Positions 1 to 40,897 of a DNA stretch of 40,897 bases are shown piece after piece. The stretch comes from Gemmatimonadota bacterium (GTDB lineage Bacteria; Gemmatimonadota; Gemmatimonadetes; Longimicrobiales; Gaopeijiaceae), in contig DQPL01000095.1 of assembly GCA_015664885.1 (NCBI GenBank), forward strand, positions 1-40,897. The letters are read 5' to 3'. Position 1 is the stretch's first letter. Each line of letters opens with the position of its first letter. The notes beneath the pieces were generated by a model. It saw only the letters and a list, made by a program, of their open reading frames with translations. It had not been told where the DNA came from and did not search any database. The translations under genes were made by a program, and so were the position numbers.

Positions 1-1
1 C

Positions 2-1015
2 ATTTTCACAGCGGCCGCATTGCGACCCGCTTCCCCGAGTCCGCAGCAGGCGCGTCCCCAGGCCCATCCCTCGACGCAAGATCCGTCGGTGCTGGTCACC
101 CTCGAGACCCTGGAGAAATGGGAGACCGAGCTGTCGAACTGGGGCCGATGGGGTCCCGACGACCAACGCGGGACTCTGAACCTCATCACGCCAGAGAAGA
201 CCAAAGCGGCAACGCGGCTGGTGCAGGACGGCGTGACGGTGACCTTGGCGCACTTCGTCGGCGCGGAGCCGTCGATCGACAGCCAGAACTTCGGGCCGAT
301 GAAACACTGGATGACGAGGGTCGATGCGAACACGGGCGAAGTCCTCTCCGCTCTCGACGCGCTGAGTTTTTCGATCCACGACGGCCAGATGGCACACATG
401 GACGCGCTCTGCCACTACGCGACCAATCGGGGTGGGAAGAAGATCATCTTCAACGGATATCCGCAGGACCTCGATCAAGATGGGTGCAAAGATCTCGCGA
501 TCGACCGCATGGGCCCCGGCTACGTGACGCGCGCGATCCTGGTGGACATGCCGCTGCTGCGCGGCGTGGAATGGCTGGAAGAGAGCACACCGATCTACGT
601 GTCGGACCTCGAGGAATGGGAGCGCTTCGCGGGGATCACGGTCAGTAGCGGCGACGTGCTACTCGTTCGAGGGGGACGCTGGGCCAAGCGTGCAAAGGAA
701 GGCCCCTGGAGCTATGGGCGGACGGGAGCCGGCCTGCACTCCTCGGTATTGCCCTGGCTCAAGGAGCGGGGCGTGTCCCTGCTCGTCGGAGACGCCGTGA
801 ACGACGTGCAGCCGTCCGGGGTGCGCGGAATCGGCCGTCCTATACACACGATGACGCAGGTCTTCATCGGGCTGCCGCTCGTCGACAACGGGTATCTCGA
901 GGACGTGGCCAGGGAGGCTGCGGCACGAAATCGGTGGGAGTTCATGATCTCCTGGCAGATCACGAGCGTCCCAGGCGGGACCGCGAGTCCGTTCAACGCC
1001 ATCGCAACCTTCTAG
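2..1015 (+). CDS. Cyclase family protein (kynurenine formamidase-like), 5' end outside window
   Basis: Metal-dependent hydrolase of the cyclase family (PF04199), whose members hydrolyse formamides, cyclic esters or similar small substrates. The metal-site region is visible as HDGQMAHMDALCH: H120, H126, D128 and H132, counted from the TTG at 20. The C-terminus NAIATF is almost the same as the NPIATF end of the second cyclase gene at 5984-7063, and both end in TAG. The reading frame is open to the window edge, and the residues just before the Pro/Gln-rich linker could be the end of a signal peptide. The TTG at 20 is therefore probably not the true start, and the 5' end is missing. The substrate cannot be told from the sequence. 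Known members include kynurenine formamidase and isatin hydrolase. Confidence 0.85.
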   Translation: MFTAAALRPASPSPQQARPQAHPSTQDPSVLVTLETLEKWETELSNWGRWGPDDQRGTLNLITPEKTKAATRLVQDGVTVTLAHFVGAEPSIDSQNFGPMKHWMTRVDANTGEVLSALDALSFSIHDGQMAHMDALCHYATNRGGKKIIFNGYPQDLDQDGCKDLAIDRMGPGYVTRAILVDMPLLRGVEWLEESTPIYVSDLEEWERFAGITVSSGDVLLVRGGRWAKRAKEGPWSYGRTGAGLHSSVLPWLKERGVSLLVGDAVNDVQPSGVRGIGRPIHTMTQVFIGLPLVDNGYLEDVAREAAARNRWEFMISWQITSVPGGTASPFNAIATF

Positions 1016-1118
1016 CCGAAGCCGCTCTTCCCGCCATACCGGGGGACCAAGACCGATTGCCAGGGCGCCAGCCCAGGTCTAGTCTCGGGCTCCACTCGGT
1101 ATCGGACTAGGAGAGCGC

Positions 1119-3785
1119 ATGATGTCCCGTGCAAAACGACTTTCAGGTAGGCTCGCGTCAGCGGGCCTGAGCACGGTAGCGCTGTTGGCGTACGCCTGCG
1201 CGCCCGGCGATTCAGGCGTGCCCGAGCCCGTCGACATCATCGGCTTCGTGCCCGGCGAGGATTTCAAGCTCGCCAACTACGCGCCGATCGCCGAGTACTT
1301 CGAGACGCTCGCTGCGTCCACCGACCGGATGGTTCTCGAGCAGATCGGGGAGAGCACCCGCGGTGTCCCGCTCTACGTTGCAGCGATCTCCACACCGGAG
1401 AACCTCGCCCGCGTGGATCGCTACAAGGAGATCACCCGCACCCTCGCCTACGCACGCGACCCCGATGGGGGTTACGGCACCATCCTCGCGGAGGACGAGG
1501 CCCGCGCGCTGGCGCAGGAGGGGAAGGCGATCGTCTGGATCGACGGCGGGCTACACGCCACGGAGGTCGCGCACGGACAGGTGATGCCGGAGATGGCGCA
1601 CTACTTCGTGACTGACGAGTCCGCCGAGACGCAGCAGATCCGCGAGAACACGATCCTGCTGCTGATGGCCAACATCAATCCGGACGGCCTCAACATCGTC
1701 GCGGACTGGTACATGTCGAACGTAGGAACCGAGTTCGAGATGTCGCGCGTGCCGGAGCTCTATCACCACTACATCGGCCACGACAACAATCGCGACTGGT
1801 ACATGCTGACTCAGGTCGAGACCCAGGCGGTCACGCGTCAGTTCTACCACAACTGGTTCCCACAGATCGTGTACAACCAGCACCAGACGGGCCCCTTCCC
1901 TGGCCGCATCTGGATGCCGCCCTTCGCCAACCCAGTCAATACGAACCTGGACCCGCTCCTGGTCAGCTCGATCAACCAGATGGGTCACTCCATGCGCAAG
2001 CGCTTCGACGTGGAGGGCAAGCCGGGCGTGAGCAGCGGCATCGTCTACGATCTGTGGTGGAACGGGTCGATGCGGGGTGGGCCGGATTATCACAACATGC
2101 TGGGCTTCCTCACGGAGACCGCCGGAGCCGGATACGCGACGCCGCGTTGCTACGACGACATTCCGGAAACGTTCGGGTCCCGCTCGGGCGATCTTCCCGC
2201 GCTCACGCCGTCCACCAACTACAACAACCCCTGGCTCGGAGGCTGCTGGCACATCCGCGACGCGATGGACTACATGATGACCGCGGCGAAGGCCGTGGCC
2301 GCCACCGGCGCGACGCTGAAGGAAGAGTACCTGTTCAACCACTACTGGATGGGCAAGAGGCAGATCGAGCGCGGGATGGCCGCCGAGGGCGGCCCGTTCG
2401 CCTACGTGCTCGACCCGGGCGCCTCCCACGACGCGAGCTCGGTGGTCGAGTTCATGGATCTCATGTCGCAGTCGGGAATCGAGTTCCTTCTGGCCGACGA
2501 GGGTTTCAGAGCGGGCGGACAGGACTTCCCTGCCGGTTCCTACGTGATCCCGCCTCAGGCATTCCGTCCTTATGTGGTCGACCTCATGGAGCCGAAGCAG
2601 TTCCCGGATCGTCGCCAGTACCCGGGCGGCCCGCCCATTCCTCCCTACGACATGACCGGCTACGAGCTCCGCTTCCAGATGGGGCTCGAAGTGGTGAACG
2701 TGGCCGAGCCTTTCGACATGCCCCGCGGCGAGTGGGGTGTGGTGAGTTCGGCGATTGGTGCCATGAAGGGGGCCGGATCGGCCGGTTACCTGCTCGACGG
2801 CGCCTCGAATTGGGTGTACCGAGGGCTCCGGGAGTACCTGGCGCAGGGTGGTGATCTCTTCCGGGGCACGCGCACCATCTCGACCCCCGAGGGAGACGTA
2901 GCGGCCGGCGCTTTCTGGCTTCCGGGACTCAGCGAGCAGGCCGCCGGACGGCTGTCCAGCGACTTCGGTCTCACGCTCACAGCGTTGTCCGCGGCGCCGG
3001 CACCGGACGCTCTGTCGGTCGTGCGCGCACCGAGGGTGGCGATCTACCGCTCCTGGCGCGCACCCATGCCCGAGGGATGGACGCGCTGGGTACTTGACGA
3101 GTACGGCATCGCGTGGCAGAACGTTTGGGACGCAGACATCCAGGGAGGGGCGCTGTCGGAGTTCGACGTGGTCATCCTGCCTGCGCAGGGGGAGTCGGGA
3201 ATCCGCGACGGGAACGATGCGGGGTCGATGCCGAAGCAGTTTGTCGGGGGCCTCGGTGCCGAGGGCGCTGCGGCATTACAGTCGTTCGTCGAGGACGGCG
3301 GATGGGTCGTGGCCTTCGACGCCTCGGTCGACTACGCGATCAGCACCTTTGGCCTCCCGTTCCGGAACCGCACTCGCGGCGTCGCTTCACAGGACTTCTT
3401 CTTGCCAGGCTCGATCATCCGCCTCGAGGTCGACGCCACCCACCCGTTGGGATACGGCATGGACACCGACGCCGTCACGCTCTTCGCGCGCAGCCAGGTG
3501 CTGGAGCCTACGGTGCGGCGAAGCGGAATCTCGACCCCGGTTTGTTACCCAGAGACTGACTACCTGGTGAGCGGATGGACGCTCGGAGGCGACGAATACC
3601 TCGCGGGCCAGACCGCCACTGCCCAGGTAGCGGTCGGGTCCGGCCAGGTCGTGCTCTTCGCCTTCACGCCACACTTCCGCGGGCAGCCGAGAAACACCTT
3701 CAAGCTGCTCTTCAATGCGTTGTGGGGTGCGTCGACCGAGGGACTGCCGATGGATGGGGGCGCGGCCTGTGGGGCGGATAGGTGA
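1119..3785 (+). CDS. Secreted M14 family zinc carboxypeptidase-like protein
   Basis: A large exported metallopeptidase of 888 aa. An AGGAG sits 5 nt before the ATG. The N-terminus has a hydrophobic segment ending LLAYAC, a weak lipobox, so it is an exported and possibly lipid-anchored protein. The M14 domain covers about residues 45-400. The zinc ligands are H146 and E149 in GLHATE and H255 in YNQHQTG. INPDG (186-190) and HDNNRDW (221-227) are typical M14 substrate-pocket segments, and E333 in LTETAGAGY fits the catalytic glutamate. From about residue 640 a glutamine-amidotransferase-like fold follows (RVAIYRSW, FDVVILPAQG), as in other large M14 proteins of environmental bacteria. All key residues are present, so it is probably active on peptides outside the cytoplasm. 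The exact specificity is not known. Confidence 0.88.
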   Translation: MMSRAKRLSGRLASAGLSTVALLAYACAPGDSGVPEPVDIIGFVPGEDFKLANYAPIAEYFETLAASTDRMVLEQIGESTRGVPLYVAAISTPENLARVDRYKEITRTLAYARDPDGGYGTILAEDEARALAQEGKAIVWIDGGLHATEVAHGQVMPEMAHYFVTDESAETQQIRENTILLLMANINPDGLNIVADWYMSNVGTEFEMSRVPELYHHYIGHDNNRDWYMLTQVETQAVTRQFYHNWFPQIVYNQHQTGPFPGRIWMPPFANPVNTNLDPLLVSSINQMGHSMRKRFDVEGKPGVSSGIVYDLWWNGSMRGGPDYHNMLGFLTETAGAGYATPRCYDDIPETFGSRSGDLPALTPSTNYNNPWLGGCWHIRDAMDYMMTAAKAVAATGATLKEEYLFNHYWMGKRQIERGMAAEGGPFAYVLDPGASHDASSVVEFMDLMSQSGIEFLLADEGFRAGGQDFPAGSYVIPPQAFRPYVVDLMEPKQFPDRRQYPGGPPIPPYDMTGYELRFQMGLEVVNVAEPFDMPRGEWGVVSSAIGAMKGAGSAGYLLDGASNWVYRGLREYLAQGGDLFRGTRTISTPEGDVAAGAFWLPGLSEQAAGRLSSDFGLTLTALSAAPAPDALSVVRAPRVAIYRSWRAPMPEGWTRWVLDEYGIAWQNVWDADIQGGALSEFDVVILPAQGESGIRDGNDAGSMPKQFVGGLGAEGAAALQSFVEDGGWVVAFDASVDYAISTFGLPFRNRTRGVASQDFFLPGSIIRLEVDATHPLGYGMDTDAVTLFARSQVLEPTVRRSGISTPVCYPETDYLVSGWTLGGDEYLAGQTATAQVAVGSGQVVLFAFTPHFRGQPRNTFKLLFNALWGASTEGLPMDGGAACGADR

Positions 3786-3822
3786 GACACCGACTTCCAG
3801 GAATCGCCGATTTTTCGCCGCA

Positions 3823-3930
3823 ATGCCGGGTGAGCCTTCGACACTACCGATCCCGGAGCCTGAGAAGGATCTGCTTCCTAGCCTCATGCAGGCCTATCGC
3901 CACGACATGAGCGAGTTCGACCGCTCCGCC
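3823..3930 (+). pseudogene. N-terminal stub resembling a GNAT acetyltransferase
   Basis: The + frame from the ATG at 3823 reads through LLPSLMQAYRHDMSEFD. This resembles the first helix of many GNAT N-acetyltransferases, where a NLMQLYLHDFSEFD-type sequence is common. After this the frame loses any recognisable similarity and runs into Pro/Arg-rich noise. There is no good ribosome binding site. I read it as the surviving first 35 or so codons of a gene whose remainder was lost next to the insertion-sequence debris. The assignment rests on one short motif and is tentative. Confidence 0.35.
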
Positions 3931-4012
3931 GGTGGCGACCCCGGCCCAGCGCGTCCCCCGCTACCGACACCCGCCGGCCGATGCACCCGGCTGGGCGAGC
4001 ACCCAGCACGTC

Positions 4013-4090
4013 TACCGCCCGCGCCGGCCCACCACCACGCCACTCTATCCGGTGGTCCAGCACCATCTCGAGACTTTTCTCGCACTGGAG
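4013..4090 (+). pseudogene. IS91-type transposase N-terminal fragment
   Basis: The + frame contains VYRPRRPTTTPLYPVVQHHL followed by ETFLALE. This is the pattern that opens IS91-family (Y2 HUH) transposases, YRPR.P..tpLY.vv..HLEtFl, just before their zinc-binding domain. The similarity stops abruptly near 4090, and no zinc-binding cysteines or catalytic tyrosines follow. Only the first 26 or so residues of the element's protein are left. Its right edge lies against the end of the IS3-type remnant, which suggests one element landed in or near another and both were later trimmed. Confidence 0.5.
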
Positions 4091-4119
4091 CTGTCCCGGT
4101 TCAGTGGACGGGTGAGTAC

Positions 4120-4815
4120 TAGAGTTTTGTATCGGTCCCCACGTCCGGGGAGAGCTACGCTTCCCCGCGTAGCGGGGGGACTGAGACGACGAACGTAGCG
4201 GCATCACGCGGCGTCGGTCAGGGCCGCGTGCTGCAGCCGCTCGAAGTTGATCGGTGATTCTTGGCCGATCGAGGAGTGGCGCCTGCGTGGGTTGTAGAAG
4301 CCCTCGATGTAATCGAACACCGCCATCTTTGCCTGGGCCTGGGTCCGGAAGCGGTGTTGATCCAGGAGCTCGCACTCGAGCGAGGCGAAGAAGCTCTCAC
4401 ACAGGGCGTTGTCGTAGCAGTCACCGACCGAGCCCATCGAGGGTCGTACACCCACTTCCTTGCAGCGCAGCCCGAACGCGATCGACGTGTATTGCGTGCC
4501 CTGGTCACTATGATGGATCACCCGCTCTGGGCGGCGCTGCCAAACGGCCATGTTCATCGCGCCCAAAACGAGCTCTGTCCTGAGATGTGTTGCCATCGAC
4601 CAACCGACGACGCGACGGCTCCATACGTCCACGACCACCGCTAGGTACAAGAACCCTACCCAGGTCGGGATGTAGGTGATGTCGGCGACCCAGAGCTGCT
4701 CGGGACCGTCAGCGGTGAAGTCTCGCTCGACGAGATCCGGTGCAGGACGTGCATCAACATTGCGGTTCGTCGTCCTCGGGCCGAGTCGTCTCCGGCTCAC
4801 GCCCACGATCCCAGC
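4120..4815 (-). mobile_element. Truncated IS3-family insertion sequence (OrfB C-terminal two thirds)
   Basis: Remnant of an IS3-family element. About 203 codons of the OrfB transposase survive (4204 to about 4815, minus strand), with the complete DDE catalytic core and the C-terminal YNPRRRHSSIG motif. OrfA, the helix-turn-helix N-terminus of OrfB and the left end are missing; the truncation starts near a GVSRR motif, which in relatives lies about 85 residues into OrfB. The hairpin-rich stretch 4130-4180 may be the right end. Exact ends, terminal inverted repeats and a target duplication could not be seen, so the limits given are approximate. Confidence 0.7.
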
Positions 4816-5052
4816 AGCGGGGTTCGCATCGTGCCCGTCGAATTGGGCGCTACGGCCCGTGACGATGTGGTAGGTGGGCATCAGCAGAGCGCTGATCAGA
4901 TCCAGGTCACGATTGGCGATGGCCTCGTTGAACGATCGATGCGCCTCGCTTATCTCGGTGGCCTGCGGGGACTCGGCAACGCGGCCGCACGCGACGAGAA
5001 GAACCGCCGTCGCGAGGAGGAGTCTTGCGTGCGCCCCACAGTTGGGGCGCAC
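4204..5052 (-). pseudogene. Chimeric ORF: SnoaL/DUF4440-like lipoprotein N-terminus fused in frame to IS3 OrfB
   Basis: A single open frame of 282 codons starting at GTG 5052, preceded by AAGGAG with 8 nt spacing. Residues 1-22 form a lipoprotein signal peptide ending LLVAC. Residues about 33-79 look like the start of a SnoaL/DUF4440 (NTF2-fold) domain (EAHRSFNEAIANRDLD, YHIVTGRSAQFDGHD). At about residue 80 (near 4815) the sequence turns into an IS3-family OrfB. Its catalytic residues are D124 (WVADITY), D183 (HHSDQGTQYT) and E219 (NALCESFF), with the usual D-35-E spacing. The frame stays open across the joint, so a hybrid lipoprotein-transposase could be made, but it lacks half of each parent. 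It lies 34 nt after the aldolase gene on the same strand, so the original lipoprotein was probably its downstream partner. Confidence 0.8.
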
Positions 5053-5086
5053 GCCACCCGCTCCTTTTGGCTCGCTCACCCTCCCG

Positions 5087-5950
5087 CTAGCGGCAGCGCT
5101 CCTCACCCTCGATGGGCGCCACACCGGCGGGCAGCTCCCGGCATGGCGTGGCCGCCTCCAGGACCACGCTGGCGCCTCGCCGGATCAGACTCGTCGTGCC
5201 CGGACCTTGGAAGAACCGGTAGGGCGCCCGGGTCGACATCCACGCCAAAGGCCCGCCCAGCAAGCGGTCGGCACCCAGCGTCCCCGCCTCGATCGCGGTC
5301 ACCAATGCTTCGTACTCGGGATCGCCCTGCCGCTTTCCGCTGAAGCTGCCCAGGTCGGAGCTCGCGGCGAACACCACGTCGACCCCCGGCACTCCCGCGA
5401 TCTCTGCGGCGTTCGCAACCCCGGCGGGCGACTCGATCATCGCGATGATCATGATGTTGTCGTTGGCGGTGCGCCGGTAGTCGTTGCCCCAAAGCGCCCG
5501 ATACTGGCCTCCACCCTGGCTGCGCTTCCCCATGGGCGGGAATTTGGCGAACGTGACCGCGTTTCGAATCTTGTCGGCGTCGTCGACCATGGGCACGATG
5601 ATACCCAGCGCCCCAATGTCGGTCGCCTTCTGAATGTCACCCTCGGTCGCGTTCGGGACGCGAATGAACGGAATGGCGGGTGCACCCCTGCACGCCCAGA
5701 TCATGCGCGCGACGTCCGTGTAGGTCAGTGGGCTGTGCTGCATCTCGATCCACATGAAGTCGAAGCCCGAGTTCGCCATGGCGCAGTATATGTCGGGGTC
5801 GGGCGTCGAAACCGTTCCGCCGACGACGCGCTCACCTGCCGCGAGCTTCGCCTTGACGGTGTTGAATATCCTGGACTGCGCTTGCGCGTCAGACACGCTC
5901 ACGCCGAGCGCGAAGCTGAGCGCGAAAGCGAGGAGAGTTGCTCGTTTCAT
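5087..5950 (-). CDS. Exported HpcH/HpaI aldolase/citrate-lyase family protein
   Basis: Class II 2-oxo-acid aldolase fold (HpcH/HpaI family), whose members cleave 4-hydroxy-2-oxo acids to pyruvate and an aldehyde using a divalent metal. Core segments are visible: WIEMQHSPL near the N-terminal strand, metal-ligand glutamate in IAMIESPAGV, and aspartate in DVVFAASSDLGSFSG. The ATG at 5950 is chosen over an upstream in-frame GTG because GAGG lies 8 nt before it. The protein begins with a clear signal peptide (MKRATLLAFALSFALG...AQAQ), unusual for a family that normally works in the cytoplasm. It sits between two cyclase genes in a block of exported hydrolases. The export prediction is strong; the substrate is unknown. 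Confidence 0.85.
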   Translation of the reverse strand: MKRATLLAFALSFALGVSVSDAQAQSRIFNTVKAKLAAGERVVGGTVSTPDPDIYCAMANSGFDFMWIEMQHSPLTYTDVARMIWACRGAPAIPFIRVPNATEGDIQKATDIGALGIIVPMVDDADKIRNAVTFAKFPPMGKRSQGGGQYRALWGNDYRRTANDNIMIIAMIESPAGVANAAEIAGVPGVDVVFAASSDLGSFSGKRQGDPEYEALVTAIEAGTLGADRLLGGPLAWMSTRAPYRFFQGPGTTSLIRRGASVVLEAATPCRELPAGVAPIEGEERCR

Positions 5951-5983
5951 GACTGTCACCTCGGAATTTGGATCGTATTGACT

Positions 5984-7063
5984 CTAGAACGTCGCAATCG
6001 GATTGAGGGGCGATCCCATGCCCAGTTCGATTCTCAGCGGAGCCGCCGTGAACAGGAACTCGTACTTGTTCAGCCGCCTGGCCACCTCGGCGACGCGCCC
6101 GAAATCGAGGTTGTCGAAGATGCCCACGCCCAGCGAAACCAGCGATAGCAGGTGCAGCGGAAGCCGCTCCTCATCCGAGAACTCGTGGGGGTAGACGTCA
6201 TTCCACATATCGTGGCCAATGAACGACACGCCGCGTTCCTTCATGAAGTAGGCGACGTCCGAGTGGTAGCCCGCTACACCCTCCGATGTCGGCCACGGCC
6301 CCAGCGCGTCCCTTCGTATCCACCGGCCGGTGTGGAGAAGGATCACGTCGCCCGGCTCGACCCTCACGCCTTGGATCTTCTCCAGGGCCACGAGGTCAGC
6401 GGCTCGGATCGCCCTCCCTGGCTCTACCCAGCCCTCCGGTGTGCCGAAACCCGGAAGCAGCGTCGCGTCGAACAAGATCCCGCGCGTGACGATGCCGTCC
6501 TTGAGCGCGTTGATACTGCCCCTGGGGCAGCCCCCCGCGGCCTCGATCTCCTCCATCGCCACACCGTTGTATCCCTTGCCCTCGTACATGATGTGGCAGT
6601 CCACTGCATCGAGATGGCTGTGGATGACGCCATGGTAGCTGCCGGTGTATTGATACCGGTCTGACGCACCGGTCGCGCTGACCCGAAGCACCTCCCGGTT
6701 CAAAATCGTGCCCGCGTCGAGCGCTCGTTCCTGTGCGACATCGTGGGCCAGCGAAACACTGATGCCTTCGGTCACGAGCGCGGCCGCCGCCTTGCGCTTG
6801 TCCGGTGTGATGAGGTTCGACGCACCCAGCTCGTCCTCGGCGCCCCAGCGGCCCCAGTTGGACAGTTCGTCCATCGCGCGCTCGAAGTCCTCTACGCTCG
6901 TCATCGCCGGGTAGCTCTGGACTTCTGCCGCGATAGTGTCGTCGCTCGCGACAGCGTCGGCGGCGGCCGCACTGTCTTCGGTGTCGGCGGCGCAGGCGAA
7001 CAATCCTGTACTAATCACGCACGCCACCACGCCACCTGCCCACCACACTACGCGAGGTCTCAT
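5984..7063 (-). CDS. Cyclase family lipoprotein (kynurenine formamidase-like)
   Basis: Second cyclase-family (PF04199) metal hydrolase in the window, 359 aa. AAGGAGGAGC stands directly before the ATG. The signal peptide ends in a lipobox, LFAC, with C24 as the probable lipidated residue. The metal site is in YHGVIHSHLDAVDCH (H144, H150, D152, H157). It shares SNWGRWG, NLITP and the C-terminal NPIATF with the protein at 2-1015, so the two are paralogues. They differ enough in sequence that this is an old duplication. It is followed on the same strand, 33 nt further, by the secreted aldolase gene, which suggests co-transcription and perhaps a shared pathway acting on a hydroxylated or lactone substrate in the periplasm. 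That pathway link is inference. Confidence 0.87.
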   Translation of the reverse strand: MRPRVVWWAGGVVACVISTGLFACAADTEDSAAAADAVASDDTIAAEVQSYPAMTSVEDFERAMDELSNWGRWGAEDELGASNLITPDKRKAAAALVTEGISVSLAHDVAQERALDAGTILNREVLRVSATGASDRYQYTGSYHGVIHSHLDAVDCHIMYEGKGYNGVAMEEIEAAGGCPRGSINALKDGIVTRGILFDATLLPGFGTPEGWVEPGRAIRAADLVALEKIQGVRVEPGDVILLHTGRWIRRDALGPWPTSEGVAGYHSDVAYFMKERGVSFIGHDMWNDVYPHEFSDEERLPLHLLSLVSLGVGIFDNLDFGRVAEVARRLNKYEFLFTAAPLRIELGMGSPLNPIATF

Positions 7064-7253
7064 GGCTCCTCCTTCGGGCAGCTCAACTGACCGTCTGAGA
7101 GATCATACGCGCTACCCCTTGGGTCGCGCGAACACACCCAGGCGTCGATCCTGCCCGAGCGCTGGCGCTTCGAGAGCAAAGCCCCGCATCTTGGGGTCAC
7201 GAATCGGACCGCGTCGTCGTGGCAGGCGGCTCAGCTGAACGAAGGAGGACTTC
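7064..7253. promoter_or_regulatory. Divergent intergenic region between cyclase and ThuA genes
   Basis: 190 bases separating two genes that run apart, so both promoters must lie here. Strong Shine-Dalgarno sequences mark both edges (AAGGAGGAGC for the minus gene, AAGGAGGACTTC for the plus gene). No convincing -35/-10 pair or large palindrome was picked out by eye. Confidence 0.4.
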
Positions 7254-8114
7254 ATGAGTGCTGCATCGAAGGTCGGCTTGATCGCCATTTGCCTTGGCGG
7301 CATCGTCGCGGCAAGCACCGCCGGGCCCCAAGCCCCCAAGAAGCTGCTCTTCCTCACCCACGCGGGGCTCTACAAACACACGAGCCTCGGGCCGGCAGAG
7401 ATGGCGGTCGCCTCATGGGGAGAGGAAGCGGGCTACGAGGTCACCTCCGTGCAGGGCTATCTGCAGGAGCAAGAGGAGCTCGACCTCTCGGTCATCACCG
7501 CGGAGTATCTGGCCCAGTTCGACGGCGTGATGATGATGACCAACGGCAACCTCCCGATGCGCGACGAGCAGAAGCGCGCGCTCGTGGACTTCGTGCGCCA
7601 AGGCGGCGGCTTCGTCGCCGTTCACTGTGCTGCGCTCACACTGTTCGACTATCCGGCCTTCGGAGAGATGCTCGGTGCATACTTCAGGCGCACGGTCGCT
7701 CCGGGTCAGCTCGTGGTCCTGAAGGTCGAAGACCAAGAGCATCCGGCGACGAAGATGTTGGGCTCGAGCTGGCCCATCGTCGACGAGTTCTATCACTATG
7801 GCACATCCGCGTGGAGCGCGGAGCGTCCTGACGAGAACGTCGACGTCCTCTTTGGCAACCGGATTCCGGTCGGCTTATCGCGGGACCGCGTGCACGTTCT
7901 GTTGAGCATCGACACGCGAGAGTCGGACATCGATGAGTTCGCAGAGGTCGAGTTGGGGGGTGACTACCCCCAGTCCTGGGTGCAGGACTTCGGCGAGGGG
8001 CGCTCGTTCTACACCTCGCTGGGCCACCGCGACGACATCTGGAGCAACGATCCGGTGTTCCGCGCCCACGTGGTGGGCGGAATTCGATGGGCACTCGGCC
8101 TGGAAGACGAGTAG
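7254..8114 (+). CDS. Secreted ThuA-domain protein
   Basis: ThuA-like fold (PF06283), a class I glutamine-amidotransferase-like domain found in sugar-utilisation and many secreted proteins of environmental bacteria. AAGGAGG lies 6 nt before the ATG. The first 24 residues are a signal peptide. The mature part has the family pattern: KKLLFLTHAGLYKHTSLGPA at the start, FDGVMMMTNGNLPMRDEQ, GGGFVAVHCAALTLFDYPAF, EHPATKMLGSSWPI.DEFYHY, GRSFYTSLGHRDDIW and a C-terminal HVVGGIRWALG. Length, 286 aa, is usual for exported members. The catalytic activity of the family is not well defined, and no neighbour reveals a sugar substrate here. Confidence 0.88.
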   Translation: MSAASKVGLIAICLGGIVAASTAGPQAPKKLLFLTHAGLYKHTSLGPAEMAVASWGEEAGYEVTSVQGYLQEQEELDLSVITAEYLAQFDGVMMMTNGNLPMRDEQKRALVDFVRQGGGFVAVHCAALTLFDYPAFGEMLGAYFRRTVAPGQLVVLKVEDQEHPATKMLGSSWPIVDEFYHYGTSAWSAERPDENVDVLFGNRIPVGLSRDRVHVLLSIDTRESDIDEFAEVELGGDYPQSWVQDFGEGRSFYTSLGHRDDIWSNDPVFRAHVVGGIRWALGLEDE

Positions 8115-8287
8115 CGTAGCCGCGTGCGCCCGCGACTTCTGCCACGGGCTGCGCACCGACAAGGACGTCTATGTCCCTGCCGAACCTAGCTGCTAAGCAG
8201 CGTTCGGGAGGTTGGTACGTGTTGCTACGTAGAGATTACCTACTTCGCTGAACTCGACCGCGTAGACCGGATGAAGTGCCTCGTCGG
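8115..8287. other. Intergenic region with hairpin and possible gene tail
   Basis: 173 bases between convergent genes. An imperfect hairpin lies at 8181-8206 (CGAAC, 3-nt bulge, GCTGC, loop taa, GCAGC, GTTCG), which could act as a terminator although no T-run follows. Read on the minus strand, 8193-8288 is open and encodes HPVYAVEFSEVGNLYVATRT before a TAG, which looks more like protein than noise. Confidence 0.35.
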
Positions 8288-8288
8288 T
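8193..8288 (-). pseudogene. Possible C-terminal remnant of an unidentified gene
   Basis: About 30 codons on the minus strand directly downstream of the TPR gene, in a different frame from it, reading DEALHPVYAVEFSEVGNLYV and then ATRTNLPNAA before TAG. The alternation of hydrophobic and charged residues is protein-like, and it has no start codon of its own. I could not assign a family with confidence. It would fit the pattern of gene ends left behind elsewhere in this window, but chance cannot be excluded for so short a piece. Confidence 0.2.
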
Positions 8289-9856
8289 TAGCCTTTCCCT
8301 TGCAGGAAGCGCATGGCCTCCTGATAGCCGTCGAACGACGTGCGGCCGGCCCACACTTTGGTGAGCTGCTTGTACGCTTCGGCGGCGCCCTCGTCGTTCC
8401 CGGACTGGGCATACGCCCGCGCCAGCCCTAACAACGAGCGCGGCCTGTTCGGCATGCGCACCAGAGCGGTCTCGAATTTCTCGGCAGCCTCAGTTGGCTG
8501 ATCGAGGCCGAGTAGGATCTCGCCGTACAGCTCGAACACGGGCTTGATGGGTGAAGCCGAGCCGCGCGGCGGCGCCATCTCCAAAATGGCGGCTTCGGCC
8601 TCATCCATGAGACCCGTCGCCACGCTGGCGTGTCCCATGCCGGCATGGAGAAGCGCGCCCGCCATCTTTTGCATGATCTCGGTTCGACCTCCGCGGGCAC
8701 TACCCAAGGCTGCCTCGGCCTGCCTGAGCGTCGTTTGATCGCCGAGGCGCGCGGCGCTGAGCGCTGTCGCCAAAAGCTCGTTCGCGGACAACTCGTCCGT
8801 GATCGGGACGATCTTCCAGTCCTCGGTTTCCACGATGTATCGAGCCTTGAGCAGCGAGGTGGTATTCATGGCACGTGCCGTACCCGCCTGCCCGCGCGCG
8901 CCGCCCTCGAGGAAGCCCCCCTCGCTGGACATCGCTTCGATGCGCTCGATCCAAAGGCGCGCCTTCGCATAGTCCCCGAGCTGGAGGTCGCCGTATTGGC
9001 CCCAGTCGAGGGGGTGAATCGCGTCGCCCAAGCTGTTGCCGGGCTGCCACAGCGCACGCGCCGCGTCGTAAGCGACTTGGTTGTTGCCGGAGACTCGGTC
9101 CCACATGCCATGCTGAATGAAGATGTGCGTGGGCATGTGTATCGCGTGCGCGACGGCGGACGCGATCTCCGAGAAGCGGTAGGCGGACTGCAAAGCGAGC
9201 GGTGCGTGCTCCGGATCGTCGAAGGAGTGGATCGCGTAGTGCGGTGCTCCGGGATGGTTCGGGTTGTCGGCGAAGAGGCCGAGCGCGATCGTGCCGGCTT
9301 TCACTTTCAGGCGCATGCCCAGGTCACCCGTGGCTGCCACAGCGCTCAGAATCGAGAGGGCGTAGAAGGCGGCGATCTCGGAGTCGTCCGGATACTGCTC
9401 GTGGAGTCGCTCCATCGCCTCCATATATCCGACGCGGCGAGCGACGTGCTCACCCTCACCCCACAGCACCTCGACCGCGCCCAAGAAGCCCTTCTCACGC
9501 TCGGTCGGAGCTTTCGCCAGGCGCTCCTCCTTGGTCGGAGCCAGCCGCTGCAGTGCCGCACGCGGCTCATCTGGGTTCATCTGCGAGACCAGCGGGTGGT
9601 TGTACGCCAGCGATTCGCCCCAATAGGCCATCGCGAAATCCGGATCGAGCGCCTGCGCCTCCTGGAACTGGTCCCTGGCCTGGACCCAGCCGAAGCTGTG
9701 AAGAATCGCGACACCGCGAAGGAAGTGCTGCTCGACGTCACCGCTCGAGGAGGTAGGAAAGTCGAGGGAGCCGACGGCATCGAACTGGGCCTGTGCGGGA
9801 ACGACCACGGCCGCGAGAAGACTGATCGTCAGTACTACGGTACGCATCATTTTCAT
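8288..9856 (-). CDS. Exported tetratricopeptide-repeat protein
   Basis: 522-aa secreted TPR protein. GAGG lies 8 nt before the ATG, and a signal peptide ends near VVPAQAQ. The N-terminal part has TPR-type helices (HFLRGVAILHSFGWVQARDQ, EAQALDPDFAMAYWGESLAY). The middle holds strongly conserved-looking histidine motifs: NPNHPGAPHYAIHSFDDPEHA and then HAIHMPTHIFIQHGMWD. The C-terminus returns to TPR repeats (EKFETALVRMPNRPRSLLGL, AYAQSGNDEGAAEAYKQL). The histidine-rich HPGAxHYxIH and HMPTHIF blocks mark a family of exported TPR proteins common in environmental genomes whose function is not established; they could bind metal. No operon partner is evident. Confidence 0.85.
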   Translation of the reverse strand: MKMMRTVVLTISLLAAVVVPAQAQFDAVGSLDFPTSSSGDVEQHFLRGVAILHSFGWVQARDQFQEAQALDPDFAMAYWGESLAYNHPLVSQMNPDEPRAALQRLAPTKEERLAKAPTEREKGFLGAVEVLWGEGEHVARRVGYMEAMERLHEQYPDDSEIAAFYALSILSAVAATGDLGMRLKVKAGTIALGLFADNPNHPGAPHYAIHSFDDPEHAPLALQSAYRFSEIASAVAHAIHMPTHIFIQHGMWDRVSGNNQVAYDAARALWQPGNSLGDAIHPLDWGQYGDLQLGDYAKARLWIERIEAMSSEGGFLEGGARGQAGTARAMNTTSLLKARYIVETEDWKIVPITDELSANELLATALSAARLGDQTTLRQAEAALGSARGGRTEIMQKMAGALLHAGMGHASVATGLMDEAEAAILEMAPPRGSASPIKPVFELYGEILLGLDQPTEAAEKFETALVRMPNRPRSLLGLARAYAQSGNDEGAAEAYKQLTKVWAGRTSFDGYQEAMRFLQGKG

Positions 9857-9984
9857 TGGTAACTCCTCGGGCCTCGAGCCGCGCGTCCGATACGCGCCTC
9901 CCTATGCGCCGCGCTGTAGTGCGCGACCACATGCCAGCATGGTCCCGCCGGCCCGCCTTCGCAACCGCCCGGCGCGCTCGGGTC
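9857..9984. promoter_or_regulatory. Intergenic region with inverted repeats upstream of TPR gene
   Basis: 128 bases between two minus-strand genes. It contains a perfect inverted repeat GCGCGT-ccgat-ACGCGC (9881-9897) and a smaller one, CATGC-ca-GCATG (9930-9941). Both lie upstream of the TPR gene and downstream of the isomerase stop codon, so they could be an operator or terminator elements. No T-tract follows either repeat. Confidence 0.35.
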
Positions 9985-10740
9985 TCAGCCCTTGTCCTTG
10001 AGTCGTGCCACCAGAGCCCGCATCGTGGTCTGAGTTTCCTCGTTCGACCAAGCCTCGATGAACTCCTCAGGACCGGGGCGGTCCGGGTCAGCGTACAACT
10101 CGACGAGATCCGCGCGGGCGATGGCTCGGGTGCGCAACATCGCGCGCCTGGGAGCGGTGAGCAGCTTCTCACACCATTCCAGGGCCGTCGGCACCACCTC
10201 TTCCAGCGCCACGAGGCGATCCACGAGTCCGATCTCATAAGCCGTCTCGGGTGTGAGCAGCCGACCCTCGACGCACATCCGCTCCGCGTTCTGGGGTCCA
10301 ACCAAGCGACGGAGGTTCGCATGAAGAACCGGCGAGACGGGTAGACCCACCTGAACCTCGTTTAAGCCGATCTTGTACTTGCCCTCGGCCATGACCCGAT
10401 AGTCACAACAGATGGCGAGTACTGCACCGCCGGCAGGGCTATGCCCGGTGATGGCCGCCGCGATCGGCACCTCCGACATGACCAGAGCGGTTCTAAGCGC
10501 GAACAGTTCCTCGAATGTGGCGACGGCCACCGCTTGTCCTCCCTCTAGCATGAAGGGCACGTCGAGGCCGGCGGAGAAGAAACCGGGCGCACCCGAAACC
10601 ACGATCGCCCGGGCTCCCTCACCGGGAGCGGCTTCCAAGGCTTCCCTCAGCGTCGCGAGAACCTGCGGCCGTAGCGCATTGACCGGAGGATGCGCGATCT
10701 GCAACTCACGGATGGGTCCGTGGTCGATCACTTCCAGCAT
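9985..10740 (-). CDS. Enoyl-CoA hydratase/isomerase family protein, delta3,delta2-isomerase (ECI1)-like
   Basis: Crotonase-superfamily enzyme of 251 aa, GGAGG 7 nt before the ATG. The CoA oxyanion-hole segments are FFSAGLD (54-60) and GHSPAGGAVLAICCDYRVMA (99-118). GLNEVQVGL (125-133) matches the GLNEtQlG segment of mitochondrial-type enoyl-CoA delta isomerase 1, whose single glutamate moves the double bond. E128 is therefore the likely catalytic residue. Bacterial crotonases with this ECI1-type arrangement would act in beta-oxidation of unsaturated fatty acids. The neighbours do not belong to a fatty-acid operon, so the role rests on sequence alone. Hydratase activity is less likely because a second catalytic glutamate was not seen. 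Confidence 0.85.
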   Translation of the reverse strand: MLEVIDHGPIRELQIAHPPVNALRPQVLATLREALEAAPGEGARAIVVSGAPGFFSAGLDVPFMLEGGQAVAVATFEELFALRTALVMSEVPIAAAITGHSPAGGAVLAICCDYRVMAEGKYKIGLNEVQVGLPVSPVLHANLRRLVGPQNAERMCVEGRLLTPETAYEIGLVDRLVALEEVVPTALEWCEKLLTAPRRAMLRTRAIARADLVELYADPDRPGPEEFIEAWSNEETQTTMRALVARLKDKG

Positions 10741-10754
10741 CGCGTGTCCTCCAG

Positions 10755-11891
10755 TCAGTGGCTCGCGGGTCGATCCAGGTCGTAGCCAAGACCGAGCCCC
10801 ATCGAATGTCGTGTTCCGATTCCAAAGCTCCAGCTACCGCCTTCATTGTGCGTCAACCAGACACCCAACGGTCGCAGGGCACCCGGCAGCACACCCGGAA
10901 ACATGTTGGCCTGAACGCGAGTGTACGCATGTTCGCTCAGGATCAGGCTCCCGAGCAGGGAGTTGTGTCGATCAATGTACACGCCGCCCGCGAGATCCGT
11001 CTCCCAACGTTCGAGACCGGTGTCAGGGTCGACTGTGCGCCCGCGGCCGCTAAATCCGAAGGTCCAGCCCAAATTGTACCCGTCCCCTATCGGACGGATC
11101 AGTCCCGCCTGGGCGACGAGCCCGATTGTGAGGAGGCCTCGCGTTTCGCCGAGCCAGGGAAGAGGCACCTTATAGCTCATCACCTGGCCGACATTCTGCA
11201 CGCGCGCATGGGGGAGCGTGAACGACGCTTGGGGCGACCAGTCCGCCGCGCGCAAGGTCTCGGTGAAGAAGCGCGCGATGCCGTCGTGGCTCATTACGAG
11301 GATGCCTAGCGGCTCGAAGAAGTACACGTCCGCCACCGTGCCAGCTCGCTCCTTGGGCCCCCTGGGCCACTCCAGAGCCTCGTTGAGGAGGTTGGCTCCG
11401 AATACGATCGCCGAAGCGCCGAGTGCTGGCACAGGTACGCCGCGGTAGTCCAACCACTCCCGCAAGTATCGATACGAGAGACCGCCCGCGACAATGTGTC
11501 CCGCGACATTGGACGTCCAGGACCACTCCCAAATCTCGGGGGATGCGATGAGGACCTCCCGGTGGATCAGCTCTCCCCAACCTCCGATGCTCTCGACGGC
11601 CTCGAAGGGATGAGCCAACGCGCCAAAAACGGCGCCGAAACGCTCACCCCAATTCACGCTCAAGACATCTCGGTGATCGCCCCCGTAGTACAAGTTCGAG
11701 AGACCCCGATTGGTCAGCGCATTCAGGGGCCCCTGCACAGACTCGCTGCCATAATCGATGAGCGGCCGATAGTAGAGGTAACGTGGCTCCTCGTCGGACT
11801 CTTGGGCCGCCACCAGCCGCGGGATCGCAACTCCACATCCCATCACGATCGTGGCGGCGATCACGCGCCCGCGGAAGTCCAACCCCGTCAT
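10755..11891 (-). CDS. Exported hypothetical protein, DUF3943-like
   Basis: 378-aa protein with a signal peptide (MTGLDFRGRVIAATIVMG...LVAAQES). The ATG at 11891 is preferred to upstream in-frame starts because the signal peptide begins there, although its Shine-Dalgarno sequence is weak. The middle part has alternating hydrophobic stretches and the segments HPFEAVESIGGWGE, WEWSWTSNVAGHIVAGGLSY and VADVYFFEPLGILVMSHDGI, which recall DUF3943-type envelope proteins. The C-terminal third has alternating polar and hydrophobic strands (GLLTIGLVAQAG, GWTFGFSGRG, SWSFGIGTRHSMGLGLGY), as in outer-membrane beta-strands. The stop lies 14 nt before the isomerase start on the same strand, so the two genes probably share a transcript. 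The function is unknown and the family assignment is tentative. Confidence 0.65.
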   Translation of the reverse strand: MTGLDFRGRVIAATIVMGCGVAIPRLVAAQESDEEPRYLYYRPLIDYGSESVQGPLNALTNRGLSNLYYGGDHRDVLSVNWGERFGAVFGALAHPFEAVESIGGWGELIHREVLIASPEIWEWSWTSNVAGHIVAGGLSYRYLREWLDYRGVPVPALGASAIVFGANLLNEALEWPRGPKERAGTVADVYFFEPLGILVMSHDGIARFFTETLRAADWSPQASFTLPHARVQNVGQVMSYKVPLPWLGETRGLLTIGLVAQAGLIRPIGDGYNLGWTFGFSGRGRTVDPDTGLERWETDLAGGVYIDRHNSLLGSLILSEHAYTRVQANMFPGVLPGALRPLGVWLTHNEGGSWSFGIGTRHSMGLGLGYDLDRPASH

Positions 11892-11962
11892 CGCGAATCG
11901 TCGATCAGACGCGCGAGTAGGGAGACGGGTTTGATCATTCGAACGCCATGGAATGGTGCGAG

Positions 11963-12042
11963 CGCCCGGAACCGGGCGGGACAATAGGATCGCTCCGGCA
12001 GAGCGCGTCAAGGTTGACGCACTACGCGCACGCGAGGACAAT
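11963..12042. promoter_or_regulatory. Divergent promoter region with two perfect palindromes
   Basis: Between two divergent genes. Palindrome 1 is CGCCCGG-aa-CCGGGCG (11963-11978). Palindrome 2 is GCGTCAA-gg-TTGACGC (12005-12020). The right arm of palindrome 2 contains TTGACG (12014-12019). After exactly 17 nt comes GACAAT (12037-12042), a good sigma-70 type promoter pointing to the TPR gene at 12066. Because the repeat is symmetrical, TTGACG is also present on the minus strand (12011-12006), with TATTGT (11986-11981) 19 nt further as a weaker -10. A repressor or activator binding palindrome 2 would cover both -35 boxes. This is read directly from the sequence; function is inferred. Confidence 0.6.
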
Positions 12043-12065
12043 TACAGTCCCCAGGTCGATTCCCC

Positions 12066-12914
12066 ATGTTGGAAGCAAGCGTGCACCCCTTCCTCCGAGG
12101 CCTCAGGACTCTGCGCTCAGGCGCGCTAGCCGTGTTGGCGCTCTGCCCCGGTACCTCCGCCGGTGCTCAGACCTCGCCGGTCACGCTCTTCGACCCGTCG
12201 GCGTCGCTCGGCGTGGTGGAGCGGGCCGAGCGGGCCTATTGGGAGGGTGACGCCACGGCGTCGCTTCGGCTGTTGGAAAGCTGGCTCACGAACACCCCCG
12301 ACGACGTGGAAGCGCTCTGGCGAGCGGCGCGTGCTTCGGTGGCGCTGGGCATCATCACAAACCAAGCCGCAGTGGAAAGTCACTGGTACCGAAACGGTAT
12401 GGCGCACTCCAACGAGGCACTTCGGCTCGACTCGGTACATGTCGAAGTCAGGCGTTGGGCCGTGGCCTCGAAAGGGAAGCTCGCGGTTGGGACCGGAGCG
12501 AGAGAGACCGCACGTCTCGCGCAAGAGATCTGGGAGTTGTGCCACGGGCTGCTCGAAGACGACCCCGACGAGTCGACCGCCCATCACGCTTTGGGAATCC
12601 TGCACTACGAGGTGATGAAGCTGAGCAGGTTCAAGCGCTTCCTCGCACGGATGTTCCTCGGCAACGAAGCCCTCTCGCTGGCGTCGTGGGAAAAGGCGGT
12701 CTACCACCACGAGCGGGCAGTATCGCTGGAGCCCGACATCATCGCCTTCCGTGTCGGGTTCGCCGAGACCCTCATGCGACGTGACCGCAAGCTCGAAGCC
12801 ATGGATCAGCTCCGAAGAGCGACGTCGCTGCCCTTGCTGCATCCCGGCGATTCCGACTACACGGGCCTGGCGCACAGATACCTCAACGAGCTGAGCGCCG
12901 AAAGGAACGGCTGA
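12066..12914 (+). CDS. Exported RMD/TPR-like protein
   Basis: 282-aa protein with a hydrophobic leader (ALAVLALCPGTSAGAQ) and TPR-type helical repeats. The region AHHALGILHYEVMKLSRFKR to NEALSLASWEKAVYHHERAV resembles the regulator-of-microtubule-dynamics (RMDN) family of TPR proteins, whose eukaryotic members have LLGRWCYEVAKLSWFER-like sequence at the same place. Bacterial relatives are uncharacterised exported proteins. The ATG at 12066 has only a weak CAGG upstream. It has its own promoter in the divergent region before it, and its stop is 7 nt from the GTG of the deacetylase gene, so it may lead the operon that follows. Confidence 0.75.
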   Translation: MLEASVHPFLRGLRTLRSGALAVLALCPGTSAGAQTSPVTLFDPSASLGVVERAERAYWEGDATASLRLLESWLTNTPDDVEALWRAARASVALGIITNQAAVESHWYRNGMAHSNEALRLDSVHVEVRRWAVASKGKLAVGTGARETARLAQEIWELCHGLLEDDPDESTAHHALGILHYEVMKLSRFKRFLARMFLGNEALSLASWEKAVYHHERAVSLEPDIIAFRVGFAETLMRRDRKLEAMDQLRRATSLPLLHPGDSDYTGLAHRYLNELSAERNG

Positions 12915-12921
12915 GGGGACT

Positions 12922-13632
12922 GTGCCGGATCTCTGCCTGACCGTGGACCTGGAGCCCGACTGCCCGCCCTACTTGAGCGGGTGGACCGGTGTGGAACTCG
13001 GAATGCCCGAGGTGCTCGATCTCTTCGCCCGCAACGATGTCTTGGCTACGGTGTTCGCCACCGGCGAAAGCGCCGAGCGTTATCCCGATCTGATCCGGCG
13101 CATCGTTGACGCGGGCCACGAGCTGGGGTGCCACGGACACAGCCACCGCTCCTTCTCGGAGCTCGGACCGGACGAGGCCGAGCGCGACATCACTCGCTCT
13201 GCCGAGCTGCTTCGCGGTTTCGCACCGGTGACGTCGTTTCGAGCTCCCTACCTGGACTTCCCCGAGCGCTACGTCCCCCTGCTCGAGGCTCATGGGTTCA
13301 CGATCGACGCGTCTCGGGGCCGGTACAAGCCCGCACATTGGTTCCGCAAGCAAGCCGTCAGCCCGGTACGAAGGATTCCGGCATCCACCACGTCATCGGT
13401 CCTTCGCACACCTCCAGCGCTGCGTGACCTGTTGTTCCGGCTAATGCGCCCGCCGGTGGTGCTGTTCGTGCACCCGTGGGAGTTCGTGGACCAATCCGGA
13501 GCGCCGATCCCCTGGGACTGCCGGTTCGGGACGGGCTCTCCCGCGCTGGCGAGCCTTTCCAGCACGATCGCGTTCTTCGCCCGGAGGGGACACCGATTCG
13601 TGCGGATGACAGATCTGCCGGTCGCCGATTAG
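12922..13632 (+). CDS. Polysaccharide deacetylase family protein
   Basis: NodB-type deacetylase of 236 aa, which would remove N- or O-acetyl groups from a glycan. GAGGGG stands before the GTG start. Motif 1 is the degenerate TVDLEPD (7-13), with D9 as the probable base. Motif 2 is CHGHSHRSF with H71 and H75 as metal ligands. SFRAPY supplies the arginine and FVHPWEF the C-terminal histidine. The HPWEF ending recalls the deacetylases associated with exopolysaccharide/XrtA systems. No signal peptide is visible, so it may act in the cytoplasm on a lipid-linked sugar. It is closely followed by a membrane protein, a GNAT protein and a HAD phosphatase on the same strand. Confidence 0.85.
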   Translation: MPDLCLTVDLEPDCPPYLSGWTGVELGMPEVLDLFARNDVLATVFATGESAERYPDLIRRIVDAGHELGCHGHSHRSFSELGPDEAERDITRSAELLRGFAPVTSFRAPYLDFPERYVPLLEAHGFTIDASRGRYKPAHWFRKQAVSPVRRIPASTTSSVLRTPPALRDLLFRLMRPPVVLFVHPWEFVDQSGAPIPWDCRFGTGSPALASLSSTIAFFARRGHRFVRMTDLPVAD

Positions 13633-13641
13633 AGTGAGTCG

Positions 13642-15294
13642 ATGAGCGGCCACCTGGAATCCAAGTCGAACTCCGACACCTCCCCGCCGGCGAGCTTGTT
13701 CCGGCGTCGAGGTTTGTGGCTCGCCGCGACGATGGTGGCGGTGTACATGGCGCTGGTCCCGCTGCACACGCAGGACGGCGCCAACCATCGACAGGTTGCT
13801 GTACTGCTCGAGCGACTGATCTCGGCGGATGTGCAGGACCCGGTGTACCAATCCAACCTCGGCTTGCTGCGTACGAACGTCCTCTTTTCGGGGGGCTATG
13901 CGCTCGCCGCAGCCAAGATCGGGATTCCGATCCACCTCTACGAGAGGCTCTTCGTCTCCGGCTTCCTGATTCTCCTGCTGGTCGGCTATCGCAGATTCCT
14001 AGCCGAATGGACCCCCGGCCGGACCGACCTTTGGGTGTGGATCCTCCCCATCACGATGCACGCGCTCTTCGTGACCGGCATGTACAATTTTCTGGCTGCG
14101 ACGGCCCTCACGCTCCCGCTGCTCACATACCTCAAACGCCTCGCGGAGCACCCTTCGGCCAAGACACTCGCCGCCATGAGCGCGCTCGCTTGGCTGGCCT
14201 TTCTCGCACATCCGTTCCCCTTCTTCGTGCTGCCCGCCGCCTGGCTCTGGTTGGTGACCGGACGAACGGAACGCCCAGGAGCCTTCATGTGGAGTGGCGG
14301 CGGAGTCCTCGTGGGGCTCCTCTTTCTCGGCTTCGCGCTCCCTATGGTGGCGAGTGCCGTCCCGCAAAACCCCTATGTCTTCAAGCCGCCGCTCGAGCTC
14401 CTCGCCGGGCTCGTCTACTACAACTTCCCACTGTTCTCCTCATGGGCTGTGGTCGCTGCCGTCCCAGTCCTCGTCTGCGCGATCGCGATGGCGTGGATGA
14501 GTCTCCAAAATGCAGATCTCCGAAACCCGTATCGAAGGGGCATGCTGCTCTGGCTCGGCATGCTCCTGGCATACTTTCTCTTTCCCAGCGAGGGGCACGG
14601 CGGCGCCCACCTGAACGAACGCTTCCTGCCTTTCGTTTGGATCTTCCTTCCGCTCGGCCTCGCCGGGGTCGGCGAAGGAAGCGTCTCTTCGAGACGTTGG
14701 ATTCGCGGGACCGCAGTCGCGTCGACGATCCTTATGGCCGCGGCGTTGTGGGCGGGCCTCGGCCGCGTGGATCGTGAGGTGCGCGACGCCGCCGCCGTGC
14801 TCGCCGAGCTTCCTGATGAAGCGCGGCTATATCCGCTCGAGTTCGATCCAGGCGGAAACTCCCTGGCTCAGGGTCCACTGCTTCATCTATGGGCGAACCA
14901 TGCCACGGACCGCACAGTTCATTCGCCGTTTTCGTTCACCTTCATGGACCTGATGTCGGTGTCGCGCCGGCTTCCTTCATCCGACACCTACTTTCCCGCA
15001 GCTCCGGAGAACCACGCACAGGTTCTAGCCGAGGGCCGGTTTTGCAGACCCCGGGATCCCGTCTCGACCTCCAGCTGCAGCCTGCAGGAGCAGGACGCAT
15101 GGGATGAGCTTCTGAGCGCTGCCCACTACTATGATCACTGGTTCGTGCATGGTGCACCCCAGCGCTGGCGTCAGGCCATCTCAGAGGTTCCGGGCCTTAC
15201 CCTCGTCGCCGAAGTAGGTCGCGCCTCCGTCTGGCGTTACGACCGGAGTCGAGAATTTTCGCCCAAGCTGCTTCGGCGTCGGAGCGCGCGTTGA
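13642..15294 (+). CDS. Multi-pass membrane protein, GT-C glycosyltransferase-like
   Basis: 550-aa integral membrane protein with roughly ten hydrophobic segments between residues 25 and 380 (for example YERLFVSGFLILLLVGY, LAWLAFLAHPFPFFVLPAAW, GVLVGLLFLGFALPMV) and a soluble C-terminal domain of about 165 residues. The layout of a long membrane part plus a C-terminal periplasmic domain, and HLNERFLPFVWIFLPLGLAG, are like GT-C type transferases that use polyprenyl-phosphate sugars, but the acidic catalytic motif of that group was not clearly found. The gene starts 9 nt after the deacetylase stop, and its TGA overlaps the TTG start of the next gene (TTGA). Translational coupling is therefore likely. 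Specific activity is unknown. Confidence 0.7.
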   Translation: MSGHLESKSNSDTSPPASLFRRRGLWLAATMVAVYMALVPLHTQDGANHRQVAVLLERLISADVQDPVYQSNLGLLRTNVLFSGGYALAAAKIGIPIHLYERLFVSGFLILLLVGYRRFLAEWTPGRTDLWVWILPITMHALFVTGMYNFLAATALTLPLLTYLKRLAEHPSAKTLAAMSALAWLAFLAHPFPFFVLPAAWLWLVTGRTERPGAFMWSGGGVLVGLLFLGFALPMVASAVPQNPYVFKPPLELLAGLVYYNFPLFSSWAVVAAVPVLVCAIAMAWMSLQNADLRNPYRRGMLLWLGMLLAYFLFPSEGHGGAHLNERFLPFVWIFLPLGLAGVGEGSVSSRRWIRGTAVASTILMAAALWAGLGRVDREVRDAAAVLAELPDEARLYPLEFDPGGNSLAQGPLLHLWANHATDRTVHSPFSFTFMDLMSVSRRLPSSDTYFPAAPENHAQVLAEGRFCRPRDPVSTSSCSLQEQDAWDELLSAAHYYDHWFVHGAPQRWRQAISEVPGLTLVAEVGRASVWRYDRSREFSPKLLRRRSAR

Positions 15295-16415
15295 CGCAGA
15301 TACTGGAGATCAGGCGGTGCCGCACGGCTCGCGAATGGCGCCTCTTCGAGCGTGTTCCTGAGATCTTGCACGGGGACGACCCTGCCTTCGTACCGCCGAT
15401 CCCTGGCCACGTGGCCAAGCTCAGAGGACGCGGCCACATCTTCCAGCTCAGCGGCACGTTGCGTGCGTACGTCGCTTTCCGGGGAGGCGCGCCCGTGGGG
15501 CGGGTGGCCTCAATCGTGAACCGGACCCACAACGACTTTCACGCTGATCACACGGGGTTTTTCGGATTCTTTTCGTTCGCCGACGAGGACGCGGCAGGTC
15601 CGCTGCTCGAGCAGGTCCGACAGGATCTGTTGGAAGAGGGCTGCGATATTCTGCGGGGCCCGTTCAACCCCACCCAGAACGACGAGTGTGGGCTGCAGGT
15701 CGAAGGGTTCGGAACGCGGCCGTATTTCGGCATGCCCTACAACCCGCCCTGGTACGAAGAGGTTTACCGGGCGCTTGGGTTGGAGAAAGCCAGGGATCTA
15801 GTCGGGTATGATGTGAACCCGGCGTTGGAAGAGAGCTTTGCCAACAGTCTGGGTCGGCTCACCGAACGCGTGCGCGAACGGCTGGGCATCACAGTTCGCC
15901 CCGTGGACGCGACAAGGCCGAATGAAGAGGCGGAACTCATCGCTCGGCTCTTCAACGAGTCCCTCGCGGACGAGTGGAACTTCATGCCGCTGACGGCTGA
16001 AGTCGCCAAGGGGTTCGTGAAGGATCTCGCCGGCCATCTCGACGCAGATACCATCCTCATTGCCTACGCCCACGGCGAGCCGGCGGGGCTCTCCATTGCG
16101 CTCCCGGACCTCAACGAGCTCCTGGCGAGACTGAAGCCTGTTCCGCGGCTGCTGAGGCTACTTGGACTCTGGTGGCTGCTGAAGACCGGCAAGTGTAGCG
16201 CTGCGCGCTGGGCCGTTTTCGGAATGCTCCCCAAGTATCAGAGGAAAGGAGGCACCCTGGTGCTCGTCTACGAAACCATCATGCGAGCAAAGGAGCAGTA
16301 CTCCGGCGGCGAGATCTCTTGGACGCAGGAGACGAACTCAGACATCTCCCGGCTCGCCGCCGACCTCGGCGTGACGCCCTACAAGCGATACCGCATCTAC
16401 GAGACCCGGCTCTAG
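15291..16415 (+). CDS. GNAT-type N-acetyltransferase-like protein (YghO-like)
   Basis: 374-aa protein of the long GNAT-like family related to E. coli YghO. Recognisable segments are GDDPAFVPPIPGHVAKLRGR near the N-terminus, GRVASIVNRTHNDFH and GFFGFFSFADE in the first half, GPFNPTQNDECGL in the middle, and a second acetyltransferase-like half ending GGEISWTQETNSDISRLAAD. The start is TTG, overlapping the TGA of the membrane protein by 4 nt, so coupling explains the absence of a separate binding site. Substrates of this family are not known. Its place between a glycan membrane protein and a phosphatase suggests envelope precursor metabolism. Confidence 0.8.
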   Translation: MTQILEIRRCRTAREWRLFERVPEILHGDDPAFVPPIPGHVAKLRGRGHIFQLSGTLRAYVAFRGGAPVGRVASIVNRTHNDFHADHTGFFGFFSFADEDAAGPLLEQVRQDLLEEGCDILRGPFNPTQNDECGLQVEGFGTRPYFGMPYNPPWYEEVYRALGLEKARDLVGYDVNPALEESFANSLGRLTERVRERLGITVRPVDATRPNEEAELIARLFNESLADEWNFMPLTAEVAKGFVKDLAGHLDADTILIAYAHGEPAGLSIALPDLNELLARLKPVPRLLRLLGLWWLLKTGKCSAARWAVFGMLPKYQRKGGTLVLVYETIMRAKEQYSGGEISWTQETNSDISRLAADLGVTPYKRYRIYETRL

Positions 16416-16419
16416 ATCC

Positions 16420-17058
16420 GTGGCCCCACCCGTGGTGGTCTTCGACCTGGACGGCACGCTCACCAAAACGGACATCAGCGTTCCGTTCCTTCGTTTCATC
16501 GCAGGCGATTGGTCGATGTGCCGGGGCCTTCTTTCCGCGGGGGTGTGGGCGATGCCCGATCTGAAGAGAGCGCTGGCGGCCGAGCGACCAGGAAGCCAGA
16601 AGCGAGTGGGGAGCGTGCGAGGACGCTGGGAGACCCTGCTGCACGAGCGGCTCGTCGGCCAAACACTGCGCGGCAAGTCCCGTTCGGACATCGAGACGTC
16701 AGCCGAGCACTTCGCCCACACGACACTGACAAAGGTCCTACGCCCAGACGCGCGGACACACCTGAATTCGCATGCCGAGGAGGGTCATCGCCTCGTCCTC
16801 GCGAGCGCCTCCTTGGCGGTCTGTCTCGAACCTCTCGTCGAGATCCTCGGCTTCGACATTGTGTTGGGAACGCGCCTGGAGTTTCGTGACGGCTTGGCCA
16901 CGGGCAGGTTCGAAGGGCTACCCTGCTGGGGTGACGAGAAACTTCGACGAGTACGAGAGGTCATGGGCCCGGACGAGCAGATCTTCCACGCATACGGAGA
17001 CAGCCGCGGAGACCATGCCCTACTCAGTGCCGCACAGCACTCGACCCTAGTGCGTTAG
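16420..17058 (+). CDS. HAD-IB family phosphatase (SerB-like)
   Basis: HAD-superfamily IB hydrolase of 212 aa. Motif I is VFDLDGTLT (6-14) with the nucleophile aspartate and acid/base aspartate, motif II is VLASASL, the motif III lysine lies in WGDEKL, and motif IV is GDSRGD. The helical cap between motifs I and II matches the subfamily that includes phosphoserine phosphatase and membrane-lipid phosphatases. GTG start, 4 nt after the GNAT stop, so it belongs to the same transcript. It could supply the last step of serine synthesis (serA is 4 kb away), or dephosphorylate a lipid or sugar precursor in this envelope operon. Operon context favours the latter. Confidence 0.82.
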   Translation: MAPPVVVFDLDGTLTKTDISVPFLRFIAGDWSMCRGLLSAGVWAMPDLKRALAAERPGSQKRVGSVRGRWETLLHERLVGQTLRGKSRSDIETSAEHFAHTTLTKVLRPDARTHLNSHAEEGHRLVLASASLAVCLEPLVEILGFDIVLGTRLEFRDGLATGRFEGLPCWGDEKLRRVREVMGPDEQIFHAYGDSRGDHALLSAAQHSTLVR

Positions 17059-17064
17059 CCGCTA

Positions 17065-18015
17065 TCACGCTGCCTGACGTCTCCACATCCGTAGCGACTC
17101 GAGCGCCAACCCCGTTCCCGCCAACGGCACCAAATAGGCGACGTGGCTCAAGAACGCCACGGCCAACGCCAGATCCGCATCGATGCCCGCCGTGCGCAGC
17201 ACCAGAAAGAGGCTGCCTTCGTATACGCCCAGGTTCGCCGGGGTTATCGAGACCAAGGTGCTGAAGTTCACGGCCAGCAGCGCCGCGACCACGTGCCACG
17301 GGAGCAGGTCGACGCCCAGCGCCAACGCGACCGCCGCAATCCCCAACCCCTCTGCGACTTTTTGCAGGATCGACAAGCCGACTCCCGCGCTGAACCTTCC
17401 GGGGCGCCGGATCGCATCGAGACGATGCACCGTATCCGCTACCAAGCGCAGGACGGCGCCCCTCCACCCTCGCCACCGGTCGGCGAACTGCTCCAGCACA
17501 TGCTCCCTGCGCGCGAGCACGGCGCAGCCGAGAGCCAAAGCCGGTGCACCCACCATGATGGTGAGTCCCGCGCCCCGGTACTCGAAGCCTGGAACCAAAA
17601 CGGCCGCGAGCACCACAAGGGTCCACTTCGCCAGCCCTTCGGCGATCTGATCGAGAATCATGACGGACGTAGCTCCGGCGGGCCCCAGACCTGCGCGCGT
17701 CGATAGCAGGTGAATCCCTGCGGCATGGCCGGCGAGCAAAGGACCGCCATTGGAGGCCGTACTCATCACGGCGACGATGGAGAACACCTTCGCTGGCGAG
17801 ACGCGACCTCCCTTGGGTAAGAAGAGCAGCCAGGTGGCGGCAGCAAGCACCAGGATGCACGCGTTGGCCAGTACGGCGAGCGTCAGCCAGCCGTAGTGGG
17901 CGGCGGCGGCCTCTTGCAGCACCCGTGTCCAATCCAAGCTCGTGACGGCCACGACGACGAACACGACAAGCATCAGCCAGCCTAACCACGCGCGCCAGTG
18001 GCGTCCCGTCAGCAT
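17065..18015 (-). CDS. Lysylphosphatidylglycerol synthase TM / AglD-type membrane protein
   Basis: 316-aa integral membrane protein of the UPF0104 / LPG_synthase_TM family, the membrane half of MprF-type enzymes and of AglD. About eight hydrophobic segments are visible. The family signatures are SIVAVMSTASNGGPLLAGHA near the N-terminal third and STLVSITPANLGVYEGSLFL near the C-terminus. The C-terminal aminoacyl-transferase domain of MprF is absent, as in most stand-alone members, which take part in glycolipid or lipid-linked sugar transfer. ATG start with GAAGGG upstream. It begins 13 nt after the PAP2 phosphatase gene on the same strand and ends 6 nt from the convergent HAD-IB gene. Confidence 0.85.
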   Translation of the reverse strand: MLTGRHWRAWLGWLMLVVFVVVAVTSLDWTRVLQEAAAAHYGWLTLAVLANACILVLAAATWLLFLPKGGRVSPAKVFSIVAVMSTASNGGPLLAGHAAGIHLLSTRAGLGPAGATSVMILDQIAEGLAKWTLVVLAAVLVPGFEYRGAGLTIMVGAPALALGCAVLARREHVLEQFADRWRGWRGAVLRLVADTVHRLDAIRRPGRFSAGVGLSILQKVAEGLGIAAVALALGVDLLPWHVVAALLAVNFSTLVSITPANLGVYEGSLFLVLRTAGIDADLALAVAFLSHVAYLVPLAGTGLALESLRMWRRQAA

Positions 18016-18028
18016 CGCGCGCGGCCCT

Positions 18029-18913
18029 TCACGTTCCGTGGGACCGACCGGCGTGCAGTCTCAGTGCTACACGCGCGGCGAGCAATCCCACCAGCGCGCC
18101 CACCGCCATGTCCACCGCATAATGGAAGCCGCCATACACGGCCCCCAGCCCCACACCCAGCGTACACAAGGTCAAAAGAATGCCCAGCTTGGTCTGGAAT
18201 CGGAGGGCGAGAAGAGCCTGCGCTGTCATGAGCGCCATGTGGGAGCTCGGGAACGCAGCGCCGCGCGACGATCCGCTTTCGAGAATCAGGAGGGTGAGAC
18301 GTCGCATGGGCCCATCGGGCACGCCCTCAGGAGGACCAAAATAGCGGGGGCCTTGAACCGGAAAGACCGCGAATACCAGATAACACGCGACCGCGGCGAT
18401 GAGCGCACCCAATACGGTGGTTGTCGCTTCCGGCATCCTCCCGCGCAAAGCCAGCACGATGGGCGGGACGTATATGGCGGGGTAGAAGCTGAGATAGGTG
18501 AGGTGGAGAGGCTCGCTCAACCAGAGCCAGGGGAACCGCGCAGCCAACTCTCGCGACGGGTCGAAGCCGGTAAGGGCGAGTTCCCAAGTCTGAACCAGGG
18601 GATCTCGGTACCCCTCGGCCAAGGCCTGATTGAGCCATGGGAGCTCGGAATAGGCAATCGGAATCGCCAACAGCGCGAGCACCACCGTGAGGCGCTGGTC
18701 CGGATCCCTGCGGCTGGCCCACCAGAGCCCGCCGCCGGCAACCGCCAGGTGAACCGGCGCGACGAACCAACCGCTCGATGCCCCCCCACTCAAGAGCCCG
18801 CCCAGGAGCAAGGGAAAAGTCACGGCAAGATAGAGTCCGAGGACCCCGATTGGATTGCGAACCAGGGATCTCAACAAGGCACGGAGGCAAATGCGGTGGT
18901 AGGGACCGGTCAA
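18029..18913 (-). CDS. PAP2-superfamily membrane phosphatase
   Basis: 294-aa multi-pass membrane protein with the PAP2 phosphatase core. FPVQGPRYFGPP (184-195) stands at the first motif, FPSSHMALM with H225 is the second, and VYGGFHYAVD with H264 and D268 is the third. H264 is the expected nucleophile. The FPVQGPRY form resembles the branch that includes inositol-phosphorylceramide synthase-like proteins. It may therefore be a phosphotransferase or a lipid-phosphate phosphatase. The start is a TTG at 18913 with a weak GTAGGA, and the true start could lie slightly downstream. It is followed 13 nt later by the AglD-like gene, and is divergent from the GT4 gene. Confidence 0.82.
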   Translation of the reverse strand: MTGPYHRICLRALLRSLVRNPIGVLGLYLAVTFPLLLGGLLSGGASSGWFVAPVHLAVAGGGLWWASRRDPDQRLTVVLALLAIPIAYSELPWLNQALAEGYRDPLVQTWELALTGFDPSRELAARFPWLWLSEPLHLTYLSFYPAIYVPPIVLALRGRMPEATTTVLGALIAAVACYLVFAVFPVQGPRYFGPPEGVPDGPMRRLTLLILESGSSRGAAFPSSHMALMTAQALLALRFQTKLGILLTLCTLGVGLGAVYGGFHYAVDMAVGALVGLLAARVALRLHAGRSHGT

Positions 18914-18999
18914 TCCTACGGAGGATGCGCCAGGAATTCCACTTTCCGTGCCGCGCTCGAGGCCGTTGCTGCTCCCCCGGACTCGTTCCAGCTTTGGAG

Positions 19000-20127
19000 A
19001 TGAGAATTGCCCTCGTCACCGACTGGTTCCACCCACGGGTGGGCGGCATCGAGAAGCACGTGCTCTCGCTCGCCCTCCGTCTTCGTGCGCGTGGCCATGA
19101 TGCCAGAGTAATCACGCCCTGGCCCGGACCCGACACCGTGAGCGGCATTCCCGTGGAACGAATCCGCGTTCGACTCGTGCCCGGTCTAGGCGTTTCGCTG
19201 AACCCGTGGCGATTAGCGCGACGACTACGTCGCGTGCTCGAGGCCGGCGAATTCGACGTGATCCATGGCCACCTGAGTTTCGGCTCCACGGCGAGTATGG
19301 TCGCAGTGTATTTGGGTTCGAAGGCATCCATTCCGGTGCTGACGACGTTGCACTCGGTTTTCCGACGTCTTGGCTGGGTCTACGTCCTGGCTCAGCCGAT
19401 TTTGCGCTGGCGACAGTGGCGGTTCCGGGCCACCGCCGTCAGTGAGGTAGTATCTGAGGACGTTCGCTGGCTGGCCCCAGGCCGCCCGATCGAGCTACTG
19501 CAGAACGCAATCGACCCGGCAGAGTGGACGATCCAGCGAGGCTCGCCTGAATCAGGTCGGCTCAGGCTGGTCGCGGCAAGCCGCCTCCAGCGCCGAAAGC
19601 GTGTGGATGCGCTGCTCAGGATCTTCGCCAGACTTCGTGAAGAGGTCGGACCTACCGTCGAGGTCACGCTCGAGATCATCGGGGACGGTCCCGACCGTAG
19701 CAAGCTAGAGAGGCTATGCAACAGCCTGTCGGTGGGTGATTCAGTCCGCTTCCTGGGCAACGGCACCGCCGAGGACGTGCGCGCCCTCTTGTCCCGAGGC
19801 GATGTCTTCGCCAATGCCTGCGTGCTGGAGTCCTTCGGCCTCGCCGCTCTAGAGGCCCTGAGCTGCGGGATCCCCGTCGTGGCCCGCTCGGAAGGTGGAG
19901 TGGGGTCGTTTATCGCGCACGGGGAAAACGGAGTCCTGTTGGCATCGGACTCCGAAATGCTATCCGCGCTGGTAGAGTTGGCTACGAGCCCAGAGGCGCT
20001 CGCTCGGCTGCGAACCGGTGCATCTGCGGGGATCCCGGCAGCCAACACGTGGGACACGCTGCTGGACCGGCACTTGGAAATCTATCGAGAGCTGATGGAG
20101 CCTACGCCGGTCGGTTACACGCCGTAG
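19000..20127 (+). CDS. GT4 family glycosyltransferase
   Basis: Retaining GT-B glycosyltransferase of 375 aa. The N-terminal Rossmann half begins MRIALVTDWFHPRVGGIEKH, a typical GT4 acceptor-side start. The C-terminal donor-binding half has VAASRLQRRKRVD, IIGDGPDRSKLERL and the EX7E motif ESFGLAALEALSCG. The overall pattern is close to the mannosyltransferases that build phosphatidylinositol mannosides and similar glycolipids, but the donor cannot be read from sequence. The ATG at 19000 is chosen because the fold begins there; GGAG lies immediately before it, closer than usual. It diverges from the PAP2/AglD-like pair. Its last 13 nt overlap the convergent EF-hand gene. Confidence 0.88.
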   Translation: MRIALVTDWFHPRVGGIEKHVLSLALRLRARGHDARVITPWPGPDTVSGIPVERIRVRLVPGLGVSLNPWRLARRLRRVLEAGEFDVIHGHLSFGSTASMVAVYLGSKASIPVLTTLHSVFRRLGWVYVLAQPILRWRQWRFRATAVSEVVSEDVRWLAPGRPIELLQNAIDPAEWTIQRGSPESGRLRLVAASRLQRRKRVDALLRIFARLREEVGPTVEVTLEIIGDGPDRSKLERLCNSLSVGDSVRFLGNGTAEDVRALLSRGDVFANACVLESFGLAALEALSCGIPVVARSEGGVGSFIAHGENGVLLASDSEMLSALVELATSPEALARLRTGASAGIPAANTWDTLLDRHLEIYRELMEPTPVGYTP

Positions 20128-20696
20128 GGCCTGAAAAGCATGTTTCCCGCCGACCCGGGGTCGTCGCTCCGGTAGAACTGGCGACCTATTTCCAGCAGCT
20201 CCTCGCGGTTGATGATGCCGTCGCTGTTCGTATCCAGTTCCACGAAGATGCTGCGCGCCAGATTCGCGCCTAGCCCGAACACACCATAAAAGTCCACGAA
20301 CTCGTCGGGACCGATCTCGCCGTCCTCGTCGGTATCGAACACCGTAAAGAGATGGTTCGTGATGGCCTCGACCTCGGCTTCGTAGCGCTCGTCGTCCTCG
20401 AGCGCGACCTGCCACTAGGCGAGCCACTCGTCCAAGTCGATGCCCCCGGACTGGTCGGTGTCCGCGGAAGAGCTCAGTGCGCCCCAGAAGGCCATGAACG
20501 CATACCGGAGCCCGTGATCGGCAAAAGAGCCCACGGGCGCTCCCCTCAGGATGCGCACGTTCTCAATCACGCGTTCGAAATCCGCGGCCGCGATCTCGCC
20601 ATCGTCGTCGATGTCGTAGAGCTGGAAATAGCGCGTCAGCTTCTTTCCTTGGAGCTCACTAAGCATCGGGACTCTCGGGACGAAGGCGTTCACCAT
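20115..20696 (-). pseudogene. Four-EF-hand calcium-binding protein interrupted by an in-frame TAG
   Basis: One reading frame of 193 codons contains four EF-hand loops: DIDDDGEIAAAD, DTDQSGGIDLDE, DTDEDGEIGPDE and DTNSDGIINREE. The last three have canonical ligands at 1, 3, 5 and 12; the first ends in D instead of E. A TAG at 20415-20417 cuts the frame after DLDEWLA. The frame then continues without shift as WQVALEDDERYEAEVEAITN into EF-hand 3. The helix between loops 2 and 3 is therefore intact on both sides and only one codon is lost. The size and 2+2 spacing match calerythrin-like bacterial calcium sensors. If not read through, only the N-terminal 93 residues are made. No signal peptide is seen. 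Base substitution or sequencing error is the simplest cause. Confidence 0.8.
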
Positions 20697-20729
20697 CTTT
20701 CGCGGGCGAAGTCCCCAACATAGACGTCG

Positions 20730-22328
20730 CTACCCCAACCGCACTACCACCGCTTTGGAGACCTCGTCGAGCTGCAACAGTGCGGCTCGCACCGCCGCAT
20801 CGACGTCTCCATCCACGGCCACGGCTGCCAAGGCATCGCCTCCCTTCGCCTGACGGGCCTGGTGGTACTCGGCAATGTTGATCTGGTGATCCCCAAGCAG
20901 CGTCCCCACACGCCCGATTACGCCCGGCACGTCGTGGTTTCTGAGCACTATGAGGGTCCCCGCGGGCACGATATCAACGTGAAAATCACCGATGCGCACG
21001 ATCCGCGAGTGCGTTTCTCCCAGCAATGCCCCTGCGAAGCGCAGGTCGCCTCGCTCCGCCTTGACCACGATTTCGACGAATTCCGTGTAGTCGGTGTGAC
21101 GCGTCAGCTGAGCCCTCGAGACACCGATGCCGCGCTGCTGCGCCATGTGCGCTGCGCTGACGAAGTTGACCTGGTCCTCCCCGAGGATGTTTTCGAGCAA
21201 GCCCATGAGCACGTAAGCGGACAACGGCCGTAACGCCTCATCGGACTCTCCGGCGTACCGAATCTCGATGCCCTCGAGGCCGCCTCGCGCGAGCGCACAC
21301 CCCAGTCGCCCGAGTCGCCGCCCCAGATCGAAGAGCGGTGCCAGCGCTCTGAGCGCCTCACCGCTGATCGCCGGGGCGTTGAGCGCCCGGGTGAGGTCCC
21401 CTTCGGCAAGCGCGGCTCGAACCGCCTCCCCAATCTCGGTCGCCACGAGCTCCTGAGCCTCGGTGGTCGATGCACCCAAATGCGGGGTCAGCACTAGGTT
21501 GGGCGCATCGCGCAACAGGCTCCCTTCCTCCAACGGCTCGTTACCGTATACATCGAGGGCGGCACCCCCCATGTGTCCCTCGACGAGCGACGTCGCGAGC
21601 GCGGCCTCGTCCACGACGCCGCCGCGCGCCACGTTGACCAGGAACGCCCCCTTCTTCATGCGCGACAGCGCAGAGGCGTCGATCATACCGCGGGTTTCGT
21701 CCGTGAGTGGGACGTGCAGTGAAAGTATGTCCGCTCCCTCAATGACTTCGTCGAGCGTCGCGCGTTCAACCCTCAGCTCCTCGGCGCGCTCGTCTGTGAG
21801 GTAGGGGTCGTATGCGATCACCCGCATCCCGAACGCTCGACACCGTTTCGCAACCTCGCCACCGATACGGCCCGCGCCGACGAGTCCGAGAATTCTCCCC
21901 CGCAGCTCCGCTCCTTTGAAGCGAGACCGCGCCCACTCGCCTCGGCGAACCGAGGCATCAGCTTCCACGACCCGGCGCACCATGGAGAGGATCAGCGCCA
22001 ACGTGAGTTCCGCTGCGGACACCGTGTTGCCCGCCGGCGCGTTGAGCACCGCGACGCCGCGGGCCGTCGCTGCCTCCAAGTCGATATTGTCGACACCGAC
22101 GCCAGCGCGTCCGACGACGCGCAGCTCGGTCGCCTTCTCGAGCATCTCCGCGTGCACCTTCGTGGCGCTGCGCACGATAAGCCCGTGGACCGTAGGCAAC
22201 GCCTCGTTGAACGCGGGTTCAGACGAATCGTCGATCTTGATCAACTCGAATCTCGAGTCGCCCCGCAGCGGCTCGAGGCCGCTGTCCGAGATCTTGTCCG
22301 TGATCAGGACTCTGAACTCGGTACTCAT
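20730..22328 (-). CDS. serA: D-3-phosphoglycerate dehydrogenase
   Basis: First enzyme of serine biosynthesis: oxidises 3-phosphoglycerate to 3-phosphohydroxypyruvate with NAD. 532 aa is the length of the long, type I form. GGAGGTG lies 6 nt before the ATG at 22328. The NAD-binding motif is GLVGAGRIGGEVAKRC. The catalytic arginine lies in VNVARGGVVDE, the glutamate in DVYGNEPLEEGSLL, and the histidine in LTPHLGAST. The intervening ASB domain and a C-terminal ACT domain (GVIGRVGTLLGDHQINIAEY) follow, so feedback control by serine is possible. Its ATG overlaps the TGA of the aminotransferase gene upstream (ATGA), giving a two-gene serine operon. Confidence 0.95.
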   Translation of the reverse strand: MSTEFRVLITDKISDSGLEPLRGDSRFELIKIDDSSEPAFNEALPTVHGLIVRSATKVHAEMLEKATELRVVGRAGVGVDNIDLEAATARGVAVLNAPAGNTVSAAELTLALILSMVRRVVEADASVRRGEWARSRFKGAELRGRILGLVGAGRIGGEVAKRCRAFGMRVIAYDPYLTDERAEELRVERATLDEVIEGADILSLHVPLTDETRGMIDASALSRMKKGAFLVNVARGGVVDEAALATSLVEGHMGGAALDVYGNEPLEEGSLLRDAPNLVLTPHLGASTTEAQELVATEIGEAVRAALAEGDLTRALNAPAISGEALRALAPLFDLGRRLGRLGCALARGGLEGIEIRYAGESDEALRPLSAYVLMGLLENILGEDQVNFVSAAHMAQQRGIGVSRAQLTRHTDYTEFVEIVVKAERGDLRFAGALLGETHSRIVRIGDFHVDIVPAGTLIVLRNHDVPGVIGRVGTLLGDHQINIAEYHQARQAKGGDALAAVAVDGDVDAAVRAALLQLDEVSKAVVVRLG

Positions 22329-23437
22329 CGCATCACCTCCGCAAGGACATCGAGAAGCTCGTTTAACTCGTCCAGCGTGTGGTCGCCCATATGGCCGATG
22401 CGGATGCCGGTTTCCTTGAGCTTTCCGTAGCCGCCGCCAATAACCCAACCGCGCTCCTTCATCGCGCGCACGACGTTAGGCCCACTCAGGCTCTCGGGCA
22501 GAGACACCGCCGTTACGGTGGGCGACCGATGCCCGACGGGCGCCATGACCTGCAACTGGACGCCGTCAGCGCGCATGCCGTCGACCCAGGCATGGGTCCG
22601 CTCCGCCATGGCCGAGTGGCGTGCCCACCTGCCCTCGATGGTCTCGTCGGCGATGCGCGCGAGCTGAACCTGAAGCGCATACATGGTCGAGAGCGCGGGC
22701 GTGGTTGGCGTCTGAAATTTCTCGAGGTTCTTCGCGAACGCGACCAGGTCGAAGTATTGACCCTTGCCGGTGATCGAGGCCGAACGCTCCATCATCGCCT
22801 CGGACGCCACCGCGAACGAAAGCCCGGGTGGCAGTGCCAGCGCCTTTTGGGACCCCGTCAATACGAAGTCCAAGGCCCATGCATCGGTGAGCAGCTCGGC
22901 GCCCCCGCACCCGGTGACCGAGTCGACCAGCAGAAGCGTGTCGGCGTGCTGCGCGACGACGCTCGAGATCGCGGGCAGGTCGTTGAGCACCCCCGTCGAC
23001 GTCTCGGAATGAACAACGGTCACCGCATGGTACGCGCCGGCCGCTAGCGCGGAAGCCACCACCGCCGGGTCGTGCGCCTCGCCCCAGGGAACCGCTACCT
23101 CGTCGACCTCGAGAGCGCACGCGCGCGCGATGTCGCCAAAGCGGTGGCTGAACGCTCCATTCACGAGGGAGAGCACCTTGCCCGACGCGCCGTTGCGGAC
23201 TGCGGCCTCCATGAGACCAGAGGCCGAAGAGCTCGAAATGAAGACCGGGCGGTCGGTGACGAAGACCTTCTTGAGGCCCTGCTGAAGCTCGCTCACGAAC
23301 TCCTGGATGAGCGAGCCGCGATGCCCGATCATCGCGCGCGTCTGAGCTTCCAGAACCTCCGGTCGGACTTCGGTCGGACCGGGCAAGAAAAAGCGACCGA
23401 AGGGCGTGTTCTCCCCCTCGAGATGATGCTGGCCCAC
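22325..23437 (-). CDS. Class V aminotransferase, probable phosphoserine/serine aminotransferase
   Basis: 370-aa PLP enzyme of the alanine-glyoxylate/serine-pyruvate aminotransferase group (class V). Visible are the substrate loop FFLPGPTEVRPEV, GHRGSLIQEF, SSSSASGLMEAAV, the PLP aspartate in LLLVDSVTG and the Schiff-base lysine in TGSQKALALPPG. The start is GTG 23437 with GGAG 9 nt upstream; longer in-frame extensions have no similarity. The gene overlaps serA by ATGA. In several archaea and bacteria without classical SerC, this type of aminotransferase next to serA makes phosphoserine. That is the most likely role here, by context. The alternative is serine-glyoxylate or alanine-glyoxylate transamination. 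Confidence 0.87.
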   Translation of the reverse strand: MGQHHLEGENTPFGRFFLPGPTEVRPEVLEAQTRAMIGHRGSLIQEFVSELQQGLKKVFVTDRPVFISSSSASGLMEAAVRNGASGKVLSLVNGAFSHRFGDIARACALEVDEVAVPWGEAHDPAVVASALAAGAYHAVTVVHSETSTGVLNDLPAISSVVAQHADTLLLVDSVTGCGGAELLTDAWALDFVLTGSQKALALPPGLSFAVASEAMMERSASITGKGQYFDLVAFAKNLEKFQTPTTPALSTMYALQVQLARIADETIEGRWARHSAMAERTHAWVDGMRADGVQLQVMAPVGHRSPTVTAVSLPESLSGPNVVRAMKERGWVIGGGYGKLKETGIRIGHMGDHTLDELNELLDVLAEVMR

Positions 23438-23608
23438 GTGTGCAGTCTCCGAGCGCGCCAGCGCCGGTGGTCGGTTGGGGGGGGGTCGTGTCGGCCAGCA
23501 ACATAACCCAGACCGGTCGCCACTTGTACGGGACGCGCGCGCGCCCAACACTCCAGTCACACCTCACATTCTTGCGGACCGTCCCCCATGCGTGGGAGGA
23601 CTACGGCC
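23438..23608. promoter_or_regulatory. Divergent intergenic region with G9 run and CG repeat
   Basis: 171 bases between the serine operon (minus) and the kinase remnant (plus). Contains a run of nine G at 23477-23485, and an alternating CG stretch around 23538-23549. Both promoters must lie here. The G9 run is a site where length variation or sequencing error would be expected. No clear -35/-10 pair was chosen. Confidence 0.4.
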
Positions 23609-24040
23609 ATGTCACTCAACGTCGACCTACTGGCCATCGAAGCGCTCACGCTGGGCGGTCTTGCCGTCGCTTTACACGCTTCGAGCCACCGGTACGGACT
23701 CGCCCCCCTGCTCGTGTTCATCACCGGGCTGGTGGCCGTTCTGCACGCGATGGGAGCCAACCCGATCTTGATCGACGCATGGGGGACGCGCCTGGTCGTC
23801 ACCGACTCCGTCATCGTGCCGGTGATTCTGGCGAGCGTGCTCATGCTCTACGACATACAGGGCACGGCCGTCGAGCGCGTCACGATTCTCGGGGTCGTGG
23901 GGGTCAGCGTGCTCGTACTGTCGTTGCAGCTGCTGCTGCCGATCCACCTCGCCCTGCCGGGAGGCTTCAATAGCCTTGGGCTGCCCGCCGACAGTCCGGT
24001 GGGGCCGTACACCTGCTCTCGCAACCTGGCGAGGGCCTGA
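23609..24040 (+). pseudogene. N-terminal membrane sensor of a deleted hybrid histidine kinase
   Basis: ATG 23609 has GGAGG 9 nt upstream. About five to six hydrophobic segments follow (for example LLVFITGLVAVLHAM, SVIVPVILASVLMLY, ILGVVGVSVLVLSLQLLL), ending PGGFNSLGLPADSPVG. This is the kind of membrane sensor that precedes PAS and kinase domains. From about 23992 a different frame carries the end of a histidine-kinase ATPase domain, so the membrane frame runs out of register and stops at 24040 in nonsense (PYTCSRNLARA). Everything between the membrane part and the last part of the ATPase domain is missing. It is probably not functional as a kinase, though a small membrane protein of 143 aa could be made. 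Confidence 0.6.
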
Positions 24041-24516
24041 CGGTTCGCCTACTTCTGCCTAGCGCGAATGCCACCACCGGGCAGCGCGCCGAGACCGAAC
24101 CGAGGCGTGAGGTGATGGGTGGCGGTGGCGAAACGATCCTGCTCGTGGAGGACGACCCCGGTGTTCGCCAGGTGATAGCCGCGACGCTCAGAAAGCTGGG
24201 GTACGAGGTGATCGAGACCGCGGAGGCGACGCCGGCACTGGACATGCTCGGCACGAGGGACGACATCGACCTCCTGCTCACGGACGTCGTGCTCGGGGGA
24301 GAGCTGAGCGGGCCAGAGCTGGCGAAAGCGGTAATCGATCGGCACCCCTCACTTCCGATCGTGTTCACATCGGGCTACTCGGTCGACGCGCCGCCCGACT
24401 TCATGGAATTGTCTCGGCACATTCCGCTATTGAAGAAGCCATTCCACCGCGCGGAGTTGGCTTCGTTGGTAGGCGAAAGTCTCGGGCAGAAACCGGTGCC
24501 TTCGAGCGCCACCTAG
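23992..24516 (+). CDS. Histidine-kinase ATPase tail plus receiver domain (orphan response regulator)
   Basis: One frame runs from about 23992: QSGGAVHLLSQPGEGLTVRL, the characteristic end of a HATPase_c domain, then a linker, then a complete receiver domain. The receiver has the acidic pair (LLVEDD), phospho-acceptor aspartate D57 (LLLTDVVLG, counted from ATG 24115), the conserved T/S in FTSGYS and lysine in LLKKPF. No start codon precedes the ATPase tail. GTG 24112/ATG 24115 follows GAGG closely, so a free 133-aa receiver may still be translated. Such receivers at the C-terminus of hybrid kinases normally work with the attached kinase, which is deleted here. The stop overlaps the convergent dCMP deaminase gene by 4 nt. 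Confidence 0.75.
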   Translation, partial: QSGGAVHLLSQPGEGLTVRLLLPSANATTGQRAETEPRREVMGGGGETILLVEDDPGVRQVIAATLRKLGYEVIETAEATPALDMLGTRDDIDLLLTDVVLGGELSGPELAKAVIDRHPSLPIVFTSGYSVDAPPDFMELSRHIPLLKKPFHRAELASLVGESLGQKPVPSSAT

Positions 24517-25031
24517 CGCCACTCGTCCTTCCACCGCGTGTAGTGCACCGCGACCAGGCCCGCCTGCTCCAGCACCTGCAAACCATCTTGGTTGCGGTAC
24601 GGATCGCGGTAGAACACATGAGAAACGTTCGCCTGCACGATCAGCTTCGCGCACATCTTACAAGGGCTCGCCGTGATGAACGCCACCTTGTCCCTCAGGT
24701 CACCGGGTGACTTCACCAGCGCGTTCATCTCGGAATGGATACAGCCGCACATTCCTACCTCATCCGAGTCACAGTGGTTCGGGAATCCTCGCGCGTTGCC
24801 GTTGTAGCCAATCGAGACGACGTGCTCGAGGTAGGCATCCGTCAGAACCGTGCCGACCCGCAGACGAGCGCACGTCGAGCGTTTCGCGAGCTCCTCGGCC
24901 ATGCGCATGTACACTTCGTACAGCGGAGGGCGCGTCACCTGCTCCACGGACGCGACGGAGTCCTCGGGCACTTCGACGACGTTGAGAGGATGCGTGTTCG
25001 CCGGTACCCAGTCCTTGAACATGATCGGCAT
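24513..25031 (-). CDS. dCMP deaminase family protein
   Basis: Zinc-dependent cytidine/deoxycytidylate deaminase fold of 172 aa, making dUMP from dCMP or a related deamination. The zinc site is complete: CIHSEMNAL supplies H99 and catalytic E101, and SPCKMCAK supplies C124 and C127. RSTCARLRVGTVLTD and GYNGNARGFPNHCD are family signatures for the nucleotide-binding site and second metal region. The first 30 residues are an extension before the domain. ATG 25031 is used; an internal ATG at 25022 is possible. It follows the spermidine-synthase-like gene by 44 nt on the same strand and is probably co-transcribed with it. Confidence 0.9.
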   Translation of the reverse strand: MPIMFKDWVPANTHPLNVVEVPEDSVASVEQVTRPPLYEVYMRMAEELAKRSTCARLRVGTVLTDAYLEHVVSIGYNGNARGFPNHCDSDEVGMCGCIHSEMNALVKSPGDLRDKVAFITASPCKMCAKLIVQANVSHVFYRDPYRNQDGLQVLEQAGLVAVHYTRWKDEWR

Positions 25032-25075
25032 CTAGTGCCCCGCGTCAGGAGTTCGGCGCAGAACCGAACACCAAG

Positions 25076-26578
25076 TCAGTCCCACGTGAGGCCCGCGAGG
25101 AAGACCTTGGCTTGAAGGTATTCGACCGGTGCCCAGGCGTCGGTGAGCGGACGTCCGGCGGCTCCGGTTCCTGCGCGTGGCCAGTCGACGTCAGGTAGCG
25201 CCTGCGCATCGAGAGCCGCTACGACCACGAGGTTCTGCGTCACCTCGGCATCGCTATTTGGAGTAGCCGGATAGATCACGACCGCGGGGAACACCTCCTG
25301 CAACGTGGCCTGAAACCGCTCGATGAACCCCAGGCCGGGCCCGGCGAGCGGCGAGAGCACGTTCGCCATGAAGAGGCCGTCGGCTTCGAGATGATCCGTC
25401 ATTTCCGTGAGCGCCTCCACGGTGACCATCGTCCACGGCACGGTGAGCAGGTGATCGAAGATGTCGAGATAGATCAGATCGTACCGCTGATTCGAGTTGT
25501 GCAGATGCACGCGTGCATCGTCGTGCACGACTCTGATGTTGGGATAGTCGTCTCGGCCGTATGCGAAGTACTGCTCAGCCAGTTCGGTCACGACCGGATC
25601 GATCTCCACGACGTCGATGCTCATGTCCGGCCTCCAGCGACTGAATGCAGCCGGAAGGGACAACGCGGCACCCCCCAGGACCAGCATCGACTGCACGCGC
25701 TCTATGACCGGCTCGAGCAGCAATCCGCTCACGTCCACATACTCGTGGGCCGGATCGCCGGCGTCGAGGTATTCGAGCGAGGAGGAACCGCCGTTCTGCC
25801 AAAGAGCGCGCACCATGCGGCCGTCCCGACCGACGCGCTCCGTGACCGACACCGCCGAGTAGAGTGTCTGCCGTCGAGCCAGGGCGTCAGGCGGACGCTG
25901 AGAGCCGGCATAGGCCAACACGCTCATCACGATCGCAGCCAAGCCGGTCACGTGCGGCGGAACGCCTTTTCCAAGGATGACTCCCGACAAGGCGGCGAGC
26001 GCCAAGAGCGCGATCGCGGTTATCGCGAGAAGTACGGGAAGAGGAAACGCGGGCAGCAACACGAAACCCGTCATGAACGTGCCCGCGATGGAGCCCGCCG
26101 TGGCGACCGCGCTCACGTCACCGGCGCGTCGGCCCACATTCTCGAGGCTGCGCGTGTCAGCCTGGACGAGATAGGGCACCACAGCTCCCAGACAGAGCAC
26201 TGCCGGCGCAAACAGTATGACGGCACTCGCGAGAGCACCGGGAATGAAGCCGAGAAAGTCTCGGGCCACCCATGGTAGACCACTTCCGACGATCGGGAGC
26301 GCTGCGGTGATCGCCGCCGCCACCAGAACCCACGAAAGAGGCACCTTGCCGCCATCGGCCAGCCGGCCGCCGAGGTGGCTGCCCACCGCAAGAGCGGCGA
26401 GGATCACCCCGATCACGGCGGTCCACGGGACCGCCGAGAGACCGAACACGGGTGCGATGAGGCGCGTGCCGGCTATTTCGATGGTCAGCACCGCGAAGCC
26501 GGAGCCGAAGGCGAGCAGGAACAGGCCCAAGCGCCGCGATCCGGTCGGGCGAGGCGGAGCGCTCGTGGAATCGGTCAC
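25076..26578 (-). CDS. Membrane-fused spermidine synthase-like protein
   Basis: 500-aa fusion of an N-terminal multi-pass membrane domain and a C-terminal spermidine-synthase-type Rossmann domain. About seven hydrophobic segments occupy residues 15-220, beginning LGLFLLAFGSGFAVLTIEIA. The C-terminal half has SMLVLGGAALSLPAAFSRW (cofactor loop, altered from the usual GGGDG), VDVVEIDPVVTELA (acidic residue binding the adenosyl group), DDARVHL and YDLIYLDIFDH. The active-site aspartate of aminopropyltransferases, in a D-x-x-D position, is not obvious, so true polyamine synthesis is uncertain. The GTG at 26578 has TGAGG 5 nt upstream and lies just after the thioredoxin-like gene. A deoxyhypusine-synthase-like gene is 13 kb away. 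Confidence 0.85.
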   Translation of the reverse strand: MTDSTSAPPRPTGSRRLGLFLLAFGSGFAVLTIEIAGTRLIAPVFGLSAVPWTAVIGVILAALAVGSHLGGRLADGGKVPLSWVLVAAAITAALPIVGSGLPWVARDFLGFIPGALASAVILFAPAVLCLGAVVPYLVQADTRSLENVGRRAGDVSAVATAGSIAGTFMTGFVLLPAFPLPVLLAITAIALLALAALSGVILGKGVPPHVTGLAAIVMSVLAYAGSQRPPDALARRQTLYSAVSVTERVGRDGRMVRALWQNGGSSSLEYLDAGDPAHEYVDVSGLLLEPVIERVQSMLVLGGAALSLPAAFSRWRPDMSIDVVEIDPVVTELAEQYFAYGRDDYPNIRVVHDDARVHLHNSNQRYDLIYLDIFDHLLTVPWTMVTVEALTEMTDHLEADGLFMANVLSPLAGPGLGFIERFQATLQEVFPAVVIYPATPNSDAEVTQNLVVVAALDAQALPDVDWPRAGTGAAGRPLTDAWAPVEYLQAKVFLAGLTWD

Positions 26579-26585
26579 GCCGACC

Positions 26586-27104
26586 TCAGGCCGCAGTCCG
26601 GAATACGTCGAGCAACTCCTCGAGCGTGGTCCGACCATGGTCCCGGGCGTACCACCACCGCACGGCCTTGTAGCGCTCAGGGGACGGCATCGCGAGCCCT
26701 TCGTCCATGATCCACGCCTGGATCTCACTCGGACGCGGGCCCCACCATCCAACCTCGTCGAGGTTGTCATCGTAGACGATGACGACCGGAATCGAACGAC
26801 TGCGCCCGTTCGTGAGGTGTTCATCCATGAGGTCCGGATTCTCGTCCCGTGACAGGACGCGCATGTCCCAGCCAGCCTCATCCGCCAGGCGTGCGATGAC
26901 CGGCAGCGTGTTCACGGCGTCACCACACCAGTCCTCGGACAGCGCAACTAGGCGCCAGCCCCCAGACAGCTCGCGCGCGGCGGTCACGAGCTCATCGGGC
27001 AGGCGCACACGCTCATATACGCCGTGCCAGAGCCCGCGGTTCTTGACCACACCTTCGAGGTAGCGCCCAAAGGTCGGCGCGCTGTCGAATCGTTCTTGGT
27101 TCAT
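26586..27104 (-). CDS. Thioredoxin-fold protein (Thioredoxin_9 type)
   Basis: 172-aa cytoplasmic protein with a thioredoxin-like fold. The redox site reads SEDWCGDA (57-63): C60 is present, but the second cysteine of CxxC is replaced by alanine, as is usual for this family. IPVVIVYDD carries the cis-proline before the next strand. The C-terminal part (IMDEGLAMPSPERYKAVRWW) is typical of the PF14595 group. A one-cysteine site suggests bacilliredoxin-like thiol exchange rather than disulfide reduction by itself. ATG with GGAAAGAG upstream. The next gene starts 8 nt after the stop. An upstream open frame ends in a TGA overlapping this ATG. Confidence 0.82.
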   Translation of the reverse strand: MNQERFDSAPTFGRYLEGVVKNRGLWHGVYERVRLPDELVTAARELSGGWRLVALSEDWCGDAVNTLPVIARLADEAGWDMRVLSRDENPDLMDEHLTNGRSRSIPVVIVYDDNLDEVGWWGPRPSEIQAWIMDEGLAMPSPERYKAVRWWYARDHGRTTLEELLDVFRTAA

Positions 27105-27250
27105 CTCTTTCCAGCTATGAAATCGCCCTGCCGGCTAGTCGCCGACGAGCCGACGGCCAGCCGACCGAGCGCGGTAAACATCGCTTCCCAGCCTCCAAAT
27201 CCGAATGGGTTCCGCGCGAGTGTCAGAACCGGACCAGGCCACGGCGTTGT
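27101..27250 (-). pseudogene. Possible C-terminal gene remnant coupled to the thioredoxin-like gene
   Basis: On the minus strand an open frame without its own start reads TPWPGPVLTLARNPFGFGGW and continues EAMFTALGRLAVG to a TGA that overlaps the ATG of the thioredoxin-like gene (ATGA). The ATGA overlap and protein-like composition suggest the tail of a gene whose upstream part was removed; an in-frame TGA stops the frame near 27253. I do not recognise the family. It could also be a chance open frame. Confidence 0.28.
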
Positions 27251-27329
27251 TCAGTCAAAGGCAGCAATGCCGCAGTGGAGATGAAGATGATGAGGAAAAC
27301 CAAAGCCATGTGCTGTCGTACGTAGCAAG

Positions 27330-27641
27330 ATGAACCGACACCCTCTCATACTCGCGCTGGCATCGGCGCTCCTGCTCGCGCTTGCCCCGCTTGGCGTGAA
27401 CGGCCAGCAGACGGAGAACACCAAGGCCGGGCTGCGCGGAGTGGTGATCGACTCCGAGAGCGCGCTGCCTCTCGAAGGCGCGATCGTCACGCTCGACCCT
27501 TCACCAGCCGGAATCGTAGCTTCGGGGGAGCCGGGGCTCTCGGGTTTCCTGAACTCGGCGCGGCAAGCGGCCACAGGCGAGGACGGCGTCTACCGTTTCG
27601 ACGGCCTCGCGATCGGCAAGTACCAGCTTCGCGTCGTGTAG
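27330..27641 (+). pseudogene. Truncated exported protein with carboxypeptidase-regulatory-like domain
   Basis: A signal peptide (MNRHPLILALASALLLALAP...NGQQ) is followed by a carboxypeptidase-regulatory-like/SusC-plug type beta-sandwich: GLRGVVIDSESALPLEGAIV, then GEDGVYRFDGLAIGKYQLRVV and a TAG. In relatives this domain continues into a last strand and then usually a large outer-membrane receptor or a second domain. The sequence stops exactly at that place, where a fragment from the opposite strand begins. I therefore read it as the first 103 codons of a longer gene, cut at about 27640. Its own start has only a weak binding site. Confidence 0.7.
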
Positions 27642-27845
27642 AGCCTCCAGGTACGCCCACATCTGCGCGTGGCCGGTGTGTATCGCGAAATCGTTCAGCT
27701 CTGCGGCGGTACGCGGGAGTCCGTCCGCTACGGGAGACCAGTTGACCTGTGCGTGCGCGCGAACCCCCGGCGCGACGCTTAGTAGCACCACGACAATCAC
27801 CGGCACGACGACACGAGGCGCCACGCGATTTGCGGCCCATTTCAT
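27501..27845 (-). pseudogene. Exported-protein N-terminal fragment running antisense into the preceding fragment
   Basis: Minus-strand ATG 27845 opens a signal peptide (KWAANRVAPRVVVPVIVVVL...AHAQ) followed by TAAELNDFAIHTGHAQMWAY and LEAL. From about 27639 downwards the frame is simply the antisense of the carboxypeptidase-regulatory-like fragment until a stop at 27501. The genuine part is therefore about 69 codons (27639-27845). The HAQMWAYLEAL piece recalls the first helix of M14-type peptidases (compare APIAEYFETLAAS in the gene at 1119), but this is weak. Two unrelated gene starts now meet tail to tail. Confidence 0.45.
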
Positions 27846-27958
27846 GCCCGTCGTCGGTCGTATGATCATGCCAGCGATCGTAGGGGAGGCGGCGCAGAGC
27901 GGCAACGGTGGTCGAGCTCGACTTGATCCGTTGCTGCAGGACCCAGAGAATACCCCCC

Positions 27959-30217
27959 ATGGCTGACCGACCCACAAACGGGCAGGACGCTCGCACAGCG
28001 CCGGGTCAAGCAGACGTCATCCCCGGACGAGTTGGCGGCCTGGGGATGTTCGGAGGCGTATTCACGCCGTCCATCCTGACCATCCTCGGCGTGATCATGT
28101 ACCTGCGCTTCGGGTGGGTCGTGGGCAATGTGGGGTTGGTGGGGACGCTCGTCATCGTCACCCTCGCGACGTCGATCACCTTGCTAACGGCGCTGTCCGT
28201 CAGTGCCATCGCTACCGACCAGCGAGTTCGTACCGGTGGTGCCTACTACATGATCAGCCGGTCCTTGGGCATCGAGACCGGCGGCGCTGTAGGCATCCCG
28301 CTATACCTCGCCCAAGGGCTCTCCGTCGCGCTCTACACCGTCGGTTTCGCCGAGTCGCTGACAGGTGCGTTCCCGGCCCTGAACGCCCGCATCGTAGGCA
28401 TCGTCACGACGCTGGCTGTGGCGGCGCTGGCCATCGTCTCCGCTCGGGCCGCCATCCGAGCGCAGTACGTAATCATGGGGCTTATCGGGCTGTCGCTGCT
28501 TTCTCTGGTGTTCGGCAGCGGCTTGGAAGGCGTCGAGCTTCAGGGGCTAGGCGCTTCGACACTGGAGAATCCGGAGAGCTTCTGGGTGGTCTTCGCGGTC
28601 TTTTTCCCCGCGGTCACGGGCATCATGGCCGGCGTGAACATGTCGGGCGACCTGGAGGACCCCAGCCGCGCCATCCCCAAGGGCACGTTCCTGGCGATCG
28701 GCGTCGGATACGTGATTTACATGGCTCTTCCGGTGCTGCTCGCGCTGCGCGTCGACACGCAAAGCCTGGTGAGCGACCCCCTGGTCATGCGCAGGATCTC
28801 GCTGTGGGGTACCGCCATCTTGCTCGGCGTCTGGGGCGCGACGTTGAGTAGTGCCGTTGGCAGCATCCTGGGAGCGCCTCGGGTGCTGCAAGCACTGGCG
28901 CGCGACGGAATTCTGCCGCGCTGGCTCTCGTGGCTGGGGAAAGGCAGCGGTGAGGATGACAGTCCGCGGGCTGGCACAGCGTTCACCGTCTCGATCGCGC
29001 TTGTGGCGGTGTGGTACGGTGACCTGAACCTCATCGCCCCGATTCTCACCATGTTCTTCCTCACTACATACGGGGTCCTGAACATCGCCGCAGGCATCGA
29101 GCGCTTCCTGGGCAGCCCCTCGTTCCGGCCTCGTCTCAGCGTGCACTGGATCTTCTCGCTGCTCGGTGCCGTCGGGTGTGCTTCGGTGATGTTCCTCATC
29201 AACCCCTTCGCGACTGTGATCGCGGGCGTGTTCGTGCTGGGGGTCTTCCTATGGCTGGAGCGCCGCGGAATGCAGGCGGCGTGGGGCGACGTGCGCCAGG
29301 GCATCCTGATGACCATCACGCGCGCGGCTCTGCTCCGTCTCGGCGGACGCTCAGAAGATGCACGCAACTGGCGACCCCACTTTTTGGTGCTATCCGGCGC
29401 GCCGACCAAGCGCTGGCATCTCATCGAGCTCGCCGCGGACTTCTCCCACCACAACAAGGGCCTGCTCTCCATCGCCACCATTCTTCGAGATACATCCGTG
29501 ACGCACAACCGCAAGCGTGCCATGGAGAGAAACGTCCAGGACTACCTGAGCAAGCGGGGCATCGACGGCCTGGTACGGGTCATCTCCGCTGAGGATCCGT
29601 TCGTCGGAACCGAACTTCTAGTGGAGGCCTACGGCCTCGGACCGCTGGTGCCGAACACGATCCTTCTGGGTGATTCAGAGGAGGCCGAGAACCGGCCACG
29701 CTATTGCGAGATGATCGAGCATTTCTGGCACGCCAAGCGCAACGTCGTCATCGTGCGGGACGCCGATCGTGTGGGTTTCGGTGAGCGAAAGCGCGTCGAC
29801 ATCTGGTGGGGTGGCCTGCAGGGCAACGGGGCGCTTCTGATGATCCTCGGATACCTGCTGAAGACGAGTCTCGCGTGGCGCGAGGCGGACATCCGGCTGA
29901 AGATGGTGATCCCCAACGAGGACGGGGCGGAGGGCGCGCGACGCAACCTCAAGAACATGCTGGAACAAACGCGCACCGGTCTCCAGACCGAAGTACTGGT
30001 GAGCGGCGAGCGCAGTGCTTTCGATCTTCTGCACGACTCGTCCCGCGCAGCGGACCTGATCATCATGGGTATTGCCGCACCCGACCAGGGCGACTTCACA
30101 GCCTATTACGAGCAACTCAGGGAACGAACGTCCGGCCTGCCCTGTACGGTTTTCGCGCTGGCGTCGGAGGATGTAGCGTTCAGGGAAGTGCTGTTTCGGC
30201 CAGAGGATCAGCGGTGA
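27959..30217 (+). CDS. SLC12-type cation-chloride cotransporter family permease
   Basis: 752-aa transporter of the amino acid-polyamine-cation superfamily, cation-chloride-cotransporter branch. About twelve hydrophobic segments span residues 30-450. The signatures are GVFTPSILTILGVIMYLRFG (first membrane helix), RTGGAYYMISRSLG, FFPAVTGIMAGVNMSGDLED (sixth helix region) and SILGAPRVLQALARDG. A cytoplasmic C-terminal domain of about 300 residues follows (HFLVLSGAPTKRWHLIELAA, ADLIIMGIAAPDQGDF), as in eukaryotic and bacterial CCC proteins. It would move potassium or sodium with chloride. ATG 27959 is chosen by homology of the start region; only GAGA precedes it. No neighbouring transporter partner is seen. 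Confidence 0.88.
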   Translation: MADRPTNGQDARTAPGQADVIPGRVGGLGMFGGVFTPSILTILGVIMYLRFGWVVGNVGLVGTLVIVTLATSITLLTALSVSAIATDQRVRTGGAYYMISRSLGIETGGAVGIPLYLAQGLSVALYTVGFAESLTGAFPALNARIVGIVTTLAVAALAIVSARAAIRAQYVIMGLIGLSLLSLVFGSGLEGVELQGLGASTLENPESFWVVFAVFFPAVTGIMAGVNMSGDLEDPSRAIPKGTFLAIGVGYVIYMALPVLLALRVDTQSLVSDPLVMRRISLWGTAILLGVWGATLSSAVGSILGAPRVLQALARDGILPRWLSWLGKGSGEDDSPRAGTAFTVSIALVAVWYGDLNLIAPILTMFFLTTYGVLNIAAGIERFLGSPSFRPRLSVHWIFSLLGAVGCASVMFLINPFATVIAGVFVLGVFLWLERRGMQAAWGDVRQGILMTITRAALLRLGGRSEDARNWRPHFLVLSGAPTKRWHLIELAADFSHHNKGLLSIATILRDTSVTHNRKRAMERNVQDYLSKRGIDGLVRVISAEDPFVGTELLVEAYGLGPLVPNTILLGDSEEAENRPRYCEMIEHFWHAKRNVVIVRDADRVGFGERKRVDIWWGGLQGNGALLMILGYLLKTSLAWREADIRLKMVIPNEDGAEGARRNLKNMLEQTRTGLQTEVLVSGERSAFDLLHDSSRAADLIIMGIAAPDQGDFTAYYEQLRERTSGLPCTVFALASEDVAFREVLFRPEDQR

Positions 30218-30230
30218 GAGAGGTGAGCGC

Positions 30231-31305
30231 ATGAAACGGTGGGGAAGTTAGGGCGCGGCCATCGCGGTGGCGTCGCTTGCGGCGTGTGGGGACGGCCTCG
30301 GTCCGGATGATGCTTCCACCCCGGGTAACCCGGTCGACGACACGATGGACCCTGCTGTCGGCGCCCTGATGTGCAAGCCCTCGGGCTCTACGACTGGCTG
30401 GGCGTTCTCCCGCCTCAGCGTGGGGACGAAACCGGCACTTGCGGTCGGGGACGACGGCACCGTGCATGCGGCGTTCATCTTTGAGGATGTGGGTTCTGTA
30501 TCACGATCATACCCACGGCGATCAGGTTCTCGGCGCACGCATCGGGTCCGACTGGTCGCTGCATCCCATGCCGAACAGCGGTCACGACGGCTGGTACGGC
30601 TCGGGCACGGTCAGTGCTCGGGGCACGTTGCTCACCGCGAGCTATGACCCCTCGGGATTCGAGGGAGCCGGTATGATCTACGGCGAGTGGAATGGGTCCG
30701 ACTGGACGATCGAGCTCGCCGCGGGCGGGAGCCTCGACTACACCGGGGGGATGGCACTGGTGCAAGCAGGGGACGGTTCCGTGCACGTCGCGTTCTTCGA
30801 CGACGTCCTCGGAGAAATAATGCTGGCGACGCGCACCGGCGGAGAATGGACCGTGACCACCGTGGAGGCCGGCGGCGACGCGCTCGACATTGGCTATTTC
30901 CCCGACATGGTCGTCGACCCGGATGGTAGCACGCTGCACATGGTGTACCTCGAGAGAGCCACAGCTTCCACGGGCGTCGTTCGCTACGCGCGCGGGGGGC
31001 CGGGAGCCTTCGAGATGATGGATGTCGTCGAGGTCGCCGGCTTCTCCGGTAGCGCCCGGGATATCGCCACCCTGGACCTGGACGCATTTGGGCGCCCGGT
31101 AATCGCAACCCAGACAAAGAGCGATTTCACCGTCGTTCGCCTGGTGGATGGAGCCGTGCAGCCGATCACGAGTTTTTCGGCCGCCTCGGGGATCACGTTG
31201 GGACAGCAGACCGAGATCGAAATCGACGCCCAGGGCCGCACCCACATCGTGCGGTGGCAGAGCGGTGAGAACCCGGGCACCGTTTGCCACGCCGTATCCG
31301 GCTAA
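30231..31305 (+). pseudogene. Lipoprotein with beta-propeller-like repeats, broken by TAG and a frameshift
   Basis: GAGGTGAGCGC precedes ATG 30231. The signal peptide reads MKRWGS, then a TAG at 30249, then GAAIAVASLAACGDG, a perfect lipobox, all in one frame. After about residue 85 (HAAFIFEDV, near 30488) the coding frame moves by one: VLYHDHTHGDQVLGARIGSD continues in the next frame to 31305. One extra G in the GGG at 30490-30492 would explain it. The rest has recurring D-x-x-G-x-x-H-V-A units (DDGTVHAAF, GDGSVHVAF, DGSTLHMVY, AQGRTHIVR), as in surface beta-propellers. No catalytic residues were recognised. Two independent lesions suggest a true pseudogene, or poor local sequence quality. 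Confidence 0.75.
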
Positions 31306-31317
31306 CAGGGTAGAGCG

Positions 31318-33165
31318 CTACGCCGACTGGTTCGCCGCCTTCGCTGCCTTCTTGCGCAGGATCGCATCGAGAACCCGCTTGCGCAGTCGGATGCCGTCCG
31401 GGGTCACCTCGATCAGTTCGTCCTCTTCAATGAACTCGAGGGCGAGCTCGAGTGTGATCTGGCGTGCCGGTTCGAGCTTGATATTCTCGTCCGATGCGGT
31501 CGTGCGCATGTTCGTGAGCTTCTTCTCCTTGCTCACGTTAACGTCCATGTCGTCGGTCCTCGAGTTCTCCCCCACGATCATGCCGCCGTAGCACTCCGCG
31601 CCCGGCGCGACGAACATGGTGGCACGCTCCTGCAGGTTGAAGAGCGCGAATCCCACCGATTTTCCGAGCCGGTCCGCGACCAGAACGCCGCGGCTGCGAC
31701 CTTTGAGCGGTCCGGCCCAGCTCCCCCAGGCGTGGAACTGGTGGTGCAAGATGCCCTCGCCCCGCGTATCCGTGAGAAACTCGGACCGGTATCCGAAGAG
31801 TCCCCGTGCGGGCACGCGGAAGCGCAGCCGGGTCGCACCAGAGTCGCCCATCGGCCTCATTTCGGTCATTTCGCCTTTGCGAGAGCCGAGCTTCTCGATG
31901 ACCGTCCCGACCATGTCGGAGGGGACCTCGACTACGGCCTCCTCGTAGGGTTCCTGCAACTGACCGGTGTCGTCGCGCCGAGTGATGACTCGCGGCCGTG
32001 AGACCTGGAACTCGAAGCCTTCGCGGCGCATCGTCTCCATGAGGATCGTGAGGTGCAGCTCTCCGCGACCGCTCACAGTGAATGTGTCCGGCTGTTCGGT
32101 GTCCTCGACACGAAGGGAGACGTTTCGCTCGAGCTCCTTGTAGAGCCGCTCGCGTACCTGGCGCGTCGTCACAAACTTGCCTGAACGCCCCGCAAACGGC
32201 GAGTTGTTCACCGTGAAGTCGACCGAAAGCGTCGGCTCCTCGACCGCGATGCCCAGCAAGCGTTCCCGATGCTCGGGGTCGGTCACGGTCTTGCCGATCT
32301 CGACGCTGTCGAGGCCAGCCAGTGCGACAATGTCCCCAGCGGCCGCCTCCTCGACGTCGATGCGCTCAAGTCCGCTGAACGTGAACAGCTTGGAGACCTT
32401 AGCCTCCTCAGCCCGATCGGAATCGTCCAGCATGCCTACAGGGCCCAGGTCCAGAAGCGTAACGCGTTCGCCGACGCGCACGCTGCCGCGCTCGATGCGC
32501 CCAATGGCGATGCGCCCGATGTAGGAGGAGTAGTCGAGCGTAGAAACCAGCATCTGAAACGGTCCTTCCGCATCGACCGAGGGTGCCGGGAAGTACGAGA
32601 TGATCTTCTCGAAGAGGGGCGTCAGGTCCCCACCCGTGGCGTCGGCCTCTTTAGCAGCCCACCCGTCGCGACCCACCGCATAGAGGAAGGGTGCGTCGAG
32701 CTGTACGTCCGTGGCCTCGAGGTCCATGAAGAGCTCGAGAACCTCGTCGTGAACCTCGTGCTGCCGTGCGTCGCCGCGGTCGACCTTGTTGATAACCACC
32801 AACGGCAGAATGCCTAGCTCCAGCGCCTTACGTGTGACGAAGCGAGTCTGGGGCATCGGCCCTTCGGCCGCATCGACGAGCAGGACCACTCCATCGACCA
32901 TGCGCAGGATGCGCTCGACTTCGCCGCCGAAGTCGGCGTGGCCCGGCGTATCGACGATGTTGATCTTCACGTCGTTCCACTGCACGGCGGTGTTCTTCGC
33001 CAGGATAGTGATGCCGCGCTCGCGTTCGAGCGGGTTTGAGTCCATCACGCGCTCCTGCACGATCTGGTTCTCCCGGAAGACTCCGGCCTGAATCAGCATC
33101 TGGTCGACCAACGTGGTCTTGCCGTGATCGACGTGCGCGATGATTGCGATGTTGCGAATGGGCAT
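31318..33165 (-). CDS. typA: Translational GTPase TypA/BipA
   Basis: Ribosome-binding GTPase of 615 aa, the normal length. G1 is AHVDHGKTT (residues 9-17), G2 lies in RERGITI, G3 is DTPGHADF and G4 is NKVDR. EF-G-like domains II, III and V and the TypA-specific C-terminal domain follow, including [19 protein letters not shown] and [19 protein letters not shown], which are diagnostic. It acts in ribosome assembly and stress adaptation. The gene stands alone: its stop is 12 nt from the broken lipoprotein gene, which converges on it, and 115 nt separate it from the DUF5916 gene upstream. Confidence 0.97.
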
Positions 33166-33214
33166 GATATACCTGCGGCGCTTGATGCGTGCTGCTGCGC
33201 TCTGGAGCGGTCGT

Positions 33215-33242
33215 TCGGATGTATAGCCTCGGATGTACAGCC
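33215..33242. repeat. 14-bp tandem repeat, two copies
   Basis: TCGGATGTATAGCC at 33215-33228 is followed directly by TCGGATGTACAGCC at 33229-33242, one mismatch. It lies in the gap between the DUF5916 gene and typA, upstream of typA. It may be a chance duplication. Confidence 0.6.
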
Positions 33243-33280
33243 CTGAAAGCTAACCGATTCTGGCTCTCAGGTAGTCCCGT

Positions 33281-35347
33281 TCAGAGCACCCACGTTCCCT
33301 TGAGGAAGATCGTATTGCCCTGGTCCGAGCGCTCACCGAATTCAGCGCGGCCGCGCTGAAACGCCAACTGGATCGTGCCAAACGGCGGACGGTAACGGTA
33401 AACGAACACCAGTTGCGCCTCACGGCGGTCGATAACCGTGTTGCCCTGGAGGAAGGCGGTCACGTACAGGTCGTTGCTGAAGAACTGGCTTCCGCTCACG
33501 ACGTGGATCCAGGTGCTCTCGCCCGCGGGATCGGGTGCGAGACTCAGCCATTCGAGCGAGTATTCCAGCGACGAGCCTGTGCTTGGTTTGAAGCGTACGC
33601 TTCCAGACACCAGCACGAAATCGGAGTCGAACGAGCGGCCGAACTCGACCTCCGTGCTCGCCGACGTGAACTCGCGGGTGTTGTAGCCGACGTCTATGGA
33701 GGTCGAGCGATTCCGGAATTCCTTCTCGAATAGCTTGAACTCTTCGTTATGGGAGAGCTCCAACGTCCAGCGGTTACGGAACTCGAAGCCGACATCCTGG
33801 TCGATGGACCAGCTACGCCGCGTCCCGTCCTGGCCCCAATAGATGTTGTTGTTGGAACCCACTTCGAACCGTGCGATTGGGCCGCTCTCGAACCAGATCG
33901 TCTTCGTCACCTCGGCGTCCACTTCACGGCGGTCGTCGTCACGAATGAAACCGACCGAGTTGATGTTGTCGGCGAAGCGATCGCCCAGATGTGTATAGCG
34001 CACGTGAAAATGGCCGGTCGGTGAGTCGTACGCCGGACGTAAGAAAAACGCGTTCGTACCTACGTCGAACTCACCGTAGCTCTGAATGGCCTGCCCGGTG
34101 AACCCCAGAGTCGAGGTGAAGAACAGCGTGGCGTCGAGTCCCACGGATCCGTTCGCTTGCCCGTCGAGCCGGCGCTCGGACCAGGTCGCCCCGACATTCG
34201 AGCGTCCCAGGTCGCGCCGGACCCTGCCGACGTTGAAGAAAGGGGAATCGCCCAGCCCAGTCGTCTCGCCGCCGACGCCCATGGCCGCATAAGTCCACGG
34301 GCCCTTCTTGCCGACGACGCGGCCGCCACCCTGGATGTCGGAGATTCTGCGGCTATAGAAGGTGCGGATCCGCTGGCGATACAGCTCGTTGCCTTCCAGG
34401 AAAAAGGGTCGCTTCTCGGGCAGCGACAGTTCGAATCGGGACAAGTTCACCTGCTCGCGATCCGCCTCGATGGTCGCAAAGTCCGGGTTCACCGTCGCGT
34501 TAATGGTGACCGCCGGGTCGGGTGAAAAGCGGAGGTCGGCGCCCGTGCCCCAGTCCGTGTCCTGCCCGTCGGCGGTGCGCGACAGGCCGTATACGATCAT
34601 CTCGGCGAGCTTGGATGGGCGGGGGAGGTTCAACCCTCGCAGCTCGCCACTCTGCGACATCCGGGCTGCGTTGTCGATCGGTCCGGCCCAAAACGAAAAC
34701 TCGAGTTCCCGCCGCAGCGTGCGGCCGAAGTTGATGCCCCACACACGATCTTCTCCCGGCTCGTATCGCAGCGATGAGAACGGTATGGCGAACTCGGCGG
34801 TCCAACCGGAGTCGGTCCGCTGCGCCGCCGACTCCCATGCGGCATCCCACGCGCCGTCGACCGTGCGCCCGTCGTCCGCGATGCGCATGTCTGTTTGCGT
34901 GCCGAGCAGGTTGGTCATGAAGAGGAAACCCGACTGCCGGTCCCTGTAGGTGTCTAAGGTGAAGCCGACCATGTCGTCTTGAGTGAGCTGACCGTCCCGA
35001 CGAGTGATTTGAGCCGTTGGCTCTTGGGAGTCCCAGACCCGATAGGCCACATAGAGGGCCTCATCGTCCTGAAGTACCATCACTTCTGTGCGCTCGGTCG
35101 CGGGCGCACCACGACGGGGCTCATACTGGATGAAATCGGTGCCTAGGCCCGCGCCCGCCCATTCTTCAGCTCCGATGACTCCATCGATCTCCGGCGCCTC
35201 GTCTGCGATACCGACCGTGATTTGGAAGGTTGTGTCGGCCGGCACCGACTGTGCGGTGGCAACCAAGGAAAGGAGCAGAGCGAACAGGGACGTGCGCCTC
35301 GCGTGTGGGATGAGCGTGCGGGAGCATCGTTTCGAGTGCGGTGTCAC
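33281..35347 (-). CDS. DUF5916 outer-membrane protein with CBM9-like N-terminal domain
   Basis: 688-aa exported protein. A signal peptide (SLFALLLSLVATAQS) is followed by a CBM9-like domain at about residues 45-225: APEIDGVIGAEEWAGAG, VMVLQDDEALYVAYRVWD, GFTLDTYRDRQSGFLFMTN, GWTAEFAIPFSSLRYEPGE. The C-terminal DUF5916 part runs from VNPDFATIEADREQVNLSRF and SLPEKRPFFLEGNELY to the end, with alternating beta-strands ending in the aromatic-rich GNTIFLKGTWVL, as expected for an outer-membrane barrel. The start is GTG 35347 with GGAGG 10 nt upstream. This family is widespread in Gram-negative environmental bacteria and often lies near peptidases or uptake systems. Its function is unproven; glycan or peptide binding at the surface is possible. 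Confidence 0.88.
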   Translation of the reverse strand: MTPHSKRCSRTLIPHARRTSLFALLLSLVATAQSVPADTTFQITVGIADEAPEIDGVIGAEEWAGAGLGTDFIQYEPRRGAPATERTEVMVLQDDEALYVAYRVWDSQEPTAQITRRDGQLTQDDMVGFTLDTYRDRQSGFLFMTNLLGTQTDMRIADDGRTVDGAWDAAWESAAQRTDSGWTAEFAIPFSSLRYEPGEDRVWGINFGRTLRRELEFSFWAGPIDNAARMSQSGELRGLNLPRPSKLAEMIVYGLSRTADGQDTDWGTGADLRFSPDPAVTINATVNPDFATIEADREQVNLSRFELSLPEKRPFFLEGNELYRQRIRTFYSRRISDIQGGGRVVGKKGPWTYAAMGVGGETTGLGDSPFFNVGRVRRDLGRSNVGATWSERRLDGQANGSVGLDATLFFTSTLGFTGQAIQSYGEFDVGTNAFFLRPAYDSPTGHFHVRYTHLGDRFADNINSVGFIRDDDRREVDAEVTKTIWFESGPIARFEVGSNNNIYWGQDGTRRSWSIDQDVGFEFRNRWTLELSHNEEFKLFEKEFRNRSTSIDVGYNTREFTSASTEVEFGRSFDSDFVLVSGSVRFKPSTGSSLEYSLEWLSLAPDPAGESTWIHVVSGSQFFSNDLYVTAFLQGNTVIDRREAQLVFVYRYRPPFGTIQLAFQRGRAEFGERSDQGNTIFLKGTWVL

Positions 35348-35402
35348 ACAAGATCGACCTCCGACCGCGCGCTCGGTACCCGCGTGAGCGAGCTCGAGCG
35401 CT

Positions 35403-35525
35403 TACAATGGTGCGAGCACTCTAGCAGTAGGAGAGGAGGAGACCATGAGGACGCGAGCAATTCCGCAGTTTGGCTTGGTGGTAACCGCTGCAATGCTATT
35501 GATCACGGCAGGCCCCGCGCGGTGA
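35403..35525 (+). pseudogene. Signal-peptide-only ORF (truncated exported gene)
   Basis: GAGGAGGAGACC precedes ATG 35445, a very good binding site, and a -10-like TACAAT lies at 35403-35408. The ORF encodes only a signal peptide, RTRAIPQFGLVVTAAMLLIT, then AGPAR and TGA at 35523-35525. A strong translation start for 26 codons that end right after the secretion signal suggests the mature part was lost by deletion or a frameshift. The 80 bases that follow, up to the M20 start, contain no recognisable continuation. The minus strand in this gap ends an open frame with NGLPPVFQGSMYLA, unassigned. Confidence 0.5.
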
Positions 35526-35605
35526 AGCGCTATGCGAGATACATCGATCCCTGAAACACAGGTGGCAGGCCATTGGGCACGTCACCAGAGACCGGAGCCG
35601 GCTTA

Positions 35606-36916
35606 GTGCCCAAAGTTCGTATCGACCGCACGCCACTCGTGATGCTCTCGAGCATCGCCGTGATGTTGCCCGTCGCCCTGATCGCGCAGGCCACGCCCAA
35701 CGAGTACGCGTCGGAGGCCCGATCCCTGCTGGCGATGCCTGCGATCGCCGAGGCCATGCAGCGCGTCGAGGATCTCGACGAGTGGTCGCTCGAACGACTC
35801 ATCGAACTGACGGAGATCCCCGCGCCGCCCTTCCTGGAGGAGTTGCGAGGGGCACGCTACGCAGAGCTGCTCGAGCAGTACGGCGCGGACTCGGTATGGA
35901 CCGACGAGGTCGGCAACGTCATCGGCCTACGCCGCGGCCGCACCGGTGAGCGGACGATCGGCTTCGGCGGCCACCTCGACACGGTGTTCCCCGAAGGCAC
36001 GGACGTGACGGTGCGTCAAAGCGGGGACACCCTCTTCGCTCCCGGAATCGGCGACGACACACGCGGCATCGTGCTCGTGCTCACCGTCTTGCGTGCGATG
36101 GAGGACGCCGGGATCGAGACCGAAGACGACCTGCTCTTCGTGGGCGTCGTGGGCGAAGAGGGCCTGGGCGACCTGCGGGGCATGAAGCATCTCTTCGCCG
36201 AGGGGGCGGAAGCGCCGGACGTCTGGATCGAAGTGGACGGCGGCGGTCTGGCTCGACTTGTCACCATGGGGCTCGGGTCGGTCCGCTACCGCGTCACGTT
36301 CACCGGCCCCGGCGGCCATTCCTGGGGCGCGTTCGGACTCGTCAATCCCGCGCACGCGATGAGCCGCGCGGTCCGGCACTTCCAAGACGTCGCCGACACG
36401 CTCACGCGCAGCGGCCCTCGAACGAGCTACAACGTCGGGCGCCTCGGCGGTGGCACGTCGGTCAACGCGATCCCGTTCGAGGCGTGGATGGAGGTCGACA
36501 TGCGCTCGGAGAGCCCCGAGAGCCTGGGCCGCATCGAGGCGGTTTTCCTCGCGGCCATGCGACTCGCCCTCGACGAGGAGAACGCACTGCGCCGTGAAGG
36601 CCCGGAGCTCACTGCGGACCTCGACAGGATCGGCGATCGCCCGTCGGGAGAGGGCGACACTTCTACACCGCTAGTGCAACGGGCTCTCGCGACCACCGCG
36701 CTCTTCGGGGTCGAGGGCACACTCGCTAGATCCTCGACCGACTCGAACATCCCCATCTCACTCGGCGTCCCTGCTGTGACGATTGGACGGGGCGGCGAGG
36801 GCGGTTCCTCACACGCGCCCGAGGAATATTGGATCAATCGTGACGGGCACCTCGCAGTCCAGCGGGCGCTGCTGCTCGTCGTCGCTGAAGCGGGGATGGC
36901 GGGCCCCATCTCATGA
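35606..36916 (+). CDS. Exported M20 family metallopeptidase
   Basis: Di-zinc peptidase/amidohydrolase of the M20 family, 436 aa. GTG 35606 has GGAG 8 nt upstream and opens a leader (TPLVMLSSIAVMLPVALIAQ), so it is secreted. The metal site is complete: GGHLDTVFP (first histidine and aspartate), GIGDDTRG (bridging aspartate), VGEEGLGDL (catalytic and metal glutamates), WIEVDGG (aspartate) and GGSSHAPEEYW (last histidine). The lid domain carries FTGPGGHSWGAFG. Aminopeptidase or dipeptidase activity on peptides outside the cytoplasm is likely. The stop TGA overlaps the ATG of the M23 gene (ATGA), so both are co-translated. Confidence 0.92.
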   Translation: MPKVRIDRTPLVMLSSIAVMLPVALIAQATPNEYASEARSLLAMPAIAEAMQRVEDLDEWSLERLIELTEIPAPPFLEELRGARYAELLEQYGADSVWTDEVGNVIGLRRGRTGERTIGFGGHLDTVFPEGTDVTVRQSGDTLFAPGIGDDTRGIVLVLTVLRAMEDAGIETEDDLLFVGVVGEEGLGDLRGMKHLFAEGAEAPDVWIEVDGGGLARLVTMGLGSVRYRVTFTGPGGHSWGAFGLVNPAHAMSRAVRHFQDVADTLTRSGPRTSYNVGRLGGGTSVNAIPFEAWMEVDMRSESPESLGRIEAVFLAAMRLALDEENALRREGPELTADLDRIGDRPSGEGDTSTPLVQRALATTALFGVEGTLARSSTDSNIPISLGVPAVTIGRGGEGGSSHAPEEYWINRDGHLAVQRALLLVVAEAGMAGPIS

Positions 36917-37791
36917 TCGCCGCGCTGCTAGCGATGCAGATCGCCGGGTCGGCCGCTCTCTCGATCACGCCCATGCAGGCCGTGCCGCACGTCACCTGGG
37001 CACCCGAACAGCCCGGCCAGGGTCAGCTGTTCGTCCTGCGCGTGGCGCCGGCGGACGGCCAATCAGTTTCGGCCGTGCGCGGAAGGGCAGCCGGTGAGAC
37101 GCTGCACTTCGAGCGCGTAGGAAACGGCGGGTTCGAAAGCCTCGCCGCAGTGCCGATCGCAGCGGAGGACAGCATCACGCCGAGCATCACCGTTGTCTAT
37201 GCAAACGGGCGAGAGGAAGAGCTGTCACCTAGCGTACCCGTCTCCATTGGCGAGTACCGGCATGCGCGGCTCACGGTCGCTCCCGCGCTCGGACGTCCGC
37301 TGGACTCGGCACAGCAGGCACGCCTCGCGCGCGACCGTACTCGAGCCGCCGGGGTCTCCCGGCTGGCGCATCGCACGCCCCGAATCTGGACCGAGGAGCT
37401 CGTTGTGCCGCGAGACGCGCGCGTGACGAGCGGGTTCGGGGACGGCCGGGTGTTCAACGGACAAGTCTCGAGCCGCCACATGGGCCTCGACCTGGACGGC
37501 GAGACCGGTGACACCGTGATGGCCGTGTCACGCGGCGTGGTCGCGCTCGTAGACGAGTTCCTGCTCGCGGGCAATATCGTCTACCTCAACCACGGTGGCG
37601 GGCTGCTGAGCGGGTACTTCCACTTGAGCGAGCAGCTGGTGGCCGCGGGCGACACCGTCGCAGCAGGTACGCCCATCGGCCTTGTCGGGGCCACCGGCCG
37701 CGTCACCGGACCTCACCTGCATTGGGTCGTGCGCTACGGCTCGACCAGCGTCGATCCCAGGAGCCTGCCCGGACTGCCGATCGCCCGGTAG
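36913..37791 (+). CDS. M23 family metallopeptidase (LytM domain)
   Basis: 292-aa protein with a short hydrophobic leader and an immunoglobulin-like N-terminal part (QGQLFVLRVAP, SITVVYANGREEELSP). A C-terminal LytM/M23 domain (about 165-285) follows. Zinc ligands are H189 and D193 in SSRHMGLDLD and H270 in GPHLHW; H237 in YFHLSE and H268 are the catalytic histidines. Members cleave peptidoglycan cross-bridges or serve as regulators; here all ligands are present, so it is probably an active endopeptidase. It is coupled to the M20 gene by an ATGA overlap and ends 1 nt before the convergent lipoprotein gene. Confidence 0.9.
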   Translation: MIAALLAMQIAGSAALSITPMQAVPHVTWAPEQPGQGQLFVLRVAPADGQSVSAVRGRAAGETLHFERVGNGGFESLAAVPIAAEDSITPSITVVYANGREEELSPSVPVSIGEYRHARLTVAPALGRPLDSAQQARLARDRTRAAGVSRLAHRTPRIWTEELVVPRDARVTSGFGDGRVFNGQVSSRHMGLDLDGETGDTVMAVSRGVVALVDEFLLAGNIVYLNHGGGLLSGYFHLSEQLVAAGDTVAAGTPIGLVGATGRVTGPHLHWVVRYGSTSVDPRSLPGLPIAR

Positions 37792-37792
37792 C

Positions 37793-38398
37793 CTATCCGC
37801 CCCACGGGGGTGGCGGAGTCTCGATCGGAGCGCGCAAATCGAACTCCACGCGGAAGCGTCGGTCGGATCCTTCGCGCCGCAGCGCGTAAGCGAACCGTCG
37901 CCCTGGTTCGACTTCGATCGTCCATACGTTCGTGGCGGCGGCCGGCACTAGTGCCGCGGTGAGGGCGTCGGCGTGGAAGTCTTGCACCAGGTCGGTCCCC
38001 TGCCCCCTCGTATCTCCACCGTACTGGGTGATCTCGTCCTCCGTGCCGTCCTCATGCCTGTGATCGTGCTTCAAGCGGATGCCAGCGGCGGTCGTGGTGA
38101 TGACCCAGGTACGAGACCGGTCCTCACCCACGTAGAACGGAATCCGGACCTCACCGATCTGGCATTCGCGCACATGCATAACGAGTGCTTGGCCCTCGAA
38201 GGATGCGTCCGGCGGCTCGCTCTCGACCACGTGACCCCTGAACGCCTGACCGCACAGTGATTCGAGGGAGGCCCAGAACACGAGCTGCGGGTCGGTAGCC
38301 GCAGCGGTATCGGGAGGACCTTCCGTGCGCTCAGAGGCGTCCGCACAAGCAACGGCCAGGACGAGCCCCACCGGCAGCAGCGCGCGAGCCGGCCTCAT
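37793..38398 (-). CDS. Hypothetical lipoprotein
   Basis: 201-aa exported protein. ATG 38398 follows a G-rich binding site, and the signal peptide MRPARALLPVGLVLAVACAD ends in a lipobox with the cysteine at 18. The mature part, about 180 residues, has no domain I recognise; it has a conserved-looking pattern of aromatic and acidic residues (LVFWASLESLCGQAFRGHVV, FYVGEDRSRTWVITTT, GIRLKHDHRHEDG, EDEITQYGGDTRGQG). Its start codon overlaps the TGA of the frameshifted VOC gene (ATGA), so the two originally formed an operon. Confidence 0.7.
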   Translation of the reverse strand: MRPARALLPVGLVLAVACADASERTEGPPDTAAATDPQLVFWASLESLCGQAFRGHVVESEPPDASFEGQALVMHVRECQIGEVRIPFYVGEDRSRTWVITTTAAGIRLKHDHRHEDGTEDEITQYGGDTRGQGTDLVQDFHADALTAALVPAAATNVWTIEVEPGRRFAYALRREGSDRRFRVEFDLRAPIETPPPPWGG

Positions 38399-38795
38399 CC
38401 ATCCCCCACCTGCGTCGAGAACCACCAGGTATTGCCTCCGGGACCCATCACGCCGCACCGTCGGTCCGGGTCACCCTGCTGGACCGGGGCCTGGACCGGC
38501 TCACCCCCGCTCTCCAGTGCCGCGGCATACGCCTGGTCCACGTCGGGCACGTATACATGGAGCCGAGCGGATGACAGAGCACCGCGGAAAAACCTTCCGG
38601 CGGCCCGCCCATCATGATCACTGTGTCGTCGAGGCGGACCTCCGCGTGCATGATGGCGCCATCCTCGTTTTCGAACCTGCGCAGCGGAGCAGCCCCCACC
38701 GAGGAGATCAAGAAGTCGATGATCTCCTGAGCTTTCTCGGTGACCAAATAGGGCGAGACCGAATTGTAACCGTCGGGCTTCCACGTTGTCGTCAT
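38395..38795 (-). pseudogene. VOC (glyoxalase/PhnB-like) protein with a frameshift
   Basis: Starts at ATG 38795 with AGGAAAGACC upstream. The first frame gives the usual PhnB-like beginning (YNSVSPYLVTEKAQEIIDFL, RRFENEDGAIMHAEVRLDDT, VIMMGGPP.GFSAVL) to about 38580. The rest of the domain continues in the next frame: SARLHVYVPDVDQAYAAALE, VQAPVQQGDPDRRCGVMGPG, GNTWWFST and a TGA overlapping the next gene. The two halves together give one VOC domain of about 130 residues. A single lost nucleotide near GTGCTCTGTCATCC restores it. The ATGA overlap shows the second frame is the native ending. The family includes metalloenzymes and binding proteins. Confidence 0.8.
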
Positions 38796-38816
38796 GGTCT
38801 TTCCTAGCAGTGTCTT

Positions 38817-39383
38817 TCACGCGAACGCTGGTCCCAGGTATTCTCTGCGGAACTGGTTGTGCACGAGCGCTTCGCTGGGACTGCCAATGTGGTGCGTGGT
38901 ACCAGCCACGGACCAGAGGATCACGTCGGATATGTCCAAAAGGACGCGCGCGTCATGGCCCGAGGTCACGACGGCTGTTCCGCGGGCGGCTACACGGCGC
39001 AGAGCCTGTCCCAGCATCTCCTGATCAATCGGCGTCAAACCCACGACCGGTTCGTCCGCGACCAACACTTTTGGCAAGCGAGCAAACGCCAAAGCAAGGG
39101 AGACTCGGACTCGCTCGCCACCGGACAGCGAATAGACACGTTGCTGCATCAGGTCCGCCAGGCGGGCGTCCTCGAGAGCTCCACGGTGCAGGACGCCGAC
39201 GGCCACGTTCCCGTCGCCGATGTCGGCGATCTTGATTTGCTGGTCGATGGAAGGTCCGAGAGTCTGCCGGACGGTCTCGATCTCCGACGCCAGGATATCG
39301 GTCGCCTCCGGCACCTGCGCGGACGCAGCCACCGGAACGGCCGCAAAGAGCATGATAAACATGGTCGGACGAACGTTCTTCAT
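38817..39383 (-). pseudogene. Chimeric ORF: exported cupin-like N-terminus fused to C-terminal half of an ABC ATPase
   Basis: 188 codons with GAGGGG before ATG 39383. Residues 1-22 are a signal peptide (FIMLFAAVPVAASAQ). Residues 24-67 (ATDILASEIETVRQTLGPSI, IADIGDGNVAVGVLHRGA) look like the start of a secreted cupin. At about residue 68 the sequence changes without a stop to the second half of an ABC transporter ATPase: signature LSGGE (86-90), Walker B VLVADEP (106-112), and H143 in SGHD. Walker A and the Q-loop are absent, so ATP hydrolysis is not possible. The joint (about 39180) lies inside an inverted repeat, GGCGTCCT and AGGACGCC, 17 nt apart. A deletion joined two unrelated genes in frame. 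Confidence 0.78.
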
Positions 39384-39429
39384 AGTGACCCCTCAGTTCC
39401 TAGTGCGCTGTATGCTGATAGTGGCGATG

Positions 39430-39546
39430 CTAGTTGGTGCCACCGAGAGCGGCGACCTCCGCCGCCGATAGGTCGCGGGCGAACACCTGGGCCTGGTCGA
39501 TCGCGGCTCCTGCGGGGGTCGCGGCCGACTCTGGGCCGGTCCGAGC
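39430..39546 (-). pseudogene. LamG-like domain C-terminal remnant
   Basis: Minus-strand frame without a start reads GAAIDQAQVFARDLSAAEVA and ALGGTN then TAG. The pattern IDxxxVFxRxLSAAEVAAL is the usual last strand and tail of LamG/concanavalin-type lectin domains. Upstream it runs into the end of the deoxyhypusine-synthase gene and loses similarity. It appears to be the last 35-40 codons of a gene whose body is gone. Identification rests on this motif alone. Confidence 0.45.
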
Positions 39547-39558
39547 ACTATGACGCGG

Positions 39559-40533
39559 TCAGTCCCCGAGCACGTACGAGAAGATCAGCGGCGCCACGAT
39601 CGAGGCGTCAGAGTTGATTTCGAAGCGGGGCGTCGAGGGTTCGAGCTTTCCCCACGTGACCTTCTCGTTGGCGGGCGCGCCGGAATAGCCCCCATACGAT
39701 GCTCGAGCGTCCGTGATCTGGCAGAAATATCCCCAGAACGGGACGTCTTCCTTCAGGTCCTGGATGAGGCTGGGCACAGCGCAGATAGCGAAGTCCCCGG
39801 CGATGCCACCCCCGATCTGGAAGAAACCGACCGACGGCACCGCACCAGCCCCGTGATTGGCCCGATACCACTCGATGAGCGCCTGGAATTGCTCCGTACC
39901 GGTCTTCACGCACTGATGATCAGGCAGCAGGCCCAGCATCACGTTGGCGGCGAACATGTTGCCCGTGGTGGAGTCTTCCCACCCGGGCGCGAATACGGGG
40001 ATTCCCGTCTCCCCGGCGGCAAGCATCCAGGAGTGGGCTGGATCACTCTGATAGTGCTGTGAGAGCGTCGGGTCCCGAAGCACCTGCAAGAGGAACTCAG
40101 CCGGTGTCATCCGGTCACCGTTCTCGGCCGCGCCCTGCCACGTCGCGAGCAACCGAGCTTCGATGTGTCGCATGACCGTCTCGGGAATGCACGTGTCGGT
40201 GACGCGGTTCATGCCCCTCTCTTGCAACTCCTGCTCATCCGCGGCCGAAAGATTCCGCCACGAGGGCACGATCTCGTAGTCGCGCTTCGCCACCAAGTTG
40301 AAGACATCCTCCTCCAGGTTCGCACCGGTGCAGGAGATCGCGTGCACTTTCCCCTCGCGAATCATGCGCGCAAGAATGACCCCCAACTCGCCTGTCGAGG
40401 CGGCTCCGGCCATGGCGAGTAGCATCTTGCCACCCGCGTCTATATGCGCCTCGTACGCCCGCGCTGCCTCGACGAGCTCTCGCGCGTTGAAGTGGCGATA
40501 GTGCTTCTCTAGGAAATCCTGGACTGCGCCCAA
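39559..40533 (-). CDS. Deoxyhypusine synthase family protein
   Basis: 324-aa enzyme of the deoxyhypusine/homospermidine synthase family, which transfers an aminobutyl group from spermidine using NAD. The catalytic-lysine block is visible as NEKVTWGKLEP (compare the VSWGK segment of eukaryotic deoxyhypusine synthase). CTGANLEED, NRVTDTCIPE and GFFQIGGGIAGDFAICAVPS are NAD and substrate-binding segments. The TTG start at 40533 has GGGAG 7 nt upstream. Bacteria have no eIF5A, so bacterial members probably make homospermidine or act on an unknown acceptor. A spermidine-synthase-like gene lies 13 kb away, which may be coincidental. Confidence 0.88.
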   Translation of the reverse strand: MGAVQDFLEKHYRHFNARELVEAARAYEAHIDAGGKMLLAMAGAASTGELGVILARMIREGKVHAISCTGANLEEDVFNLVAKRDYEIVPSWRNLSAADEQELQERGMNRVTDTCIPETVMRHIEARLLATWQGAAENGDRMTPAEFLLQVLRDPTLSQHYQSDPAHSWMLAAGETGIPVFAPGWEDSTTGNMFAANVMLGLLPDHQCVKTGTEQFQALIEWYRANHGAGAVPSVGFFQIGGGIAGDFAICAVPSLIQDLKEDVPFWGYFCQITDARASYGGYSGAPANEKVTWGKLEPSTPRFEINSDASIVAPLIFSYVLGD

Positions 40534-40897
40534 TCAACGACTCCCGGAATAGAGGCTCGACATTTTTTCCTGGCGATCTCGGTCCTCGCAACCATAACTT
40601 TCAGAAGCGTCCCATGACATAATTCCCCTTGTGATCATCTCTACCGTCCTATTCCCCCTAGTCGCGGCTACGTTCGAGGGACTCACAGTCGCTTGGCTGA
40701 AGCGGCTGCCTACCCTTCATAGATGGGGTCTAAATACATAAGACGTTGTATACCAGCTACTTAGCTCACTATTTCAGATCAGATTTATCAATATGACCCA
40801 CTACATGACCCACACGGTTTAGGAAAACGTGGCTGTCGGCATTAGGTGCCGATAGAAAGTACGGCCAAATCGCCGCCGACCCCCTCTCTCTCTGTCG
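40534..40897. other. AT-richer non-coding end region
   Basis: 364 bases to the window edge, clearly less GC-rich than the rest. No gene was recognised. An open frame of 36 codons, GTG 40631 to TAA 40741, encodes a hydrophobic start and then LTVAWLKRLPTLHRWGLNT, but there is no ribosome binding site. The last 18 bases include CTCTCTCTCT. Promoters for the minus gene at 40533 should lie here. Confidence 0.4.

What the first reader, a model, noticed from the sequence alone, without database searches (positions are those of the whole stretch)
20415..20417. Single in-frame TAG between EF-hands 2 and 3 of an otherwise perfect calcium-binding gene
Four EF-hand loops and the linking helices lie in one frame, with only one TAG (after EWLA, before WQVAL). 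No other damage is seen. A TAG here leaves a two-EF-hand protein and a two-EF-hand tail. A recent nonsense change, read-through to give two protein sizes, or a base-call error are possible.
Basis: seen in the sequence. Interest (0 to 1): 0.55.

Follow-up and report, generated by a model that had tools for sequence, protein, structure and literature searches.

The report
Calcium-binding gene caught being lost
A bacterial genome, probably of an uncultured species, carries a four-part calcium-binding protein gene with one stop signal in its middle, and relatives show the same gene stopped elsewhere, partly deleted or reduced to a scrap, so this looks like ordinary gene loss seen at an early stage.

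Summary
A single in-frame TAG lies on the minus strand at 20415-20417, between EF-hands 2 and 3 of an otherwise open four-EF-hand frame. The protein resembles calexcitin and sarcoplasmic calcium-binding proteins over nearly its whole length.

Of 121 genomes searched in the family, 20 hold a match. Of the 17 frames I aligned, 13 are intact, one is cut by a contig end, and three carry one stop each, at residues 94 (window), 95 (G014) and 71 (G128). Two further copies are internally deleted. At the matching locus of the one other genome of the genus seen (G001:C9), only a 32-base scrap of EF-hand 4 remains. Control genes (75 matches) gave no stop inside the part counted as coding.

TAG seems a normal stop here: RF1 is present, 11 of 23 large window frames end in TAG, and none of the 44 tRNAs above cut-off has a CUA anticodon.

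Best reading: a recent nonsense mutation in a dispensable gene. Base-call error is not excluded; readthrough has little support. Interest is low.

The parts
20115..20666 (-). Four-EF-hand calcium-binding protein gene, broken by one TAG; start taken as the ATG at 20666 as in orthologues (an upstream in-frame ATG is at 20696); TAA at 20117-20115
20415..20417 (-). The premature TAG (residue 94 counted from ATG 20696). All 16 other frames aligned have a sense codon, Tyr, in this column
20580..20615 (-). EF-hand loop 1 (residues 28-39)
   Evidence: read from the translation; Pfam
20427..20462 (-). EF-hand loop 2 (residues 79-90), just before the stop
   Evidence: read from the translation; Pfam
20301..20336 (-). 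EF-hand loop 3 (residues 121-132), after the stop
   Evidence: read from the translation; Pfam
20199..20234 (-). EF-hand loop 4 (residues 155-166), after the stop
   Evidence: read from the translation; Pfam
20192..20223 (-). Stretch matching the 32-base relic left between serA and the glycosyltransferase in G001:C9 (28 of 32 bases identical)
20730..22448 (-). serA-like D-3-phosphoglycerate dehydrogenase, upstream neighbour on the same strand (true start probably later than 22448); found within 1.5 kb of the EF-hand gene in 12 of 19 loci examined
18778..20127 (+). Glycosyltransferase (Pfam Glyco_transf_4 and Glycos_transf_1), convergent downstream neighbour; its end overlaps the EF-hand gene's end by 13 bases; true start probably later than 18778

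Best explanation
A young pseudogene. The gene encoded a calexcitin / sarcoplasmic-type four-EF-hand protein, found beside serA in three genera of this family. In the window's lineage a point mutation made a TAG between EF-hands 2 and 3, so translation most likely ends with an 83-residue (or 93-residue) product holding EF-hands 1 and 2. The tail, with EF-hands 3 and 4 and the conserved C-terminus, has no good restart site and is probably not made. The gene is dispensable and is lost repeatedly: single stops in three genomes, internal deletions in two, and near-complete removal leaving a scrap at the matching locus of the other genome seen in the window's genus. Shown: the stop in the assembly, the intact orthologues, the other lesions, the scrap, and the lack of a CUA tRNA among those found. 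Inferred: that the stop is real in the cell, that it abolishes function, and that it is recent.
For: One TAG in an otherwise open frame. 13 intact full-length orthologues, and a sense codon at this column in all 16 other aligned frames. Other lesions at other places: G014 TGA at residue 95, G128 TGA at residue 71, G091 TAG at residue 16 plus an internal deletion, G006 internal deletion with a frame change. G001:C9 has serA (90% identical) and the glycosyltransferase (76%) almost abutting, with 28 of 32 bases of EF-hand 4 left between them (0 of 2,000 shuffles of the gap score as high). Patchy presence: 20 of 121 family genomes. TAG works as a stop: RF1 over cut-off; 44 tRNAs above cut-off, none with a CUA, UCA or UUA anticodon; 11 of 23 large window frames that I picked end in TAG, including both neighbours. 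Controls: of 62 serA and 13 glycosyltransferase matches none has a stop inside the part counted as coding (35,881 codons), against 3 in 3,040 EF-hand codons. Rapid deletion of young pseudogenes is described for Salmonella in PMC2916853 (abstract read).
Against: The tail shows no sign of decay. Conserved columns kept: 29 of 32 before and 31 of 33 after the stop. The tail branch (0.257) lies within the range of the other 15 tips (0.034-0.418). pN/pS is 0.30 in the tail and 0.36 in the head against G129. A young pseudogene predicts this, but so do readthrough and a base-call error. The three frames with a stop carry exactly one stop each and no frameshift. Two of the three stops lie in adjacent codons (94 and 95); chance gives such a pair in 9-16% of simulations. 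A 7-pair RNA stem lies shortly behind the stop, though the stretch as a whole folds like shuffles. The matching locus in G001 was assigned on identity and gene order; G001 also holds an intact copy on a short contig (C79), read here as misbinned or transferred because its serA is closest to G129 (84%) and its EF-hand gene falls in that genus's clade. If that copy is G001's own, the gene is not lost from that genome. No expression data.
Confidence: 0.77

Rival explanations
1. Base-call or assembly error: the gene is intact in the organism and the TAG is an artefact of the assembly.
For: The tail is as conserved as the head; nothing else in the frame is damaged; no reads could be seen. Assembly error is a documented source of internal-stop pseudogenes (PMC11017572: abstract read, four terms searched in its text).
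Against: 75 control matches in the same set of 121 genomes have no stop inside the part counted as coding; at the 95% upper rate 0.25 stops would be expected in the EF-hand set, against 3 seen (P about 0.002). serA, the glycosyltransferase and RF1 of this genome are open. Deletions and the scrap in relatives point to real loss. The controls average over the family and do not measure this one base.
Confidence: 0.11
2. The truncated two-EF-hand protein is itself functional; the stop shortens the protein without ending its use.
For: EF-hands 1 and 2 are intact before the stop; G014 ends one residue later.
Against: The tail is as conserved as the head, so it was not released from constraint long ago. 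G128 stops at residue 71, before loop 2. The calexcitin-type proteins align over all four hands and the C-terminus. The matching locus in G001 kept neither half whole.
Confidence: 0.07
3. Programmed or leaky readthrough of the TAG makes both a two-EF-hand and a four-EF-hand protein.
For: Tail still looks constrained; three orthologues have exactly one stop and no frameshift; two of those stops are in adjacent codons between EF-hands 2 and 3; a 7-pair stem lies shortly behind the stop.
Against: The stop is not conserved in place or type (TAG 94, TGA 95, TGA 71; 13 intact). No CUA tRNA among 44, and RF1 present. The stretch behind the stop folds no better than shuffles (z -0.30; 65 of 200 shuffles fold as well). 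The stop is followed by TGG, not by the tobacco-mosaic-type readthrough context (recalled, not from a call). The adjacency is within chance.
Confidence: 0.04
4. Two genes: the tail is started separately after the stop.
For: A GTG in frame lies at 20342.
Against: It lies at residue 119, just before loop 3, and would remove most of that hand's entry helix; by eye the 20 bases before it hold no ribosome-binding-like run. The 13 intact orthologues are one frame.
Confidence: 0.01

Closest known systems
Calexcitin / juvenile hormone diol kinase / sarcoplasmic calcium-binding proteins (PDB 7pjd, 6kth, 2ccm, 1q80)
   Same: Sequence match over residues 11-188 (14-183 for 1q80); the four best alignments shown include the EWL..W-like motif and a C-terminal stretch like SDDP..GN.LF
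   Different: Bacterial, sits beside serA, and is broken by a stop in this genome; these solved proteins are animal ones (recalled)
Calerythrin (PDB 1nya), a bacterial four-EF-hand protein (recalled)
   Same: EF-hand protein of similar size; E 5.3e-11 over residues 18-175
   Different: Weaker match than the calexcitin group
Young bacterial pseudogenes and their removal by deletion (PMC2916853, Salmonella; abstract read)
   Same: Single recent-looking stop; other lineages show deletions and a scrap
   Different: Here one genome per species, so age and frequency within the species are unknown

Membership tests
Calexcitin / sarcoplasmic-type four-EF-hand proteins | Four EF-hand loops in one chain | tested here: met
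   Read across the stop with X: four loops, Pfam EF-hand models over cut-off. As translated in this genome, only two remain.
Calexcitin / sarcoplasmic-type four-EF-hand proteins | Near full-length sequence similarity | tested here: met
   Residues 11-188, E 9.9e-16 to calexcitin and 6.5e-23 to juvenile hormone diol kinase
Calexcitin / sarcoplasmic-type four-EF-hand proteins | Calcium binding | not testable with these tools
   No binding data
Bacterial pseudogene | Lesion relative to intact orthologues | tested here: met
   13 intact orthologues; TAG at a column that is sense in all 16 other aligned frames
Bacterial pseudogene | Dispensable: lost or broken in relatives | tested here: met
   20 of 121 genomes hold it; stops, deletions, and a scrap in G001:C9
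Bacterial pseudogene | Relaxed constraint after the lesion | tested here: inconclusive
   No relaxation seen in the tail; expected if the lesion is young
Bacterial pseudogene | No full-length product | not testable with these tools
   No proteome or ribosome data
Programmed stop-codon readthrough gene | Stop conserved at one position in orthologues | tested here: not met
   13 of 17 intact, 1 fragment with sense codons at residues 94 and 95, 3 with stops at three different residues
Programmed stop-codon readthrough gene | Stimulating RNA structure behind the stop | tested here: inconclusive
   A 7-pair stem is predicted, but the stretch has z -0.30 against shuffles; pseudoknots and conservation of the stem were not tested
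Programmed stop-codon readthrough gene or TAG reassignment | CUA-decoding tRNA or loss of RF1 | tested here: not met
   44 tRNAs above cut-off, none CUA; RF1 over cut-off; one weaker tRNA-like match reads CCU by my reading of the alignment. No tRNA-His was found either, so the set may be incomplete.
XopAW type III effector family (NCBIfam NF041410) | Score over the curated cut-off | tested here: not met
   43.8 bits against a cut-off of 120

The most novel reading that the evidence does not exclude
In this bacterial family, a calexcitin-like gene beside serA repeatedly acquires single stops in or around EF-hand 2 while the rest of the frame stays under selection. Leaky stop codons, or stops that vary within populations, would then work as a low-output switch between a short and a four-EF-hand protein.
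Probability: 0.04. Interest if true: 0.6.

Novelty: new member of a known kind. Interest (0 to 1): 0.17.

Why it matters
It is a clean small case of gene loss. One gene next to serA can be seen intact, stopped, partly deleted and reduced to a scrap in related genomes. It also shows that a lone stop in an assembly can be judged by relatives and control genes before readthrough is proposed. If the stop were read through, it would be an unusual regulated calcium protein in bacteria, but the evidence does not favour that.

Tried and rejected
Readthrough: tRNA set, RF1, stop usage, RNA folding behind the stop and conservation of the stop were tested; little support. Restart in the tail: six in-frame starts, five GTG and one late ATG, no ribosome-binding-like run seen before the first. 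Adjacent stops in the window and G014 as a hotspot: 9-16% by chance for any two of three, so dropped.

Control genes: searches flagged 9 rows (3 serA, 6 glycosyltransferase) with stops. I fetched the 8 stretches that hold them and re-read them. In the rows where the stop could be placed it lies at query residues 27-30 (serA) or 62 (glycosyltransferase), before the solidly aligned part; in the others the aligned part has no stop. I take this to mean that my queries began before the true starts. The counts therefore start at residue 25 of the 548-residue serA query and residue 80 of the glycosyltransferase query; these limits were set after seeing the flags, and the row ranges were typed. A third neighbouring window frame, 22566-23567, shows three stops when read in G001; it has no Pfam match, I doubt that it is a gene, and I did not use it as a control.

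Scraps downstream of serA in 20 other genomes: none convincing. One reverse-strand EF-hand protein match in L092 and short DNA matches of 13-17 bases were put down to chance; serA's end was not located in L093 and L096, L096 is cut by the contig end, and G008 (L096) holds an EF-hand fragment elsewhere. Rows left out of the 17-frame alignment: 4 of the 21 rows (L024 and L026 of G144, a distant copy and a fragment; L025 and L010, deleted copies). L007, L008 and L009 from the order were also left out, and L011 (the one relative confirmed in genome contigs) gave the same protein as L022. The fragment L006 was left out of the tree. The promoter and terminator scan found nothing. I ran no structure prediction and no phage or plasmid search. 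Paper searches were used only to find PMC11017572; PMC2916853 was opened by its DOI. One search failed on a thread setting and was rerun.

Full report
Check of the observation. The frame lies on the minus strand. From ATG 20696 (or ATG 20666, where the orthologues begin) to the TAA at 20117-20115 there is one stop, TAG at 20417-20415, after EWLA and before WQVAL. Four EF-hand loops are in that frame, and Pfam EF-hand models match above their cut-offs. By sequence the read-through protein matches solved calexcitin-type proteins over residues 11-188. A weak match to the XopAW model is far below its cut-off (43.8 against 120 bits). The window is contig C59 of a 3.96 Mb, 136-contig genome rated 99% complete. 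A relative in the same family (G104) has the same protein as a contig deposited as a Gemmatimonadetes metagenome assembly (L022 and L011), so the organism is probably of that group; this is inference.

Relatives. In the family, 20 of 121 genomes hold a match; in the order, 23 of 154, a search that includes family genomes. I aligned 17 of the 21 family rows. Thirteen are intact, one is cut by a contig end (L006), and three carry one stop each: the window TAG at residue 94, G014 TGA at 95, G128 TGA at 71. At residue 94 all 16 others have Tyr. Two of the four rows left out are damaged copies: G091 (TAG at residue 16 and an internal deletion) and G006 (internal deletion with a frame change). The gene lies beside serA in 12 of 19 loci examined, which points to inheritance in place; several of the others have other neighbours or end at a contig edge.

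The scrap. In the only other genome of the window's genus that the listings show (G001), contig C9 carries serA (90% identical to the window's) and the glycosyltransferase (76%) almost end to end. The 50 bases from serA's stop to where the DNA match to the glycosyltransferase gene resumes include 32 that match EF-hand 4 of the window gene, 28 identical, on the right strand and in the right order; none of 2,000 shuffles of the gap scored as high (best shuffle 16, observed 24). A contig of G104 is 99% identical over this stretch and is probably cross-binned. G001 also has an intact copy on a 6.7 kb contig (C79). Of 11 serA loci compared, the one closest to C79's is that of G129, of genus g6 (84%, against 76% for the window's), and the C79 EF-hand gene falls inside the clade of g6 genes (support 97 for the clade, 31 for its exact place). 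I read C79 as misbinned or transferred; this is the softest link in the argument. Downstream of serA in 20 further genomes I found no convincing scrap.

Is it an error? As controls I searched the two neighbours in the same 121 genomes. Nine rows were flagged with stops; on re-reading, these lie before the solidly aligned part or outside it. Counting from where coding plausibly starts, limits I set after seeing the flags, 62 serA and 13 glycosyltransferase matches give 35,881 codons and no stop, against 3 stops in 3,040 EF-hand codons. If the error rate sat at its 95% upper bound, 0.25 stops would be expected in the EF-hand set (P about 0.002 for three or more). By genes, 3 of 17 against 0 of 75 gives Fisher P 0.005. 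Errors are therefore unlikely to explain the set, but this single base in this genome cannot be checked without reads, and assembly errors are a known source of such calls (PMC11017572, abstract read).

Is it read through? RF1 is present. ARAGORN gave sense anticodons for the 44 tRNAs above the Rfam cut-off. Five weaker Rfam matches gave no ARAGORN gene; the best of them looks like a tRNA, and I read its anticodon as CCU from the alignment. No tRNA-His was found, so the set may be incomplete. Of 23 large frames that I picked in the window, some without a Pfam match, 11 end in TAG, among them both neighbours. RNA behind the stop has a 7-pair stem but folds as a whole like shuffled sequence. The stops in the three orthologues differ in place and type; two are in adjacent codons, which 9-16% of simulations reproduce. 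Against my reading, the tail shows no relaxation: 31 of 33 conserved columns kept, a tail branch within the range of the others, and pN/pS of 0.30 against 0.36 in the head. A young mutation predicts this as well as readthrough does. The window's head branch is the longest of the 16 (0.694), which I cannot explain firmly.

Conclusion. The simplest account is a recent nonsense mutation in a dispensable calexcitin-like gene that this family loses again and again: stop, internal deletion, scrap. Fast removal of young pseudogenes by deletion is described for Salmonella (PMC2916853, abstract read). The finding is real but ordinary.

Noticed in passing
window 38817-39383 (-): A 188-residue frame joins a signal-peptide-like head to the second half of an ABC ATPase (Pfam PF00005 positions 55-136 of 137 only, so the Walker A half is missing). 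It looks like a deletion fusion, a second broken gene in the window.
   Followed up: partly
L060 (G000:C115:300-3300): 18 tRNA genes lie in about 2.6 kb, 17 of them on one strand.
   Followed up: no
G000 tRNA set (L027-L072): No tRNA-His was found among the 44 tRNAs above cut-off, although the genome is rated 99% complete.
   Followed up: no
L073 (G001:C9), L074 (G104:C2), L101 (G001:C79): The serA-glycosyltransferase stretch is 99% identical between genomes placed in two genera, and G001 holds two different serA loci; cross-binning of contigs is likely.
   Followed up: partly
window 39559-40533 (-): A deoxyhypusine synthase-like gene (PF01916) in a bacterium.
   Followed up: no
window 22450-25076: Three frames here (22566-23567, 23557-23844 and 23967-24368, minus strand) have no Pfam match at E 1e-5, and the first shows stops when read in G001; what is coded between serA and the deaminase at 24513-25031 is unclear.
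   Followed up: no
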